Positions 1 through 64,000 of a stretch of 64,000 bases of DNA are shown here, piece after piece (the first letter of the stretch is position 1; each line of letters starts with the position of its first letter). The notes beneath the pieces are model-generated. The model was not told the origin of the DNA, did not search any database, and saw only the letters and a list, made by a program, of their open reading frames with translations. The DNA is from Roseburia sp. (lineage in GTDB: Bacteria > Bacillota > Clostridia > Lachnospirales > Lachnospiraceae): the NCBI GenBank assembly GCA_026168605.1, contig JAPFDX010000003.1, positions 1 through 64,000 of the forward strand. Reading direction: 5' to 3'. Both the position numbers and the translations under genes were made by a program.

Positions 1-823
1 CCTTATAGGATACCACTCCTCCAGTTCTCACCCCGGGCACAAGCTTTGTATCCGAAGCTGTAAAAAGCGTCACTGAATGACACGCTCCCAAACGGCGCAG
101 GATTTCTATCCTTTCCTCCGAGGTGATCTTCTCACGGACGATATCCGCGTAAACCTCTCTCTCACTCATCCGGTAGCCATCGTCTATTTGAAGCTGCACC
201 CACTTCTTTAACTCCTCTATAATTTCGCCTTTCATGACTTCGCCGATCAGATCACTGCCATATATTTTTTTCTGTGCTGCACAGATTCCATCGATGTACC
301 CTTTCACACGATCCGGCAGATACGAAATCTGTGCATACATATTTCTTTCATAAAGACTTCCCACGAAGCTGACGTCATATGCATATGCCACACTTTCCGT
401 TATTCCTCCAAGCTGCAGGTTTAAACGCGTGGTATTCACCGCCAGCGGTAGATGGTATATATGTTCAAGCCCCAATTCCCGCATCTCGCGACACTGTACT
501 GCATCAAACAAAAATAAATATGTCCCCCTGCATTCCGCTGCAGGCGAATAGAGCGTTCTGTGCGGTGCATCATAGATCCACGCCGCATATATAACCCCAA
601 GCCTCTCTGCACTTTTTGCAATCAGCGGAAAGAAGTCAAAGCTGAGGAACATCTCACACTTTTGCTCCACAAAGATTTTCTCCAGACTGGCTGAAAACTC
701 CGGATCATTCTCATAACCGAGCATCGGAATATAACACTTTACCACAAAATGTCCCAGTCTGGTCAAAGCCTCGTATATATCTGACTCCGAATTCTCTTTC
801 CATGTATAATAAAATATCCGCAT
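1..823 (-). CDS. CgeB/DUF3880-like glycosyltransferase, 3' part cut by window edge
   Basis: The frame reads open from the ATG at 823 to the window edge (274 residues seen). An AGAGGAAG ribosome site precedes it, just after the TAG stop of the upstream glycosyltransferase. The start reads MRIFYYTWKEN. Blocks such as FLSFDFFPLIAKSAE, YLFLFDAVQ, YHLPLAVN and VSFVGSLYE recur in the two plus-strand paralogues at 2561 and 3753. The family (N-terminal DUF3880, C-terminal glycosyl transferase domain; spore protein CgeB is a relative) is thought to transfer sugars. Lying close to flagellin it probably glycosylates flagellin (inference). The C-terminal half is outside the window. Confidence 0.8.
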   Translation of the reverse strand, partial: MRIFYYTWKENSESDIYEALTRLGHFVVKCYIPMLGYENDPEFSASLEKIFVEQKCEMFLSFDFFPLIAKSAERLGVIYAAWIYDAPHRTLYSPAAECRGTYLFLFDAVQCREMRELGLEHIYHLPLAVNTTRLNLQLGGITESVAYAYDVSFVGSLYERNMYAQISYLPDRVKGYIDGICAAQKKIYGSDLIGEVMKGEIIEELKKWVQLQIDDGYRMSEREVYADIVREKITSEERIEILRRLGACHSVTLFTASDTKLVPGVRTGGVVSYK

Positions 824-835
824 CTTGTTCTTCCT

Positions 836-1483
836 CTAACAGTATTCCCTCAAAAACTTCTCTCTGTATCTGTAATAATTTTTTAAATTCAAAAATCCGT
901 CATCGTGCAAACACCACGGTTTCTCCTGCCGCGGAACCACCACCTGGTATCCGGCTTTTAAAAACTCTCTGCTCTGCGAGACATCATAGAAGTCCCACCC
1001 GTCAAACAAGTCCTCTCTCCACGGCAGATCATACTGCGTCGCCATCAGGAGCCCATCCACCGCCTCGACAGTGCAGTACTCTTCATGCACAGTACGAAGT
1101 TTGCTTTTCTGTGTCTTGTATCTCATATTTCCATACAAATTTCCTACTCTTCCCCCATACCACATAATTGCATTCTCCGGAAAACAGACAGCGCCGACCA
1201 TTCCAATAAGACCTATTTCCTTTATTTTAAAAATCCTCAATATCTTTTCAATAAAATCCCGTTCTATAATAAAGACATCCTGATGCAGATAGACCTTGTA
1301 CTTTGCGTCGCTTGCTCCCATCGCCTCGTTATATCCCGCCGTCATGGAAATCGCATCCCATATAGAAAGAACCTCCATTTCATACCCCTCAGGCACACGC
1401 AGTGCCTGAAGATATTTTATCTGCTCAGCCTCATATTCCAAGCTATTTACACACATAATAAAGCATATTTTTCTCTCATTCAT
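836..1483 (-). CDS. GT2-like glycosyltransferase
   Basis: A 215-residue protein beginning MNERKICFIMCVN. It looks like the short cytoplasmic GT2-like family (Pfam Glyco_tranf_2_5): a nucleotide-binding beta-strand at the N-terminus, a YNEAMGASDAKYKVYLHQDV core with the acidic residues expected near the metal site, and a WDFYD segment near residue 170. Its ATG overlaps the stop of the upstream gene (ATGA-type, 8-bp overlap), and the CgeB-like gene follows 12 bp after its stop, so the three genes form one minus-strand operon. The likely role is adding a sugar to flagellin or a surface polymer. Donor and acceptor cannot be told from sequence. Confidence 0.75.
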   Translation of the reverse strand: MNERKICFIMCVNSLEYEAEQIKYLQALRVPEGYEMEVLSIWDAISMTAGYNEAMGASDAKYKVYLHQDVFIIERDFIEKILRIFKIKEIGLIGMVGAVCFPENAIMWYGGRVGNLYGNMRYKTQKSKLRTVHEEYCTVEAVDGLLMATQYDLPWREDLFDGWDFYDVSQSREFLKAGYQVVVPRQEKPWCLHDDGFLNLKNYYRYREKFLREYC

Positions 1484-2453
1484 CCGTCTTTTCCCTATTT
1501 CTCATATTCTGAAGTATCTTTTGTACTTCCCCGTCTGTCTCCTTATTTCCAATTTCCAACACCCTCTGCCCAATATGGTCCCTTCCAGCAGCAAACCATG
1601 CATCTGCCACAGACAGATACTGCTCTGGTGTCCACGGCTTCTCTTGTTCAAGTAGCAAAAAAAGAAGTTCCTCTCCTCTGTGTGTTTCCCCCATCTGTTC
1701 CAGGAGTTCCTCTACTGCCTCCTGATCTCCATACCGGAGATGCCACAGTTTTTCTTGCAACAGATATATTTGCTCTCTCTCTACCCATACACCCGGGTAA
1801 TCCACAAGCTGCTTTCTAAGGCACACAGCGTTTTCTTCCCCTTGCATTCTTTCATAAAGTTCTGCCAGCTTACACACCATTCTCTGGTTTCCTTCCCACA
1901 TCTGTGTGATATATTCCAATAGAACAATTTCTATTCCATACATTTTCCGCCTTTCAAAACACTTTTCCATAAACAACATGACACGCAGCGGATGTACTGC
2001 CATGATCACAACTCCTGTCACAAACCCTATGATTGTCAGTCTCTCCTCTTCCATGCACTGGTAAAGCCCTTCTTCTGCAACTTCCGCATCGAGAAACTCC
2101 ATCCCATATATTGCAAATCGCATTTTCCGCAAACGGCTTTCCATCTGCTTCACAGACACAATGCCACTTAGTATCCCCTCATTCTTTCTGGGACATCGTT
2201 CACGCTTCGCAATCATCACACCGAGCGTGACTGCTGCGATCTCCTCTGTCATCTGGTAATGTTCCTTCACCTCGTCCGATTGCAGTAATACTTCCAGCCG
2301 TTCTGTCTTTCCCTCATCTTCCCCTCGCAATATCTCATCAAATCTTCCACACAACTCCGGCAATTTTCTCCCATACTTCTCCTGCCATACATCTTCCCGC
2401 TCCGCCTCTTGTCTGGCATATTCTTCCGAATCCTTCCTGATTTCCGGGTTCAT
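1476..2453 (-). CDS. Hypothetical protein, acidic and helical, first gene of the glycosyltransferase operon
   Basis: A 325-residue protein I do not recognise. It is rich in Glu, Arg and Leu and appears all-helical, with a TPR-like alternation in the C-terminal half (for example LAELYERMQGEENAVCLRKQ and LSVADAWFAAGRDHIGQRVL). There is no signal peptide; a hydrophobic stretch lies near residues 140-165 (LTIIGFVTGVVIMAVHPLRVML). It is translationally coupled to the GT2 gene and so may be a scaffold or partner for the glycosyltransferases. That role is inferred from position alone. Confidence 0.65.
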   Translation of the reverse strand: MNPEIRKDSEEYARQEAEREDVWQEKYGRKLPELCGRFDEILRGEDEGKTERLEVLLQSDEVKEHYQMTEEIAAVTLGVMIAKRERCPRKNEGILSGIVSVKQMESRLRKMRFAIYGMEFLDAEVAEEGLYQCMEEERLTIIGFVTGVVIMAVHPLRVMLFMEKCFERRKMYGIEIVLLEYITQMWEGNQRMVCKLAELYERMQGEENAVCLRKQLVDYPGVWVEREQIYLLQEKLWHLRYGDQEAVEELLEQMGETHRGEELLFLLLEQEKPWTPEQYLSVADAWFAAGRDHIGQRVLEIGNKETDGEVQKILQNMRNREKTDE

Positions 2454-2480
2454 CCTCTCGTCTCCTTCGTCAATTTTCTC

Positions 2481-2509
2481 TTGTATGTTTCGTTTATCTC
2501 CGATACAAT
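2481..2509 (+). promoter_or_regulatory. Sigma-A-type promoter for the plus-strand glycosyltransferase pair
   Basis: TTGTAT at 2481-2486 and TACAAT at 2504-2509 are separated by 17 nt, about 50 bp before the ATG at 2561 (AGGAG ribosome site near 2546). It lies in the 107-bp gap between the divergent glycosyltransferase units. Confidence 0.5.
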
Positions 2510-2560
2510 AAGACTGGTTCTATTATACATCAGATTATCCCTCAATAGGAGAAAATTCTT

Positions 2561-3745
2561 ATGAAAATTTTATTTTATCGCTACGGAAGTATCTGTGAGC
2601 CGGATATCACGCAGGCTCTGCGCGAAAACGGTCACACGGTCACAGAGCTAACCGAAGAAATTACAAATAAAAATTTATTTCTGGGAGACTGCGCAAAACT
2701 TGTCAGTTCCTCCCTATTTGAACATCCACAAGACTGTGTTTTTTCCATCAATTTCTTTCCCATCATATCCGATGTCTGCAATATTTTTCATATTCCATAC
2801 TTGTGCTGGATCGTGGATTCTCCTGTCATGGAACTGTGGGCAAAGCCTATCCAAAATCCCTGCAACCGGATTTTTCTCTTTGACCGACAGCAGTATAACG
2901 AGATTGCCCCATTAAATCCCGACTGTGTCTTCCATTTTCCGCTTGCGGTAAACATTTCTGGCAAACAGCAGGCGATCAAGACTGTCTCTTCGCTTATGTG
3001 CGAGCAGTTTGCCTCCGAATGTTCCTTTGTTGGCTCTCTCTACACTGAAAAATGTCCTTATGACAAATTAGAGCATCCTCCTGCATACCTGCGTGGTTAT
3101 CTGGAAGGAATTATGGCTGCTCAACTTGAAGTATATGGCTACTATTTCATTGAGGATCTGCTCACGGACCGGATCGTCCAGGATTTCAAAGCGCACCTCC
3201 CCGGTTTTTACCAGTATCCGCTGGAAAATTTTTTGACAGATAAAACCATCCTGGCGCAACTATACATCGGCAATAAGATCACTGCCCTCGAGCGGTATAC
3301 AACATTAAAGACGCTGTCTGAACATTTTTCCTTTGACCTATATACCGGCAGCGACACCTCCGATCTTCCCGCAGTCCATAACCGCGGTCTCGCAAAAACA
3401 CTAACCGAAATGCCATTAATTTTTCATGGGAGCAAAATCAACCTAAACACGACCTCAAAACCCATCCGAACCGGTATTCCGCTTCGTGTATTTGATATTA
3501 TGGGATGTGGCGGCTTTGTTTTGAGCAATTATCAGCCCGAATTATGCGAATTTTTTGAACCGGGCGTACACTTTGATTACTATACCAGCCAGGACGAACT
3601 CATAGAGAAAGCCGACTACTACCTGCATCACGAAAAGGAGCGGGCAGAGATCGCCCAAAACGGACTTGAGAAGGTCGCACGGGATTATAGTTACCCGAAG
3701 CGGTTAGACGAATTGTTTTCTATTGCATTTAAATCAGAAAGGTGA
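2561..3745 (+). CDS. CgeB/DUF3880-like glycosyltransferase
   Basis: A 394-residue cytosolic protein, full length for this family. The N-terminal half (to about residue 190) carries the DUF3880-type blocks CVFSINFFPIISD, RIFLFDRQQYNE and FHFPLAVN. The C-terminal half has a GT-B-like end: SKINLNTTSKPIRTGIPLR, then FDIMGCGGFVLSNYQPEL, then HHEKERAEIAQNG, the Glyco_trans_1_2 pattern also seen in CgeB. It is paralogous to the genes at 1-823 and 3753-4922. It starts at ATG 2561 after an AGGAG site and precedes its paralogue by 7 bp, so the two are co-transcribed. The likely job is glycosylation of flagellin or another surface protein. Confidence 0.8.
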   Translation: MKILFYRYGSICEPDITQALRENGHTVTELTEEITNKNLFLGDCAKLVSSSLFEHPQDCVFSINFFPIISDVCNIFHIPYLCWIVDSPVMELWAKPIQNPCNRIFLFDRQQYNEIAPLNPDCVFHFPLAVNISGKQQAIKTVSSLMCEQFASECSFVGSLYTEKCPYDKLEHPPAYLRGYLEGIMAAQLEVYGYYFIEDLLTDRIVQDFKAHLPGFYQYPLENFLTDKTILAQLYIGNKITALERYTTLKTLSEHFSFDLYTGSDTSDLPAVHNRGLAKTLTEMPLIFHGSKINLNTTSKPIRTGIPLRVFDIMGCGGFVLSNYQPELCEFFEPGVHFDYYTSQDELIEKADYYLHHEKERAEIAQNGLEKVARDYSYPKRLDELFSIAFKSER

Positions 3746-3752
3746 ACATACC

Positions 3753-4922
3753 ATGCGAATTTTATACTTGGACTGGCCCTGCTTCGGCAAGGTAGATACA
3801 CAATCTACACTAGAGCAGATGGGGCACACTCTCATCCCTTTTTTTCATGTGGATTACCAGAAGCGGAATAGTTCTGCGTTTTCCTCTGCCTTTGATACAT
3901 TTGTCGGCGGCGAACAGTTTGACTGTTGCTTTTCCTTTAACTATTTTCCGGTTGTCTCTCAGTGCTGCCTGCAGCATGACTTAAAGTACATTGCCGTCGT
4001 ATATGACAGTCCTTATGTCATGCTCTATTCCTACACACTTGCAAACCCAAACAATTATGTATTTCTCTTTGACAAATGTGAATACCTGACATTAAAAAAT
4101 GGCGGTCTTAATTCCGTTTACTACACCGCCCTTCCAGTAAATGGAAACCGTATCGAACATCTACTAACAAAGACCTACGACAAATCTCGTCTCTCTGCCG
4201 ATGTCTCCTTTGTGGGTTCTCTCTACAATGAAGATCATAACTTCTTTGACCGGTTATCCGGCATCAGCGACTATTCCAGAGGGTATCTGGAAGGAATCAT
4301 GAATGCGCAGTTGAAAGTGCAGGGCTACAATTTCATTGAGGATGTCCTGACACCCACCATTGTTGGTGAAATGCAAAAATCCGTGCCCTACACGCCGGAT
4401 GCCTCCAGCGCTGAGTCTGAAAAGTATGTCTATGCCAATTACTTCATCAACCGTAAAATCACTTCCATGGAAAGACAAAAATTACTTACCTCCGTCGCCG
4501 CGCGCTGTGCACTGCGGATTTACACTCTGAACCCAAACGCCGTGATCCCAAATGCCTGCAACATGGGCGCTGTCAATTATTATTCTGAAATGCCCTATGT
4601 GTTTGCCAACAGCAAGATCAACCTCAATATCTCCCTGCGCAGCATTCAGTCCGGAATTCCTCTGCGCGCTATGGACATTATGGGGGCAGGCGGATTTCTC
4701 CTCACAAATTTTCAGACGGACTTTTTGGATTATTTCATACCAAATGAGGATTTTGTCTATTATGAAAGCGAAAACGATCTTCTTTTCAAAGTCGAGTATT
4801 ATCTGACACATGAAAGGGAACGGTCAGAGATTGCACAAAACGGTCACGAGAAGGTAAAAAAGAATCATTCTTTCGAAAAATTTTTCTCATACATTTTTTC
4901 CGTTGTCTTTCGCGAATCATAA
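3753..4922 (+). CDS. CgeB/DUF3880-like glycosyltransferase (paralogue)
   Basis: I place the start at ATG 3753, because AGAAAGG precedes it at normal spacing and the paralogues start the same way (MRILYLDWP versus MKILFYRYG). That gives 389 residues. It carries the same blocks as the previous gene: CCFSFNYFPVVSQ, YVFLFDKCEYLT, VSFVGSLYNE, SKINLNISLRSIQSGIPLR, MDIMGAGGFLLTNFQTDF and HERERSEIAQNGHEKV. It ends 12 bp before the terminator shared with flagellin, so this pair converges on the flagellin gene. Acceptor and donor are unknown; flagellin as acceptor is inferred from context. Confidence 0.8.
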   Translation: MRILYLDWPCFGKVDTQSTLEQMGHTLIPFFHVDYQKRNSSAFSSAFDTFVGGEQFDCCFSFNYFPVVSQCCLQHDLKYIAVVYDSPYVMLYSYTLANPNNYVFLFDKCEYLTLKNGGLNSVYYTALPVNGNRIEHLLTKTYDKSRLSADVSFVGSLYNEDHNFFDRLSGISDYSRGYLEGIMNAQLKVQGYNFIEDVLTPTIVGEMQKSVPYTPDASSAESEKYVYANYFINRKITSMERQKLLTSVAARCALRIYTLNPNAVIPNACNMGAVNYYSEMPYVFANSKINLNISLRSIQSGIPLRAMDIMGAGGFLLTNFQTDFLDYFIPNEDFVYYESENDLLFKVEYYLTHERERSEIAQNGHEKVKKNHSFEKFFSYIFSVVFRES

Positions 4923-4934
4923 AGTGGGACAAAA

Positions 4935-4972
4935 ATATTGGGGCATTCCCCTTACGGAGAATGCCCCAATAT
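4935..4972 (-). terminator. Flagellin terminator, shared with the converging glycosyltransferase gene
   Basis: A perfect 14-bp inverted repeat (ATATTGGGGCATTC at 4935-4948, matched at 4959-4972) with a 10-nt loop. Read on the minus strand it is followed by a short T-run (TTTTTG), so it is mainly the flagellin terminator. It may also stop the plus-strand operon. Confidence 0.85.
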
Positions 4973-4991
4973 GGCTGTTATTCTTATTCAA

Positions 4992-5804
4992 TTACTGAAG
5001 TAAGGATAATACACCCTGGTTAGAGGTATTAGCCTGAGCCAGCATAGACTGTCCTGCCTGAGCAAGGATGTTGTTCTTGCTGTACTCAACCATCTCAGCC
5101 GCCATATCTGTATCACGCAGACGGGACTCAGCAGCCTGTGTATTCTCAGCTACGTTGTCAAGGTTGTCGATGGTATGCTCTAATCTGTTCTGTAATGCAC
5201 CGAGCTTAGAACGCTGAGAAGATACCTTCTCAATAGCACTCTGAACTTTCGTCATAGCCTGACCAGCTGAATCGAACGAAGAAACATCAAGACTCGTGAT
5301 TCCAAGAGAAGAAGCGCTCATGTTGCTGATGCTGATAACGATGTTCTGTCCCTCAAGCGCACCAATCTGCAGATTCTTTCCAGTGAAGTTACCATCCAGC
5401 AGGTTGTTTGTGTTGAACTGGGTTGTAGACTGGATTCTGTCAATCTCAGATGTCAGTGCATCAATCTCATCCTGGATAGCCTGTCTGTCTACAGATGTAT
5501 TGGTGTCGTTTGCAGCCTGTGTTGCAAGCTCGTTCATACGCTGTAAGATAGAGTGAGCCTCATTTAATGCACCCTCAGCAACCTGGATTGCAGATACACC
5601 ATCTTGTGCATTTGCAGATGCTCTGTTAAGACCACGAATCTGGCTTCTCATCTTCTCAGAAATGGAAAGACCTGCTGCATCATCTGCTGCGCGGTTGATT
5701 CTGTATCCGGAAGATAACTTCTCAGAAGACTTTGCCTGACGGTTTGTTGTGATACCTAACATTCTGTTAGAGTTCATTGCTGTAAGATTGTGCTGTACTA
5801 CCAT
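4992..5804 (-). CDS. hag: Flagellin (filament protein)
   Basis: A 270-residue flagellin. The N-terminal D0/D1 region (MVVQHNLTAMNSNRMLG, then LSSGYRINRAADDAAGLSIS near residues 30-50) and the C-terminal D1/D0 region (AESRLRDTDMAAEMVEYSKN, then QSMLAQANTSNQGVLSLLQ) are complete. The central variable domain is very short, as in Bacillus Hag-type flagellins. It is exported by the flagellar type III apparatus and polymerises outside the cell. It has its own sigma-D-like promoter, a leader of about 120 nt with CsrA-type hairpins, an AAGGAGG ribosome site and a terminator, so it is monocistronic. Glycosyltransferase genes lie on the far side of the terminator. Confidence 0.98.
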   Translation of the reverse strand: MVVQHNLTAMNSNRMLGITTNRQAKSSEKLSSGYRINRAADDAAGLSISEKMRSQIRGLNRASANAQDGVSAIQVAEGALNEAHSILQRMNELATQAANDTNTSVDRQAIQDEIDALTSEIDRIQSTTQFNTNNLLDGNFTGKNLQIGALEGQNIVISISNMSASSLGITSLDVSSFDSAGQAMTKVQSAIEKVSSQRSKLGALQNRLEHTIDNLDNVAENTQAAESRLRDTDMAAEMVEYSKNNILAQAGQSMLAQANTSNQGVLSLLQ

Positions 5805-5812
5805 ATTATTTT

Positions 5813-5896
5813 CCTCCTTGAATTAAGTGCAGCTTCCATGCTGCATAAGAATTGTCCTGACCTTATCCTTATCTGGCCGTACGCTCCTTTCAGGAC
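5813..5896 (-). promoter_or_regulatory. Flagellin mRNA leader with CsrA-type hairpins
   Basis: Read on the minus strand the leader has GCAGC-ATGGAA-GCTGC (5829-5844), a hairpin whose hexaloop fits the CsrA consensus ANGGAN. Ten bases downstream is the ribosome site AAGGAGG (5813-5819), itself a GGA site. Upstream, GTCCTGA and TCAGGAC arms (5890-5896 and 5854-5860) enclose further GGA motifs. In Bacillus, CsrA blocks hag translation through a hairpin site plus a site over the ribosome site. The layout here matches, and csrA and fliW are nearby. Confidence 0.7.
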
Positions 5897-5932
5897 TTAG
5901 TCATAAGTAGCTTTCTTGCTTACTTGTAATAT

Positions 5933-5959
5933 ATATCGGATTGTCTTTCAAATACTTTA
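5933..5959 (-). promoter_or_regulatory. Sigma-D (sigma-28) promoter of flagellin
   Basis: TAAA (5956-5959) and CCGATAT (5933-5939) are separated by 16 nt on the minus strand and match the sigma-D consensus. The predicted start lies about 120 nt before the flagellin ATG. Confidence 0.85.
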
Positions 5960-5983
5960 GCTTTTTATATTTAATTTTTTATT

Positions 5984-6463
5984 TTATTTTTTCTTATCTG
6001 TGAACTGTGGATCAACAAATGCGGTATTCATCATATTCTTATAATACTGGTTTACGATCTTCTGACTTTTTCTGACCTCTTTTACCTGCTTTTTGACTGC
6101 CGCAAACTTCTGCTCCATCAGCACTTTGTTTCTGGCTTCCTGCGTCTGAATGTCTGCGCTCTTCTCGGTCAGTCTACGGATGTACTCCTGCATCTCCCTT
6201 ATTTCATCAGCATATGCGTCCTTGTTTTCGTCTAATTCATCCCGCACGTGCTCAAAAAGTTCCTGAAAACCACTGTCGAGCAGTTCCAGTTCTTCGATCA
6301 GCTTTGCTTTCTCCTCAACCGTCCGGTCAAAATCATCCGGATCCGACGCTGGGTTTTCCAGTTCACCTCTCTGCGCCTGGTTTATTCTGATGATTTCTGT
6401 AAGAATATGCTCCTTCTTCTTCAGGCTCTGTATCATAACCGGAAGATATCCGTTCTTCTCCAT
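5984..6463 (-). CDS. FliT-like flagellar chaperone, last gene of the flaG-fliD-fliS unit
   Basis: The start is placed at ATG 6463 (MEKNGYLPVMIQ), which has a GGGGAA ribosome site and follows the fliS stop by 20 bp. A longer frame would run back into fliS. The protein is 159 residues, highly charged and almost all coiled-coil helix (KKKEHILTEIIRINQAQ; EIREMQEYIRRLTEKSADIQ). FliT proteins are short helical chaperones for the cap protein FliD, and this gene sits where fliT does in Bacillus (fliD-fliS-fliT). Sequence likeness alone is weak, so the call rests mostly on order and fold. Confidence 0.65.
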   Translation of the reverse strand: MEKNGYLPVMIQSLKKKEHILTEIIRINQAQRGELENPASDPDDFDRTVEEKAKLIEELELLDSGFQELFEHVRDELDENKDAYADEIREMQEYIRRLTEKSADIQTQEARNKVLMEQKFAAVKKQVKEVRKSQKIVNQYYKNMMNTAFVDPQFTDKKK

Positions 6464-6483
6464 ATATGTTCCCCGCTTCCTGC

Positions 6484-6864
6484 CTATTTCTGTGTCTTCG
6501 CCAAGTGCATCACTTCTTTCCATGTATCACGCATCGTACGGAGATGCCCCAGAACCTCCTCCAGAATCTCGCTATCCTTCTTGACATTTGCCTCAGCAAG
6601 CCTGCGCATCAGATAAGAGTACACTGCATCAAAATCTTCCGCCACCGGATAATTGTGGTTTAAAGTGCTCTGAAACTCCAGGATAATCTTCTCAACTTTA
6701 ATGATATTATTATGTGCTTTTTCAATCTGATTCTGCCTGATTGCTTCAAGCGCAATATTACAAAACTTTATCGCCCCCTCATAGAGCATCAATGTAAGTT
6801 CTGCCGGTGTTGCAGTTGCCACTTTGCTGTTAGCATATACCGCATATCCTCGATTTGGTAACAT
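6484..6864 (-). CDS. fliS: FliS, flagellin export chaperone
   Basis: A 126-residue FliS of normal length. It has the family's opening (YAVYANSKVATATPAELTLM, then LYEGAIKFCN) and helical bundle, with DFDAVYSYLMRRLAEAN near residue 80. FliS binds the C-terminal D0 of flagellin in the cytosol and stops early polymerisation. In Bacillus it also makes the Hag-FliW-CsrA switch possible by taking flagellin for secretion. It lies downstream of fliD, with a small hairpin in the gap, and upstream of the fliT-like gene. Confidence 0.95.
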   Translation of the reverse strand: MLPNRGYAVYANSKVATATPAELTLMLYEGAIKFCNIALEAIRQNQIEKAHNNIIKVEKIILEFQSTLNHNYPVAEDFDAVYSYLMRRLAEANVKKDSEILEEVLGHLRTMRDTWKEVMHLAKTQK

Positions 6865-6897
6865 TCCCTATCCTCCACATTCCTTTTCGCAACAACA

Positions 6898-6925
6898 GCA
6901 CACCTGCCAGACTGTGCAGGTGTGC
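6898..6925 (-). other. Hairpin in the fliD-fliS gap
   Basis: A perfect 10-bp inverted repeat (GCACACCTGC at 6898-6907, partner at 6916-6925) with an 8-nt loop and no T-run after it. It could protect or process the fliD mRNA or partly attenuate fliS. It is not a clear terminator. Confidence 0.45.
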
Positions 6926-6947
6926 CCGAAAATTTTGTATGTATTTA

Positions 6948-8438
6948 TCAACCACCGAATAATTGACTCAGAGAAGATGTCTGGCTGTTCAGCTTCGACA
7001 ACGCCGTCTCCATCGCGGCGAATTTCTGGTAATAGTAATCTTCCTGTTTTTGCAGCTTTTCTTCCCACTTCTTAATGAGATCTGTATAGTCACTGTACTC
7101 TGACGCCATCTCCTTGTCATTATACACAGTATATGTACTTCTCAATGAGGTAGCCTTCATCTTTTCATCAATCGAATTATACAGATTGGTAGCCAGCTTC
7201 TGCATAAAAGTCACTACCGTATCCGGATCCGAGTTAATTGCCGCCATAAGCTTATCTTCTTTACCCGAAGTTGCAAGATCATCCTCATCTCCATTGATAT
7301 GATATGCATAATGCTGGTTTTTGGGTGCATCCAGATAACCCAGTGTATTGATGCCAAAACTTGACAGATAGTAAGTTTTTCCATCAATTTCTATTCCCTG
7401 ACTCATGGATGATGTCATGGCATTTAAGACGCTCTCCAGACTGTCATCGCGGCGTAGAAGAGAATCCTTAATCTTTTGTTCCCATTTCTCAATCTCTGCC
7501 TCGGACATTGCCTCTTTTTCTTCATCCGACAGTGGCTCATAACCCTTTGCAGTCTCTGCATTATAAAGCGATGCCATCTCGTTTACTAACGCATTATACT
7601 GCGTCAAAAAGTCTTTGATCTTGTCGTAAATTGCCTGTGTATCTGTATTTGTCGTAATTGTAACGGCATTTTCATCTCCATCTCCAGTCACCCCTTGGAC
7701 TGTAAGGTTGAGTCCGTTAATCGAGAATGAGTTGGAAGAACCTTCGTATTCCACACCGTTAAGTTTAATCTTTGCATTCTGCCCGTCAATCTTATTTGCA
7801 CCGTTTGCAGTGTCCAGTCCCAAACTCTTTAGGGCTTTCTTTCCGTTTTCATCCAGCCCTTCAATCTTAAAATCTCCTTCTTTTCCGGTATTCCTTGCAC
7901 TGACATAAAAGCGACCGTTTGCTTCATCAAAGTTCGCATGCAAACCTGCATCCTTTAACTTGCCAACAACCTCATTCACTGTTGTATCAGCATTTACAGA
8001 AATCTCCTTTTTTTTGCCGTTCACTGTCACTTGAAACTTGGCGTCGCTACCATCATAGCCGAGATCCTTTAATGTCGTACTCCCCTTGGTGCCGTCTACC
8101 AGTTTGGCACCAGTCAGAGAACCTGCCTGCGCAATCTGAAGTACATTTAGTTTCTGCGTACCATTTGGTGCCCCACTTCCCGCACTGACTGTTACCTTTG
8201 TGCTGTCCGAACTGATCGTTGACTTTATATCATACGCAGTGCTGAGACGCAGATTACCCACCGACTTATAAAAACTGTAAATCTTTGTGTTCAGCGACTT
8301 CCACGCTTCCTGCTTCCAGGCGAGCTTCGTCTGTGCTTTTTTGTACTTTTCTGTCTTGTAGTCATAAGAGGATACCAACGCTGATATAATCGCCTCGGTA
8401 TCCAGACCGGAATTCAACCCCGTAATACGAATTGGCAT
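6948..8438 (-). CDS. fliD: FliD, flagellar filament cap
   Basis: A 496-residue FliD. It opens with the family signature MPIRITGLNSGLDTEAIISA. The N-terminal domain runs to about residue 120 and a variable surface domain fills the middle. The C-terminus (LQKQEDYYYQKFAAMETALS, then KLNSQTSSLSQLFGG) is the coiled-coil D0 end. FliD forms the cap at the filament tip and helps flagellin fold into place. It follows flaG by 36 bp with an AGGAAAGGAAGG ribosome region and is expressed from the sigma-D promoter before flaG. Confidence 0.97.
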   Translation of the reverse strand: MPIRITGLNSGLDTEAIISALVSSYDYKTEKYKKAQTKLAWKQEAWKSLNTKIYSFYKSVGNLRLSTAYDIKSTISSDSTKVTVSAGSGAPNGTQKLNVLQIAQAGSLTGAKLVDGTKGSTTLKDLGYDGSDAKFQVTVNGKKKEISVNADTTVNEVVGKLKDAGLHANFDEANGRFYVSARNTGKEGDFKIEGLDENGKKALKSLGLDTANGANKIDGQNAKIKLNGVEYEGSSNSFSINGLNLTVQGVTGDGDENAVTITTNTDTQAIYDKIKDFLTQYNALVNEMASLYNAETAKGYEPLSDEEKEAMSEAEIEKWEQKIKDSLLRRDDSLESVLNAMTSSMSQGIEIDGKTYYLSSFGINTLGYLDAPKNQHYAYHINGDEDDLATSGKEDKLMAAINSDPDTVVTFMQKLATNLYNSIDEKMKATSLRSTYTVYNDKEMASEYSDYTDLIKKWEEKLQKQEDYYYQKFAAMETALSKLNSQTSSLSQLFGG

Positions 8439-8474
8439 ATGCTTATCCTTCCTTTCCTGCTTCTGTAAGTTTCC

Positions 8475-8891
8475 TTACCGCTTTTCATCCACAAGGATCC
8501 CCGCAATCTCCCAGACCTTTGCGATCATGTCGAGCGTCTGCTCCGGCGGGTATTCCTTGATGACTTCTCTTGTTGTCTTGTCAACAATCTTAATCGTAAC
8601 ACGGTTCGTCTTCTCATGGATCCCGAAAATCGCTTCGGAATTTGTCAGACGCTTGTTCAGATCGCTGACTGCGTTTTTCAACTGCTTGTTGTTTAAGCCT
8701 GCAAGTTCTTCGGCGCGCCCCTTGTTCTCATCCGCTCCGGTATTCACGGAAGAACCCTGTGTTGTATTTCCCAATGCCGGTATTCCCTTGGACTGTACCG
8801 CCGGATCAACGCCCTGCGCTGCTGCCGTTGACACTGCCGCACTTCCCTGATACGGCACCGCACCACTCCCTGCCATTTTTTCAATTCCCAT
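8475..8891 (-). CDS. flaG: FlaG family flagellar protein
   Basis: A 138-residue protein. The first 60 residues are low-complexity (Ala, Gly, Ser, Gln). The C-terminal half is the FlaG domain (NSEAIFGIHEKTNRVTIKIV, then DKTTREVIKEYPPEQTLDMI). FlaG proteins influence filament length and usually sit directly before fliD, as here. The ATG at 8891 has a strong GGAGGTGG ribosome site. It is the first gene of the flaG-fliD-fliS-fliT unit. Confidence 0.93.
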   Translation of the reverse strand: MGIEKMAGSGAVPYQGSAAVSTAAAQGVDPAVQSKGIPALGNTTQGSSVNTGADENKGRAEELAGLNNKQLKNAVSDLNKRLTNSEAIFGIHEKTNRVTIKIVDKTTREVIKEYPPEQTLDMIAKVWEIAGILVDEKR

Positions 8892-8949
8892 TGCTTACCA
8901 CCTCCGTGTGATATTCTTGGCATTCTTTTGTCTGTATTTTCTATGTCAT

Positions 8950-8976
8950 ATATCGGAGAAACTCTCCATTTTATTA
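8950..8976 (-). promoter_or_regulatory. Sigma-D promoter of flaG-fliD-fliS
   Basis: CCGATAT (8950-8956) follows TAAT (8973-8976) after 16 nt on the minus strand, the same spacing as the flagellin and flgM promoters. The -35 differs from TAAA by one base. It lies in the gap between csrA and flaG. Confidence 0.65.
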
Positions 8977-8982
8977 ACCGTT

Positions 8983-9198
8983 TCAAAAAAGATTCTTCAA
9001 AGCTTCAAGTGCTTCCGCACTCACCGCAGCCTTGTTTTCCTGCTCAATCTGAAGATAGACCTCCTTGCGGTAGACCGGCACCTCCTTCGGCGCCGAAATC
9101 CCTATCTTCACCTGATCCCCGCGAATCTCCAGCACGGTTACCTCGATGTTATTGTTGATAACCAGTGACTCTCCCTTTTTCCTTGTCAATGCGAGCAT
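8983..9198 (-). CDS. csrA: CsrA, translational repressor
   Basis: A 71-residue CsrA. It has the opening [14 protein letters not shown], the RNA-binding strand beta-1 residues, and the core [20 protein letters not shown] followed by VPVYRKEVY, with the conserved Arg of the RNA-binding face. CsrA binds GGA sites in mRNA leaders. In firmicutes its main target is the flagellin mRNA, and FliW inhibits it allosterically. It starts 3 bp after the fliW stop with a GGAGG ribosome site, so FliW and CsrA are made together. Confidence 0.98.
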
Positions 9199-9201
9199 AT
9201 G

Positions 9202-9660
9202 TCAGTCCTCCGTTTTCTTTCCGGCGTTTGCCGCACCATAAATCTTGTATTTGACAGGATAATCGCCGTCGATGATCATCTGGCATCCCTTTTTGGTCTC
9301 CGTGTTGATGATGATCGGCGCTTTTAAGTTCACGGACGTCTCTTTCACATCCGGACGCGCAGTCACCGTCACCAGCACATAGGTATTCTCATCCGTCAGC
9401 CCGCCGAGCGGAGCGAGCATCTCCTCATTCACTGTGGGATTGTAATCCGGCTTCACCAGATTCGGCTGGATGACCGGGAAAGCAGTCTGTGGATCGTCCA
9501 TGGACTGCAGCCACATGATCGCGCTCTTCTCCTTGGTCTCCTCATCAAAAATCAATGCAAATTTCTGATAATCCGGCAGCCCGACCATGCCATTCTCCAG
9601 TGTGATGAGCTTATCCTCTGCAATATCTATCGTTCCAAAAAGTCTGGTTTCTGCTTTCAT
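9202..9660 (-). CDS. fliW: FliW, flagellar assembly factor and CsrA antagonist
   Basis: A 152-residue FliW of normal length (MKAETRLFGTIDIAEDKLIT, then LENGMVGLPDYQKFALI; later PDYNPTVNEEMLAPLGG and NLKAPIIINTETKKGCQMII). FliW binds either CsrA or newly made flagellin. When flagellin is exported, freed FliW relieves CsrA repression of hag. It follows flgL by 12 bp and precedes csrA in the sigma-D operon that starts at flgM. Confidence 0.97.
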   Translation of the reverse strand: MKAETRLFGTIDIAEDKLITLENGMVGLPDYQKFALIFDEETKEKSAIMWLQSMDDPQTAFPVIQPNLVKPDYNPTVNEEMLAPLGGLTDENTYVLVTVTARPDVKETSVNLKAPIIINTETKKGCQMIIDGDYPVKYKIYGAANAGKKTED

Positions 9661-9672
9661 TGGGCGTTCTCC

Positions 9673-11220
9673 TTAAAGAAAGTTCAGTAATGTATTCTGG
9701 TTTACCTTCGCAGCCGCCTGAAGAGAAGCCTCATAAGCCCCATATGCCGCCGTGTAATCGATGATAATGTCAGAGAGCTCCCGGTTCTCATTGGTGGACG
9801 TCAGCGTCTCGACTGTTGTCTGCTGGCTCGACATACGGTTCTTTGTCAGTTCAAGGCTCTGTCCCCTGCTTCCCAGTTCTGTCTTTGCGAGATTTACCTG
9901 CTCCATATACTCGTCACAGTGACCGATGTAGCTGTTATAAAGCTTCTGCATATTGTCATCCGCATAATCAAGCTCTTTCTTCGCAGCCGAAAGCCACTTG
10001 TTAAGCTTTTCCTGCTGCTCCGGTGAAGAATACTGCTCCATCTTCATCATCTCTTCGACCTTTGCCACCTTGTCAAAGGCGTCCTGCGCAGCGCGGACTG
10101 CCTCGATCAGCTCGTCCACATCTCTCCCAAGATCAGCGTTAAACACATCAGAAGCCGAGGTATTTACCGTGATGGTCTGGTTCGGAGCGATGATGTAATC
10201 GATGTTCTGCTCCACTTCCTTGCCATTCACATACTTGATATATTCCACCGGATTCTTCGGGTCTGTATTGTCCGTACAGTTAAAGTAATATTCCGGACGT
10301 AACTCACCTTTATCAAAGCCTGTCTTTTTATAGTCAAGATCCATGCTCGCCTTGCCGCTTCGCATATTGGCGGATGTATCTTTTCCGAGAACCATCTCAC
10401 CCGTCTCTTTGATAAAGACTGCCTCATCATCAGGAATCTCATACTTGCCGCCATTTGCAGCCGCCCAGTCGTCAAGTGTGTCGTACACCGTGACATTCAC
10501 ATCGCCCGTCGTCCCGTCTGCGTTGGTGTATGAGAGTGTTCCCTTATCTCCGTTTGCAGCTAACACTTTGCCATTCTTGTCCGTGATGCTGTCAATTCCG
10601 CCGTAGCTGAGACGGATCCTGTCAAAAACCGCCTCATCCGGATTCGGAACCGGATTCTTCAGCACTTCATCCGGCGTCGTCGGAAGATTTACCTCGTCAC
10701 TGTGATAACGGTATTCCTCGATATCGCCAAACCCGAACGACTGTGTAATATCATAGGAAGCCGTCTTATCATTCTCCAAAAATGTCAGATTCTTGTTTGT
10801 GTGATAGCCGGTAAACACGGTACGTCCCGCATACTCTGCATTTCCTTCCGCATAGATCTGGTCTCTCAGCTTCTCAAGCTGTGTCAGGATCGTCTTTCTG
10901 TCATCCGGCGTCAGGGAGTCCTGCGCGCCCTGCACACACAGATCACGGATATTTTTGAGGATAGAATTCATGTTAGTGATGGCTGTCTCTGTGATATTCA
11001 TCCAGGATTCCGCGTCCGGTATATTATTTTCGTAATACTGGTCAATCTCGCTTAAGGTGCTGCGCAGACGCAGGGAGCGGATGGCGATCACCGGATTCTC
11101 AGAAGGTCTCTGGATCTTCTTCTGGGAAGCCATCTGGTTATTCATGTTGTTTACATTGACCTTATTTCCATTGATGTTGCTCATGGAATTGTTTAACATC
11201 ATATTATTTGTAATACGCAT
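9673..11220 (-). CDS. flgL: FlgL, hook-filament junction protein, with a long central insertion
   Basis: A 515-residue FlgL, longer than the usual 300 or so. The flagellin-like N-terminus (MRITNNMMLNNSMSNINGNK; RPSENPVIAIRSLRLRSTLS) and C-terminus (TELGSRGQSLELTKNRMSSQ; SDIIIDYTAAYGAYEASLQA) are complete. The extra length lies at about residues 170-370, a beta-rich acidic region that is probably a surface domain. FlgL joins the FlgK ring to flagellin. It is 10 bp after the second flgK gene. Confidence 0.93.
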   Translation of the reverse strand: MRITNNMMLNNSMSNINGNKVNVNNMNNQMASQKKIQRPSENPVIAIRSLRLRSTLSEIDQYYENNIPDAESWMNITETAITNMNSILKNIRDLCVQGAQDSLTPDDRKTILTQLEKLRDQIYAEGNAEYAGRTVFTGYHTNKNLTFLENDKTASYDITQSFGFGDIEEYRYHSDEVNLPTTPDEVLKNPVPNPDEAVFDRIRLSYGGIDSITDKNGKVLAANGDKGTLSYTNADGTTGDVNVTVYDTLDDWAAANGGKYEIPDDEAVFIKETGEMVLGKDTSANMRSGKASMDLDYKKTGFDKGELRPEYYFNCTDNTDPKNPVEYIKYVNGKEVEQNIDYIIAPNQTITVNTSASDVFNADLGRDVDELIEAVRAAQDAFDKVAKVEEMMKMEQYSSPEQQEKLNKWLSAAKKELDYADDNMQKLYNSYIGHCDEYMEQVNLAKTELGSRGQSLELTKNRMSSQQTTVETLTSTNENRELSDIIIDYTAAYGAYEASLQAAAKVNQNTLLNFL

Positions 11221-11230
11221 CTTCTTCCTC

Positions 11231-13072
11231 CTATACGCCTGTTTGCAGGATCAGTCTGTCATAGATCTCAGACATGACGGAAATCATTTTCGACGATAAA
11301 TTGTAAGCATTCTGGAACTTGATGAGATCCAGCGCTTCCTCATCCTCATCCACACCGGAAACAGAAGCTCTCTGATTTTCAATCGTCTTGCCGATATTCT
11401 GGAAATTCTTCTGGTAGATCTCACTCTCCTGGGTGTCAATGGAGATATCCGAAATCATACACTTCAGGAATCCGTCCGCCGTTCCGCCGCGGTAAAGAAT
11501 CGTGTCGCTCTTTAACAGTGCCAGCTTCTCCACCAGATCATACGCATCTACACCGCCCGTTCCGGTGGTATTCGTCGTCGTGGAAAGTCTGTTCGGGTCT
11601 TTCTGGCAAACATCCGATACGCAGATATTAAATGCCGTCAGCTTGTAATAGCTGTCCACCGCAGAGCCTGTACCCACCTGACCGTTTGCATCCTTTCCAT
11701 CGAACAGATACTCTTTTCCGGTCACAGGATCTTTTCCCGTGAAAAATGCGTAATCGTCTGTCTTATTACCGTTTAAGTCCTCACCGGTATGGTGAATGTC
11801 GTTGTACGCTTTTGCAAAGCTGCGCAGGAACTGGTTCATCTGCGCCATATAATATGGAATACCCATGGAATCCACAGAGGTTCCAACCGCCGCGGTTCTT
11901 CCATCCACTCTTCCCTGATCCTGAACTGTCAGGCTCTCTTTCAGGTTGAATGTGTAGGATGTGATGTTCCCATCCGCATCCGTCTCAAATGTAAAGCCTT
12001 CGTATGCGTACTCCCTGCCGTTGATCGTAAGGATGCCGCTCTCCGGAAGCGTCAGCTCCTCCACCGTGGTCATCGAGGGGTTTGTAACCTTAATATGATT
12101 TGCGTCGACCACCTTCGTGTCACCGCTGAAATTGTCTCCGTTATTGCCATCGCGGATATCAAACAGCGCTTTCAGGGAACCCGACATGGAACTTCCGCCG
12201 GCGTTAAACGTATTTCCCGTATTTGACCATTTCAGATCATACAGGCCCTCTACGTCCGACTGGTTCACCTTTTCCTCGCGCGCCACACACTCAAGTGTAT
12301 TATATTCTTCTGTGTTGACAAGCACCTGACCGCCAATCTTTACCGTATAGTAATGCGCGCCTGTCGGTCTGTCCGGATCGTTGGAATTTCTGACCGGAAC
12401 TTCCTCCACCTCTGTCGGCACAATCTTTGAAAGCTCGTCGATCAGCAGCGCTCTCTGGTCACGCAACTCATTTGCATATCCGCCCTGCACCTCGATATTG
12501 TTGATCTGGTCATTTAAGACTGCGATCTTCTCCGCGATCGCGTTAATATTCATGACCGTGGCTTTGATCTCCTCGTTCGTGCTCGTCTGCAATTCACTGA
12601 GTCCGTTCGCGATACTGTTAAAATATGTCGCAAGATTCTGGGAGCTTCCGATGTACTGCTTTCTGGTATTCATATCCGACGCGTGGTTCTTCAGCGTATC
12701 CAGATCGTTGAACATCTTGTTTAGTATGGTCGAAAAGCCCTTAGACGATGCGTCATCAATAAAGTAATCCTCGATCTGCTGTAAATGTCCCAGTCTCGTG
12801 TCATACATCCCTAACGCCGACTGGTTCTGCCAGTATTTGGTGTCGAAATAAAGGTTTCGCACCTGTGTGATGGAGACGGTCGTGACACCTGTTCCCGCAC
12901 TTCCGTATTTCGCGTGAACACGGAGTGCATCCGAAGCGACACGGTTCGCCTGCTGTCTCGTATAACCTGCGGTACGCAGATTTGATATGTTGTTTGCCGT
13001 CGTGTTGAGCGCTACCTGATAAGCGTTCATGCCCGACGCCGCAATATTTAATCCAAAAAATGTAGATGGCAT
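11231..13072 (-). CDS. flgK: FlgK paralogue 2, hook-associated protein 1
   Basis: A 613-residue FlgK. The N-terminal rod/hook signature is MPSTFFGLNIAASGMNAYQV followed by ALNTTANNISNLRTAGYTRQ. The C-terminal FlgK pattern is EALDLIKFQNAYNLSSKMIS. The middle part is unlike that of the neighbouring FlgK at 13089. It starts 16 bp after that gene. One FlgK normally forms the junction above the hook, so a second, diverged copy implies a modified junction or a specialised role. Confidence 0.93.
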   Translation of the reverse strand: MPSTFFGLNIAASGMNAYQVALNTTANNISNLRTAGYTRQQANRVASDALRVHAKYGSAGTGVTTVSITQVRNLYFDTKYWQNQSALGMYDTRLGHLQQIEDYFIDDASSKGFSTILNKMFNDLDTLKNHASDMNTRKQYIGSSQNLATYFNSIANGLSELQTSTNEEIKATVMNINAIAEKIAVLNDQINNIEVQGGYANELRDQRALLIDELSKIVPTEVEEVPVRNSNDPDRPTGAHYYTVKIGGQVLVNTEEYNTLECVAREEKVNQSDVEGLYDLKWSNTGNTFNAGGSSMSGSLKALFDIRDGNNGDNFSGDTKVVDANHIKVTNPSMTTVEELTLPESGILTINGREYAYEGFTFETDADGNITSYTFNLKESLTVQDQGRVDGRTAAVGTSVDSMGIPYYMAQMNQFLRSFAKAYNDIHHTGEDLNGNKTDDYAFFTGKDPVTGKEYLFDGKDANGQVGTGSAVDSYYKLTAFNICVSDVCQKDPNRLSTTTNTTGTGGVDAYDLVEKLALLKSDTILYRGGTADGFLKCMISDISIDTQESEIYQKNFQNIGKTIENQRASVSGVDEDEEALDLIKFQNAYNLSSKMISVMSEIYDRLILQTGV

Positions 13073-13088
13073 AGCAACACCTCTTTCT

Positions 13089-14837
13089 TTATCCTAACTG
13101 CGTGATCAGATGCTCAATCATTTCATCAATGACATTGATGAAACGGCTGGCGGCATTGTACGCATTCTGGTATTTGATCATATAGGTCAGTTCTTCATCC
13201 GAGGACACTCCGATGACCTGCTGTCTCTGGTTGTCGGCTGCTGCCACAGTCCCTTCCAGACTCGCTGCCGTGGAGCCGTACACATTTGCGATCGTACTCA
13301 TCTCACCGATCATCGAACCATAGTAATCTTTGAAGCTGCATGGCTTGGTGTCATTCGGGTTTAACACAAGCAGATCCTCGTCCCAGACGGTCGCAAGTTT
13401 CTTCGCCAGATCATAGTCCACTGTGCCGTCCTGCTTTAAGTGAGGCAGCAGACCTTCCTGCCCGATCAGTTTCTCATTGATCTTGAGACTTTCCAGCGTG
13501 TACTGCTTGGACGGATCCGACGGATCCTCCTCATTGTAGATGTAGATCGTCTGCTGCTGACCGTTTGCGTCCGTATAAGTCGCCTCTGTATAGCGCTCCG
13601 AGCCCACGCGTACGAACAACTCCTGTGGCGGCAGCTCTCCATCGGAACCGGTCGCACAATTTGCGGTGTCCAGGATCTTTGTATTCGGACCGATCGTGCG
13701 CGTCGTGCCATCCGGAAGTGTGACCGTAAGAGGATTGCCTCCCGTGATCTTGTCCGCCGTGATATTCGGGCAGAGGATGTCATTCAAGGTGGTCACAATC
13801 CCGTGAATGAGCTGATCCAGCTCTGCCTGTGCAGACAGCATGATCGACATTCCGGTCGTATCGTTGAAGGTATCCTTATCCATACCCAAAACGTCTGTAT
13901 AATTCGCGATATGGTCTCCGCGGGCAAGGATCAGTCCTTTCAGTTTTCCCATATCGTTTTCGTTCTCTGTGGAAATATCGGTGTCAAATTCAAACACATT
14001 CGCATATTTCCCTTTTTCTGTATCGGACAGATAGCCCCAGTACGGTGTGATAAATCCGGTTACCTCATCGTATTTCTTCTCGATCTTGTGGTAGCTGATC
14101 TCATCGACAAACTCGACGCCCTCAAGGCTGACCTTCACGCTTCCGCTCTCTGTCTCATGATACGAGATCTCCGCTAACGCCGACAGTTCATCCAGCGCCT
14201 GGTCTCTCGCATCCCGCAGCGTCATCGCCGTCTCAATATCACCGGCTTCCACATCCTGGATCTGCATATTCAGCTCATGGATCATCTTGCCGAGTTCATT
14301 GATCTTGTCAATGTCATCCGATATCTGCGTGTTGATATTGTACTGGTAGCTCTTAAGTCCGTCGTAGACGCTCCCTGCTCTCTGAAGGAACAACTGCGCC
14401 TTCTGGATCACGAGGTTCTGGTTGACACTGTCATCCGGCGCTTTGGAAAGCTCCTGGAATGACACCCAGAAATCCTCCATAGAACTCTGGAAAGTCTGCC
14501 CCTCCAGCTCCTGAAAATATGTCTCTACCTCCAGCGCCGCCTCATAGGTCGACTGGTAAAACGCCTGACGGCTGTTCTCCGTCCGGTAAGCCCTGTCCAG
14601 AAAGATGTCTCTGGAATGTACAACATCCGCGATCTGAACACCAAGTCCCGACTGCTGCTTGCTGATTGCAGCCGTCGTATTGAATGTAATGTAATTGCGG
14701 TCTGAAAATAACACCTGCTGTCTAACATACCCTTTGGTATCTACATTCGCCAGGTTGTTCGCCGTTGTGTTCAGCGCGTGCTGGCTGTTCTGCAGACCAG
14801 ATGCGCCGACATATAGGCTTCCAAAAGCATTTGCCAT
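13089..14837 (-). CDS. flgK: FlgK paralogue 1, hook-associated protein 1
   Basis: A 582-residue FlgK. It opens MANAFGSLYVGASGLQNSQH, then ALNTTANNLANVDTKGYVRQ, with a coiled-coil region near residues 90-230 and a variable beta-rich centre. It closes with SDEELTYMIKYQNAYNAASR. It sits in the usual flgM-flgN-flgK order 15 bp after flgN, so it is the positional equivalent of the normal FlgK. The second copy follows directly. Confidence 0.95.
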   Translation of the reverse strand: MANAFGSLYVGASGLQNSQHALNTTANNLANVDTKGYVRQQVLFSDRNYITFNTTAAISKQQSGLGVQIADVVHSRDIFLDRAYRTENSRQAFYQSTYEAALEVETYFQELEGQTFQSSMEDFWVSFQELSKAPDDSVNQNLVIQKAQLFLQRAGSVYDGLKSYQYNINTQISDDIDKINELGKMIHELNMQIQDVEAGDIETAMTLRDARDQALDELSALAEISYHETESGSVKVSLEGVEFVDEISYHKIEKKYDEVTGFITPYWGYLSDTEKGKYANVFEFDTDISTENENDMGKLKGLILARGDHIANYTDVLGMDKDTFNDTTGMSIMLSAQAELDQLIHGIVTTLNDILCPNITADKITGGNPLTVTLPDGTTRTIGPNTKILDTANCATGSDGELPPQELFVRVGSERYTEATYTDANGQQQTIYIYNEEDPSDPSKQYTLESLKINEKLIGQEGLLPHLKQDGTVDYDLAKKLATVWDEDLLVLNPNDTKPCSFKDYYGSMIGEMSTIANVYGSTAASLEGTVAAADNQRQQVIGVSSDEELTYMIKYQNAYNAASRFINVIDEMIEHLITQLG

Positions 14838-14852
14838 GGTTCTCTCCTCCTT

Positions 14853-15365
14853 TTACTGCTTCGCATCAAATCCACTTCCGCCAAGCAACTCTCCTGTATT
14901 GTAAGCATTTTTATCGTAATTCGCCGTCTCCGGCGCCTGCCGCATACTCCGCAGCAGCGTAAGGTCAAACTCGACCATCTCCATCGCCTGATTTAAAAGA
15001 ACCTGATTCTGCTCATTCATGGCGCGCATCCGGTTCCCCGCCGCCAGCAGTCTGTCCCTGCACTCCGTCAGCATCCGCTGCTCCTCCGGCTGGTTTTCCA
15101 GATATCCGATCATCTTATTGATCGTCATGTCCTTCGGCTCTTTGCCGAGCACCGTCGCCATATCATTTAAGATCCCGCCGCGCTTGTTGGCGAGATTCGC
15201 CAGAACACTTGCAATCTCCTGTTCCTTCGCCGTCACTGTCCCAAGCTCCTTGAGGTCCGCCTGAATGACAGCCTCCCGCTTGGTATCATTGAGCTCCACC
15301 AGATTCTGGTACTGCTTTTCTTCTTCTCCTAAAACATCCAAAAGCTCCTGCATTAAACTAGCCAC
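14853..15365 (-). CDS. flgN: FlgN-like export chaperone for FlgK and FlgL
   Basis: A 170-residue helical protein (MASLMQELLDVLGEEEKQYQ, then NLVELNDTKREAVIQADLKE, later NEQNQVLLNQAMEMVEF). Length, coiled-coil pattern and place between flgM and flgK fit FlgN, which keeps FlgK and FlgL export-competent. The C-terminal 30 residues are polar and disordered-looking (YDKNAYNTGELLGGSGFDAK). Confidence 0.9.
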   Translation of the reverse strand: MASLMQELLDVLGEEEKQYQNLVELNDTKREAVIQADLKELGTVTAKEQEIASVLANLANKRGGILNDMATVLGKEPKDMTINKMIGYLENQPEEQRMLTECRDRLLAAGNRMRAMNEQNQVLLNQAMEMVEFDLTLLRSMRQAPETANYDKNAYNTGELLGGSGFDAKQ

Positions 15366-15401
15366 GTTCCACCCTCACTTATCATCAGATTTCCACTGCG
15401 G

Positions 15402-15683
15402 TCACACCATAAAGGAACGGTATCTCCCGATCAGCTTTGCCGCAAAATCATCGGTATGAACCTCGTATTTACCGGAATTCATCTTCGCTGCAATCTCTGC
15501 AACCTTCTCTTCCCTGATATCTGAAGCTTCTGCCACCGCCTGCTTTGCAATCTGATAATCGCGTCCGAATGAAGAAATCTGTACTTCATCGCGTCCTGCG
15601 CCTGCTTTTGTGGTCTTTGCTTTGCCTGCTGTCTGATTTGCCTCATAGACTTTCGCTATCTGATTATAAGCCTCTATACGCAT
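15402..15683 (-). CDS. flgM: FlgM, anti-sigma-28 factor
   Basis: A 93-residue FlgM (MRIEAYNQIAKVYEANQTAG; DEVQISSFGRDYQIAKQAV; the C-terminal helices REEKVAEIAAKMNSGKYEVH and DDFAAKLIGRYRSFMV). The C-terminal half binds sigma-28 and holds it inactive until FlgM is exported through the finished hook. It is the first gene of the late operon, behind a promoter of the type it controls, so it is autoregulatory. The ribosome site is AAAGGAGA. Confidence 0.95.
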   Translation of the reverse strand: MRIEAYNQIAKVYEANQTAGKAKTTKAGAGRDEVQISSFGRDYQIAKQAVAEASDIREEKVAEIAAKMNSGKYEVHTDDFAAKLIGRYRSFMV

Positions 15684-15725
15684 AATGGCATCTCCTTTCT
15701 ACTCTGAAATAACTTTCTAGTTTTT

Positions 15726-15752
15726 ATATCGGATGTTTTCCCCTTTTCCTTA
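15726..15752 (-). promoter_or_regulatory. Sigma-D promoter of the flgM operon
   Basis: TAAG (15749-15752) and CCGATAT (15726-15732) are separated by 16 nt, about 45 bp before the flgM ATG. The -10 element is identical to those of flagellin and flaG. Confidence 0.75.
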
Positions 15753-15780
15753 GTTGAAAATGAAAAAGAGGTTCTGTAAA

Positions 15781-17112
15781 TTATTTCAGAACCTCCACCG
15801 TATCGTTATTATAATATTTCAATATTGCCACCGCATTCCGGTCGATCACCTCTCCCGGCACAACGACCGGGATCGCCGGCGGGCAGCTCACAAGCGGCGC
15901 ACCGCAGATCCTTCCCACCGCGCGCTCCACCACAATTTTCTCATGCGGCGCAAAAAACGCCTCGCGGACCGTACACCGTCCCGCGCACTGTACCGGACGC
16001 ATTTTTTCCCGTTGCAAATAAGGGGAATGATTCACCCCCAGCGCCTGCACAAGTCTCCCATAGTCTGCGCTATCGTTTTCCGGCGTCGCCATAAAAACGA
16101 TATATTGCGCATCGGCATATTCACACTCCACACCCGCCGAGCCAAGGCGGCGTGCCAGACTGCTGCCGTTTTCCTTTTCCGGCAAAAGAAGCGTCAGCTT
16201 CAACGGGTCGGTCTCCTCCGTCTCCCAGCCGTTTTCACGCAGCGTCCGGCACACCCGCTCCAACTGCTGCACCGTCTCCGCCAGTTTTCCGGCGTAGCCA
16301 TCCGCCAGATACGCATTGCACAGATCAAGGGACGCCAGTGTCAGATACGACGGGCTTGTGGAGCCAAACAGCACGAGCGCCTGCTTCGCGTCGGCGCCAA
16401 ACGTTTCCGGCGCAAGCTTTCCGATATGCAGATATGCCCCGCCCGTCAGAACGGGCAGCGTCTTGTGTGCGGAATCACAGCAGAGGTCCGCTCCCAAATC
16501 CATCGGATGCTGCGGCTGCTCCAAAAAATGCAGATACGCCCCATGTGCATTATCCACTGCAAGGATCGTGCCATTCCGGTGACAGACCTCCGCCAGCTCT
16601 CCGACCGCAAGCCTGCCGCCCAGATAGTCAGGACTGGTCACATAGACTGCGGCGGGCGGCTGCTTCTGCCCTTTTAGCACCTCCTCCAACTGCTCCGGCG
16701 AGATGCGGCAACTGCACAGGGAATGCGTCTCCTCCGGAAACAGCCAGACGATGTCAAAGTCCAACAGTGCCGCCGCATAGAGAAACGCCTTGTGCGCGTT
16801 CCGCGCGGCGACCACATACGGCCTGCCCTCCCCCCGCCAGCTTCGCACCGCCAGAAAAAGCATGGCGCGGATGCACTGGCTCGATCCCTCCGTGGAAAAA
16901 AACGTGCCGCCCGTCCCGAAAAGCCGCGTGGCATTCCGCTCGCTCTCCGCGATGATCCCGTCCGCCTCATACAGCGCGTCCGCACCTGCGATCTCCGTGA
17001 TGTCAAAAGGTTCACAGCCGAGAAACTCTTTTCCCTTGTGCCCCGGCATATGAAAACGGACGCCTTTTTTCTCCGCATATTCTTTTACAAAATCCGCAAC
17101 CGGTGTCTGCAT
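15781..17112 (-). CDS. Orn/Lys/Arg decarboxylase-like PLP enzyme (short form)
   Basis: A 443-residue fold-type I PLP enzyme (MQTPVADFVKEYAEKKGVRF, then HMPGHKG). SAHKTLPVLTGGAYLHIG holds the PLP-binding lysine, and GTGGTFFSTEGSSQCIRAML is the cofactor phosphate region. Short homologues in firmicutes are arginine, lysine or ornithine decarboxylases that make polyamine precursors. Substrate cannot be set from sequence. The gene starts one base after the SCIFF maturase stop, with its ribosome site (AAGGAGAGG) inside scfB, so the two are translationally coupled. Confidence 0.85.
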   Translation of the reverse strand: MQTPVADFVKEYAEKKGVRFHMPGHKGKEFLGCEPFDITEIAGADALYEADGIIAESERNATRLFGTGGTFFSTEGSSQCIRAMLFLAVRSWRGEGRPYVVAARNAHKAFLYAAALLDFDIVWLFPEETHSLCSCRISPEQLEEVLKGQKQPPAAVYVTSPDYLGGRLAVGELAEVCHRNGTILAVDNAHGAYLHFLEQPQHPMDLGADLCCDSAHKTLPVLTGGAYLHIGKLAPETFGADAKQALVLFGSTSPSYLTLASLDLCNAYLADGYAGKLAETVQQLERVCRTLRENGWETEETDPLKLTLLLPEKENGSSLARRLGSAGVECEYADAQYIVFMATPENDSADYGRLVQALGVNHSPYLQREKMRPVQCAGRCTVREAFFAPHEKIVVERAVGRICGAPLVSCPPAIPVVVPGEVIDRNAVAILKYYNNDTVEVLK

Positions 17113-18501
17113 CTATGCCTCTCCTTTTTTCGCCGCCTCCGCAGCCTGGATCATGATCGCACACTCAATGCGTTTCCGGAAGAGCTCGCAGCCCGGATCG
17201 TAAACACCGCGGATCGTCCCGGTCGCATGGTATGCGTTCGCCGCACAGCCGCCGGAACAGTAAAGCTTTGCCCAGCAGTCGGCGCACTCCTCCCTCGCAT
17301 AGGCATTGCAGCTTCGGAACTCCTCTCTGCGCTCCGTGTTGGTCACACCGTTCCAGATGTCGCCCAGCTTATAGCTCTCCTCGCCGACAAACTGGTGGCA
17401 CGGATAGAGGTCGCCCCACGGCGTCACCGCCATGTATTCCGTTCCCGATCCACAGCCGGAAATGCGCTTATAGATACACGGTCCTTCCGTCAGATCGATC
17501 ATGTAGTGGTAGAACGTAAAGCCACGTCCTTCTTCCTTCCGCCTGATCATCTCTTTTGCCAGGATCTCGTACTGCTCCTTGACGATCGCAAGATCCTCCG
17601 GCGTGAGCTCCGCCGGATCGCCCGGCGCGGTCACCACCGGCTCCATGCTAAGCTCCGTAAAGCCCAGATCCGCCATATGGAACACGTCCTTCGTGAAATC
17701 CGGGTTCGCGTGGGTGAACGTACCGCGCATATAGTAGTTTTTGCCGCCGCGCGCTTCCACAAGCTTTTTGAACTTCGGCACAACCACATCGTAGCTTCCG
17801 TTTCCCGCATAGTCCACACGCGTGCGGTCGTGGATCTCCCTGCGCCCGTCAAGACTTAGGACAACATTGCTCATCTCCTTATTGGCAAACTCGATCACAT
17901 CATCGTCGATCAGCATACCGTTTGTCGTCAGGGTAAAGCGGAAGTTTTTATTGTACTTCTCCTCCACCGAGCGCGCATATGCCACGAGCTCCTTGACCAC
18001 ATCCCAGTTCATCAGCGGCTCGCCGCCGAAGAAATCTACCTCAAGGTTGCGCCTGCTCCCCGAATGTTCGATCAGGAAATCAAGCGCGCGCTTGCCGACC
18101 TCAAAACTCATCACGGCTCTCTCTCCGTGGTATTTCCCCTGGCTCGCAAAGCAGTAGGAGCAGTTTAGGTTGCAGGTGTGCGCCACGTGCAGACAGAGCG
18201 CCTTCACAACATCGCCGGAGCGCTCCTTAAACGTGCCCGCCATCGGCTCAAAGGTGTCCTCGGTGTAGAGCTGTCCGCTCTCCACCAGCGCTCTGATGTC
18301 GTCCATGCAAAGACGCAGCTCCTCCTCCGTCACGTCCTCACGTCCGCTGTATTTCTCCAGCATCTCCGCCACGATCTCATCGGCTGTCTTATCAGGATAA
18401 AGCGCGATCATATCATAGGCGACTTCGTCCACTACGTGCACCGCACCGGAGCAGGTATCCAAAACTATGTTAAAATCGTTTAATTTGTACTGGTGTACCA
18501 A
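17113..18501 (-). CDS. scfB: SCIFF maturase, radical SAM thioether-forming enzyme
   Basis: I choose a TTG start at 18501: AAGGAGG (18509-18515) is 7 nt upstream, and the resulting N-terminus (MVHQYKLNDFNIVLD) is where the family begins. It has 462 residues. The N-terminal peptide-recognition region is followed by the radical SAM motif C110-NLN-C114-SY-C117 and a C-terminal Cys-rich SPASM region (CNAYAREECADCWAKLYCSG) for auxiliary clusters. It forms thioether crosslinks in the SCIFF precursor encoded just upstream. The longer ATG frame from 18528 lacks a ribosome site. Confidence 0.95.
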   Translation of the reverse strand: MVHQYKLNDFNIVLDTCSGAVHVVDEVAYDMIALYPDKTADEIVAEMLEKYSGREDVTEEELRLCMDDIRALVESGQLYTEDTFEPMAGTFKERSGDVVKALCLHVAHTCNLNCSYCFASQGKYHGERAVMSFEVGKRALDFLIEHSGSRRNLEVDFFGGEPLMNWDVVKELVAYARSVEEKYNKNFRFTLTTNGMLIDDDVIEFANKEMSNVVLSLDGRREIHDRTRVDYAGNGSYDVVVPKFKKLVEARGGKNYYMRGTFTHANPDFTKDVFHMADLGFTELSMEPVVTAPGDPAELTPEDLAIVKEQYEILAKEMIRRKEEGRGFTFYHYMIDLTEGPCIYKRISGCGSGTEYMAVTPWGDLYPCHQFVGEESYKLGDIWNGVTNTERREEFRSCNAYAREECADCWAKLYCSGGCAANAYHATGTIRGVYDPGCELFRKRIECAIMIQAAEAAKKGEA

Positions 18502-18646
18502 TGCAGTTCCTCCTTCTCGACTGGTCATAGACTGTCATTTGTGTTTTTCTATATATAAATGCCAAGCGCACCCGGTACCCGGGAGGATTCCCCCAGAATA
18601 CGGATGCGCATCCTTAACGGCATTTCATTTCTTATATTGCCCGTTC

Positions 18647-18790
18647 TTATTTGTTGCTCTCGCAGGACTGGTTTGCTACGCCACAGCTTGTTTTGCACGC
18701 TGACTGGCAGGATGTCTGGCACTCTCCGCATCCACCGTTCTTTGCGCTCTCACATAAGTTACGTGTCTCTAATGTCTTAATTCTCTCCAT
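18647..18790 (-). CDS. scfA: SCIFF ranthipeptide precursor
   Basis: A 47-residue peptide, MERIKTLETRNLCESAKN followed by GGCGECQTSCQSACKTSC and GVANQSCESNK. The start at 18790 has GGAG 9 nt upstream; an in-frame ATG at 18805 lacks that spacing. It has seven cysteines (13, 21, 24, 28, 32, 36, 43). The last six form the 'six cysteines in forty-five residues' core that ScfB crosslinks to Thr or other residues; C13 is an extra. SCIFF is near-universal in Clostridia, with an uncertain, possibly signalling, role. It has its own promoter. Confidence 0.97.
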   Translation of the reverse strand: MERIKTLETRNLCESAKNGGCGECQTSCQSACKTSCGVANQSCESNK

Positions 18791-18860
18791 CACTCTTATC
18801 TCCATTCTATCAGTCTCGTCCGTGGCTCTGAATAAAAATCATTCTTGCCAGTTATCTGTT

Positions 18861-18889
18861 ATCTTATCATAATGTCACACCGCCGTCAA
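18861..18889 (-). promoter_or_regulatory. Sigma-A promoter of scfA
   Basis: TTGACG (18884-18889) and TAAGAT (18861-18866) are 17 nt apart, about 70 bp before the SCIFF start. The rest of the gap to the lipoprotein gene (18890-19035) is AT-rich with no gene. Confidence 0.7.
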
Positions 18890-19035
18890 GTATGCGGCAG
18901 CGCCGTTTTCACCTGATCTTTCTTTAAAAATTTTTAGCAAATTCAAGCTTTCTTAAAGCTGTTTTAAAGTGAAACAACGCTAAAATAAGTCACGTTCCAG
19001 AAATTTTTCAAAATCATAGAAAGGTGGAATTTTAC

Positions 19036-19626
19036 ATGAAACACACAAAATTTGCAACCGGCATGGCAGTATTGCTGTGCGTGATCTCTCTCGCCGGATG
19101 CGGCGGCGACACCGGAGCACAAGCACCCTCTGACACCGCACCGGAACAGACCGCCCCCCCGTCCGCTCCGGCAGAGACCGGGCAGGATGTCCCTGACGCC
19201 GCCGATCCGGAGACGGATGTCCCGAACACCACTACACCAGAGCAGGAGAGTTCTGCAGATGACAGCGCGGCAACAGACGCGACAGAGGATGCGGACGCCC
19301 TCCTGGAATCGGCTGACCTCTCCGGAAATGTCGTAACTGTTTCAGATGACGGCTTTGTTCTCTCCCCACAGACAGAAAGCGAGGATGGCACAGTAACCAT
19401 GGCTGTTGCGGACGCGGCAGAAGCCGATAACAGCAACGTTTCCGTCGTCTATCAGGAGAACTGCCGGTTCCAGACTGCCCGCATCGATACCAGCACCGGA
19501 ACGGCATCCTGCACAGACGCTTCTGCCGGTGACCTTAAGTCTCAGTCCTCAGTCATTGTCTTTGGAGAGTACCAGGAGTCCGGGGAGTTTCTTGCAGAGA
19601 GGGTGGTTGTGACGGTTTATGGGTGA
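19036..19626 (+). CDS. Secreted lipoprotein, function unknown
   Basis: The start is ATG 19036 (AAAGGTGG upstream), not the in-frame ATG four codons earlier. It has 196 residues. The lipobox LAGC at residues 21-24 follows a short hydrophobic signal, so the mature protein is a membrane-anchored lipoprotein. Residues 25-90 are a Pro, Thr, Ala and acidic linker of wall-spanning type. The last 100 residues are beta-rich (SGNVVTVSDDGFVLSPQTES; SSVIVFGEYQESGEFLAERV), resembling small OB-like domains. No family is recognised. Confidence 0.8.
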   Translation: MKHTKFATGMAVLLCVISLAGCGGDTGAQAPSDTAPEQTAPPSAPAETGQDVPDAADPETDVPNTTTPEQESSADDSAATDATEDADALLESADLSGNVVTVSDDGFVLSPQTESEDGTVTMAVADAAEADNSNVSVVYQENCRFQTARIDTSTGTASCTDASAGDLKSQSSVIVFGEYQESGEFLAERVVVTVYG

Positions 19627-19665
19627 TGAGCAGAGAGCCCTGCGTGTCCTGATGACGTGACAAGG

Positions 19666-19701
19666 AATCCCTCCAAGGCGTGGTTCAGCCTTAGAGGGAT
19701 T
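19666..19701 (+). terminator. Hairpin after the lipoprotein gene
   Basis: AATCCCTCCAAGGC (19666-19679) pairs with 19688-19701 except for one C-A mismatch. No T-run follows on the plus strand, so termination efficiency is uncertain. The rest of 19702-19812 is AT-rich with no gene. Confidence 0.5.
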
Positions 19702-19812
19702 GCCTATGTTCCCACAATCAGGATCCAACACCATAGTGATCTTCCTCACCAACTTTTTGATTTTTTTCAGCTAAACAAGTAAAATTAAAAAGCAAAAATA
19801 GAATTTACGGAT

Positions 19813-20835
19813 TTATTTTTTCTCTGTTTTCTGTTCCAACCTTTTTATCGAATCAAGATAGTCCTGCTCCACTTCACTAAGTGTCCGTTCCTTATACTTT
19901 CTATATTCTCCAGTTGCCTTATCAACCGCCTGCTTATGGCTGATACTTCCATTTCCAATCAGCAGTTGCTCTCCACTCATAGTAAGAATACGATCCAAAT
20001 GCTCTGCCCAATCCTGCATAGTCATTTCCTGTTCTCGTTCTGCTTGTCGTTCCGCAAAATCAAGATATCCAGATACAAGCTGTCCCAACGCCCGAAGTTC
20101 TTTTTCGTCCAAATAATTTTTTGCAACAACAGCTTCTTTCAAGGTTGGCTGTTTCCCTGCAAATGAGGTAAGTCCCATAAATTCTTTTTCAGCATCCACT
20201 CTGTTATAGATTACTTCTGCCGCTGTCTGTCCATGAATGGCATAATGAATTTTATTCTGGACTTTCTTGAAAAACTGGATAGAAATTTCTGCTTTAGGAT
20301 CATAATCAATGCTCGTTGCATAGATTTCTAAAATCTGACGATAGAATACTTTTTCAGATGCCCGGATATCACGAATACGTTCTAACAGTTCCTTGAAGTA
20401 ACCGCCACCACCAAGATTTTTCAGGCGTTCATCATCCATAGCAAAACCTTTTCTCATATATTCTTTGAGAATATTTGTTGCCCAAATTCTGAACTGTGTA
20501 CCTCGCTTTGATTTCACACGATAACCAACAGAAATAATAACATCAAGATTATAAAATTCTACCGGCTTATCTGAATTTGCAATGTGCAAAATTTGCACAT
20601 TGCTTTCTCTCGGAAGTTCTCCCTCTTCAAAAACATTTTTAATGTGTTTTGAAATAACTGAGCGATCTCGTTGAAATAATTCTGCCATCTGCGCCTTTGA
20701 CAACCATACTGTATCACCATCAAAAGTTGTTTCGATCTGTGCCAATCCATCCTCTGTTGTATAAATAATCATATCTGATTTTTTGTCTAATACATCTTTA
20801 CTATTTATATTGTTCACCTCTGTGCAATCCTTCAT
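19813..20835 (-). CDS. RhuM family protein
   Basis: A 340-residue protein of the RhuM ('virulence RhuM') family. It has the opening IIYTTEDGLAQIETTFDGDT, then VWLSKAQMAELFQRDRSVIS, the block YNLDVIISVGYRVKSKRGTQ, and FRIWATNILKEYMRKGFAMD. The N-terminal part looks like a helix-turn-helix DNA-binding unit. The family is scattered among bacteria, often in islands; its biochemical role is not settled. The gene is clearly more AT-rich than its neighbours and interrupts otherwise housekeeping genes, so it was probably acquired by transfer. No mobile-element boundaries were seen. Confidence 0.88.
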   Translation of the reverse strand: MKDCTEVNNINSKDVLDKKSDMIIYTTEDGLAQIETTFDGDTVWLSKAQMAELFQRDRSVISKHIKNVFEEGELPRESNVQILHIANSDKPVEFYNLDVIISVGYRVKSKRGTQFRIWATNILKEYMRKGFAMDDERLKNLGGGGYFKELLERIRDIRASEKVFYRQILEIYATSIDYDPKAEISIQFFKKVQNKIHYAIHGQTAAEVIYNRVDAEKEFMGLTSFAGKQPTLKEAVVAKNYLDEKELRALGQLVSGYLDFAERQAEREQEMTMQDWAEHLDRILTMSGEQLLIGNGSISHKQAVDKATGEYRKYKERTLSEVEQDYLDSIKRLEQKTEKK

Positions 20836-20857
20836 GAATAGATTATCCTAAAATACT

Positions 20858-22093
20858 TTAACATTTGGATAGTAAAACGCACGTCTCACAATGTTTCGTC
20901 CACGGAAACATATCCACCGGCGTGCACTCCACCGCCTCATACCCATGTTTTGTCAGATACCCCAGATCCCGCGCCAGCGTCTCGGGATTGCAGGAAACAT
21001 ACACGACACGCCGGGGCGCGAGTTTCACGACAGAGGACAAAAACGCCTCGTCACTCCCGGCGCGCGGAGGATCCATAAACACGACGTCCGCACCACCTCC
21101 GGCTCTGCCCGCTTCCCTCTGCTCCTCTGCCATCCCGACCATAAATTTCCCGGCGTCCGCCTGGTAAAACTGTATATTTTTCACGCTGTTTCTCCGGGCA
21201 TTGATCACGGCGTCCCGCACAGCATCCCTGTTCAGCTCGACGCCGATGACCTTCCCCGCCTGCTTCGCCGCGATCATCCCGATCGTTCCGATGCCACAGT
21301 AGGCGTCGATCACCGTCTCCTTTCCGGTCAGTTTCGCGTAGGCGACCGCCTTGCGGTAAAGCGCCTCCGTCTGCACCGGATTCACCTGATAAAAGGATTT
21401 TGGCGAAATGCGGAACGTGCAGCCGCACAGCGTATCTTCAATATAGCCTTTTCCGTAGAGCACGGTTTCCTTATCGCCCAGCACCATGCTTGTCCTCTTG
21501 TCATTCACATTCAGAACCACCGTGCTGATTTCCGGATGAAGTTTGCGGAGCGCCTTCACAAAATTATTTTTTGACGGCAGGATCGGTGAGCCGAGCACCA
21601 GCACAACCATGACCTCCCCACTGTGAAAACCACGCCGTACCAGCACATGGCGCAGCAGACCGTAGCCGGTATCCTCATCGTAGGTTTTGATCTTAAAGGA
21701 GCGGAGCAGTCCTCTGATGTCGCGGATGATCGCACCCGATATCTCATCCTCGATCTCGCAGGAATCAATATTGACGACCTCATGTGTTCCCGCGCGGTAA
21801 ACACCCGAAATGATCGCGCCGCCCTTTGCGATGTCAAACACGGCGTGCACCTTATTGCGGTAGTGGTATGGATGTTCCATCCCGATGATCGGCTGCACCT
21901 TGCAGAACTTGCCAACATATTTCTGCACCAGCTTCTGCTTTTCCTTAAGCTGCTTTTCATATGACGTTCCCTGATAATCGCAGCCGCCGCATTTCTTCGC
22001 ATACGGGCATCCGTTATTTTTCTGCCTCTCCGCCTTCTTATGGCTGTTCTGTCTCCCGGGAGCGTTTCCGTTATATTTTGTCTTTTCTCTCAT
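20858..22093 (-). CDS. rlmD: RlmD-like 23S rRNA (uracil-C5) methyltransferase
   Basis: A TrmA/RumA-type enzyme. With the start at ATG 22093 (GAAGGAA upstream) it has 411 residues; an upstream in-frame start adds 27. The iron-sulfur cysteines are C29, C35 and C38 (CPYAKKCGGC) with a fourth near residue 64. The SAM domain contains VIDAYCGIGTIGMIAA and MDPPRAG, and YVSCNPETLARDL holds the catalytic cysteine. It methylates a uridine in 23S rRNA (or tRNA in some relatives), using SAM. The TRAM domain is absent or reduced: the Fe-S motif lies very near the N-terminus. Confidence 0.9.
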   Translation of the reverse strand: MREKTKYNGNAPGRQNSHKKAERQKNNGCPYAKKCGGCDYQGTSYEKQLKEKQKLVQKYVGKFCKVQPIIGMEHPYHYRNKVHAVFDIAKGGAIISGVYRAGTHEVVNIDSCEIEDEISGAIIRDIRGLLRSFKIKTYDEDTGYGLLRHVLVRRGFHSGEVMVVLVLGSPILPSKNNFVKALRKLHPEISTVVLNVNDKRTSMVLGDKETVLYGKGYIEDTLCGCTFRISPKSFYQVNPVQTEALYRKAVAYAKLTGKETVIDAYCGIGTIGMIAAKQAGKVIGVELNRDAVRDAVINARRNSVKNIQFYQADAGKFMVGMAEEQREAGRAGGGADVVFMDPPRAGSDEAFLSSVVKLAPRRVVYVSCNPETLARDLGYLTKHGYEAVECTPVDMFPWTKHCETCVLLSKC

Positions 22094-22277
22094 ATCAAAC
22101 TGTTCCTTCTCTTTAAACTTCCCACATTGTAACACAGTTACAGCGGTCTTTCCACCTCTGTTTCCCCTTCCCAAAAATTCCTTTCCCCGCCACTATTTTC
22201 GTTTACTTCCACGGTTCTCCTGCGATATAATACAGACAGAATAAAAACGATACCGCCATACCAGAAGGAGGATTCCC

Positions 22278-23348
22278 ATGATAACCACCAGCCTTTGCAT
22301 GATCGTAAAAAACGAGGAGACCGTGCTTGCCCGCTGCCTCGACAGCATCGCGGACCTTATGGACGAGATCATCATCGTCGATACGGGTTCTTCGGACCGC
22401 ACCAGGGAGATCGCCGCGCGCTACACTTCCAAAATCTACGATTACCAGTGGACAAACGATTTTTCCGCCGCGCGGAATTTTTCATTTTCCAAAGCGACAA
22501 TGGAATATATCTACACCGCGGACGCCGATGAGATCTTAGACGAGGAAAACCGCAGACGTTTCCTGCGTCTGAAATCCTGCCTGCTCCCGGAAATCGAGAT
22601 CGTCCAGATGAAATACATCAACGCCTCGGAGCTTGACACCGTCTTAAACACGCAAAAGGAATACCGCCCGAAGCTCTTTAAGCGCCTGCGCAGTTTCACC
22701 TGGGTGGATCCTGTTCACGAAACCATCCGCTTACAGCCCGTTGTTTTTGACAGCGACATCGAAATCCTGCACAAGCCGCAGTCGCTGCACAGCAAACGCG
22801 ATTTCTCCATTTTTATCAAGGCTTTTGAGCACGACGGTCAGTTTTCTCCCAAGATTCGCGCAATGTACGCAAAAGAGCTTTTAAAAACCGGCGACACGAA
22901 AGATTTTATGGACGCAAAACCAATTTTCCAGACGATTCTGGAAAACGACACGTCCGACGACGCCCGCAAGGAGGCTTCCTGCATTCTGGCGCACATCCAC
23001 CGCCTGGAAGGAAACAAAAATGAATTTTTCAAACTGACGATGAAGGATATGCTAACAGACCCCTGCTCGGAAATCTGCTACGAGCTCGGTATGTTTTTCC
23101 TCGCAGAGCGCGATTATGCCGAGGCGGTTTTATGGTTTTACAATGCCGCCTACGAGACCGGCAGCATCCTCGACGTCCACACCGGCGGCGATCTGCCGCT
23201 GCTCGGACTCGTGGAGTGCTACGAGCTTCTGCTCGCAGAGGAAAAAGCCAAGATCCCGTCCGATATGGCGCTCATCACACAGTATGAGCTTTTGCTCGAC
23301 AAGTACCGGGCGGCTTCGCGCGACTGGACGCTGCCGGAGGAACTCTAG
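22278..23348 (+). CDS. GT2 glycosyltransferase with C-terminal TPR-like repeats
   Basis: A 356-residue protein. The GT2 domain (MITTSLCMIVKNEETVLARC; IIIVDTGSSDRT; the metal-binding DxD in YTADADEILD near residue 80) is followed from about residue 190 by helical TPR-like repeats (IRAMYAKELLKTGDT; LGMFFLAERDYAEAVLWFYN). This layout resembles SunS and other protein-acting glycosyltransferases. It starts at ATG 22278 with a clear AAGGAGG site. It stands alone between rlmD and the butyrate gene. Its acceptor is unknown. Confidence 0.85.
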   Translation: MITTSLCMIVKNEETVLARCLDSIADLMDEIIIVDTGSSDRTREIAARYTSKIYDYQWTNDFSAARNFSFSKATMEYIYTADADEILDEENRRRFLRLKSCLLPEIEIVQMKYINASELDTVLNTQKEYRPKLFKRLRSFTWVDPVHETIRLQPVVFDSDIEILHKPQSLHSKRDFSIFIKAFEHDGQFSPKIRAMYAKELLKTGDTKDFMDAKPIFQTILENDTSDDARKEASCILAHIHRLEGNKNEFFKLTMKDMLTDPCSEICYELGMFFLAERDYAEAVLWFYNAAYETGSILDVHTGGDLPLLGLVECYELLLAEEKAKIPSDMALITQYELLLDKYRAASRDWTLPEEL

Positions 23349-23350
23349 GC

Positions 23351-23379
23351 TTGTAAAATCAGACAAAAAATGTTATAAT
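23351..23379 (+). promoter_or_regulatory. Sigma-A promoter of the butyryl-CoA transferase gene
   Basis: TTGTAA (23351-23356) and TATAAT (23374-23379) are 17 nt apart, beginning just after the stop of the preceding gene. The transferase ATG is at 23430 behind an AGGGAGG ribosome site. Confidence 0.75.
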
Positions 23380-23429
23380 TTTTTCGTATTTTTAGCAATA
23401 TTTTTATTTTACCAAGGGAGGTTTTTCAA

Positions 23430-24770
23430 ATGGATTTTTCACAGGAATACAAACAGAAACTTGTGTCCGCCGACGAGGCAGTCAAACTGATCAAGTCCGG
23501 CGACTGGGTGGATTACGGCTGGTGCACCAACACCGTAGAGACGCTGGATGAAGCGCTTGCAAAACGCACCGACGAATTACACGACGTCAAGCTGCGCGGT
23601 GGTATCCTCTTAAAACCGCTTGCCGTTTTTGCACGTGAGGACGCCGGAGAGCACTTTAGCTGGAACTCTTGGCATATGTCCGGCATCGAACGCAAAATGA
23701 TCGCCCGCGGATGCGCTTACTACGCGCCGATCCGTTACTCCGAGCTCCCGCGCTATTACCGCGATCTGGACTGCCCGGATGACGTCGCCATGTTCCAGGT
23801 TGCCCCGATGGACGCACACGGCTTTTTCAATTTCGGCCCGAACGCATCCCACCTCGGCGCAATGTGCGAAACCGCAAAGCACATCATCGTGGAGGTCAAC
23901 GAAAATATGCCGCGCTGTCTCGGCGGCACGGAATGCGGTGTACATATTTCTGACGTCACTTATATTGTGGAGGGCAAGAATCCTCCAATCGGCGAAATGG
24001 GTGCCGGCGGTCCGGCAACCGAAGTGGATAAAGCCGTTGCAAGGCTGATCGTCGATGAGATTCCGAACGGCGCCTGCTTACAGCTTGGAATCGGCGGTAT
24101 GCCGAACGCAGTCGGCTCTCTGATCGCAGAGTCCGACCTCAAAGATCTCGGCGTGCACACCGAAATGTATGTGGATGCGTTTGTCGACATTGCCAGAGCG
24201 GGCAAGATCAACGGCTCCAGAAAAAACATCGACCGTTTCCGTCAGGCTTATGCTTTCGGTGCAGGCACGAAAAAGATGTACGATTACATGGATGAGAATC
24301 CGGAGCTTATGAGCGCGCCGGTCAACTATACGAACGACATCCGCTCCATCTCCGCGCTCGACAATTTTATCTCGATCAACAATGCGGTTGACATCGACCT
24401 GTTCGGTCAGGTCAATGCAGAGTCAGCGGGCACAAAGCACATCAGCGGTGCAGGCGGACAGCTTGACTTTGTTCTGGGCGCTTACCTCTCCAACGGAGGA
24501 AAAAGTTTTATCTGTCTGTCCTCCACCTTCAAGGACAAGGAGGGTAACTTAAAATCCAGAATCCGTCCGACCCTCGCCCCGGGCTCGATCGTGACCGATA
24601 CCCGCGCGAATACGCACTTTGTTGTGACCGAGCACGGCAAGGTAAACCTCAAGGGTCTCTCCACATGGCAGAAGGCGGAGGCGCTGATCTCCATCGCGCA
24701 CCCGGATTTCCGCGACGAGCTGATCGCAGAGGCAGAGAAAATGAATATCTGGAGACGTTCCAATAAATAA
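23430..24770 (+). CDS. but: Butyryl-CoA:acetate CoA-transferase
   Basis: A 446-residue family I CoA-transferase of the gut butyrate producers. It moves CoA from butyryl-CoA to acetate, releasing butyrate, the last step of butyrate formation. Recognisable blocks are [56 protein letters not shown] and the strongly conserved C-terminus ([20 protein letters not shown]). E245 in VHTEMYVDA is the candidate catalytic glutamate by family knowledge. The text closely follows the Roseburia/E. rectale enzyme as I know it. Monocistronic, with its own promoter and terminator. Confidence 0.95.
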
Positions 24771-24774
24771 TAAC

Positions 24775-24810
24775 AAAAAGATGCAGGCATACATTTGTCT
24801 GCATCTTTTT
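24775..24810 (+). terminator. Terminator between but and sdaAA (bidirectional)
   Basis: AAAAAGATGCAG at 24775-24786 pairs with CTGCATCTTTTT at 24799-24810 around a 12-nt loop. T-runs on both strands suit two-way use. Confidence 0.85.
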
Positions 24811-24829
24811 CTTCCTTATATTATATATT

Positions 24830-25702
24830 CTACATCAGGTGGGACATACGGTCGCGTATCGCGGCTCCGGTCGGCGTGCCTGCAAGTCCGCCCTTTCCGG
24901 TTTCCCGGAGTTCTTCCGCCATACTGCGCCCCACGCTGCGCATGGCGTCGATGACCTCATCCGGCGGGATTTTACTGAAGATCCCCGCCATTGTCATATC
25001 CGCGGAGGTCATTGCATTCACTGCCCCCATGACATTCCGTTTGACGCACGGCACTTCTACCAGTCCCGCCACCGGGTCGCAGGCGAGTCCAAGCAGATTT
25101 TTGAGTGCAAGCGCCGCTGCATTTGCAATCTCTGCGCCGCCGCCGCCCATCAGATACGCCGCGCCGCCTGCCGCCATCGCGGAAGCGGAACCGATCTCTG
25201 CCTGACAGCCGCCCGCTGCCCCCGAGAGAAACGCCCGGTTTGCGATCACACCGCCGATCCCGGCTGCCACATACATCGCCTGCACCATTTCCTCCGTGGA
25301 AAATCCGCGTTTCTCCTGAACACTCAAAAATACTGCGGGGACCACACCGCAGGAGCCTGCTGTCGGCGCTGCTACGATCCGTTTCATGCAGGCGTTGGAT
25401 TCGCTTGTCCGCAAAGCCTTCTCCATCACCCTTCCGATAAAGTCGCCACAGAGCAGTTTCCCTTCCAGACGCGCTCTCTGCATCTTCTTTCCCTCTGTGC
25501 CGACCAGACCGCTGGCAGACTTTAAATTTTCATCGTAGTGCTCATCCGCATATTTCATCGCCTCATACATCTGACGCATCTGCCGGAAGGACTCCTCCTC
25601 GCTGACGCCCCTCTCCTTGCAGTCATCCTCCTGCACGATTTTCCAGAATGGCACGCCGCTCTCTTTTTCTATTCTGCACAGTTCTTCCAAAGACTTGTAC
25701 AT
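24830..25702 (-). CDS. sdaAA: L-serine dehydratase, alpha subunit (Fe-S type)
   Basis: A 290-residue alpha subunit. The Fe-S cysteines lie in AAPTAGSCGVVPA and ALKNLLGLACDPVAGLVEVP followed by CVKRN. With the beta subunit it converts L-serine to pyruvate and ammonia through a 4Fe-4S cluster. It follows sdaAB by 30 bp, the usual arrangement in Clostridia. Confidence 0.96.
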   Translation of the reverse strand: MYKSLEELCRIEKESGVPFWKIVQEDDCKERGVSEEESFRQMRQMYEAMKYADEHYDENLKSASGLVGTEGKKMQRARLEGKLLCGDFIGRVMEKALRTSESNACMKRIVAAPTAGSCGVVPAVFLSVQEKRGFSTEEMVQAMYVAAGIGGVIANRAFLSGAAGGCQAEIGSASAMAAGGAAYLMGGGGAEIANAAALALKNLLGLACDPVAGLVEVPCVKRNVMGAVNAMTSADMTMAGIFSKIPPDEVIDAMRSVGRSMAEELRETGKGGLAGTPTGAAIRDRMSHLM

Positions 25703-25732
25703 CTGATACCTCCTCTTCCAAACAATCTTACA

Positions 25733-26398
25733 CTATATTTCCTGCATACTCAGGTAGGTCACCTTGCGGATGCCCTCCCTGCTCTCAAGCCACGCGATCG
25801 ACTCCGCCGGGATCTCCCCGTCGCACTCGATGACCATGACCGCATCACCGCCGCGCCCCGTGCGGTAGATCTGCATCGTTCCGATGTTGATGGACTCTTT
25901 TGCCAGCATCGTCGCCACCTCCGTGACGTGTCCGGGCTGGTCGACATTGTTGACGATCAGCGTCGGGCAGTCCCCGCTGAAATTCGCCGAGAGCCCGTCC
26001 AACTCGCAGATCTGTATCTGTCCGCCGCCGACAGAAGCCGCCACCACCTCAAGCGTCCGCCCCGACACCCCGGTCAGGTTCATTTTTACGGAATTGGGGT
26101 GAACATCCCCCAGATCGATCCCCTCGATGGAAAAAGTCATCCCGCTCTCCCTTGCAAGCGAAAAACTCTCCGGGATCCGGGGATCATCCACCGCAAGTCC
26201 CAGCAGTCCCGCGATCAGCGCCCGGTCTGTTCCGTGTCCTTTTCCGGTCGCCTGAAACGAACCGTGAAAATAAATTTTTGCATCCTTCACCGGCTCCGCC
26301 AAAAGCTTTTTGCTGACCCTGCCGATCTTTACTGCCCCCGCCGTGTGGGAGCTGGAAGGTCCGACCATCACCGGACCGATAATGTCAAATAAATTCAT
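25733..26398 (-). CDS. sdaAB: L-serine dehydratase, beta subunit (with ACT domain)
   Basis: The start is ATG 26398, with GCAGGAG upstream, giving MNLFDIIGPVMVGPSSSHTA, the family N-terminus. It has 221 residues. The N-terminal half is the serine dehydratase beta domain; residues from about 145 on form an ACT domain (CPTLIVNNVDQPGHVTEVAT) that could bind serine as a regulator. It is the first gene of the sdaAB-sdaAA pair. Confidence 0.95.
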   Translation of the reverse strand: MNLFDIIGPVMVGPSSSHTAGAVKIGRVSKKLLAEPVKDAKIYFHGSFQATGKGHGTDRALIAGLLGLAVDDPRIPESFSLARESGMTFSIEGIDLGDVHPNSVKMNLTGVSGRTLEVVAASVGGGQIQICELDGLSANFSGDCPTLIVNNVDQPGHVTEVATMLAKESINIGTMQIYRTGRGGDAVMVIECDGEIPAESIAWLESREGIRKVTYLSMQEI

Positions 26399-26526
26399 CT
26401 GTACTCCTGCCTTTAAAAATTTGTTTTTGCCAACGCCCATTATACCGCAAAATACAGTTCTGTTCAATTCCAACCAGATATGCTATACTGATATGCGAAT
26501 TTCAATTTCATCACGGAGGAAAACAT

Positions 26527-26892
26527 ATGTCCAAAGAACATACGCATATACACGCTGACGGCACGATACACACACATTCCGACGGTACGACGCATACACA
26601 TGGCGGCGACACCGCGCATACGCACGGACACCATCACGCCAACACAAAGATGGTCATCAACCGCATGAACCGTGCGATCGGTCACATGGAAGCGGTCAGG
26701 GCAATGGTCGAGGACGGCCGCGACTGCAGCGAGGTCTTAGTGCAGATCGCCGCTGTGCGCTCCGCGATCAACAACATCGGAAAAATCATCCTTGAGGACC
26801 ATATCAGCCACTGTGTGGTGGACGCCGTGGAAACCGGCAACGAGCAGGTGATCAAAGACCTGAACGACGCCATCAGCAAATTTATTAAGTAA
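26527..26892 (+). CDS. CsoR/RcnR-family metal-sensing repressor with a His-rich N-terminal tail
   Basis: A 121-residue protein. Residues 1-37 contain 12 histidines in repeating HTH-type units (HTHIHADGTIHTHSDGTTHT). Residues 41-121 form the all-helical CsoR-type fold. C67, H92 and C96 match the Cu(I)-site spacing of CsoR (25 and 4 residues), with another His at 95. CsoR-type proteins release DNA on metal binding. The tail suggests nickel, zinc or copper buffering. No metal transporter or operator was found next to it, so the target is unknown. Confidence 0.85.
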   Translation: MSKEHTHIHADGTIHTHSDGTTHTHGGDTAHTHGHHHANTKMVINRMNRAIGHMEAVRAMVEDGRDCSEVLVQIAAVRSAINNIGKIILEDHISHCVVDAVETGNEQVIKDLNDAISKFIK

Positions 26893-27092
26893 TTTGCCCG
26901 TTTGGACATAATTTGTTCACGCTTTATTCATAATCAATAGATTTTAAGTAAATCTTAAGACTTTTTTATACATCTTCCCGATTGATTTTTCACTTGAAAA
27001 ACGATATATTCTCTTAGTATCAGCTTTAAAATAGCAAAGTGAATCCGGCAGTCTGTTGCCACATATATATTACATTGATTGGGAGGATTTAT

Positions 27093-29393
27093 ATGAAAGA
27101 GAAATTTAATGTTCTAAAGCAAAAGCTTTCTCCGGTGCTTTCGAAGATTTCTGCTGCGAAAGACCGCGTCATGGCTTTTCTTCCGAAAAAGAAACCGCAC
27201 AGTGAACAATATTACAAGCGCATCGCATTCCTGAACAAGTACTCGCTGGTGTTCCACTTCATTCTGGCGTGCTTTCTGGTCTTTGTGATCGAGGTGATCT
27301 CCAGACGCAATCTTGTCAGTGCCGTCACATTTTTGAGCAATCACACGCTTGCTTTCCTATATAATGCACTGATCATTTTTGCATCGCTGACACTGGTATA
27401 TCTCACAAAATACCGTGCGCAGTTTCGTGTACTGATCAGCGGTTTATGGATTTTCCTCGGAACCGTCAACGGTCTGATCCTCTCCAACCGTGTAACGCCG
27501 TTCAGCTATACGGATATCAAGATGATCTCCGACCTGTTCCAGATGCAGAACACGACCTATTTTACTGCAACCGAGGCAGCCATTGTCGTTTCGATCGTTG
27601 TCGCTTTCTTTGTGTTCTTAGGCTTATTCTTTGTCAAAGGACCGAGATACCAGGGAACGCGCCATCATGTATTGGTACCGGTTTGCATCCTCGCACTTGT
27701 TTTTGTCGGTCTTCCGGTAACGACGCACGCAGCCCAGGATTCAAACATCCTTGCTTCTTATTTTTCCAATATTGCGCAGGGATATTCCGATTACGGATTT
27801 GTTTATGGATTTTCTACCAGCGTGGTCGGCCGCGGCATGGATAAGCCGGAGGATTATTCCGAGGAAACCATCGAGGCGATCGAAACCCTTGTGGATTCCG
27901 CAAGTCCTGCCACAACCGTGACTCCGGAAAACGCACCAAATGTGATCTGTGTGCTGCTTGAGTCTTTTACAGATCCATACGATATTAACTTTTTAAATAT
28001 GTCCGAGGATCCGGTTCCGAATTTCCACGCCTTAGAGCAGAACTTCTCCACCGGTTACCTGACCGTCCCGGTTGTCGGCGCAGGTACCGCCAATACCGAG
28101 TTCGAGGTGCTCACCGGCATGAGTATGCAGTATTTTGGCACCGGCGAATATCCTTACAAAACGATCTTAAAGGAAACAGACTGTGAGAGCGTTGCCTCCA
28201 ATCTTTCTAAACTTGGTTATGGTACACACGTGGTACATAACAATACGGCAACCTTTTACAGCCGCAACAATGCTTTTTCCATGATGGGCTTTGATACCTT
28301 CACCAGCAAGGAGCTGATGAATATCACCTCCTTCACTCCGACCGAGAGCTGGCCGACCGACGACGTCCTCGTCCAGGAAACGGTCAAGGCAATGGACGCG
28401 ACCGAAGGGCAGTCTGACTTTGTTTACACGATCACCGTGGAGGGTCACGGCGACTATCCGAGCGAGAAGGTTCTGGAAGATCCGGCGATCGCTGTGACAG
28501 GCGGGGCAGATGAATCCTCCAATAACCAGTGGGAGTACTATGTAAATATGCTTCATGAGGTAGATGACTTTATCGGCGATCTTGTTTCCGCCGTGGACAG
28601 ACGCGGTGAGGACACCATCATCGTATTTTTCGGCGACCATCTTCCGACACTTGGTCTTACCGATGAGGATATGAAGTCCGGAAGCATTTTCAAGACCAAA
28701 TACATCACATGGAACAATATGGGACTTGCAAAAGAAGATGCAGATCTCACCGCTTACCAGTTACTCGCACAGACGATGGATCAGGTTGGCATCCATGAGG
28801 GAACCATGTTCCGCTACCACCAGACGCAGGCAGATTCCGAGACCTATTTATCCGGTCTTGACAATCTCCAGTACGATCTGCTGTATGGCAAGCGTTACGC
28901 ATACCACGGCGAGGATCGCTATCCTGCCACAGATCTTGTGATGGACGTCGAGGACGTCACGATCACCTCCGTCCGCAAAAACACTTACAACAATACGCTG
29001 ACTGTTTATGGTGATAACTTCACGAAAAACACCAAGATTTTCGTAAATGGATCCAAGGTTTCGACCAATTACCTGACGCCTTCCTTTATCTCAACCAGTC
29101 TGGATAACGTGAAGGACGGCGACACCATCACAGTAAACATTCTGGGTTCTAAGAGCATTGTGCTGCGCGAGGGCGTGGGAGAAGTGGTCTATATCGATCC
29201 GGATGTGGTTCATGAGACAGAAACCACCGTGACGGAGACACAGTCCTCCGAGACTGAAACTACGGAAACGGAGACACAGTCCTCTGAGACTGAAACTACA
29301 GAAACGGAGACACAGTCCTCCGAGACTGAAAATTCTGAGACGAAAACGCAGTCTTCGGAAACATCCGCACCCGTGATCACAAAATGGAAATAA
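27093..29393 (+). CDS. LTA synthase-family phosphoglycerol transferase with repeat tail
   Basis: The start is ATG 27093 after GGGAGG, giving 766 residues. About five transmembrane segments lie in residues 30-220. The extracellular sulfatase-like domain has GTANTEFEVLTGMS, whose Thr is the expected nucleophile, and FFGDHLPTLG near residue 540. After the catalytic domain comes an IPT/Ig-like module (VTITSVRKNTYNNTLTVYGD) and a Thr/Glu/Ser-rich tail with repeated TETETQSSE. It transfers glycerol phosphate to make lipoteichoic acid or a related polymer at the outer face of the membrane. Confidence 0.9.
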   Translation: MKEKFNVLKQKLSPVLSKISAAKDRVMAFLPKKKPHSEQYYKRIAFLNKYSLVFHFILACFLVFVIEVISRRNLVSAVTFLSNHTLAFLYNALIIFASLTLVYLTKYRAQFRVLISGLWIFLGTVNGLILSNRVTPFSYTDIKMISDLFQMQNTTYFTATEAAIVVSIVVAFFVFLGLFFVKGPRYQGTRHHVLVPVCILALVFVGLPVTTHAAQDSNILASYFSNIAQGYSDYGFVYGFSTSVVGRGMDKPEDYSEETIEAIETLVDSASPATTVTPENAPNVICVLLESFTDPYDINFLNMSEDPVPNFHALEQNFSTGYLTVPVVGAGTANTEFEVLTGMSMQYFGTGEYPYKTILKETDCESVASNLSKLGYGTHVVHNNTATFYSRNNAFSMMGFDTFTSKELMNITSFTPTESWPTDDVLVQETVKAMDATEGQSDFVYTITVEGHGDYPSEKVLEDPAIAVTGGADESSNNQWEYYVNMLHEVDDFIGDLVSAVDRRGEDTIIVFFGDHLPTLGLTDEDMKSGSIFKTKYITWNNMGLAKEDADLTAYQLLAQTMDQVGIHEGTMFRYHQTQADSETYLSGLDNLQYDLLYGKRYAYHGEDRYPATDLVMDVEDVTITSVRKNTYNNTLTVYGDNFTKNTKIFVNGSKVSTNYLTPSFISTSLDNVKDGDTITVNILGSKSIVLREGVGEVVYIDPDVVHETETTVTETQSSETETTETETQSSETETTETETQSSETENSETKTQSSETSAPVITKWK
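29235..29342 (+). repeat. Three 36-bp tandem repeats in the LTA synthase tail
   Basis: Units begin at 29235, 29271 and 29307, each encoding a 12-residue ETQSSETETTET-type unit with few silent changes; the third diverges at its end. Copy number could vary by slippage. Confidence 0.85.
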
Positions 29394-29410
29394 AAGTTTC
29401 ACACAGAGTA

Positions 29411-29444
29411 AAAAAGACTATGGCCTGATCGCCATAGTCTTTTT
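29411..29444 (+). terminator. Terminator after the LTA synthase gene
   Basis: AAAAAGACTATGGC (29411-29424) pairs exactly with 29431-29444 around a 6-nt loop, with a T-run after it. It may serve both strands. Confidence 0.9.
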
Positions 29445-29476
29445 TATAAGAGCAGCTCGCAAAATTCTGCCTCTCA

Positions 29477-31564
29477 TTATTTTTCTGTGATATGTAGCCC
29501 TGTCATACGGATACCGAATACACTCTCAAACTGGCAGACCACAAACTCTTCTCCGGCTTCCCCCTTTTTGTATTCCGTCTCTGTCACAGAAAGCTTTACT
29601 TCTGTCCCATCCTCCAGACGCACTACAAAGAAATACTCCGGCTCTCCGGTATCTTCATCCTCCTCTACACCGCGCTCTACAACATCTGCCGGTTCATGCT
29701 CCGCTCCCGGTGACAGCAAAAGATTTGTTCCATATGCCATCGGATATCCCATTGCCAAAAAGAAGATACACAAGGCAACCATCCCTTCGCCGCGCAGGCG
29801 CTTTGGCGTGCGCCAGAAGCACAGTGCCCACAGAAGCGCAGCAATCCCAAACCACAGTATAAAAAATACCGTATCATCCACTACGGTATATAAAAACTGA
29901 TCAAATCCGTAATGAAACAGCATCATCAGCCACAACGCAGGAAGCCACAGTAAAACAACTGGGATTCTGATATGCATGGCGCGCCATTCCTCTGTCGCCC
30001 CTTTTGGTCTGTCATTTAACGTAAATACCGGTGCAAAAACCAGATAATACACGGTAATTGGCAATGCCGCTCCCGCTGCAAGGTACACCGCCATCCGAAA
30101 CTTTAATGCCCCCTGCAGATAGAATACAAATGGAAAAACCGCTCCCGCCAGAAAGATTCCTGTGACAAGCACAAGCCCCACACGGATAGCCTTTAAATGC
30201 CTGTGCCAGTGTGTCGCATATTCCTCTCTCCACTGTACCGGACGCACAATTCCTTCCTGCCGCTCCATCTGGCGCTGCATTTGCTCCGTCAGTTCTGTGG
30301 GGATGTTCTGTTCCTCGATCCACTCCGCCAGGCGGTCAATCCCGCGCATATTTTTCTCGACAGAAAAGAGACGCTTCCCCTCCGCATCCAAAAACTGGAT
30401 CGTCTCATTGGCAGTCATGCACACTGCCATCGTCTGTCCCGGAAGAAAATCTTTTCTCCTCCCCCAGCTTGTCACATAGGTCATCGCACCATTTTCATAC
30501 ACCAGCAATGCGCGGTTGCGTTTTGCCAGAAACGCCCATACGCCGACAAAGACCAGCGGAATACCTGCTGCCGCGCAAAAAATTCCAAATCCATCGATCG
30601 GCGCCGTTGAAAACAGGCACCATGCAAAAAATACAAAAGCCAGCCCCATCGCCACACAGAACAAAACAATGAGCCAGACAACCGCCGCTTCCCTCACCAC
30701 GACTGCCACACCTCGATACTCCCGTTCCGGCGCATGGCAGCAAAATAATGCTATGCCGAGCGCAAGCACCGGCAGGTGCAAAAGTATACCTGCCACGAGA
30801 TTGACTGTCGATATTTCTCCGATAAAAAGGAGCGTCATCAAAATTGCTGCCACCGCATAAAACACAAGTAAACTGCCGATCACAATCCCCGGCAGTCTGC
30901 TGCCCGGTTTCGGAAAATCCTGCTTTTCCGCTCTGTGTGCTGTTTCCCGCACCACGGTGTGATCTGTATTCAAAAAATCTTTTTCCAAAACCACATGACA
31001 GCCCGGACAGCTTGATACATAGTGGATCCGGGGTGCAAACCACGTTCCCTCCGTTGGCAGCAGCTTTCCGCAATGCGGACATAGCCAGTAGCGTGCGATA
31101 CTTTTTTTGCAGACGAATCCCACGAGTACAAATGTGAGCAGTGTCCACGCCAGTATAAGCAGTACCAGCCACAGGCCGCTACCCAGAAAAAGCCCCGTCA
31201 CCAGAACAAGCGTCTCGCCCACCCCGGATAACAGCAGCACTTTTTGCACCGCTTTTCCGGATTCTGTCACCGCAGACTGGTAGAGCGCATTTCGCTCCTG
31301 CTTCACTTCCTCCGGCTGCGCAGCCGAGGCACCTCCTGCGCGCTGATAGAGAATAAAGGCTTCTATCATTTCGTAGAGATCATCCGTATCTCCATTCGGA
31401 ATCTGACGCGTCTCTTTCCCTTCCTCAAGAAAGCGGATACCGTACCCATCCGTCTGAATCTCCCCCGTTTCCAGCTTCACGGTAAGCTGTCCGCTCTCAT
31501 AAATCACGTCACAATCCCCATAATTTGCGCGTAAACGCTCATAAATCTGCCCAAGGTCATTCAT
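29477..31564 (-). CDS. Multi-pass membrane protein with a zinc ribbon, function unknown
   Basis: A 695-residue protein I do not recognise. An N-terminal cytosolic part (about residues 1-105, MNDLGQIYERLRANYGDCDV) is followed by a transmembrane pair. Then comes a four-cysteine ribbon (CPHCGKLLPTEGTWF followed by SSCPGCHVVLEKD) near residues 155-190. Several further helices follow, with a PH-like beta stretch (NRALLVYENGAMTYVTSWGR) in between. The C-terminal region is acidic and ends in a beta-rich extracytoplasmic domain. It lies 22 bp downstream of the CDF gene, so they may share a transcript. Confidence 0.75.
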   Translation of the reverse strand: MNDLGQIYERLRANYGDCDVIYESGQLTVKLETGEIQTDGYGIRFLEEGKETRQIPNGDTDDLYEMIEAFILYQRAGGASAAQPEEVKQERNALYQSAVTESGKAVQKVLLLSGVGETLVLVTGLFLGSGLWLVLLILAWTLLTFVLVGFVCKKSIARYWLCPHCGKLLPTEGTWFAPRIHYVSSCPGCHVVLEKDFLNTDHTVVRETAHRAEKQDFPKPGSRLPGIVIGSLLVFYAVAAILMTLLFIGEISTVNLVAGILLHLPVLALGIALFCCHAPEREYRGVAVVVREAAVVWLIVLFCVAMGLAFVFFAWCLFSTAPIDGFGIFCAAAGIPLVFVGVWAFLAKRNRALLVYENGAMTYVTSWGRRKDFLPGQTMAVCMTANETIQFLDAEGKRLFSVEKNMRGIDRLAEWIEEQNIPTELTEQMQRQMERQEGIVRPVQWREEYATHWHRHLKAIRVGLVLVTGIFLAGAVFPFVFYLQGALKFRMAVYLAAGAALPITVYYLVFAPVFTLNDRPKGATEEWRAMHIRIPVVLLWLPALWLMMLFHYGFDQFLYTVVDDTVFFILWFGIAALLWALCFWRTPKRLRGEGMVALCIFFLAMGYPMAYGTNLLLSPGAEHEPADVVERGVEEDEDTGEPEYFFVVRLEDGTEVKLSVTETEYKKGEAGEEFVVCQFESVFGIRMTGLHITEK

Positions 31565-31586
31565 CCCGCTTCTCCCGCATCCTTCG

Positions 31587-32756
31587 TTATTCCGCTACAT
31601 ATGCCCGGTCAATCGTCATTACCACATAATAATTATCACCCAGACGCTCTTTTACCATGATCCGCAGCCGCTCTGCCAGCTCCTCGTCCGTGATGTGGCA
31701 CTTAAAAGGCACAAGCACATCAAAGATCAGATTGCTATGGGTCGGTCCCGTCACGACACGGAAATCGTGCATGGAGATCACTTCATCGATCTCCTTTAGC
31801 ATCGCGCTGATGGAAACTTTCAGTTCGCGGATATGCTCATCCTTCGTCACAACCGGATCCATGTGGATCGTCGCTTCACATCCTAATTTTTCCCTCAACT
31901 CCTTCTCCACATTGTCAATCACGTCATGCGTTTCCAGAATGTTTCCTTCCGCCGGAACCTCCGCGTGAAGCGAGATCATCTGGCGTCCCGGACCATAGTC
32001 GTGGACGATCAGGTCATGGATTCCGCAGATCGGCTCATGTGCCATCACGATCTCGTTGATCTCATCCACGAGCTCCTTTTCCGGCGGCTGTCCAAGCAGC
32101 GGATCCAACGTCTCCTTCGCCGCCCGGATGCCGGCATATAGGATAAACAGACCCACGAGCACACCGCACCAGCCGTCAATCTGTAAATCAGTATAGTAAC
32201 CGACCAGACTTGCGACCAGAACCACCGTCGTTGCGCAGGCGTCGCTCAGACTGTCTGTCGCCGTCGCCTTCATCGCAGCCGAACTGATCTTTTTTCCAAT
32301 GCCCCGGTTGTAATATGCCATATAAAGCTTTACCAGGATCGATACCACGAGGATCACAAGGATCAGCGCAGAAAATTCCGTCTCCTCGGGATGAAGGATC
32401 TTATTGACAGAATCACGGATCAGCTCATATGCCATCAAAAGAATCGCCGCAGCCACCACCAGACCGGAAATGTACTCCATCCTGCCATGACCAAACGGAT
32501 GCTCCGAATCCGGCTTCGCCCCGGCAAGCTTAAAGCCCAGTAAGGTGACCACTGATGAACCCGCATCCGAAAGATTATTCACGGCATCCGCCGTGATCGC
32601 GATCGAGTTGCTGATCACCCCGGCAAGAAATTTCCCCACAAACAGCAGCACATTCAAAAAAATCCCAACCAAGCCGCACAGCACTCCGTAGGACTGCCGG
32701 ATTTTCGCCTTATCCTCCTTCTCCTTAATGAAAAATCCCGCCAACAACGTTACCAT
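31587..32756 (-). CDS. Cation diffusion facilitator (CDF) family transporter
   Basis: A 389-residue CDF exporter with six N-terminal transmembrane segments and a C-terminal cytosolic domain from about residue 215 (ferredoxin-like), plus an additional C-terminal region. The metal site in TM2 reads DAVNNLSDAGSS and in TM5 DSLSDACATT, giving an N/D plus D-D site, not the His-Asp site of zinc CDF proteins. That resembles the manganese-type members. It exports divalent metal in exchange for protons. It is 12 bp downstream of signal peptidase I. Confidence 0.88.
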   Translation of the reverse strand: MVTLLAGFFIKEKEDKAKIRQSYGVLCGLVGIFLNVLLFVGKFLAGVISNSIAITADAVNNLSDAGSSVVTLLGFKLAGAKPDSEHPFGHGRMEYISGLVVAAAILLMAYELIRDSVNKILHPEETEFSALILVILVVSILVKLYMAYYNRGIGKKISSAAMKATATDSLSDACATTVVLVASLVGYYTDLQIDGWCGVLVGLFILYAGIRAAKETLDPLLGQPPEKELVDEINEIVMAHEPICGIHDLIVHDYGPGRQMISLHAEVPAEGNILETHDVIDNVEKELREKLGCEATIHMDPVVTKDEHIRELKVSISAMLKEIDEVISMHDFRVVTGPTHSNLIFDVLVPFKCHITDEELAERLRIMVKERLGDNYYVVMTIDRAYVAE

Positions 32757-32768
32757 AAGTCACGCCTC

Positions 32769-33320
32769 CTATTTGAGTTTTCCGATATGTGGGAACGGCC
32801 AGTACACAACGACCGCCTCCCCCAGTATTTTATCTCTATGTACATAGGTATTCGTCCAATACCTCGCATCCCACGAATCATTCCGGTTATCCCCGAGCAC
32901 GAGATAGGAATCCTCCGGCACCTCAAATACATAGTCGCCCGTCGCCACTGTCCAGCTCTCCTTCAAATAAGGTTCCGCGAGCGGCAGCATCTCATCGTCC
33001 ACATAGATCTCGCCCTCCCGGATCGTCACGGTCTCGCCCGGCAGCCCGATGACACGCTTCACATAGAGCTGCGTCTCATCGTCGGGATATTTGAAAATGA
33101 TAATGTCCCCGCGCTGCGGTCCTTCCTTCAGATATGCCAGACGGTTCCCGATCAGACGGTCTCCCGGCATGATCGTATTTTCCATGGATCCGGTCGGCAC
33201 ATCCGCGTTGATGATCACATAATTTTTCAGCACCAGTGTCACAGCCAGTGCAAATAAAAAAGGAAACACCCAGCTTAAAATCTCCCTGATGATATTTCCT
33301 GCTTTCCCCTGTTTTTCCAT
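32769..33320 (-). CDS. lepB: Signal peptidase I
   Basis: A 183-residue S26 signal peptidase with one N-terminal transmembrane segment (residues 13-35). S45 in PTGSMENTI is the nucleophile and K88 in YVKRVIGLPGE the general base. GDNRNDSWDARYW is the box E region. It cleaves signal peptides of secreted proteins at the outer membrane face of the cytoplasmic membrane. Confidence 0.96.
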   Translation of the reverse strand: MEKQGKAGNIIREILSWVFPFLFALAVTLVLKNYVIINADVPTGSMENTIMPGDRLIGNRLAYLKEGPQRGDIIIFKYPDDETQLYVKRVIGLPGETVTIREGEIYVDDEMLPLAEPYLKESWTVATGDYVFEVPEDSYLVLGDNRNDSWDARYWTNTYVHRDKILGEAVVVYWPFPHIGKLK

Positions 33321-33398
33321 CGATAAGCTCCAATTCCCTCGTTTTGTTTATTTCCTTATTGTAACACAGATATGAAAAAATGGAAGGAAAACCGTGTA

Positions 33399-33441
33399 AA
33401 AATCGCAGCGCCGAAAATTTACATCCGGTCGCTGCGATTTT
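33399..33441 (-). terminator. Terminator downstream of the chemoreceptor gene
   Basis: AAAATCGCAGCG (33399-33410) pairs with CGCTGCGATTTT (33430-33441) around a 19-nt loop. The A-run at the left edge gives a T-run on the minus strand. Confidence 0.8.
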
Positions 33442-33459
33442 GTTTGATATCCGTTGTTT

Positions 33460-35559
33460 CTATTCCGTCTTAAACACTGCAATTTCAGTCTTAAGTCCGC
33501 TCATATTCTCGTCGAGGCTCTCCGCCGTACCGTTGAGGTTCTCGACATTGCGCTGAAGGTTCTCGGCAACTGTCCGGACAACCTCGGCGCTCTGCGCTGT
33601 CTCCTCAATGATCGCCGAAATATTCTGCACCGCCTCAAGGGCGTCCTCACGATCCCTGTCTGCCTGTCCGGTTTTCTCAAGAATCTGCTTTAAGCCGCAG
33701 AACAGATCGTCCATTGCCTGATTCATATCACGGAATACCCCGGTGACTTCCGATACCGCCTCCGTCTGCAATGCGACCATGGAGCCCGCCTGCTTTGCAC
33801 TCTCCACGCTGACCGTGGTCTGTGCGCTGATATGCCCGACATTGTTGCGGATCTCGCCCGCCGCCTCCGCCGAATTATCTGCCAGCTTGCGGATCTCCTC
33901 CGCGACAACCGCAAATCCGCGACCGGCTTCCCCGGCACGCGCCGCCTCGATCGAAGCGTTTAAGGAAAGCAGGTTTGTCTGCTCGGAAATATCGGTGATC
34001 ATACCGACAAACCTGTCGATGATCTCCGACTCTTTTTTCAGCTCAAGAATACTCTCCTCCACCTTTGCCGTCACGGCGGTTGTCTCTCCGGCACGCTCAC
34101 CGAGCACCTGTACCAGCTCCATACCGTGGTGGATCATCTCCTCGGCATTGGCAACGAGAGATTCGACCTCCCTTGCAATGTTGCTGACCTGCTGGATCTC
34201 CTCCGACAGAGTACCCGTCTTGACCACACACTCCTGCGCGTGCACAGACTGTTTCTCCATACCGTCATTGATCTCACTGATCGCGTGTGCAATATCAACG
34301 GAATATTCCTGGATCACGCCCGAAGCCTCCGTCACCTCATCTGCCGAAACAGCCAGCTTATCCGTCGCCAGATTTACCTTCTGCACAAGCTGCTTGTTAT
34401 TGGCGATCATATTATTTGCCGCTGCCGCAAGCCCCTGAAACTCGTCATTGCCGCGAACCGAAACCTGCGTCGCCAGATTGCCATCCGCCACGACCTTAAG
34501 GCTGCCGGAAATACGGTGCATATTCCCCCGGATCCCACTCGTGATCGCAAGCCCGATCAGTGCGGCGATCACACTCGAAACGACTACGCCCATAACGGTC
34601 AGGTTCTTGATGGATTCTGCCTGGCTCGTCACTACGTGCATCGGTACAAGCGCACACATCGTCGCTCCGGTCTTCTCACTCACATTGCTGAAATACAGAT
34701 AGTTCTCCCCTTCAAAAACAACCTCCTGCGCCTCCTGTGCGGCTCCTGTCTGCGCAAAAAAGTCCTTGTCTGCAAACACCGTTCTGTCCTCTACCGGCGT
34801 GCCTGTCTCCTCACCCGCAAGATGCTGCACAGCGATCTCTCTGCCGCCTGCCGTGACAAATCCGACATAGCTTCCGTCGCCCAGATTCATATCCTGCAGA
34901 AATGACCGGATCGCATCCGCCTTAACGTCGATGACGATCACTGCCTTTCCTGTCTGCGCCTTTCTCTGACAGGTGAGAATGTAGCTGTCCTTTGGAACGA
35001 GAAGCTTCTCATCCAGCACATCATGGTGATCATCCCAGTCTGCCAGATTGCCATCCGGCGCCATCTCCGCCATGTATGCCTCGTAAATTCCGTTCTGCGA
35101 TTTACTTTTTGTCGAGATCATCGGGGTCGTCTCCTCAGTAATGATGTAGATATTACTGATAAAAGAATTGCCTACCTGCGATGCCAGAATCTGTCTCTTG
35201 ACCTGATTGGCAAGCGTCGTCTCCTTCACCGGATCATTGCCGTACACACCGATAAAATATTTCCCCAGCTCACTGTCCACGACATACTTCAGCGCTTCCG
35301 CCTCAATGAAAGAATTGGTCATATCCACATACGCAGACGCCATATCAACCGTCTCCTGCGTGGATTCACGGAACGACGTGCTCATTCCCTCCGCCGCCTT
35401 CTGATATGAAATGATCCCCAGCATGACCATAAAGATGATCGGCACTAAAAAACAGACGATAATCTTACTGCGTATACTAAACAGTACCGTTTTCCCCTGC
35501 TGACTGCCTCTTTTCTGCTTCTGTTGTTTGCTTTGCACCTTCTGCCTTTTGTTTCCCAT
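33460..35559 (-). CDS. Methyl-accepting chemotaxis protein (dCache type)
   Basis: A 699-residue chemoreceptor. A charged cytosolic start is followed by TM1 (residues 30-50), a large extracellular sensor (residues 50-300, dCache-like, ligand unknown), TM2 near residues 310-335, HAMP, and the signalling domain with its hairpin tip NLLSLNASIEAARAGEAGRG followed by FAVVAEEIRKLA. It controls CheA and hence flagellar rotation, linking it to the motility genes. It is monocistronic. Confidence 0.95.
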   Translation of the reverse strand: MGNKRQKVQSKQQKQKRGSQQGKTVLFSIRSKIIVCFLVPIIFMVMLGIISYQKAAEGMSTSFRESTQETVDMASAYVDMTNSFIEAEALKYVVDSELGKYFIGVYGNDPVKETTLANQVKRQILASQVGNSFISNIYIITEETTPMISTKSKSQNGIYEAYMAEMAPDGNLADWDDHHDVLDEKLLVPKDSYILTCQRKAQTGKAVIVIDVKADAIRSFLQDMNLGDGSYVGFVTAGGREIAVQHLAGEETGTPVEDRTVFADKDFFAQTGAAQEAQEVVFEGENYLYFSNVSEKTGATMCALVPMHVVTSQAESIKNLTVMGVVVSSVIAALIGLAITSGIRGNMHRISGSLKVVADGNLATQVSVRGNDEFQGLAAAANNMIANNKQLVQKVNLATDKLAVSADEVTEASGVIQEYSVDIAHAISEINDGMEKQSVHAQECVVKTGTLSEEIQQVSNIAREVESLVANAEEMIHHGMELVQVLGERAGETTAVTAKVEESILELKKESEIIDRFVGMITDISEQTNLLSLNASIEAARAGEAGRGFAVVAEEIRKLADNSAEAAGEIRNNVGHISAQTTVSVESAKQAGSMVALQTEAVSEVTGVFRDMNQAMDDLFCGLKQILEKTGQADRDREDALEAVQNISAIIEETAQSAEVVRTVAENLQRNVENLNGTAESLDENMSGLKTEIAVFKTE

Positions 35560-35930
35560 GATTCTTCAAATTCCTCTTCCCTTTTCAATCATATGGTTCT
35601 ATTATACAAAAGTAGCGCAAATTTTTCCACATATTTCCTAAAAAATCTTCTATTTTACCCGATATTTTTTATTATTTGTCTGAATTTGTGATTTTTTTAC
35701 ATTTTTAGTACTATTTTGGGTACAAAAGTGTGCTTCGCACACCCTCGCGCTGTAATAAACTCTAAATGAAGCACACTTTTGCCGCGCCGAGCATGATTGC
35801 GCAGCAATACTTCCGCTCATGCGAGTGCGCATTCTCACACGAAGTGTGTTTTGTGACATAGAATTGCGCAGCAATTTCCTATGTCACAAGAAATACAGCC
35901 AAACCACTCTGCCGCAACGCAGCGCTGCCG
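35560..35930. other. 371-bp intergenic region with nested palindromes
   Basis: No gene seen. The left part (35560-35700) is AT-rich and has a TATAAT-like -10 for the chemoreceptor. The right part (35724-35889) is a series of hairpins, listed as a repeat. Confidence 0.6.
35724..35889. repeat. Palindrome cluster (REP-like)
   Basis: AAAAGTGTGCTTC (35724-35736) has its exact partner at 35768-35780. GTGTGC-TTC-GCACAC (35728-35742) and CACAC-GAA-GTGTG (35836-35848) are small hairpins. TTGTGACATAG (35851-35861) and AATTGC (35862-35867) pair with 35871-35876 and 35879-35889, a 17-bp stem with a 2-nt bulge and a GCA loop. ATTGCGCAGCAAT also occurs near 35797. There is no T-run, so these are not simple terminators. 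Confidence 0.7.
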
Positions 35931-36650
35931 TCAGCAGACGGATCTCTGGCAGCTTTCCAGCATACGGTAACCGACTCTCGGAATCGTGACGATATAGCTC
36001 GGCTCCATCGGGATCTTCTCGATCTTCTTGCGGATATTGGTCATATTGACGCGCAGGATCCTGCTGCTTCCGCAGGCATACGGTCCCCAGATCTTTTCCA
36101 GCAGCATCTGGTAGGTCACGACCGTACCCGCATGGAGGGCAAGACATTCCAGAATCCGGTACTCGACCGGTGAAAAATGTACCTCCTCCCCGGCTAAGAG
36201 CACCTGTCTTTTTGAAAAATCTATTTTCAGCTCTCCCGCCTCATAGCACGTATTCTGCGCATTCCGGATCCGCCTGCGCAGCGCTGCATAAACGCGCGCC
36301 GCCAGTTCTTTCTCATGAAACGACTTGACAATATAGTCGTCCGCTCCGGCATACAGCGCATCCACCTTCTGCGCATACCCGCTCTGTTCCGACAAAACCA
36401 GAATCGGACAGTCCGTCCACGCGCGAAACTGCCGGATCAGCTCTATCCCGTCCATATCCGAGAGTTCCGTATCCATCAGAACCAGCTCCGGACAGACGCC
36501 CGTTCCCATCCCTATCGCTTCCCTGCCGCTGCCTGCCGTATAGATCCTGTATTTGTCCTTCGGCAGTACGCGCCGCATGAGATAGAAAATGCTCTCGTCC
36601 TCATCGACCAGTAAAATTTTCGCCCTGTCACTTGTTCTGTTTTTTTCCAC
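35931..36650 (-). CDS. Orphan OmpR-family response regulator
   Basis: The start is a GTG at 36650, 6 nt after AGGAGG. It has 239 residues. The receiver domain has acidic DEDES near residue 18, phospho-acceptor D60 and K109; the usual KP is KS here (YIVKSFHEKEL). The C-terminal winged helix has FSPVEYRILECLALHAGTVV, then RVNMTNIRKKIEKIP, of the OmpR/PhoB type. No histidine kinase gene is nearby. It follows a small membrane gene and the cation exchanger and could be co-transcribed with them. Confidence 0.9.
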   Translation of the reverse strand: MEKNRTSDRAKILLVDEDESIFYLMRRVLPKDKYRIYTAGSGREAIGMGTGVCPELVLMDTELSDMDGIELIRQFRAWTDCPILVLSEQSGYAQKVDALYAGADDYIVKSFHEKELAARVYAALRRRIRNAQNTCYEAGELKIDFSKRQVLLAGEEVHFSPVEYRILECLALHAGTVVTYQMLLEKIWGPYACGSSRILRVNMTNIRKKIEKIPMEPSYIVTIPRVGYRMLESCQRSVC

Positions 36651-36684
36651 AAAGTTCCTCCTGTTCCTATCAAACCACTGGCTG

Positions 36685-37110
36685 CTATGTATACAGAAGG
36701 ACTTTTCCTTTCTCACCGTCCGTCCGGTGAATATAGACGATATTTTCCCACAGCACGATCCTCCGGCAGTCAAACCGCCGGAGAACAATTCCAAAGACGC
36801 TCCGGAGTATAAAAAGCAACAGACATACCGCCATCAAAAACCGTGTCTGTGCCACGCGCGTCATCCTCTGCTCCGGAAGCCCCTCATGCTCCATCATTCC
36901 GTCCATATTCAAAAGACACGTTTCACTGCCCGACTCTGCCGTAAACAGCCTGACTGCGCGGATCGTATCCCGCCCGTCCTGCCGTTCACTGTATGCCTGC
37001 AGCGCGTGCGCACGCTCCTGCGTCGCACAAAAAAAGGACAGCAGAACCGCAAGGAGCATGATACCGCGCATTGTTTTGCCGCATCTCATACCGTACACAG
37101 TTTCCACCAT
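36685..37110 (-). CDS. Small membrane protein, function unknown
   Basis: A 141-residue protein: an N-terminal signal-like hydrophobic segment (MRGIMLLAVLLSFFCAT), a polar middle, and a second transmembrane segment (FLMAVCLLLFILRSVFGIVL) near residue 95. It is not recognised. It lies between the exchanger (32-bp gap) and the response regulator. The start is uncertain: ATG 37110 has a ribosome site that is too close, and ATGs at 37089 or 37071 are alternatives. Confidence 0.55.
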   Translation of the reverse strand: MVETVYGMRCGKTMRGIMLLAVLLSFFCATQERAHALQAYSERQDGRDTIRAVRLFTAESGSETCLLNMDGMMEHEGLPEQRMTRVAQTRFLMAVCLLLFILRSVFGIVLRRFDCRRIVLWENIVYIHRTDGEKGKVLLYT

Positions 37111-37141
37111 CCTTTCTCAGTTTTTCTGTCCGACTCCTCCT

Positions 37142-38074
37142 CTACCTCAGCAGATAAATAAAGTACGCCGCGTAGCCGAGCAGCATGAGAATCCCTCCGG
37201 TTCTCGTGAGCTTTTGACCGCGCACAACGCATACCAGCAGAAGCACACCCGCAGCGATCGCCACGATCGTATCAATGGCGAAACCTGACACGAAAACAAC
37301 CGGGGTGATCAGCGCTGTCGTACCGACCACAAACAGAATATTAAAAATGTTACTTCCTACAATGTTGCCGATCGCGATATCCGCTTTTCCCTTCATCGCC
37401 GCCGAGACAGAGGTAAACAGCTCCGGCAGCGAGGTTCCAAGCGCAACGATCGTAAGACCGATAAAACGCTCGCTCAGTCCCATGTATTTTGCGAGAGCGG
37501 TCGCCGCGTCAACCGTGACGTCGCTTCCCCACACGATCAGGATCAGACCGAGCACCGCTGCGACGATCAGTTTCCAGAGCGGAAGCTGCACCGCCTCCTC
37601 GGAAACCTCCTCCTTATTCTTCTTCGCCATCATAAACAGGTAACCGAGATACAGGATAAATGCAATCCAGAGAACCACGCCCTCGCCAAAACCGATGATG
37701 TTTCCCGTCCATCCAAGCACCAGAAGCAGCGCCGTGATCACGAGCATATACGGAATCTCGTAGCGGATCGTCGACTTCGCAACCGCGATCGGAACGATCA
37801 CAGACGAGATACCCAGAATAATGAGGATATTTAAGATATTACTTCCGACGACATTTCCGATCGTGATATCGGCGCTTCCCTTTAGCGCCGCGGTAATGCT
37901 GACTGCCGCCTCCGGCGCGCTCGTTCCCATCGCCACGATCGTAAGACCCACGACAAGCTGCGGCACGCCGAAGCGGTCCGCGATTCCTGCCGAGCCGTCC
38001 ACAAACCAGTCTGCACCCTTTACCAGCATAATAAATCCCAATGCCAGCAGCAAAAGCTGAATTAACAGTTCCAT
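37142..38074 (-). CDS. CaxA/YrbG-type sodium/calcium (or manganese) exchanger
   Basis: A 310-residue exchanger with about ten transmembrane segments and two inverted repeats. Each repeat has the alpha motif (GTSAPEAAVSITAALKGSAD and GTSLPELFTSVSAAMKGKAD, each followed by IxIGNIVGSNIFN-type text). These are the cation-binding helices of the Na+/Ca2+ exchanger family (PF01699). The gene is preceded by a yybP-ykoY riboswitch, so manganese, or calcium with manganese sensing, is likely to be involved. GGAGGAAG precedes the ATG. Confidence 0.93.
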   Translation of the reverse strand: MELLIQLLLLALGFIMLVKGADWFVDGSAGIADRFGVPQLVVGLTIVAMGTSAPEAAVSITAALKGSADITIGNVVGSNILNILIILGISSVIVPIAVAKSTIRYEIPYMLVITALLLVLGWTGNIIGFGEGVVLWIAFILYLGYLFMMAKKNKEEVSEEAVQLPLWKLIVAAVLGLILIVWGSDVTVDAATALAKYMGLSERFIGLTIVALGTSLPELFTSVSAAMKGKADIAIGNIVGSNIFNILFVVGTTALITPVVFVSGFAIDTIVAIAAGVLLLVCVVRGQKLTRTGGILMLLGYAAYFIYLLR

Positions 38075-38106
38075 GTTTCTTCCTCCGTTTTTCCGCCGCG
38101 GAGAAT

Positions 38107-38247
38107 AAAAAAAGACCTCCGCCGCAATATCATTTGAAATTGCAACAAAAGTCTCGTTGTTTCGTTACGAACCGGATCCCGCTCTCCGGCGGAATCGTAC
38201 TGACGGCGTCGCACACATCCTATCGATGCCAACTACTCCCTTTTTGC
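38107..38247 (-). ncRNA. yybP-ykoY (Mn2+) riboswitch with terminator, leader of the exchanger gene
   Basis: On the minus strand the aptamer (38247 down to about 38141) has the GGGAGTAG start of the class, a CGTCAGT segment and a CGAGACTTTTG end that pairs with GCAAAAAG to close P1. The expression platform is a 16-bp stem: AGACTTTTGTTGCAAT (38154-38139) with ATTGCGGCGGAGGTCT (38128-38113), loop 10 nt, then a T-run (38112-38107). P1 and the terminator share the same strand, so metal binding should favour readthrough. Confidence 0.85.
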
Positions 38248-38249
38248 CT

Positions 38250-38278
38250 AATATACATTTTCTTAACGGAAAAATCAA
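38250..38278 (-). promoter_or_regulatory. Sigma-A promoter of the riboswitch transcript
   Basis: TTGATT (38273-38278) and TATATT (38250-38255) are 17 nt apart. Transcription would begin a few bases before the aptamer. Confidence 0.8.
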
Positions 38279-38311
38279 CTCTCTCGCCAATTTTTAACAT
38301 TTTCTTAACAT

Positions 38312-39715
38312 TTACTCCTTCCGTCTCTGCCGCAGGACAGCACCGTTTTCTTCCACGCGCGCCTTATCCAGCGGATAGACAAACCAGAGGATCAGAGCCA
38401 CGGCAAAAAAGCCGAGAGCTGGCGCGATCGTCGCCATAGCGTAGAGCCCGGAGAGCACAGAGTCGCTCTGCGCAGCCGCCGCGGACTCGTAGCCGATGAA
38501 CTCAAGTGCCCAGCCGCCGATCCCACCCGCGAGCGCCTGCCCGACCTTTCGCGCGAAGGAATAGACCGCATAGACGGTTCCGTCCTCACGCTGACCGACC
38601 TTCACCTCCTGGTCATCGATCACGTCCGTAATGTTTGCCCAGATCACTGTGTTAAAAAATCCAAGCCCCAGATATCCCACGATAGAGAGCAGAAGAAATG
38701 CCCACATATTTTCGAGTTTCAAAAAATACAACAGCGCGAACACTGCACCCGAGAAAAACATCCCGGCTGCAGATGCTTCCTTTTTTCCAAAACGTTTTGC
38801 TATGGGCACACTGAGCGGAGCTACGATCACAAGTATCACAAGCGTTGAAAACAGTGTAAAAAGCGAGATCCCCCTTGCGTTTCCAAAATAGTCCGGATAA
38901 ATATAATTGTTCATCGTATTGATCAGGAGCTGGCTTAACAGCAGAAAAACTGCTGCCCCGATGATCCCAAGGAGCGCCCGGCTCTTTCCGATCGCCCCAA
39001 ACGTCGCAAGAAGCGTGAGGTTTTCCGTATCCGGCTTTTTTTCGACTGTCACGCGCTCGCTCGTCAGGCGGTAGCATATGAGATAACAGAGCAGCGCCAG
39101 CACGGAAAACACTCCGGCGATCACCGTAAAAGTGGCGCCGCCCCGCACCACCTGATTTCCCGCCTCGTCCGTGGTATACAGAAAGACTGGCGTTCCCACA
39201 CCGATCACAAGCCCCGCAAGCGCAGCGCCGACGGAGCGGAACGTCGAGAGGGATGTTCTCTCATTCGCATCCGCCGTGATCGCGGAAGCCATCGAGCCAT
39301 AGGGAATATTGATCGAGGTATAAAAGACACTGCCCCACAGCAGATAGGTCACATACATATAAATGATACGCCAGACCATCGGCGCGGACGCAACTGCGGT
39401 CTGGTACATCAGAAAGCTTGAGAGTGCGACCGGACCGCACATCCGCCGGATCCAACAGCGGAATTTCCCGTCCTCCGCCGGAGGCATCCGGTCTACGATG
39501 CGTCCCATCGTCACGTCTGTAAAAGCGTCTGCAAAACGCGCCACGAGAAACAGCGTGCCGACCATACCGCCGCTGATACCAAGCACCTTGGTGTAAAACA
39601 CCATCAAAAAAGAGCTTGCGAAAATAAATGTAAAGTCGTTGCCGAAATCCCCGAACATATACCCTACTTTATCCCGCAAGCCAAAAGGTCTGATTGTATT
39701 ATCATTGTTCTGCAT
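38312..39715 (-). CDS. GPH family (MelB-like) sugar:cation symporter
   Basis: A 467-residue twelve-helix transporter. It has the GPH opening FGLRDKVGYMFGDFGNDFTF and the sugar/cation region ADAFTDVTMGRIVDRMPPAE, and is typical of transporters for oligosaccharides or glucuronides. GGAGGATTC precedes the ATG. No hydrolase is adjacent (the next gene is a diguanylate cyclase), so the substrate is unknown. It lies upstream of the riboswitch-controlled exchanger but has its own transcript by layout. Confidence 0.85.
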   Translation of the reverse strand: MQNNDNTIRPFGLRDKVGYMFGDFGNDFTFIFASSFLMVFYTKVLGISGGMVGTLFLVARFADAFTDVTMGRIVDRMPPAEDGKFRCWIRRMCGPVALSSFLMYQTAVASAPMVWRIIYMYVTYLLWGSVFYTSINIPYGSMASAITADANERTSLSTFRSVGAALAGLVIGVGTPVFLYTTDEAGNQVVRGGATFTVIAGVFSVLALLCYLICYRLTSERVTVEKKPDTENLTLLATFGAIGKSRALLGIIGAAVFLLLSQLLINTMNNYIYPDYFGNARGISLFTLFSTLVILVIVAPLSVPIAKRFGKKEASAAGMFFSGAVFALLYFLKLENMWAFLLLSIVGYLGLGFFNTVIWANITDVIDDQEVKVGQREDGTVYAVYSFARKVGQALAGGIGGWALEFIGYESAAAAQSDSVLSGLYAMATIAPALGFFAVALILWFVYPLDKARVEENGAVLRQRRKE

Positions 39716-39769
39716 ATGAATCCTCCATATCCGCCTTGCCGCTTCCGGCTATCCGTAGTATGTCCGGAT

Positions 39770-40915
39770 TCATTTCTTTCTATTCTTCTTTTTGTCCTCG
39801 TACATTCTCGCGTCCGCCAGTTCTAACATCTGACGGATGCTCTGATCCGCCGCCTCCTCTGCTTTCACACAGCCAATGCTGACCACAATATTCCATGTGC
39901 CACGCTCTCCCCAGTTCATCCCGGCGATGCCCCTGCGCAGCGCTTCGATATATGCCGCGACCTCATCGTCGTTCTTTCCCTTCAAAATCACGACAAATTC
40001 ATCGCCGCCATACCGTGCCAGAAACGAACTTGTCCTGCCAAAGGTCTTTTTTAACTGGTCCGCCACAAGGCGCAGGACGTGGTCTCCTGTCATGTGACCG
40101 AACCTGTCATTGATTTTCTTGAACTGATCCACATCCATCAACAGCAGATGATAGGAGTCTCCTCTCCAGTTCTGTTCTTCCATCTCCAAAAGATACTGGT
40201 CCAGTCTCCCTCTGTTATTCAGCCCCGTCAGCGCGTCGCGGATCACCTGACGCTGCTGTACGTCCAGATAGACCATCAGCACGGACGCTGCCGTAAAAGG
40301 CCCGGCAAACTCCACTGCCGGATACAGCATCTGAAGCAGTCCGCCGCAGACCGGAAGAATGGCAAATCCCGCAGCCGTCTTACATTCGAGACGCCGCTCC
40401 ACCTGTTCCTCCTTCTTCGCACAGCGCAGCGCGTGCACAGACGACGCCACGACATAGCCAAAGGTTACGACGACATAGACCATGTAGCCGTCTCCCCGCA
40501 CATAAAAATTCTGCTCGTCCAGCGAGAAGATGATCCCCGTCCACGGCGTCGTGAGAAGCAGCGCCGCAAAAATAAAAAACGGTATGCCAAGTTTTAACGC
40601 CCCTGTGCCCCGCTGTCCGATCCCGTTCTCCGCCACATCCCTAGTATACAGATACCAGATATATGCCATAAATGCTAGCAGCCCCAGACAAAACCCATTA
40701 GAGAGCCACAGAAAAACGCGCGTCCCCGGCATCTGTCCCCCATCGAAATATCTGCCTGTGATATTCGTAAAGAACACTCCGACCAGGAGCACCATCATAA
40801 AGCGCAGCGCACGGCTGCGCCATGAATAAGTGAGTGTATATTTTACATTCGCACGCATAATAAGCAGCGCCAACATCGGAATTAAATTGATCTGCAAATA
40901 AGTAACCGTATCCAC
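39770..40915 (-). CDS. Membrane-bound diguanylate cyclase (GGDEF)
   Basis: A 381-residue protein with a GTG start at 40915 (AAAGGGGG upstream). About six to seven N-terminal transmembrane segments are followed from about residue 215 by a GGDEF domain. The active site is RYGGDEF (G303-F307). The inhibitory I-site RxxD is absent (RTSS). It should make cyclic di-GMP from GTP. It is paralogous to the next gene upstream, from which it is separated by 13 bp. Confidence 0.93.
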   Translation of the reverse strand: MDTVTYLQINLIPMLALLIMRANVKYTLTYSWRSRALRFMMVLLVGVFFTNITGRYFDGGQMPGTRVFLWLSNGFCLGLLAFMAYIWYLYTRDVAENGIGQRGTGALKLGIPFFIFAALLLTTPWTGIIFSLDEQNFYVRGDGYMVYVVVTFGYVVASSVHALRCAKKEEQVERRLECKTAAGFAILPVCGGLLQMLYPAVEFAGPFTAASVLMVYLDVQQRQVIRDALTGLNNRGRLDQYLLEMEEQNWRGDSYHLLLMDVDQFKKINDRFGHMTGDHVLRLVADQLKKTFGRTSSFLARYGGDEFVVILKGKNDDEVAAYIEALRRGIAGMNWGERGTWNIVVSIGCVKAEEAADQSIRQMLELADARMYEDKKKNRKK

Positions 40916-40928
40916 CGTGCCGCCCCCT

Positions 40929-42086
40929 TTATCCTATGTGCTGTCCTGCCGCCCGTTTTTTTGCCGTCTTTGCGGCGTACATCCGCTCGTCCGCCAGCGC
41001 CACGAGACGATCCGGCTCCCCCGTCTCCTCCCAGAGCGCATAGCCAATGCTAAACGACAGTCTGTATTTCTTTTCTGCGGTGCGGTTAAAGCGGTCAACC
41101 TCCTGCTCCACCAGACGGAGCGCCTGCTTTGCCTCCGCCTCGTCCTTCCATGCCCCGATCACCGCAAATTCATCGCCGCCATACCGCGCCAGAAAGGTCC
41201 GCTCTCTGCCGAGGACACGCCTTAAAATATCCGCCGTCTCCCACAGCGCCTCATCGCCCACAACGTGCCCCAGATTGTCGTTGATTCCCTTGAAATCATC
41301 GACGTCCAGCATGAACATTCCCCAGTTGCCTGCGTTCTGCTTCGCCCACTTTAAAATCTGCTTGTCAAACTCCCTGCGGTTGTTCAGTCCCGTCAGCCCA
41401 TCCGTGGTAATCTGGCGGTTCTGCGTATTCAGATAGATAAAAAGAAGTGTCAGTGACAGACACGAGGATCCGCCCCACCACACATCGAAGCAATACTGGA
41501 TAAGCATCCCCGCAAGAAGCAGAAATCCGCATCCCGACAGATAAAGACACTCCCACTTCCGCTCTCTGGAATTTTCCTTCCTGCCCTTTCGTATACTTAT
41601 CACTGCGCCGGCAAGGATCAACAGCGTACATTCCAGATAGAGCAGCCCGTACAGCCCTCCGTGCCGGCAGATATTGTCCTCCGTGACAAAAAGCAGCAGA
41701 TGCGTCCACGGCGTCGTGACGATCAGAAGCGTCATCAGAAGCTGGAGCACACCCAGAAAGCGCAGCGTCCTGCTCTCCTCCCCTGCCGCTCCCCATACCT
41801 GCAGCCGAAAACAGATATAGAGAAGCCATAGCGCCGCAATTCCCGTCATCATCGACGCATAGACCATATACGAAATCCACAGCCCTGCCTTCACGGCAGC
41901 GCCCGGCACACCCAAAAGTCCCTTCCCCGCCGTTCCTGACACCATCGCCCCGATGGCAAGAAGAGTCAGAACATCAAACAGAAGCTTATCTGCCGTCCCT
42001 GCTGTCTTTCTGTGATTGTTTGCATATATTATGAGGAGCATAAGTATCGGAAATAAATTGATACTTATGGATACCAGCATATTCAT
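40929..42086 (-). CDS. Membrane-bound diguanylate cyclase (GGDEF), paralogue
   Basis: I take the start as ATG 42086 after GGGGGAG. It has 385 residues in the same architecture as the neighbour: a multi-helix N-terminal membrane domain and a GGDEF domain (RYGGDEF, residues 303-307). The I-site is RxxT (GRERTFL) and so probably inactive. The pair seems to come from duplication, and the sequences have diverged throughout the membrane part, implying different input signals. Confidence 0.93.
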   Translation of the reverse strand: MNMLVSISINLFPILMLLIIYANNHRKTAGTADKLLFDVLTLLAIGAMVSGTAGKGLLGVPGAAVKAGLWISYMVYASMMTGIAALWLLYICFRLQVWGAAGEESRTLRFLGVLQLLMTLLIVTTPWTHLLLFVTEDNICRHGGLYGLLYLECTLLILAGAVISIRKGRKENSRERKWECLYLSGCGFLLLAGMLIQYCFDVWWGGSSCLSLTLLFIYLNTQNRQITTDGLTGLNNRREFDKQILKWAKQNAGNWGMFMLDVDDFKGINDNLGHVVGDEALWETADILRRVLGRERTFLARYGGDEFAVIGAWKDEAEAKQALRLVEQEVDRFNRTAEKKYRLSFSIGYALWEETGEPDRLVALADERMYAAKTAKKRAAGQHIG

Positions 42087-42187
42087 ACCCACTCCCCCTT
42101 GACAAGGATATTTCTATCATTATAACATTTCCACATATTCTTGTCAGTAATTCTGTGCAAATTTAGTGTCTTTTCCACAAATTTTTC

Positions 42188-44182
42188 TTATTGATACGTT
42201 CTGCGAAACTGTATCGGCGTCATCTCACAGGTTTTTTTAAACAGCCGGTTAAAGTGTTCCACATTCTCATATCCCACATAGGCAGCAATGGATTCCACCG
42301 TCTGGTTCGTCTCTTTTAGCATCGCGCACGCCTTTTTCATCCGCGCTTTCTTCACCGCATCCTGAAATGTCATGCCGGATTTCTCCCTGATATATTTCGA
42401 GAGATACGGTCCCGAGAGATGGAACTCCTCTGCGAGCACATCCAGCGTAACGTCCGCATAATGGCTCTGAATGTAATTCATGATGGCGACAAGCCGCTCC
42501 TCGCGCCCCTCTGTGATACATTCGCTCTTAGCCATCTTATTGGCAGCGGATACCAGCGCCGCAACGGAGCTGGAGATAATATCCTCATCGATGCCGACGC
42601 CCCAGTAGCTTCTGTCACCGACAACGATCTTCACGTAGGCTGCCGCTTTCGAGGAAGACCCCGCAGAAATCGCGTGCTCCTCATACGCCGCCAGTTCATA
42701 CTCAATACCAAAATACATCTTGACCGCATTGCTGACCGCATCCAGACGCCCGTTTCCGGTGGTCTCGATCATCCGACGCTCCCCGTCCTGCTCGATCGTC
42801 ACCTGCGCCGTGATGCCGTTCTTCCGCTCAAAATGATACTCCGGCACCTCAAACACATCTGTGCGGTTGATATACGTCTCCTCAAAAATCCGATAGATCG
42901 CCTCCGGAGACAGCTCCTTATGACGGTGGTCGGAAACCCCTTTGATCAGGTAGCCAACCTCCTCCTTCATCCGGTCTGGCAGTGACATACCGAAATTCTG
43001 TTTCAGGATATAAGCCACGCCGCCCTTTCCGGACTGGCTGTTGATGCGGATGACATCCGACTCGTATTCACGCCCGACATCCTTCGGGTCGATCGGAAGA
43101 TACGGCACATCCCACCGCTCCCCGCTCTTGCCTTCCGATCTCCACGCCATACCCTTGGAGATCGCATCCTGATGTGACCCGGAAAAAGCTGTAAACACCA
43201 GATCCCCGGCATACGGCGTGCGCTCGTACACGCGCATACCGGTAAAGCGCTCATACTTCTCCCGGATCGCGGAAATATTGGAAAAATCAAGTCCCGGATC
43301 CACACCATGGCACACCATGTTCATCGCAACCGTCACAATATCCACATTGCCCGTGCGCTCACCGTTGCCAAAAAGCGTGCCCTCCACACGGTCCGCACCC
43401 GCAAGGATCCCAAATTCCGCGTCGCTGATGCCACAGCCCCTGTCATTGTGCGGATGCACACTTAAGATCACATTGTCGCGGTACTTTAAGTGCTTGTGGA
43501 TATACTCGATCTGGCAGGCAAATACGTGCGGCATCGCGATCTGCACCGTCGTCGGGATGTTGATGATCGCCTTGTGCTCCCCGTCCGGCTGCCACACATC
43601 CAGAACCGCATTGCAGACCTCGACGGCATAGTCCACCTCTGTGCCCGGGAAGCTCTCCGGACTATACTCAAATGTAAAATTGCCGTCCGTCTCCTGTGCC
43701 AGTGTCTTTAACAGTTTCGCCCCGTCCACGGCAAGCTGCTTTACTTCCTCTCTGCTCTTGCGGAATACCTGCTCGCGCTGCGCCACGGACGTGGAATTGT
43801 ACAGATGGATCACCGCGTGGGGCGCGCCCTCTACCGCCTCAAAAGTCTTGCGGATAATATGCTCCCTCGCCTGGGTCAGCACCTGCACGGTGACGTCCTC
43901 CGGTATCATGTCGCGCTCGATCAGTGCGCGCATAAAATTGTATTCGGTCTCCGACGCCGCCGGAAATCCCACTTCAATCTCCTTAAATCCGATATCTACC
44001 AGCATCCTGAAAAATTCCAGCTTCTCCTCAAGTCCCATCGGCTCGATCAGCGCCTGATTGCCGTCGCGCAGATCCACGCTGCACCAGACCGGCGGCTTCG
44101 CGATCACATCCTTCTTCACCCAGTCGTATGTCACCTCCGGCGGCATAAAGTATGATTTTCCATATTTTGCTGCTATGTCCAT
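42188..44182 (-). CDS. leuA: 2-isopropylmalate synthase fused to a C-terminal AraC DNA-binding domain
   Basis: The start is ATG 44182 after GGAGGGG, giving 664 residues. Residues 1-400 are the HMGL-like TIM barrel (CSVDLRDGNQALIEPMG; HPHNDRG with the metal-binding HxH; GNGERTGN). Residues 430-545 form the LeuA dimer/leucine-binding domain (TGNGRLDAVSNAVKMYFGIE; AAYVKIVVGDRSYWGVGIDE). Residues 563-664 are a complete AraC pair of helix-turn-helices (LDVLAEEFHLSGPYLSKYIR; VGYENVEHFNRLFKKTCEMT). The frame is open, so this is a true fusion. The reaction is acetyl-CoA plus 2-oxoisovalerate to 2-isopropylmalate. Confidence 0.95.
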   Translation of the reverse strand: MDIAAKYGKSYFMPPEVTYDWVKKDVIAKPPVWCSVDLRDGNQALIEPMGLEEKLEFFRMLVDIGFKEIEVGFPAASETEYNFMRALIERDMIPEDVTVQVLTQAREHIIRKTFEAVEGAPHAVIHLYNSTSVAQREQVFRKSREEVKQLAVDGAKLLKTLAQETDGNFTFEYSPESFPGTEVDYAVEVCNAVLDVWQPDGEHKAIINIPTTVQIAMPHVFACQIEYIHKHLKYRDNVILSVHPHNDRGCGISDAEFGILAGADRVEGTLFGNGERTGNVDIVTVAMNMVCHGVDPGLDFSNISAIREKYERFTGMRVYERTPYAGDLVFTAFSGSHQDAISKGMAWRSEGKSGERWDVPYLPIDPKDVGREYESDVIRINSQSGKGGVAYILKQNFGMSLPDRMKEEVGYLIKGVSDHRHKELSPEAIYRIFEETYINRTDVFEVPEYHFERKNGITAQVTIEQDGERRMIETTGNGRLDAVSNAVKMYFGIEYELAAYEEHAISAGSSSKAAAYVKIVVGDRSYWGVGIDEDIISSSVAALVSAANKMAKSECITEGREERLVAIMNYIQSHYADVTLDVLAEEFHLSGPYLSKYIREKSGMTFQDAVKKARMKKACAMLKETNQTVESIAAYVGYENVEHFNRLFKKTCEMTPIQFRRTYQ

Positions 44183-44289
44183 ATTCCCCTCCAAAATCAT
44201 TCAAGAAAATTGATTTTATTTATCTTTTCCCCTATCCTATCATACGTTTCTCCGGCAAACAAGGTGCGCTTTTAATCAAAATACTTGAT

Positions 44290-44934
44290 TTATTTTAACT
44301 TCACTCCAACCTTTTTGCAGACCTCCGACAGACAGCATCTGTCGCAGTGCGGCGTTGTGCGTGCAGTGCAGATCTCTCTGCCGTGATCGACCAGACGATG
44401 GCAGAAATCATTGCCCTCCTCCGGCGGGATCAGCTTCCAAAGCTCCATCTCCACTTTTTTCGGCTCCTTGATCCCATCCACCAGCCCCATGCGGTTGACA
44501 AGACGGATACAGTGCGTATCCGTGACGATCGCCGGTTTTCCAAAGACGTCCCCCATCACCAGATTTGCACTTTTTCTGCCCACTCCCGGCAGTGAGAGCA
44601 GCGCGTCAAAATCATCCGGCACCTTCCCGCCGTACTCGTCGCGCAGTATCTTCATGCAGGCGCTGATGTCCCGCGCCTTGCTGTTCCCCAGTCCGCACGG
44701 GCGCACAATCTCCTCAATCTCCGATACCTCCGCCTCCGCCAGCGCCTCCACGGTCGGAAATTTCGCATACAGATCCTGTACCACGACATTGACTCTGGCG
44801 TCCGTACACTGCGCGGCAAGACGCACACTTACGAGCAGCTTCCACGCATCGTCGTAGTCCAGGGTACAAGTCGTATCCGGGTACTCCTCCTTCAGCAGTC
44901 TGATAATCTCTTTTGCACGTTCTTTTTTTCTCAT
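44290..44934 (-). CDS. nth: Endonuclease III (DNA glycosylase/AP lyase)
   Basis: A 214-residue Nth. It has the helix-hairpin-helix LLSLPGVGRKSANLVMGDVF with the catalytic Lys, the catalytic Asp in IVTDTHCIR, and the C-terminal 4Fe-4S ligands (C-x7-C-x2-C-x5-C in CTARTTPHCDRCCLSEVC). The first spacing is one residue longer than in E. coli. It removes oxidised pyrimidines from DNA. Confidence 0.96.
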   Translation of the reverse strand: MRKKERAKEIIRLLKEEYPDTTCTLDYDDAWKLLVSVRLAAQCTDARVNVVVQDLYAKFPTVEALAEAEVSEIEEIVRPCGLGNSKARDISACMKILRDEYGGKVPDDFDALLSLPGVGRKSANLVMGDVFGKPAIVTDTHCIRLVNRMGLVDGIKEPKKVEMELWKLIPPEEGNDFCHRLVDHGREICTARTTPHCDRCCLSEVCKKVGVKLK

Positions 44935-44975
44935 CCGGTTTCACTCCTATTTCTTCTATTATAATAATGTAGGTT

Positions 44976-45296
44976 TTAATAGACCAGCTTTTTCCACTGG
45001 AATCGCATCAGATCAACATGGTTATCCACAACCTCAATCCCGTCCTCCTCCAGCAGGAGTTTCTGTTGATTTACCCCGCCGAACGCAAAGGCATCGGATA
45101 ACCTTCCCTCACGGTTGACCACACGGTAACACGGGATGCCGTCCGGATCGGGGTTCACATGGAGCGCATAACCCACAACCCGCGCCCATCTGGGGTTTCC
45201 CGCAAGCACCGCCACCTGCCCGTAAGTCGCCACGCTGCCCTTTGGAATCTGCCGCACCACCTCATAGATTTTCTGGTAAGAATTTTTTTGTTCCAC
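44976..45296 (-). CDS. MGMT/Ada-like alkyltransferase domain protein (short)
   Basis: I choose the GTG at 45296, 6 nt after GGGAG, giving 106 residues. Only the DNA-binding/active-site domain is present: VRQIPKGSVATYGQVAVLAG, ARVVGYALHVNP (with the flipping Arg) and the active-site segment GIPCYRVV (C56). The usual PCHRV His is Tyr. In alkyltransferase-like (Atl) proteins the Cys itself is lost; here it is kept. It may repair or flag O6-alkylguanine. Confidence 0.85.
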   Translation of the reverse strand: MEQKNSYQKIYEVVRQIPKGSVATYGQVAVLAGNPRWARVVGYALHVNPDPDGIPCYRVVNREGRLSDAFAFGGVNQQKLLLEEDGIEVVDNHVDLMRFQWKKLVY

Positions 45297-45407
45297 GATA
45301 CGCTCCCTTCCAGCCCTCAAATGATAGGGATATTGTATCACATTTTTCTGCTTTTTTCTGCATGATCTCCCGAATTTAGCGATATTTACTGAAATAGCGA
45401 CTAATGC

Positions 45408-45436
45408 TTGTATATTTGCAAAATGGGTGATAATAT
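45408..45436 (+). promoter_or_regulatory. Sigma-A promoter of the MATE gene
   Basis: TTGTAT (45408-45413) and TAATAT (45431-45436) are 17 nt apart, about 30 bp before the ATG at 45464 (AAGGAGG site). Confidence 0.6.
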
Positions 45437-45463
45437 AGATAAGTTGAAAAAAGGAGGTTTTTT

Positions 45464-46816
45464 ATGCAGGAAAATAAAATGGGCGTTATGCCTATTGACA
45501 AATTGATCGTCTCTATGTCTCTGCCAATCATGATTTCCATGCTTGTGCAGGCGCTTTATAACATTGTTGACAGTATTTTCGTGGCACAGATCAGCGAAAA
45601 TGCGCTGACCGCCGTTTCCATGGCATTCCCCATCCAGAATCTGATGATCGCAGTGGGCGTCGGAACAGCAGTCGGTATGAATGCGCTGCTTGCCCGCTCG
45701 CTCGGTGAAAAAGATTTTGACAAGGTAAACAAGATCGCAGAAAACGGTATTTTTCTTGCCTTTTTAAGCTATCTCGTCTTTTTGTTTATCGGTCTGTTTT
45801 TCTCGGAAACATTTTTCCGCAGCCAGACAGATATCGAGGAGATCGTTGTTTACGGCAAGCAGTACATGACCGTGTGCTGCTGTCTGTCCATCGGTGTATT
45901 TATCCAGATCATGTTTGAGCGTATGCTCCAGGCAACCGGAAAAACCGTCTATTCCATGATCTCTCAGGGCGTCGGCGCCATCGTAAACATTATCCTGGAT
46001 CCGATCCTGATCTTTGGTCTCCTCGGACTTCCAAAGATGGGTATTACAGGCGCAGCGGTCGCGACGGTCATCGGACAGATCATCGCCGCCATCGTCGGTT
46101 TTGTTTTAAACCAGGCGCGAAATCATGAGGTGCACCTTCAGTTTAAAGGGTTCCGCCCGGACGGACAGATCATTGGGCAGATTTACGGTATCGGTGTTCC
46201 TACAATCGTCATGCAGGCAATCGGTTCTGTCATGACCTACGCCATGAACGGGATTTTAATTTCCTTTACGCCTACGGCAACTGCCGTATTTGGTGTGTAC
46301 TTCAAGCTGCAAAGTTTCGTGTTCATGCCGGTATTCGGACTAAACAGCGGCGTCATCCCTATCATGGCATACAATTACGGAGCGAATAACCGCTCCCGTG
46401 TCACCAAGACCTTAAAGCATACCGTTGTCTATGCCGTTGTGATCCTGGCATTTGGTTTCCTCTTATTCCAGGCTGTCCCGGGACCGCTTCTTCAGATGTT
46501 CAACGCCTCGGAGCATATGCTGGCAATCGGTATTCCGGCGCTGCGCATCATAAGTTTCAGCTTTATCCCGGCTGCGATCAGCATCGCATACAGCAGCGCC
46601 TTTCAGGCGCTTGGCAAAGCGGTTTACAGTATGTTTATCTCTATTGCCAGACAGCTCATCGTACTTCTGCCGGTTGCTTATGTGCTTGCCCAGATCGCTA
46701 CTGTTGATTATGTGTGGCTGACCTTCCCGATCGCAGAGATCGTATCTCTGATCCTGACACTGCTCTTTATGAAAAAACTTCATAAGGATGTTATCTCAAA
46801 AATTGGGGATAAGTAG
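45464..46816 (+). CDS. MATE family efflux transporter
   Basis: A 450-residue, twelve-helix MATE/NorM-type protein with the two pseudo-repeated bundles (MSLPIMISMLVQALYNIVDS; GVPTIVMQAIGSVMTYAMNG). It exports organic cations using a Na+ or H+ gradient. Substrate unknown. It converges on the glycoside operon and shares the terminator at 46841-46883. Confidence 0.93.
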   Translation: MQENKMGVMPIDKLIVSMSLPIMISMLVQALYNIVDSIFVAQISENALTAVSMAFPIQNLMIAVGVGTAVGMNALLARSLGEKDFDKVNKIAENGIFLAFLSYLVFLFIGLFFSETFFRSQTDIEEIVVYGKQYMTVCCCLSIGVFIQIMFERMLQATGKTVYSMISQGVGAIVNIILDPILIFGLLGLPKMGITGAAVATVIGQIIAAIVGFVLNQARNHEVHLQFKGFRPDGQIIGQIYGIGVPTIVMQAIGSVMTYAMNGILISFTPTATAVFGVYFKLQSFVFMPVFGLNSGVIPIMAYNYGANNRSRVTKTLKHTVVYAVVILAFGFLLFQAVPGPLLQMFNASEHMLAIGIPALRIISFSFIPAAISIAYSSAFQALGKAVYSMFISIARQLIVLLPVAYVLAQIATVDYVWLTFPIAEIVSLILTLLFMKKLHKDVISKIGDK

Positions 46817-46840
46817 CAAGACATCCTCGCTGACAGCGCA

Positions 46841-46883
46841 AAATCGCAGCAACCGTATCTTACACGTTCGGTTGCTGCGATTT
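46841..46883. terminator. Bidirectional terminator between MATE and pgmB
   Basis: AAATCGCAGCAACCG (46841-46855) pairs exactly with 46869-46883 around a 13-nt loop, with a T-run on the plus strand. It would also end the long minus-strand operon. Confidence 0.85.
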
Positions 46884-46894
46884 TTGTATATCCC

Positions 46895-47530
46895 CTATAT
46901 TCCTTCTATCTCTAAAATTTCCTTAAAGTGTTCCAGCCGGTAGTCTGTTTTTCCATAATGCGCTGCCTCCCCAATTCCGGCTGCCATCATCCCTGCCGCC
47001 TTTGCAGCTTCAATTCCTGCGATGGCGTCCTCAACGACAATGCAGTTTTCAGGAATGTCTCCGACAAAGGTTGCCGCTTTCAAAAACACCTCCGGATCAG
47101 GCTTTGATCTCGTGATATTCGTGCCATCTGAAATCGCATCAAACATATCCATCAGCTTTGTCTGCTGCAAAATAAATTTTGTATTTTTGCTGGATGACCC
47201 GATGGCAAGCTTATGTCCCAATCTCCGAAGCTCTGCCAGCGTCTCCCTGACCGCAGGCTCTACATCCTGTGGTGTCATCTTCTTTAAAAATTCTTTATAA
47301 TAATTATTCTTTTCCTCTGCCATATCTTCTTTCTCTCCGGCAGAATATCTTTTCGTGCTTCTTTCCAGAATAATATCAAGTGATTCCATCCTGCTGACTC
47401 CACGCAAACGGTTATTGATTTTTTCATCAAAATAAATCCCCAGCCCATCCGCAATTTTTTTCCATGCCTGATAATGAAATTTATCCGTAAAAACTAAAAC
47501 CCCGTCCAAATCAAAAATAAATGTTTTCAT
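46895..47530 (-). CDS. pgmB: Beta-phosphoglucomutase
   Basis: A 211-residue HAD enzyme. D7 (nucleophile) and D9 lie in FDLDGVLVFTD, HYQAWKK is the cap site, RGVSRMESL is the substrate loop, GSSSKNTKFIL motif II and EDAIAGIEAAKAAGM motif IV. It converts beta-glucose-1-phosphate to glucose-6-phosphate. It is the last gene of the glycoside operon, so an upstream enzyme should supply beta-glucose-1-phosphate. Confidence 0.93.
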   Translation of the reverse strand: MKTFIFDLDGVLVFTDKFHYQAWKKIADGLGIYFDEKINNRLRGVSRMESLDIILERSTKRYSAGEKEDMAEEKNNYYKEFLKKMTPQDVEPAVRETLAELRRLGHKLAIGSSSKNTKFILQQTKLMDMFDAISDGTNITRSKPDPEVFLKAATFVGDIPENCIVVEDAIAGIEAAKAAGMMAAGIGEAAHYGKTDYRLEHFKEILEIEGI

Positions 47531-47532
47531 CT

Positions 47533-48321
47533 CTATACCGCCCTATGCTTCTTCTGATCGTTGGCATACGCGTCTGTTCTCGGAATCCACTCGAGAAATT
47601 TCTCTATCTGGATATTCCAAAACCGCCATTCGTGCCGAAATCCATCTACCGGAACCCACGTCACATCAATTCCATGTTCCATCATAAAATCCTGATAAGC
47701 ACTTACTTTGTCCCACAGCATATCCTGTCTGCCGCACGCAAAATAAACCGGCGGCACACGCTTCCTTTCCGCTTCATTTTTTCTCACCAGACCATAGGGA
47801 TCAAATATCCCGTTCCCAAGAAGCTTCTTCTCCTGCTCATTCTCTGTACCAATCGCTGCCGAAAATGCTCCAATGGCAGCGAAACGCTCTGGATAATTCA
47901 GCCCGTGAATCATTGCTCCATAACCGCCCATCGAAAGTCCCGCGATATAGGTATGCTCCGGTTTATCAGAAACCGGAAACATATTGCAGACAAACGCCGG
48001 AAGCTCCTCAGACAGAAAATTAAAAAAGTCATCCCCATCACCGTTTTTTCGGTAAAATTTATTTTCTGCGGACATCATCACAACCGCCATCGACTGTTCT
48101 TCTGCGAACAGTTCCACATTCGTATAACTGGTCCAGTCACTGTGATCGTTACCCAGTCCATGCAGAAGATACAGTATAGGGTAAGGCTCATTTATCTTAT
48201 AAGATGCCGCTCTGTCGGCAACCCCAAGCGCCTCCGGTATGCTCGGTGACGGGATGATCACCGTCAGCTCCACGGAGCGCAGCAGCGTTTTGCTGATAAA
48301 CTTTGTCTCAAATCTTGCCAT
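47533..48321 (-). CDS. Alpha/beta-hydrolase esterase (EstA/feruloyl-type)
   Basis: A 262-residue esterase of the D-type fold. The nucleophile S130 is in AGLSMGGYGAM; the Asp/His pair is probably in GRQDMLWDK and FRHEWRFW, and LLHGLGNDHSDW is the oxyanion region. It most likely removes acyl groups from sugars (acetyl or feruloyl esters). It is cytosolic and lies between the ABC permease (10 bp) and pgmB (2 bp), so it acts on imported substrate. Confidence 0.88.
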   Translation of the reverse strand: MARFETKFISKTLLRSVELTVIIPSPSIPEALGVADRAASYKINEPYPILYLLHGLGNDHSDWTSYTNVELFAEEQSMAVVMMSAENKFYRKNGDGDDFFNFLSEELPAFVCNMFPVSDKPEHTYIAGLSMGGYGAMIHGLNYPERFAAIGAFSAAIGTENEQEKKLLGNGIFDPYGLVRKNEAERKRVPPVYFACGRQDMLWDKVSAYQDFMMEHGIDVTWVPVDGFRHEWRFWNIQIEKFLEWIPRTDAYANDQKKHRAV

Positions 48322-48331
48322 ATCTCTCCTC

Positions 48332-49336
48332 CTAAGCTGCCGCTTTTCCGAAACGGCACAATTCCTTCAAACGGTGCACCAGTTTCATTCCATCATTGAT
48401 ATACGCCATAATGAGCGCCAGCACGATACCCGTCACAATGGTCTGAATCGAACTGTCAATGCCAAATGCATTCAGCCCGTAAGTAAAAATCTCCATACCA
48501 AGCGCACCGACAAAAATACCCCACGGCATATTTGTAAACCCACCAATAAAAAGTCCGATCAGCACCGGCGCCATTGAGCCGAACATCAGACCGGTAGAGC
48601 TCAAATTGCTCGCAGGCTCAACCTTGCTGCTGCACGCACTGAGCATCGCCGCACATCCCAGCAGCGCGCCCACCAGTACATACGTCAAAATAATATTTTT
48701 CTTCTCATGAACTCCTGCATTCACCGCCAGTCTGGCATTGGAACCAAGACTTCTTGTGTCATAGCCAAACTTTGTTTTATAGAGAAGAAACCATGAAATG
48801 AGCATGACTGCCGCCAGCATCATATAAATCAGCGGAAACTGGTTCATACGCAATATTTCTTCCGTGTATACGGCATCATTTGCAAAAAAGTTCACACCCC
48901 AGCCACCGTTGATCAGACCGCTCACCGCTTCATATATCATGACAACGCCCATCGAAATAATCATATTGGGAACACGCAGTGTAACGTAAAGGACTGCTTC
49001 AATAAGTGCCAGACAGATACATATCACAATGCACAAAAGCAGCATTACGAACGCATTTGCCTGCATCCTGATGCCAAGATTACCGCCAATGATCGCTCCA
49101 AGCATGATGATTGCACCCGGTCCGAAATCCCATCTTCCACCGGATAGCGGGATTGCGATTGCCAGAGCAATGATCGTGTTAGAAACCGTATCATGGATCA
49201 TGCCTTCTGTCGTATATCCTGCAAAAAAAGACTGGTTTCCAGTCAGCAGGGCGATCAGTGCGAAAACAGCGTACATCCCTGCCGGAAATAAAAGTGTCAT
49301 CATATATCGTTTAAAATATTCTGATTTTTTGACCAT
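48332..49336 (-). CDS. ABC transporter permease 2 (CUT2/ribose type)
   Basis: The start is ATG 49336 (AAGGATAT upstream), giving 334 residues. About eight to ten transmembrane helices are present, with the BPD_transp_2 pattern (AIPLSGGRWDFGPGAIIMLG; VNAGVHEKKNIILTYVLVGA). It is a different sequence from the permease at 50636 and probably forms a heterodimer with it. Confidence 0.9.
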   Translation of the reverse strand: MVKKSEYFKRYMMTLLFPAGMYAVFALIALLTGNQSFFAGYTTEGMIHDTVSNTIIALAIAIPLSGGRWDFGPGAIIMLGAIIGGNLGIRMQANAFVMLLLCIVICICLALIEAVLYVTLRVPNMIISMGVVMIYEAVSGLINGGWGVNFFANDAVYTEEILRMNQFPLIYMMLAAVMLISWFLLYKTKFGYDTRSLGSNARLAVNAGVHEKKNIILTYVLVGALLGCAAMLSACSSKVEPASNLSSTGLMFGSMAPVLIGLFIGGFTNMPWGIFVGALGMEIFTYGLNAFGIDSSIQTIVTGIVLALIMAYINDGMKLVHRLKELCRFGKAAA

Positions 49337-49394
49337 ATTCTTATATCCTTCCCAAATGTCTGCGGCAGACATGACTGCCGCAGACACCACCAGT

Positions 49395-50600
49395 TTACTG
49401 ACGTGCCTCTACAATTTCAGAGAGGCTGCGATTTGTCAGTGCATTCAGATCTGCCATTGTCGCATCCGGATTAGAGGATATAATACAGTTCTCAAGCTCT
49501 TCTGCGGTCACACATCCGTTTGCTCCATCTTCTGGAACAATATAGGTAACATAATCCTCAAGTTCCTCCTGCGTACCGATGACCGGATACCCTGCCACTC
49601 CGTTTACAATACTGCCCTCATTGTATGCGCCCTCTGCCGCGTCCGGATAACTGTTTCCCTCAAGTGCATTGACAATTCTTGCGACACAGCTTGCGATTGC
49701 CTGCGTATGGTTATTGTTTCCTGCTGCCAGCAGCGCACCGCTCTCCATCAGTGATGCGACAGAAGTGTCATATCCCATTGCGATCAGCTTCACGCCACTG
49801 CCCTGAATTGCCGGATAGACATAGTCAAGACCGGAAGCCATGCCAAACAGTGTATCCATATCCGGATTCTGGTTTACAAGGTCTTTCACATTTTGCTGCA
49901 CTTCATCTGCCGTCATACCGGATGTAAATGTCAGATCCTGCACAGTGATTCCTTTTGCGGTAAGTTCGCTCTGGAAACTTGCATAGATTTCCGGAGCATC
50001 CGAAAATGCCCATGCCGGGAATGAAATACCACCTGCATTTTTGATACCCGAATCTGCCACAGCATCTGCATATTCTTTGCCAAGCGCTGCCAGATCTCCG
50101 CCAAACTGCTTTGTCCCACCGAGGAAATATTCGCCCGGAGCAACACCCGCAAAATCCTCCTCCGTAATATGGTCAAGCGCTACCGTATAATATACTTCTG
50201 CGTCCTGGCAAGTGCTCATTGCCGCAACAAGGTTGGTATCATAGCCGCTGATAATTGCATCACATCCCGAGCTGATCAGATTCTCGACGCAGGAAACCTG
50301 TGCATCATCATCATAAAAGGTCGATTCATATTCAAATGTTACATTCAGGTTTTTCTCCAGATAATTACAGAAATTCTGAATATTTGTGCCCTGTGCATCT
50401 GTCCACTGGTACATCACAATACCAATTTTGTAGGCATCGTCTGTCTGTTCGCCACCTTCCGTTTCCTCTTCACTTTCAGCAACGGCATCGCCCGTCTGCG
50501 CTTCGCCCTCTGCCGTGTTATTTGCACTGCCTCCGCAGCCTGCCGCCATCACCGCTGTCATTGCAGCGGCAAGAATCATACTGATTACTTTCTTTTTCAT
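49395..50600 (-). CDS. ABC transporter substrate-binding lipoprotein (Peripla_BP_4-like)
   Basis: A 401-residue lipoprotein. The signal ends at the lipobox VMAAGC near residue 22. An acidic linker (EGEAQTGDAVAESEEETEGG) leads into a type I periplasmic-binding fold (KIGIVMYQWTDAQGTNIQNF; NLISSGCDAIISGYDTN). It binds a monosaccharide or small glycoside outside the membrane and hands it to the permeases. The ligand is not readable. Confidence 0.92.
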   Translation of the reverse strand: MKKKVISMILAAAMTAVMAAGCGGSANNTAEGEAQTGDAVAESEEETEGGEQTDDAYKIGIVMYQWTDAQGTNIQNFCNYLEKNLNVTFEYESTFYDDDAQVSCVENLISSGCDAIISGYDTNLVAAMSTCQDAEVYYTVALDHITEEDFAGVAPGEYFLGGTKQFGGDLAALGKEYADAVADSGIKNAGGISFPAWAFSDAPEIYASFQSELTAKGITVQDLTFTSGMTADEVQQNVKDLVNQNPDMDTLFGMASGLDYVYPAIQGSGVKLIAMGYDTSVASLMESGALLAAGNNNHTQAIASCVARIVNALEGNSYPDAAEGAYNEGSIVNGVAGYPVIGTQEELEDYVTYIVPEDGANGCVTAEELENCIISSNPDATMADLNALTNRSLSEIVEARQ

Positions 50601-50635
50601 TGTGTTTTCTCCTTCCCATTACATTACTTTTTATA

Positions 50636-51613
50636 TTATCTGGGCATCTCTGCGACCGACTTATTCTGCCTCAGAGTCATGCCAATGATAACGATAAAAA
50701 TAATTCCTTTGACCAGCGTAATATACGTCTGGTCTACGCCCGCGATCGTGAGCCCGTTCGAGAGCAGAGTGTAGGTGACGACACCGGAGACCGCTGCTCC
50801 CATGCGGCTTTTTGAACCGCCATTCAAATTCATTCCCCCGAGGATGACTGCCACCATAACGTCCATCTCTGTGCCGGAGCCGATATTTTTTCCAACATTC
50901 CCACTGCGTGCGAGCAAAAACAAACTTGCAAGACCAACACAGCATCCCGCGATCACATAACACCAGAATTTTACATTTTTCAATCTGGCTCCGCTCTGTT
51001 CTGCGCTGACCGGGTTATCACCAATCGCCTTACAGTACTTTCCCAGCCTGGTATAGTTAAACAGCAGGATACCCACTACCACAATCACAAGCATTACAAT
51101 AAGGGCATATACGGTATTACTCTTTAGCGGCTGGATCATGTCATAATGTTCGATCACAATTCTCCCGTCGTTCATCGAAAGGATATAAGTCACAAGTCCC
51201 CTCGCAATAAACATCACTGCCAGCGATGCGATAATACTCATCAGTCCTAAATATGCGGTGACATACCACATGAATAGGTAAAGCGTGACTGCTGTCACAA
51301 TCGCAGCAATAACAGAAAGCGGTATACTTGCCGTCTCATTTAACACTAGTGTGATCACCATTGTACAGAGCCCAGCCACAGCGCCGGAAGCGATATCGAC
51401 TGTTCCGTGTGCAAACATAAATATCATGCCTATGGAAATGATCATCAAAACCACCATCTGTCCCACAAGACTTTTCAAATTGTACGCCGAGAAAATCTGT
51501 CCCCTCGTAATAATTGCAAAGAGAACGATCACCACCGTCAGGCTGCCGTAACACACGATATTATTCCGGCTGTTTTTTATCAATGTGATAGGTTTCATTT
51601 TTTCTTCTTTCAT
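50636..51613 (-). CDS. ABC transporter permease 1 (CUT2/ribose type)
   Basis: A 325-residue permease with about ten helices (SLVGQMVVLMIISIGMIFMF; the BPD_transp_2 signature GTEMDVMVAVILGGMNLNGG near residue 245). It partners the ATPase upstream (12-bp gap) and the second permease. Confidence 0.92.
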   Translation of the reverse strand: MKEEKMKPITLIKNSRNNIVCYGSLTVVIVLFAIITRGQIFSAYNLKSLVGQMVVLMIISIGMIFMFAHGTVDIASGAVAGLCTMVITLVLNETASIPLSVIAAIVTAVTLYLFMWYVTAYLGLMSIIASLAVMFIARGLVTYILSMNDGRIVIEHYDMIQPLKSNTVYALIVMLVIVVVGILLFNYTRLGKYCKAIGDNPVSAEQSGARLKNVKFWCYVIAGCCVGLASLFLLARSGNVGKNIGSGTEMDVMVAVILGGMNLNGGSKSRMGAAVSGVVTYTLLSNGLTIAGVDQTYITLVKGIIFIVIIGMTLRQNKSVAEMPR

Positions 51614-51625
51614 ATTGTCCCCTCG

Positions 51626-53137
51626 TTAAATCATGTACTCAATGATCTGCTGTTCTGATAAGTGCTCCGAGCGTTTCAGGCGCTTTGTCACCGCACCGTT
51701 TTTCATGACCATGATCTCATCACACATACCGATCAGCTCCGGCATCTCCTCGGAAATGATCAAAATCGCATACCCTTCCTTTTTCATCCTCGCGATCAGT
51801 TGGTACATCGTGGTTTTAACCCCGATATCAACCCCGCGTGTCGGACTGTCCATAATGAGAATCTTCGACCCATTACCTATCCATTTTCCAAAAGAAACCT
51901 TCTGCTTGTTTCCTCCGGAAAGTTCTGAAACAGCCTGATTCATGGAGGAACACTTGATTGCAAGTGCATCGATCTGCTTTTTTGCATATTCGCGTTCCCT
52001 GCGCGGGGAAATAAATCCTCCCATCCTGCTTAAGTTGGCGAGAACCAGATTTTCTTTTATCGATGCCGGAAGCACCAGCGCGTCCTTGTCACGGTCTTTA
52101 GAAATGTATCCAATATTACAGCGGAGCGCATCTCCAACGGCTTTGACCGAAACACTGCTGCCGTCCTCGCTCTCTGCAGTAATACTCCCCTCCCGGATCT
52201 TATCCAGACCGAACAGCACCCTGCCAAGCTGATGCATCCCACAGCCGGACAACCCTGCAATCCCGAGGATTTCCCCCTCATGGAGTGTGATGCTGACATT
52301 GTGCAGATCTGCATTGGAAATATTTTTTGCGCACAGCATAACCCTTTTCCCATGTGTACTGTCATAGTCATTTCTGTAATAATCACCCGATATTTCCCTT
52401 CCGACCATAGAGTTTCTGATGCGGCTCTCATCAAACTCTGCTTTTTCTATCGTATCCACAAGCTTGCCGTCCCGAAGAACGGTCAGCACATCGCAGTGCC
52501 GTATGAGCTCCTCTAAATCATGGGAAATAAAAAGTACTGCTTTTCCCTTTTCCCTGAGTTCATGAATGATCCGGTAAATGATTTCCCGCCCCTGCTGCGA
52601 CAATGCTGTGGTCGTCTCATCCACAATAAACAGCACCGGATCATAATACAGCGCTTTCGCAACCTCCACCAGCTTTCTGGTCTCAAAGCTGTATGCCGCT
52701 GCCGGGAGTGTCACATCCACATCAGTGACCCCGATTGCTTCCAGCGCCGCCCGTGCCGCCTCATTCATTTCCCTCCGGCTGATCACTCCGTGATGAGAAA
52801 ATCTTTTTTCATCGCCCACGAAAATATTTTCTGCAATCGTTAGTCCGTCGATCGTTCCCGCTTCCTGCACGATCATTGTAATTCCATGTGCTTTCGCATC
52901 TCCCGGATCCCGGGGTTGGTATACCTCACCGTGCAACAGCATCTCCCCTGCGCTCACCGGATGGATCGCGCTGATCATAGAAGATATTGTTGATTTTCCG
53001 GATCCATTCTCCCCGATCAGTCCCCGGATTTCTCCAGTGCGTATCTGCATATCGACCTGATTTACCGCTGTCACTTCACCAAATTTTTTGGTCAGCTTTC
53101 TTGTCTCAAAAAAGACTTCTTTTTTTACATTTTCCAT
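51626..53137 (-). CDS. ABC sugar transporter ATPase (CUT2, two nucleotide-binding domains)
   Basis: A 503-residue RbsA/MglA-type ATPase. NBD1 has Walker A GENGSGKS near residue 39 and the Walker B region DPVLFIVDETTTALS, with a signature-like AYSFETRKLVE. NBD2 has a degenerate Walker A (GLSGCGMHQLGR) but an intact LSGGNKQKVSFGKWIG signature and DSPTRGVDIG. This asymmetry is normal for the family. It powers import with the two permeases. Confidence 0.95.
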   Translation of the reverse strand: MENVKKEVFFETRKLTKKFGEVTAVNQVDMQIRTGEIRGLIGENGSGKSTISSMISAIHPVSAGEMLLHGEVYQPRDPGDAKAHGITMIVQEAGTIDGLTIAENIFVGDEKRFSHHGVISRREMNEAARAALEAIGVTDVDVTLPAAAYSFETRKLVEVAKALYYDPVLFIVDETTTALSQQGREIIYRIIHELREKGKAVLFISHDLEELIRHCDVLTVLRDGKLVDTIEKAEFDESRIRNSMVGREISGDYYRNDYDSTHGKRVMLCAKNISNADLHNVSITLHEGEILGIAGLSGCGMHQLGRVLFGLDKIREGSITAESEDGSSVSVKAVGDALRCNIGYISKDRDKDALVLPASIKENLVLANLSRMGGFISPRREREYAKKQIDALAIKCSSMNQAVSELSGGNKQKVSFGKWIGNGSKILIMDSPTRGVDIGVKTTMYQLIARMKKEGYAILIISEEMPELIGMCDEIMVMKNGAVTKRLKRSEHLSEQQIIEYMI

Positions 53138-53161
53138 ATAGAAGCCCCTCCCCTTTATGGT

Positions 53162-54859
53162 TTATAATTTTGCATCCCACTTTCCACAATAAGGATCAAT
53201 AGGACTTTTTCCTTTAAATTTACTCCGTCCGGTCAGCTTCTCAATCAGCGCGTCCACCACCGCATCGTTGCCCGAATAGCAGTTGATATAAGTCTTTACC
53301 CTTGGGAAATCCAGAAGATGATACGGATTCTCCAGCGACACAAACACCGTAGGCACGTCATTTATGTAAAGTCCGCAGTCCGCTCCCATCGGCTGTTTCC
53401 ATTCAATTCTCACAACGGTCTGATTACTCCTTGTCGCCAGATTCGCCACATAAAGCATCAGATCATACGTGGAAACCATATCTTTATACTTTGTCGTAAA
53501 TCCTTCTCCATATGGTTGCGGTACAAACTCATCCACTGTAAAGCCCTCTTCCAGCAGCTTCTGTTTGATTTTCTCAACCGCCGGGCTGACTTTGTAAATC
53601 GAACACCCCTCACCTGACGGTTCAATCCGGTACAAGAGAATGCGCTTATATTTTTCCGGTGTAAGTGGGAGTACTCCCTTCTCCTCTTTTACAAGTGTGA
53701 TTCCTTTATCCGCAGTTTCTGCCGCCCAGCGCGTGTGCTCTGCGCAGCCGACTACCATTTTTGCCTTTTCTTCGCTTATTTCTCTCTGCTCTCTGTGAAG
53801 CCCCAATGCTGCCTTTAACGCAAGAATTCGGATCACCGCCTCGTCCAGACGTTCCGGGGTAATAATACCTTCATGGATACCCTTTAACATAAACTGGTAA
53901 TCCTCCTCCAGATTCCGGGCAAACAGAAACATATCACAGCCTCTGGCGATCGTCTCCGGCACAGCTCTCTCTCTGCCCATTGCAAGCATGAATCCTGCCA
54001 TCGTAGTCGCATCTGTACTGATAACCCCGTTGAATCCCAGCCGTCCTCTCAGCAGCCCTTGTAAAAGCTCCCGCGAAAGTGTGCCCGGCATCAATTCCTC
54101 ATCCTTAAGTTCCGGATTGATCGCTTTTTCCCATGCCGGCTGCACAATATGTCCCGCCATAACTGTAAGCGCCCCGGCATCAATCCCCGCCCGGTACACT
54201 TTTCCATAAGTGTCCATCCACGTTTCACAGTCCAGATCATTGATGGAAGTAACCAAATGCTGGTCCCGCTCATCCTGTCCATCTCCCGGAAAATGCTTGA
54301 TCGTCGCTGCCACCCCAAGCTTTTGAAGACTCTCGACATAAGCCGCGCCCATCTGCGCCACCCGCTCCGGATCAGAACCAAAGGTTCTCGTGTTGGTGAT
54401 AGGATTCCTGAAATTCGTATCAATATCAATGATCGGAGCAAACGCCCAGTTCGCGCCGACAGCCACTGCCTCCCGCGCACAAACCTTCGCCATGCTCCCT
54501 GCCAGCGCTACATCATCCGTCGCTGCAATCTCCATCGGTGAACCAACCAGTGTACCCTCTTCTACAATTCCATTGCCACCCTTCTCAAGGTTTGCCGCGA
54601 TCAACGGACAGATCCGGCTTCGTCGCCTTACTTCCCGTGATGCATGGACCGCATTTTTTACCGGCATAATCCGGTACATAAATCCACCTGGCTGCAATAA
54701 ATGAAACACATGATCCAGAGTTTCCTGACTATCATTCTTCAACAACACACAGAAAAGTTGTCCTGCCTTTTCTTCCACACTCATTGCTCTAAGCGTCTCA
54801 TACACCCATTTAACATCCTCATTCTGTAAATAGAACGGTTTTTCTTTTAAATCGATCAT
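53162..54859 (-). CDS. GH3 enzyme with His-Asp dyad; possible retaining beta-glucoside phosphorylase
   Basis: The start is ATG 54859 (GGGGCAGG upstream), giving 565 residues; there is no signal peptide, so it is cytosolic. The N-terminal TIM barrel has IKHFPGDG (K188, H189), then D199 and H201 (DERDQH), the NagZ/Nag3-type acid/base dyad, and D283 in VISTDATTM as nucleophile. The GH3 C-terminal domain runs from about residue 350 on. Enzymes with a His acid/base include hydrolases (NagZ) and phosphorylases (Nag3). The operon context with pgmB favours phosphorolysis of a beta-glucoside (inference). Confidence 0.88.
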   Translation of the reverse strand: MIDLKEKPFYLQNEDVKWVYETLRAMSVEEKAGQLFCVLLKNDSQETLDHVFHLLQPGGFMYRIMPVKNAVHASREVRRRSRICPLIAANLEKGGNGIVEEGTLVGSPMEIAATDDVALAGSMAKVCAREAVAVGANWAFAPIIDIDTNFRNPITNTRTFGSDPERVAQMGAAYVESLQKLGVAATIKHFPGDGQDERDQHLVTSINDLDCETWMDTYGKVYRAGIDAGALTVMAGHIVQPAWEKAINPELKDEELMPGTLSRELLQGLLRGRLGFNGVISTDATTMAGFMLAMGRERAVPETIARGCDMFLFARNLEEDYQFMLKGIHEGIITPERLDEAVIRILALKAALGLHREQREISEEKAKMVVGCAEHTRWAAETADKGITLVKEEKGVLPLTPEKYKRILLYRIEPSGEGCSIYKVSPAVEKIKQKLLEEGFTVDEFVPQPYGEGFTTKYKDMVSTYDLMLYVANLATRSNQTVVRIEWKQPMGADCGLYINDVPTVFVSLENPYHLLDFPRVKTYINCYSGNDAVVDALIEKLTGRSKFKGKSPIDPYCGKWDAKL

Positions 54860-54899
54860 TCGCCTGCCCCATTTCATTCGCACTTATTTAACATTTTTT

Positions 54900-54928
54900 A
54901 TTATATGCGCTCCCAATCTCATTTTCAA
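54900..54928 (-). promoter_or_regulatory. Promoter of the glycoside operon
   Basis: TTGAAA (54923-54928) and TATAAT (54900-54905) are 17 nt apart, 41 nt before the GH3 ATG. It lies in the same intergenic region as the ROK promoter. Confidence 0.8.
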
Positions 54929-54978
54929 TATCTTAATTAGACAATTTAACTAAGCTGATTTTGTTGAAAAATAACAAA

Positions 54979-54990
54979 AACTAATTAGTT
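54979..54990. promoter_or_regulatory. Candidate ROK operator palindrome
   Basis: AACTAATTAGTT is a perfect 12-bp palindrome just before the ROK promoter -35. Similar CTTAATTAG and AACTAAG pieces lie at about 54931-54955, between the divergent promoters. A binding site is inferred, not shown. Confidence 0.45.
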
Positions 54991-54993
54991 TTA

Positions 54994-55022
54994 TTGACTT
55001 TAAATTTGTTTACACTTATAAT
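54994..55022 (+). promoter_or_regulatory. Promoter of the ROK regulator gene
   Basis: TTGACT (54994-54999) and TATAAT (55017-55022) are 17 nt apart, about 50 nt before the ATG at 55071. Confidence 0.8.
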
Positions 55023-55070
55023 ATATTTCATATATTTAATTTATTTAAGTATTTATGGAGGTATTGCATT

Positions 55071-56300
55071 ATGGCTTCTGCTAACCGGAACAAAGGGAAC
55101 AATCTGTTTCGTCTCAAACAGGCGAACCAGTCTGCCATCCGCAAGATGATCTATCTGCGCGGACCAGTGCTCCGATCTTCTATCGCTGAGAGCTTGCAGC
55201 TCACTCTTCCGACGATTACAACGAACGTCAACTCCATGCTGCAAAACGGCGTGATTTTCGAAGATAAAGAACATATAGTAGCAACACCCGGAAGATTTGC
55301 TCTCCCGATAAACATTGTTCCTGATTCCAGATATTTCATCGGAATAGAGATCACAGAAGCTTCCCGCAAAATCTGTATCTGCAATTACCGGGGGGCGGTT
55401 GCTTATTCCGGACTCGACAATACCTTCTATGATAAATATGACCATGCGATACGGTCAGCCGCAGAACTGATTACTGCTTCCTTGAAATCCGGTATAGTTT
55501 CTCCTGAGAAAATTTATGGAATTGGGGTTTGCCTGCCCGGTCTTATTGATTCTAATACCGGAAAACTCCTCGCCCACAGACAGTATGAATGGTATGACAA
55601 AGATGTGATTGCAGATTTGCGGCTCCATACAGGCTACCACGGTCCGATTAGTATTGAAAACGATGCTTCCGCTAGGGCACTCGCCGCCCAACTGTTTTTG
55701 CGGGAACAGTTGCAGAATATTCCGTCTTTCTTTTATCTGTATGTCACCATCGGCATTGCTTCACCATTTATACAGAATGACTGCAGCCTTTCCATCTCAC
55801 CTGTCGGAGCTGGTGAGCTCGGCTACATGATCATGGATCTGAATATGCCGCTCGGACCGTGGGGAAGCACCGGGAGCCTGAATAATCTTGCCGGAATGCG
55901 CGCACTCAAAGAACACGCACGGCAGGCTGTTGTCGATGGCAGAGCGCCATACCTGAAAAAACTTTGCGGAAACAGCACGCCCCACATTGCACAGATCATG
56001 GAAAGTGCGAAGCATGATCCCGCTGTCGATGAACTGATAAAAAACGTCGTTTTTTATCTGGGCGTCGCGATCGCCAATCAGGACAACCTGATGCGTCCAC
56101 ACAGCATTCTGGTTGATGCCCCCTATTTTTCTTCCCAGAAATACCGTGATATTTTTACGGAGACGATTTACAAATATTCTTTCCGACCAACTTCTTTTAA
56201 GTTCAATGTGATTTTTATCGAACCGGATGAGCAAAACGGCGCAAAAAGCGCCGCCGCAGTCGCCATCCGCAACGATTTCAACGAATACATTGAAGGATAA
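55071..56300 (+). CDS. ROK-family transcriptional regulator
   Basis: A 409-residue protein. Residues 10-65 are a winged helix (KQANQSAIRKMIYLRGPVLR; SIAESLQLTLPTITTNVNSM) and the rest is the ROK sugar-binding fold (IYGIGVCLPGLIDSNTGKLL; IENDASARALAAQL). The usual zinc motif after GAGE (CxCGxxGC) is missing: here GAGELGYMIMDLNM is followed by PLGPWGSTGS. It likely controls the divergent glycoside operon and itself. GGAGG precedes the ATG. Confidence 0.93.
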   Translation: MASANRNKGNNLFRLKQANQSAIRKMIYLRGPVLRSSIAESLQLTLPTITTNVNSMLQNGVIFEDKEHIVATPGRFALPINIVPDSRYFIGIEITEASRKICICNYRGAVAYSGLDNTFYDKYDHAIRSAAELITASLKSGIVSPEKIYGIGVCLPGLIDSNTGKLLAHRQYEWYDKDVIADLRLHTGYHGPISIENDASARALAAQLFLREQLQNIPSFFYLYVTIGIASPFIQNDCSLSISPVGAGELGYMIMDLNMPLGPWGSTGSLNNLAGMRALKEHARQAVVDGRAPYLKKLCGNSTPHIAQIMESAKHDPAVDELIKNVVFYLGVAIANQDNLMRPHSILVDAPYFSSQKYRDIFTETIYKYSFRPTSFKFNVIFIEPDEQNGAKSAAAVAIRNDFNEYIEG

Positions 56301-56311
56301 CACCATCTGTA

Positions 56312-56361
56312 AAAAAGTTTCAAAATCCGGACACAATTCTACGTGGATTTTGAAACTTTTT
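56312..56361. terminator. Bidirectional terminator between ROK and ATPase genes
   Basis: AAAAAGTTTCAAAATCC (56312-56328) pairs exactly with 56345-56361 around a 16-nt loop. T-runs on both strands. Confidence 0.9.
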
Positions 56362-56365
56362 ATTT

Positions 56366-57406
56366 TTACATCTGCCGCATTTTTACAAACTCATCAAACC
56401 GGGGCAACGCCATCTTAATGTACCCATATTGCCCGGTATCGATCACACCTTTTCTTTTCAGCCGGTCACGGTAAACCGAAAAAAGCTCTGATTTCATATC
56501 TAACTTCTCGCGGATATGTTTCACTTTACTCTCACCGCTCACCGCCATCTCATTTAAGATTTTTCTATCCAGCTCTGATAATTCCGACCATATTTTCGCA
56601 TACACATACTCCTCCAGATACTGGTCATATTCCGGAAGTATGTCGTTGACAGACTTTGTCTCCCGGTTTTCCCAGTACAGATACCCCAGCACCTGAAATG
56701 CAAACGGATAGCCCTTGGTGAGGGCTGCCATCTGCCCGGCAGCCTCCATGCCAATTCCGAATATATCCATATAATTCTTTCGGATCGCCGTGTAGTTTAA
56801 TGGTTCCAACACAAGCTTTGGCGCGCGGTATAAAAATGTCAGTGCCTTATCATTTTGAAGTTCGTAGATATTTTCATACAGACCCGTCATCAAAAGATAA
56901 ATGGGATAATCTTCCCGCAAAAAAATCTGGAATGCACTGGCAAAGATTTTTATATTTTCAGAATTTACCGCCTCGTCAACCGTGATCAAAAGACGCTTTC
57001 GAGCTTTCCTGATCTGCTTTAGCATATGCGCAATGACGTCCTCAATATCGGTCACGGGCGCAGCATTCTCTATCGACACCCCAAGTCCAAATGCTGAAAA
57101 ATCAAGCTTTGCTTTGATAAACCTTTCGTGCATCTGCGGCATACTGTATATTTTTGCCGCAAGGCTCTGTAACATATCGCGCATGGGATTTAGTTCCACG
57201 ACGATCCATCCCGGATCTTTTTTCATCTCTCCCCCAATACTGGTCATCATAACTGTCTTTCCCGAACCGCGCACACCTGTGATCATATAAATCTGGTTAG
57301 ATGGCGTCTCCGCCTTAAATTGATCAATGATCTCACTCGTCTGTGTAATACGTGAGATATACTGTATCGGCTTTTTTCCAAATGACAATGTAAACGGATT
57401 TTGCAT
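56366..57406 (-). CDS. AAA-type ATPase with winged-helix C-terminus
   Basis: A 346-residue P-loop ATPase. Walker A is GVRGSGKT (residues 44-51), Walker B is LLITVDEA near residue 145, and the arginine region YRAPKLVLEPL follows. A winged helix (DRKILNEMAVSGESKVKHIR) ends the protein. This is the MoxR/Orc1-like 'archaeal ATPase' type, often found on mobile or island DNA. The function is unknown. The gene is AT-rich and preceded by three 29-bp direct repeats. Confidence 0.8.
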   Translation of the reverse strand: MQNPFTLSFGKKPIQYISRITQTSEIIDQFKAETPSNQIYMITGVRGSGKTVMMTSIGGEMKKDPGWIVVELNPMRDMLQSLAAKIYSMPQMHERFIKAKLDFSAFGLGVSIENAAPVTDIEDVIAHMLKQIRKARKRLLITVDEAVNSENIKIFASAFQIFLREDYPIYLLMTGLYENIYELQNDKALTFLYRAPKLVLEPLNYTAIRKNYMDIFGIGMEAAGQMAALTKGYPFAFQVLGYLYWENRETKSVNDILPEYDQYLEEYVYAKIWSELSELDRKILNEMAVSGESKVKHIREKLDMKSELFSVYRDRLKRKGVIDTGQYGYIKMALPRFDEFVKMRQM

Positions 57407-57417
57407 TTCACACCTCT

Positions 57418-57504
57418 TATATAATCTTTTATAACTTTTATGTTGTTATATAACTTTTTATAACTTTTAATTGATTATATAAGTTTTTATAACTTTTTAC
57501 AATA
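57418..57504. repeat. Three 29-bp direct repeats upstream of the ATPase gene
   Basis: Head-to-tail copies at 57418-57446, 57447-57475 and 57476-57504 share the core TTTTATAACTTTT and start with TATATAA. They end 11 bp from the ATPase ATG and cover its promoter region. They look like operator or initiator (iteron-like) sites. Confidence 0.85.
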
Positions 57505-57520
57505 CATTTTCCCACAAAAA

Positions 57521-57558
57521 AAACTGCAATGCCATCTTCCGAAATGGCATTGCAGTTT
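57521..57558 (-). terminator. Terminator of tRNA-Pro
   Basis: AAACTGCAATGCCAT (57521-57535) pairs exactly with 57544-57558 around an 8-nt loop. On the minus strand a run of eight T follows. Confidence 0.9.
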
Positions 57559-57564
57559 TTCCAG

Positions 57565-57638
57565 TCGGAGTAACAGGATTTGAACCTGCGACCTCACGGC
57601 CCCCAGCCGTGCGCGCTACCAAACTACGCCATACTCCG
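57565..57638 (-). tRNA. tRNA-Pro (anticodon GGG)
   Basis: A 74-nt tRNA. The acceptor stem is CGGAGTA paired with TACTCCG plus discriminator A. The anticodon stem CACGG/CCGTG encloses the loop CTGGGGG (anticodon GGG). The T-arm contains GGTTCAAATCC. CCA is not encoded. A TTGGAA/TAAAAT promoter (17-nt spacer) lies just upstream, overlapping the MarR promoter region. Confidence 0.97.
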
Positions 57639-57668
57639 TTGTGTACTTTTCTATTTTACTACAAATCA

Positions 57669-57712
57669 TTGACAATTCCAAGTATTCTTTTTAAAATTGT
57701 TCTAAATAGAAC
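57669..57712 (+). promoter_or_regulatory. marR promoter and operator palindrome
   Basis: TTGACA (57669-57674) and TAAAAT (57692-57697) are 17 nt apart, followed by the perfect inverted repeat GTTCTAAATAGAAC (57699-57712) over the start site. The position suits self-repression by the MarR protein. The tRNA-Pro promoter lies on the other strand across the same bases. Confidence 0.75.
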
Positions 57713-57730
57713 TTTTAAGAGGTGTTTTCC

Positions 57731-58180
57731 ATGCTCCGTGAACTTCAGGACTTCCAGAAAAACCAGATACTGATCAACACTCTCTATGCGCAGCATACAG
57801 AACCCATATGCAAAAAGCATCACCTGACGCGCATGGAACTCGACATTCTGCTGTTTCTTGCCAACAATCCCGGTTTTGACACGGCGTCCGATATCGTCGA
57901 GATCCGCCGTCTGACCAAATCGCACGTCTCCACCTCGGTCAAATCACTTGAGAACCGTGGATTTCTCAAAAAATCCTACACACCCTTCAACCGCAAGACG
58001 GCGCACCTCTCACTCTGCGATCCCGCCATGCCGGCTGTGACAGACGGGCAAGCCGCACAGCGAAAATTTTTTGACACTGTATTTCGCGGTTTCTCACCGG
58101 AGGACTTCAAGACGATGGAACGACTGTTGAATCTCATTTCCTCCAATGTGCAATCGACATCCTCCTCCGGTCTGTCATGA
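57731..58180 (+). CDS. MarR-family transcriptional regulator
   Basis: The start is ATG 57731 after AGAGGTG (a GTG three codons earlier is less likely), giving 149 residues. The winged helix reads MELDILLFLANNPGFDTASD, then VEIRRLTKSHVSTSVKSLEN, then the wing GFLKKSYTPFNRKTAHLSL. No target gene is adjacent. Its stop overlaps the end of the converging SGNH gene by 6 bp. Confidence 0.9.
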   Translation: MLRELQDFQKNQILINTLYAQHTEPICKKHHLTRMELDILLFLANNPGFDTASDIVEIRRLTKSHVSTSVKSLENRGFLKKSYTPFNRKTAHLSLCDPAMPAVTDGQAAQRKFFDTVFRGFSPEDFKTMERLLNLISSNVQSTSSSGLS

Positions 58181-58903
58181 TCCTTTTTTGTCAAGCTGCT
58201 CATAGATCGCCTGTGCCACAATGGCATACCCCTCTTGATTCGGGTGCACCCCGTCATAAAAATACTCGGGATGATCCTCCGTCACTGCATACAGATCGAT
58301 CATATGCACCCCCGTCTCCTCTGCGACCTCTCTGACAATCCTTCCGATCTCATCGTGGATAATATCGTTGCGGATGCCGTGAATGATATTGCCATCCTCC
58401 CTCGGAAACGCTTCCGGCGGCGCCATAATATAGATATCCGGTGCGCTTTCGATTTCCTGGAGCTCCCGGACAAATGCCAGATATGCCTCTTTGTACTTTC
58501 CGGCATCCCAGCGCCCTCTCCTCGAATCGTTCGAGCCAAGCATTACGATGATAATGTCCGGCTGCTGGAGCTTTACAATGTCAAGATACCCGGTAGCCCG
58601 ATAGCTCTTTTCCGGGATATCGAGAAGCGTGCGCCCGCTCACCCCGTAATTCACCACCTCATAGCGTGAACCGAGAAGCTTTCCCAGCACCGCCGGATAA
58701 GAGGCTTCTGCCCGCTCCTCCTCCGGCACGCCCTTTCCGTAAGTGATGCTGTCTCCCATACAGTACACCTTATAGATGCGCGTGTCCTCCTTCTCCATCA
58801 GCGTCTCTGTATTTGCAAACAGCAGGAGTAAAACGAGCGGAGGGATGACCAGGGCTTTCCATATAGGCGGCTTCCACGCTTTTTCAATATGGCTTCTCTG
58901 CAT
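58175..58903 (-). CDS. SGNH/GDSL hydrolase, membrane-anchored
   Basis: A 242-residue protein with an N-terminal transmembrane anchor (LVIPPLVLLLLFA). All four SGNH blocks are present: GDSITYG (Ser), NYGVSGRT (Gly), GSNDSR (Asn) and DGVHPN (Asp/His). It faces outward and probably removes acyl groups from wall or polysaccharide substrates. Specificity unknown. Confidence 0.92.
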   Translation of the reverse strand: MQRSHIEKAWKPPIWKALVIPPLVLLLLFANTETLMEKEDTRIYKVYCMGDSITYGKGVPEEERAEASYPAVLGKLLGSRYEVVNYGVSGRTLLDIPEKSYRATGYLDIVKLQQPDIIIVMLGSNDSRRGRWDAGKYKEAYLAFVRELQEIESAPDIYIMAPPEAFPREDGNIIHGIRNDIIHDEIGRIVREVAEETGVHMIDLYAVTEDHPEYFYDGVHPNQEGYAIVAQAIYEQLDKKGS

Positions 58904-58962
58904 ATGGCAAATCCCTCTGTTTTCTCTAAATTCCCCCGATTGGCTGTTATAGTCTTCCCCAC

Positions 58963-59703
58963 TTACCGCTCAATGATACGGTTCATAACCTCCATCTTCT
59001 CCTCCGCCTGATAGATCAGGCGGCTGCACTCTTTCAGCTCCTTAGAGAAATCTGCCGTCACTCCCTGATAGAGCGACTTATACTTGATGTCATGCTCAAG
59101 ACTCGCCCACAGATCCATCGCAAGCGTGCGGATCTGTAATTCCACCGGCACCATCTGTTTCTTATTCATAAAATACACCGGCACACGGATCACCATGTGC
59201 AGGCTGCGGTAGCCGTTCTCCTTCGGCTCCGCGATATAGTCCTTGACGTCCATAAGGAACAGATCATCCTGCGCCATAAGGCGGTCGCGTATCAGATAGA
59301 CGTCCTTGATATAGGAACATACGACGCGCACGCCTGCAATATCATAAATATTATTGCACGCCGCCGATAATGTCAGATCCAGATCCTTTTTCTGGAGCTT
59401 TCCGAGAATACTCTTCGCTGATTTCAGCCGCGTATCAATGTGATGGATCGGACAGCGGAGCTTGCGGTACTTAAACTCATCCTCAATGATCTCAAGCCGC
59501 GCCGTCGTCGCGCACATCGCCGCATTATACATCCGGAGGATCGGGTCGATCGTCCGCGAAAACTGTTCCGTCATATCGACAATATGCTCCATGTCGTCCT
59601 CTCCGACACAGTGTATCGGCATCAGCTCATTCACGGCGAGCATATTTCTGTCCCCGCTGTACACTTCTTCAATCTCTACTTCCGTCTGTCTCTGTTCATC
59701 CAT
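58963..59703 (-). CDS. Small alarmone synthetase (RelA/SpoT synthetase domain only)
   Basis: A 246-residue single-domain synthetase, close to RelQ in size. Conserved parts are the Arg/Lys-rich DTRLKSAKSILGKLQKKDL, YDIAGVRVVCSYIKDVYLIR, and ENGYRSLHMVIRVPV, with an ELQIRTLAMDLWASLEHDIK block. There are no HD, TGS or ACT domains. It makes ppGpp or pppGpp from ATP plus GDP or GTP. Confidence 0.92.
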   Translation of the reverse strand: MDEQRQTEVEIEEVYSGDRNMLAVNELMPIHCVGEDDMEHIVDMTEQFSRTIDPILRMYNAAMCATTARLEIIEDEFKYRKLRCPIHHIDTRLKSAKSILGKLQKKDLDLTLSAACNNIYDIAGVRVVCSYIKDVYLIRDRLMAQDDLFLMDVKDYIAEPKENGYRSLHMVIRVPVYFMNKKQMVPVELQIRTLAMDLWASLEHDIKYKSLYQGVTADFSKELKECSRLIYQAEEKMEVMNRIIER

Positions 59704-59828
59704 GAATATGTAAAAACCTCATTTCTTTGTTTATCCGGAGACCTTTCTCCCATTTACATATCCATTATACCAGACAATCATGAATCCACCGTGAAATGCG
59801 GATAAAATATTTATTAAATCAACCGCTT

Positions 59829-61037
59829 CTACAATTCGACGCCGCAGCCCCGTAGCAGTTCTCTTGCACTGTCCAGGGAATCCACGCCGTGCAGATTTTT
59901 GATCGGCGCAAACTCTCTGGCACGGTCTACCTCATAAGGAAGGCAGTCATCCATCATATGCACCATGTCGAGCACCAGCGTCTCAAACTTATAGCCGTTT
60001 GGAGCTTCCGGCTTCACATACGTCCCGTCCACATCCCGGTATGGGATCTTCTTCTCCACCACATGGATCGGCATCTGTGCATCCACAATCTCTTCCAGCT
60101 TTTTCTCCGCAAACAGATAATTTAAGATCACGCCAAAGCCATACAGCAGATCGCCGTTTTCTTTCCGCGCGGTCGCCATCTCCGTCGTCATCTCATAATA
60201 TTCCGCAATGGACGGTCTGCCATCCTCCGTGCAGAGTACGCCCACCTTTTCATCTGGCGCCGCTTTGCGCACCACCTTCGCACCGCTCTGCCGTCCGTAG
60301 GCGATCGTCGCCCCGATAAACAGTGGGTCTGCGATGCGCTGGAGGCAGTTGTCCACGGCAAACACATTGATCCACTCCAGACCTTTTCCGTGGATATCGT
60401 CCAAAAGCCCAGCATTCACCATAGAGCCGAACCAGCCGCCGTTGCCGTTCGGTGACATCGCCGGTTCTGTCGCAGACTCCATAAGGATCCGCTTCTCATA
60501 GTCGCACGCAGGTTCCATCTCCTGCACAAAGAATTTGACCTCGTCCTTCGGATACCCGAAATAGCCATGCTCCTCGAAAAATGCCTTCGTGTCGTCGTGG
60601 TTGATATTGCTCGTCATGACATAGAGTGGCACATAAGCGCCCGCCTCATCCGTCACATCCGTCAGGTTGCGGATGAGCTGCTCGAACAGATACAGTTCTC
60701 GGTCGATCCCGATATTTAGCGTCCCCTTCGGTCTGTCCAGACCAAGACGCGTTCCCTGTCCTCCGGCAAGCAGCACCGCACCGACCTTTCCCGCACGGAT
60801 CTCTTCAAGCCCGATCTCGCGGAATTCTGCCTCACGCGCCCTGATCTCGTCAAGCTCCACCGCCTCAAGCGGTGCGAACACGCCGCGCTCATTGACCGTC
60901 TCCTTGCGCTCAATATGCTCAAAGACCGACCAGTCGATCTCCTCAAAACGCTTTCTTAACGCCTCGTTTTCCTCCGGCGTATTCTGCTCCATCGCCGCGC
61001 GCACATAGCACTGGTTTTCCTCTTCCCAGATTTTCAT
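59829..61037 (-). CDS. UDP-sugar pyrophosphorylase (UDPGP family)
   Basis: A 402-residue UDPGP family uridylyltransferase. The nucleotide loop is VLLAGGQGTRLGLDRPKGTL; NGNGGWFGSMVNAGLLDD and VFAVDNCLQRIADPLFIGAT form the rest of the core. It makes UDP-GlcNAc or UDP-glucose from the sugar-1-phosphate and UTP. The family covers both, and the substrate is not clear here. It could feed surface or flagellar glycosylation. Confidence 0.9.
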   Translation of the reverse strand: MKIWEEENQCYVRAAMEQNTPEENEALRKRFEEIDWSVFEHIERKETVNERGVFAPLEAVELDEIRAREAEFREIGLEEIRAGKVGAVLLAGGQGTRLGLDRPKGTLNIGIDRELYLFEQLIRNLTDVTDEAGAYVPLYVMTSNINHDDTKAFFEEHGYFGYPKDEVKFFVQEMEPACDYEKRILMESATEPAMSPNGNGGWFGSMVNAGLLDDIHGKGLEWINVFAVDNCLQRIADPLFIGATIAYGRQSGAKVVRKAAPDEKVGVLCTEDGRPSIAEYYEMTTEMATARKENGDLLYGFGVILNYLFAEKKLEEIVDAQMPIHVVEKKIPYRDVDGTYVKPEAPNGYKFETLVLDMVHMMDDCLPYEVDRAREFAPIKNLHGVDSLDSARELLRGCGVEL

Positions 61038-61074
61038 ACTTCCTTCTCCTCTTCCCCTGATATTTTATTTCTGT

Positions 61075-62682
61075 CTATTTCCGTTCCAGCGAGACCCCGG
61101 TTAAAATCTCTCCGTCGCCGTCCTCATACTGGATCGTCACCATATCCTCGATATTTAAAATCGTCGCAACCGGATATTCCCGTCCGTTGACCAGATAATA
61201 AACCGGCTGCTCCGCCAGACGGATGAAATAGTAGGTATCTCCGTCCATAACGGCAGAACGCATCTCAGCGACCCTTCCGGTCACCTCAGAGGTCTTCACC
61301 TCCGGCGCTTTTTCCTCCTCCGCGATTCCGCTCTTGACAAGCTGCTGCATATAATTTTCCTGACATTCCTCCACCGTCGTTCCGGTCGCCACGATCTGAT
61401 ACTGGCTGACGTTGACCATCGCATACATCTTCACAAGCTGTGACGCATCCTTAAGCGCCATAAAGTAGGTCGGCTCGTTGCCGATATTTAAAAGGATCGG
61501 GAACGTCGCCTGATAGCTGTACTGCTGCACCGCTCCCTGCGCAGAGTTCATACCCGCCTGCTCGTTTGCGCCCGCGCAGGCATAATAGCGCGCCTCCTTC
61601 GTCCTCTGGTTCACCAGAATGAATCCAAGGTTACTCTCATCTCCGCCCACAGATGTAATTCCGGTGTAAACCCAGACGTCATCATCCATCGCGATATAGT
61701 TATAGCCTGTTGTCGTCTTGGTACAGCCGCTCTGTCCCAGCACAGAATTCCAGAAACCGCCCTGATACATACCATAATAATCATACTGCTGCAAGATCAG
61801 ATCCGCACTGCATACACGGTCGACCCATGACGGCACATCGCCGATCTCGTAGAACCGGCTTTCTCCGGTCACAGCATTGACAAGCACCGCCCCCGTCACA
61901 TCCGTACCTCCAAAAAGACCGATCGTATTCGTCACGGTCGTTGCACACCAGTAGGGCACACCCTCGTCGTCCACCTCGAAATTCACGTCATAAAACATCT
62001 TTGTCGGATAATGGAACCGGAGGTAACGGTCAATATTGCGGTTTAACGGCTCTGACGGCGAATACTTCATTCCCTCCTCAAGGCGCTGCACGCTGACCTC
62101 CTGCGTCACCATGTCGATCAGCAGATATGCCGGAATACCCTCGCTGCGGTTGTTAAACCATTTGATAAGCCCGCCATAATTGAGGTAGGTCGCGCGCACC
62201 GGTCTGTCCTGATAATTGATCTGCGCCGAAGCACCATCCACCTCGAACTGAGAAACAAGATCCGACAGCTCGCCCATCTTCTTATTGGCAAGCGTATTGG
62301 CGGAATCGGCGTCCAGCATCGGAATCTGATCCCACTTTAGCTCTTTGACTTCCTTTGAGAAATCGCCCTCCTGCATCGGAAGTAACTCCGCGTATGTCTT
62401 TGCGCGGAAAATCACGCTTCCGGCAAGACCGCCGATGGCGCTGATCGCCAGAAATGCCGCCGCAACCACCACCGGAACGGTACATTTTTTCAGCAAATGT
62501 TTGAAATATTCCTTTACGCCGGAAGCCTTATAGCCTGTCACGAAAATGTTGCATCCGCAGTACACGATGCACAGCAGATATACAAACAGATAAAAATCCG
62601 GCGAATGCATATTCAGCGCCGGCAGCTTTACATAGAAATAAAGCACTCCAAATACCACAGTAACCAGTAAACTAATCAGCAT
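61075..62682 (-). CDS. Membrane-anchored protein with a large extracytoplasmic domain, function unknown
   Basis: A 535-residue protein. Transmembrane segments lie at about residues 1-20, 28-50 and 70-92. The remaining 440 residues are predicted outside the cell, with repeated short beta blocks of the form LINQRTKEARYYACAG and LVNAVTGESRFYEIGDVP, which recall tandem sugar- or peptide-binding repeats. A motif-like WDQIPMLDADSANTLANKKM is near residue 115. I do not recognise the family, and no catalytic motif stands out. Confidence 0.7.
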   Translation of the reverse strand: MLISLLVTVVFGVLYFYVKLPALNMHSPDFYLFVYLLCIVYCGCNIFVTGYKASGVKEYFKHLLKKCTVPVVVAAAFLAISAIGGLAGSVIFRAKTYAELLPMQEGDFSKEVKELKWDQIPMLDADSANTLANKKMGELSDLVSQFEVDGASAQINYQDRPVRATYLNYGGLIKWFNNRSEGIPAYLLIDMVTQEVSVQRLEEGMKYSPSEPLNRNIDRYLRFHYPTKMFYDVNFEVDDEGVPYWCATTVTNTIGLFGGTDVTGAVLVNAVTGESRFYEIGDVPSWVDRVCSADLILQQYDYYGMYQGGFWNSVLGQSGCTKTTTGYNYIAMDDDVWVYTGITSVGGDESNLGFILVNQRTKEARYYACAGANEQAGMNSAQGAVQQYSYQATFPILLNIGNEPTYFMALKDASQLVKMYAMVNVSQYQIVATGTTVEECQENYMQQLVKSGIAEEEKAPEVKTSEVTGRVAEMRSAVMDGDTYYFIRLAEQPVYYLVNGREYPVATILNIEDMVTIQYEDGDGEILTGVSLERK

Positions 62683-62706
62683 ATTCCTTCCTCCCTCTTG
62701 ACACCC

Positions 62707-63573
62707 TTAATTACATCCGCGAAATCCTTTTCCGATGATCTCGCTGCTGTTTGTGATCGCAATAAATGCGGTCGGCTGGTTCCTCCGGATATAATTCCGC
62801 AGCTCCACCGCCTGGCTCCTCTTCATGATCGTAATGATCACGCTTTTCTGATTGTGCTCGTATGCGCCCTCCGCCGCGTAGACCGTCGCGCTGCGCTTTA
62901 GTTCGTGCGTGATAAATTCACAGATTGGCTCCGGATCATTGCAGATGATCGTAAAATATTTACACAGATTGATACTCTCGATCACATTATCCACGACGAG
63001 CGACTTCGCGAGCAGACCGCAGAGTGAGAAAAGTCCCGTCTGCGCGTCAAACACCATGCACGATGCGACAACGATCCCCAGATCCACCAGAAACAGCGCG
63101 CCGCCGATATTCAGCTTCGTGTACTTCCGCAGCACCATCGCGATAATATCCGTCCCTCCCCCGGAAGCGCCGATATTAAACAGGATCGCCGAGCTGAATG
63201 CCGGAAGCACGATCGCATAGATCAGCTCCAGCACCGGCTGATCTGTGAGCGCGTGTTCCATCGGAAACCACAGCTCCGCCAGACTTAACCCCGCCGACAT
63301 CAGCAGGCTGACATACACCGTGCGGATGCCAAAGCTTTTTCCCAGAAAAACAAATCCGACGACGAGCAGCGCCATATTGATGATAAACGTAATATCTCCC
63401 GGTGAAAACGGAAGCACAGCCGCCAGCACGACCGCGATACCCGTGACTCCGCCAAACGAAAAATTATTCGGGAATTTAAACACATAAACACCCACAACCA
63501 GTATCAGTGTGGCTACTGTGAGTACTGCGTATTCTTCCAATACTCTTTTTGCTTTTCCTGCGTTCTTAAACAT
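62707..63573 (-). CDS. YitT family membrane protein (DUF161 plus DUF2179)
   Basis: The start is ATG 63573 (AAGGAATAGAAAAG upstream), giving 288 residues. Five to six transmembrane helices (residues 10-195; NNFSFGGVTGIAVVLAAVLP; FNIGASGGGTDIIAMVLRKY) are followed by a cytosolic DUF2179 domain (ICNDPEPICEFITHELKRSA). Function is unknown; transport is suspected for the family. Confidence 0.9.
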   Translation of the reverse strand: MFKNAGKAKRVLEEYAVLTVATLILVVGVYVFKFPNNFSFGGVTGIAVVLAAVLPFSPGDITFIINMALLVVGFVFLGKSFGIRTVYVSLLMSAGLSLAELWFPMEHALTDQPVLELIYAIVLPAFSSAILFNIGASGGGTDIIAMVLRKYTKLNIGGALFLVDLGIVVASCMVFDAQTGLFSLCGLLAKSLVVDNVIESINLCKYFTIICNDPEPICEFITHELKRSATVYAAEGAYEHNQKSVIITIMKRSQAVELRNYIRRNQPTAFIAITNSSEIIGKGFRGCN

Positions 63574-63645
63574 CGTCTTTTCTATTCCTTGTAGTGTGAA
63601 ATTATATTCCAAGCATATCATTGAATCTGTATGTTTACAAGCCTT

Positions 63646-64000
63646 TTACACGACACGCTTCTCCATCCATCTGCCCCGCTTGTAACGCACCGCAAAAAAC
63701 AGCGAGCGGAACACCCAGTCAACATACATCGCAACCCAGACGCCGAGCACGCCAAGCCCCAGCGTGTCCGCGAAAAAGTAACTGCTCGCCACGCGGAACA
63801 CCCACATGGAGAACACGCTGACCCCCATCGTATACTTCGCGTCGCCCGCAGCGCGCAGCACGTTCGGCAGCGTAAAGCTGAGCGGCCAGATCAGCACTGC
63901 ACAGACGGCATAGCTGATCAAAAGCTCCACCGCAATCTCCTCAGCCTCCCCCGACAGCGCAAAGCAGGACACCAGCGGTCGCACACCGAAAACCAGAGCT
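63646..64000 (-). CDS. MATE family transporter, 3' end (partial at window edge)
   Basis: The frame is open to the window edge (118 residues seen, in frame through AALVFGVRPLVS-type text before the first possible start). It has the MATE C-terminal bundle: AEEIAVELLISYAVCAVLIW, then PLSFTLPNVLRAAGDAKYTM, then the last helices. It is a different gene from the MATE protein at 45464. The N-terminus is outside the window. Confidence 0.85.
   Translation of the reverse strand, partial: ALVFGVRPLVSCFALSGEAEEIAVELLISYAVCAVLIWPLSFTLPNVLRAAGDAKYTMGVSVFSMWVFRVASSYFFADTLGLGVLGVWVAMYVDWVFRSLFFAVRYKRGRWMEKRVV

Follow-up and report, generated by a model that had tools for sequence, protein, structure and literature searches.

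It is an old proposal that the first enzyme of a biosynthetic pathway, which is inhibited by the end product, also regulates transcription of the genes of its pathway (autogenous regulation). Metabolic enzymes with a regulatory role are described in several systems. PutA of Escherichia coli bound only its own control region in a screen and is a single-target regulator, and BirA and NadR are named as trigger enzymes with multiple targets (PMC8249747). Ada methyltransferase is an enzyme that activates its own operon (PMC3788762). Here we describe a gene from Roseburia sp. in which leuA is joined to a DNA-binding domain of the AraC type. The gene lies in a 64,000-nucleotide stretch of one contig, which is hereafter called the window.

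ORF analysis of the window gave one uninterrupted ORF (42188-44200, minus strand). A ribosome-binding sequence, GGAGGGG, is present at 44186-44192, ahead of the ATG at 44182, and initiation at this ATG gives 664 amino acids. Therefore, the first-pass annotation, which had reported at 42188 to 44182 a complete LeuA that continues in frame into both helix-turn-helices of an AraC-type DNA-binding domain, was right in its coordinates, and the ORF, Pfam and NCBIfam results bear out its description. In the Pfam search, every match exceeded the curated cut-off. In 670-aa numbering, these matches were HMGL-like (38-313, E = 4.9e-70), IPMS_D2 (333-400, E = 2.7e-34), LeuA_dimer (429-556, E = 3.5e-27) and a full-length HTH_18 (589-667, E = 3.8e-21). 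The protein scored 800 bits with the NCBIfam subfamily model for 2-isopropylmalate synthase (cut-off 455) and 672.5 with the yeast-type equivalog TIGR00970, slightly below the cut-off of 697.4. Among solved structures, Mycobacterium tuberculosis LeuA was the nearest by sequence (E = 4e-153). The last 100 residues matched AraC-type domains including 6swi, 3lsg and 2k9s. An AlphaFold model (mean pLDDT 76.5, pTM 0.51; residues 321-387 mostly below pLDDT 50) served for the secondary structure of the HTH domain alone. In this model, a short linker stands behind the last LeuA helix (535-553) and is followed by the seven helices of the AraC domain (562-573, 580-587, 591-602, 606-624, 629-636, 641-652 and 656-663; pLDDT 76-90). 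By its domain order and intact motifs, the protein is a predicted 2-isopropylmalate synthase. Its sequence places an enzyme and a putative DNA-binding domain in one polypeptide, as in trigger enzymes. The features are collected in Table 1.

Table 1 Features of the leuA-araC locus in the window. Residues are numbered from the ATG at 44182.
Feature	Position	Strand	Remarks
leuA-araC fusion gene	42188..44182	-	664 aa + stop; ORF and domain assignments
Catalytic HMGL-like barrel	43262..44089	-	Residues 32-307; LRDGNQ, HPHNDRG, FGNGERTGN; Pfam; aligned to M. tuberculosis LeuA 1sr9
IPMS_D2 post-catalytic domain	43001..43204	-	Residues 327-394; Pfam
LeuA_dimer allosteric domain, presumed leucine sensor	42533..42916	-	Residues 423-550; Pfam
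AraC-type DNA-binding domain, seven helices	42194..42499	-	Residues 562-663; HTH_18, AlphaFold model
Candidate operator O1, TTAAAATAAATCAAGTATTTTGATTAAAAGCGC	44266..44298	-	Inverted-repeat core 44275-44289; motif conserved upstream of fusion genes
-35 element TTGTTT	44257..44262	-	12 nt after O1 core; consensus fit
-10 element TAGGAT	44234..44239	-	Spacer 17; consensus fit
Putative second site O2, ATCAATTTTCTTGAA	44200..44214	-	One mismatch to core; 75 bp downstream of O1, beyond promoter

Relatives of the window's genome were searched for the fusion. A full-length fusion was found in at least 89 of 397 genomes of the same family (Lachnospiraceae), the window's own included; these were counted by hand as matches that reach query residue 660 or beyond. 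Some match to the fusion query was present in 395 of the 397 genomes. Among the matches listed, the other full-length fusions were 64-79% identical to the window's protein. Of 391 genomes sampled across the class, at least 13 had a fusion-sized frame, which is a lower bound because at most 11 candidates were scored per genome: ten of the 13 belong to the window's family (the window's genome among them) and the remaining three to two further families. In GTDB species genomes, 515 stretches encode a relative of the C-terminal query, and the best 80 of these 515 include Roseburia, Acetatifactor, Eisenbergiella and Lachnoclostridium. In a LeuA tree, a Roseburia locus is the partner of the window's protein. 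The assembly that contains the window consists of 50 contigs, and the first-pass annotation had raised the idea that a sequencing or assembly error joined two genes. The same fusion in at least 89 of the 397 genomes, with single-contig ones among them (G035, G191, G282, G296 and G323), excludes this explanation, to which we assign practically no chance.

In two loci (L141 and L152, from genomes G061 and G078), the AraC domain stands in another frame directly behind the LeuA stop codon; in L152 it follows a run of eight A. These off-frame domains may reflect a sequencing error, a split gene or frameshift expression.

We compared 104 fusion proteins. The motifs LRDGNQ and FGNGERTGN were invariant, as was HPHNDRG save P244 (98%); from their role in M. 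tuberculosis LeuA, we take these three to be the active-site motifs. In the LeuA_dimer domain, GNGRL (476-480) was invariant and EEHAISAG (501-508) was looser (A504 81%, I505 59%, A507 3%). Pooled over 31 close pairs, one of them counted twice (same gene from two collections), pN/pS was lowest in the barrel (0.043) and the HTH domain (0.045), followed by LeuA_dimer (0.067) and the linker (0.094). By this measure, the DNA-binding part is under constraint equal to that on the catalytic barrel. The C-terminal domain could be imagined as a passive passenger or a stability module, given that many relatives have leuA without the HTH (37 + 19 examined). However, the pN/pS of the HTH domain is as low as that of the catalytic barrel, the modelled seven-helix fold is complete, and the operator described below is linked to the presence of the HTH. 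We consider a passenger very improbable.

A profile search of the window's genome gave three PF00682 matches. The two proteins other than the fusion were rejected as isopropylmalate synthases: judged by sequence and by neighbours read by eye, one looks aldolase-like (polysaccharide locus) and the other looks like a carboxylase subunit. Thus, the fusion is apparently the only isopropylmalate synthase found in this genome. The remark that no leuBCD genes lie nearby was correct, as leuB, leuC and leuD do not adjoin the fusion gene. A leuB-ilvD-ilvB cluster is on contig C14 (leuB by homology search, ilv names by eye), and ilvC and leuC-leuD are on contig C44 (leuC by homology search, the rest by eye). 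Therefore, the leucine pathway is present and its genes are scattered. A LysR-type gene, also assigned by eye, is divergent from leuC-leuD on contig C44 (L119:9141-10200) and is likely a separate regulator of this operon. Three further observations were made. A palindrome, ATCAA-N8-TTGAT, which has the half-sites of the candidate operator at another spacing, is present upstream of ilvN-like and ilvC genes (L119:1329-1349). Two TwoAYGGAY RNA matches lie about 1.3 kb apart (L120:4000-4166 and 5458-5625). Directly downstream of the fusion gene, the window encodes two neighbouring, similar membrane proteins with GGDEF-like ends by eye (39770-40915 and 40929-42092).

Upstream of the fusion gene, a new candidate operator, TTAAAATAAATCAA-N5-TTGATTAAAA, abuts the -35 element. 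Fusion genes are recurrently preceded by an inverted repeat, ATCAA-N5-TTGAT, whose flanks are A/T-rich. The sets used for counting were as follows. From 110 fusion loci, L046, L051 and L088 (without the LeuA signature) and L075 and L095 (without the HTH test string) were removed to give 105; removal of L029, L086 and L113 (less than 250 nt upstream) gave 102, of which 98 have at least 600 nt. One of the 40 controls, L139, is a fusion truncated at a contig end and was added to the fusion set (103), and L141 and L152 were moved from the controls to a split class, so that 37 HTH-less controls remained. Seven row pairs are the same gene from two collections, and therefore the 103 fusion genes are not all distinct; because fusion genes are related, the counts given below overstate independence.

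The core with at most one mismatch was present within 900 nt upstream in 77 of 102 fusion loci. The exact core with a spacing of 5 was found at 49 of 98 fusion genes versus 0 of 40 controls, and at each of the other spacings from 0 to 12 at no more than one of the 98. One-mismatch matches also peaked at spacings 1 (35/98) and 9 (42/98). These were rejected as distinct sites, since on the consensus they are the same operator in a shifted register.

For scoring, we used a 33-column matrix made from fusion-gene sites and a threshold of 9 or more, which was chosen after the first control set was known (top true HTH-less score 7.9). O1 scored 33.1, the best in the window, O1 itself being among the sites from which the matrix was built. 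The exact half-site TTAAAATAAATCAA occurs once in the window's genome, at leuA. Scores of 9 or more were obtained for 91 of 103 fusion genes versus 0 of 37 HTH-less leuA genes, and for both loci in which the HTH is split into another frame (L141 and L152). Fisher's test for 93/105 versus 0/37 gave 5e-24, a value that is uncorrected for relatedness and is not readable as independent evidence. Most of the 103 fusion genes fed the matrix, and therefore the main weight falls on the hold-outs. These were scored without any change of matrix or threshold: of 40 divergent fusion genes, none of which has a 95%-identical match of at least 600 nt among the training loci, 37 reached 9 or more, versus 0 of 19 HTH-less genes. 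Among these hold-outs, the same-genus genome G292 has a weak operator (9.6). All three fusions from other families (two families) have the operator, with scores of 20.2, 19.9 and 30.6. When a core with one mismatch or a half-site with two mismatches was accepted, 96 of the 98 fusion genes matched, as did 8 of the 37 genes without the HTH; shuffled sequence gave 8-14/98 and 4-7/37, respectively, so that the real HTH-less value is slightly higher than the shuffled one. Twelve of the 103 fusion genes scored below 9, and ten of these belong to one 24-row sub-clade (L008, L011, L013, L082-L085, L091-L094 and L098-L118 in part). In this sub-clade the second half-site is degenerate and the HTH is conserved, and many members retain TTAAAATAAATCAA.

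With all branches counted, the larger tree has 7 changes in the presence of the HTH, and the two trees give 4 and 7 pairs. Supported branches give 2 independent pairs; on average, the operator changes in the same direction as the HTH in 1.9 of these 2 and in the opposite direction in 0. Because there are only 2 such pairs, this phylogenetically independent test is unable to reach significance. Four HTH-less loci (L138, L140, L143 and L145), nested among fusions in the best tree with modest branch support, are without the operator. As judged from these promoter sequences, the candidate operator co-occurs with the HTH domain of LeuA.

These data also bear on another explanation, in which a separate regulator of leucine or nutrient response binds O1 and the fused AraC domain acts elsewhere, for example at other promoters. 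The inverted-repeat core does resemble the sites of many dimeric repressors, and relatedness lets any two clade-specific traits co-occur. However, the site follows the HTH: it is at 0 of 56 HTH-less leuA promoters, is kept in both split-HTH loci and in other families, and is missing in the four nested HTH-less loci. Moreover, an operator-like site is present at 0 of 27 leuC and only 1 of 30 leuB promoters. We regard a separate regulator as improbable, and the fusion itself very probably binds O1.

Variation in the protein may point in the same direction. Among fusion proteins whose site scores 9 or more, 70 have E and 20 have Q at residue 639, just ahead of helix 6, which is presumably the recognition helix of HTH2. 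Of the 70 sites that go with E639, 58 have T at operator position 11 and the remaining 12 have a degenerate second half, whereas T is found at this position in none of the 20 that go with Q639. Because this E/Q-to-base covariation is mostly one clade split, a pairing of residue 639 with position 11 is suggestive only.

The promoter of the fusion gene was assigned by consensus fit and compared with those of other fusion genes. Of 76 fusion promoters, 53 have a distance of 11-12 nt between the core and the -35 element, and 61 have a spacer of 17 between -35 and -10. In 45 of 76, the -35 element agrees with TTGACA in only 2-3 positions. A site that abuts a weak -35 element is the layout of AraC-type activators. 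Thus, the candidate operator is near the -35 element, as in AraC/XylS regulators. O2 scored 13.1 and 17.9 on its two strands. Of 75 loci, 26 have a relaxed second site, at +63 in one and at +73 to +77 in the other 25; in the hold-outs, it was found in 12 of 40 (nine at 72-75, the others at 34, 57 and 63). O2 is absent from most loci and occurs about 74 bp downstream in some clades, Roseburia-like ones included. The offset of about seven turns between O1 and O2, across the promoter, suggests a loop.

T-box leaders were also surveyed.ᅠRfam found no T-box in the 64-kb window. By regular expression, T-box-like sequences were present at 26 of 98 fusion genes versus 26 of 37 HTH-less genes, and were thus commoner without the HTH. 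Of the loci scanned with Rfam, 2 of 8 with the fusion and 7 of 12 without the HTH gave a match above threshold; the two methods disagreed at L005 and L138 (regular expression only) and at L151 (Rfam only). In 25 of 27 fusion loci having a T-box-like sequence by regular expression, the operator is upstream of it (-395 to -617). Because the T-box stands between promoter and gene in these loci, the operator keeps its place relative to the promoter rather than to the start codon. Regulation seems to have shifted from a T-box RNA leader, or to have been stacked upon it.

Other possible targets were sought in the genomes with a fusion. Among 30 such genomes scanned, leuC was found in 27 and leuB in 30. 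The operator was at none of the 27 leuC promoters and at one leuB promoter, that of G341 (L260), where a perfect copy is at -137. Core matches at leuC of L215 (-49, one mismatch) and L230 (-557, exact) and at leuB of L241 (-572, exact; -598, one mismatch) were rejected as chance matches by their position and flanks. With 2 mismatches allowed, the median number of matches to the 21-base operator pattern was 6 for 24 genomes with a fusion versus 7 for 12 comparison genomes, which were taken as HTH-less from match scores (hand count). In the window's genome, no other fetched candidate exceeded 8.5, versus 33.1 at leuA. The core pattern with one mismatch occurs at 185 places in this genome versus 17 for the reversed pattern, a difference to which we gave no weight, since ATC-AA/TTGAT corresponds to frequently used codons. 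Regulators of the AraC family can have several target genes, and together with the perfect site at leuB of G341 this would fit a fusion that governs a large regulon with leuA as one target among several. However, the nearly equal medians, the scarcity of the operator at leuC and leuB promoters and the uniqueness of the exact half-site in the window's genome argue against it. A regulon beyond leuA was rejected after the leuC and leuB promoters and 36 genomes had been scanned, and we consider it unlikely. In its regulatory role, the fusion probably has leuA as its main or only target.

The first-pass annotation had suggested a trigger enzyme in which enzyme state or leucine level controls transcription. 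The idea of a trigger enzyme is strengthened by a concrete candidate target, the operator in front of the gene, whose presence goes with that of the HTH; leucine or the catalytic state may alter DNA binding. We think it likely that the fusion is a self-regulating trigger enzyme, that is, a transcription factor dedicated to the gene that encodes it. The LeuA dimer would set its AraC-type DNA-binding domains on O1, beside the -35 element of PleuA. In Roseburia-like and some other clades, it would also occupy O2, about 74 bp downstream. The signal would be leucine bound at the LeuA_dimer domain, which is directly N-terminal to the DNA-binding domain; leucine in this role is reasonably likely. One site would then serve for both feedback inhibition of catalysis and transcription control. 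For the sign of regulation, activation at low leucine is slightly favoured; activation from O1 at low leucine, with O1-O2 repression where O2 exists, may be right or wrong with equal chance. More tentatively, and with somewhat greater doubt than belief, the whole may be pictured as a feedback-inhibited amino-acid enzyme that turned into its own transcription factor and replaced the T-box, with one leucine site for both tasks and, in clades with O2, the LeuA dimer as a switch of the AraC kind between activation from O1 and a repression loop of about seven turns between O1 and O2.

The autogenous design is apparently built into one polypeptide, is common in gut Lachnospiraceae and has a defined candidate operator. 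RNA-based (T-box) and protein-based control would replace each other or be stacked at one gene, and the LeuA-AraC protein would be a candidate leucine-sensor module for engineering. In the open-access literature, partly judged by title and the start of the abstract and with most subscription papers outside its scope, we found no paper on a LeuA-AraC fusion.

Comparison with known systems places the fusion as follows. M. tuberculosis LeuA (1sr9 and 3fig) has the same enzyme part (E = 4e-153) but no HTH; its 644-residue chain ends where the AraC domain of the fusion starts. AraC of E. coli shares the two-HTH domain (2k9s matches), and it has a site next to the -35 element and a distant second site that can loop. 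The O1/O2 layout of the fusion resembles this arrangement, although O1 differs by its inverted-repeat core. The sensor of AraC is a sugar-binding cupin, whereas that of the fusion would be an enzyme. The HTH of Ada is of the AraC type; Ada is switched by self-methylation in DNA repair and not by an end-product amino acid. BirA and NadR belong to biotin and NAD metabolism, unlike the leucine-pathway fusion, and their HTHs are of different types and are placed N-terminally. PutA and, as far as its sequence tells, the fusion are both metabolic enzymes tied to their own control regions. However, PutA is catabolic, switches to the membrane and represses putA and putP, whereas the fusion is biosynthetic and combines an allosteric domain with an AraC-type domain; the DNA-binding domain of PutA is a ribbon-helix-helix. 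By analogy, PutA, BirA and NadR appear to be the closest in kind to the fusion, and Ada appears to be the closest enzyme with an AraC-type domain.
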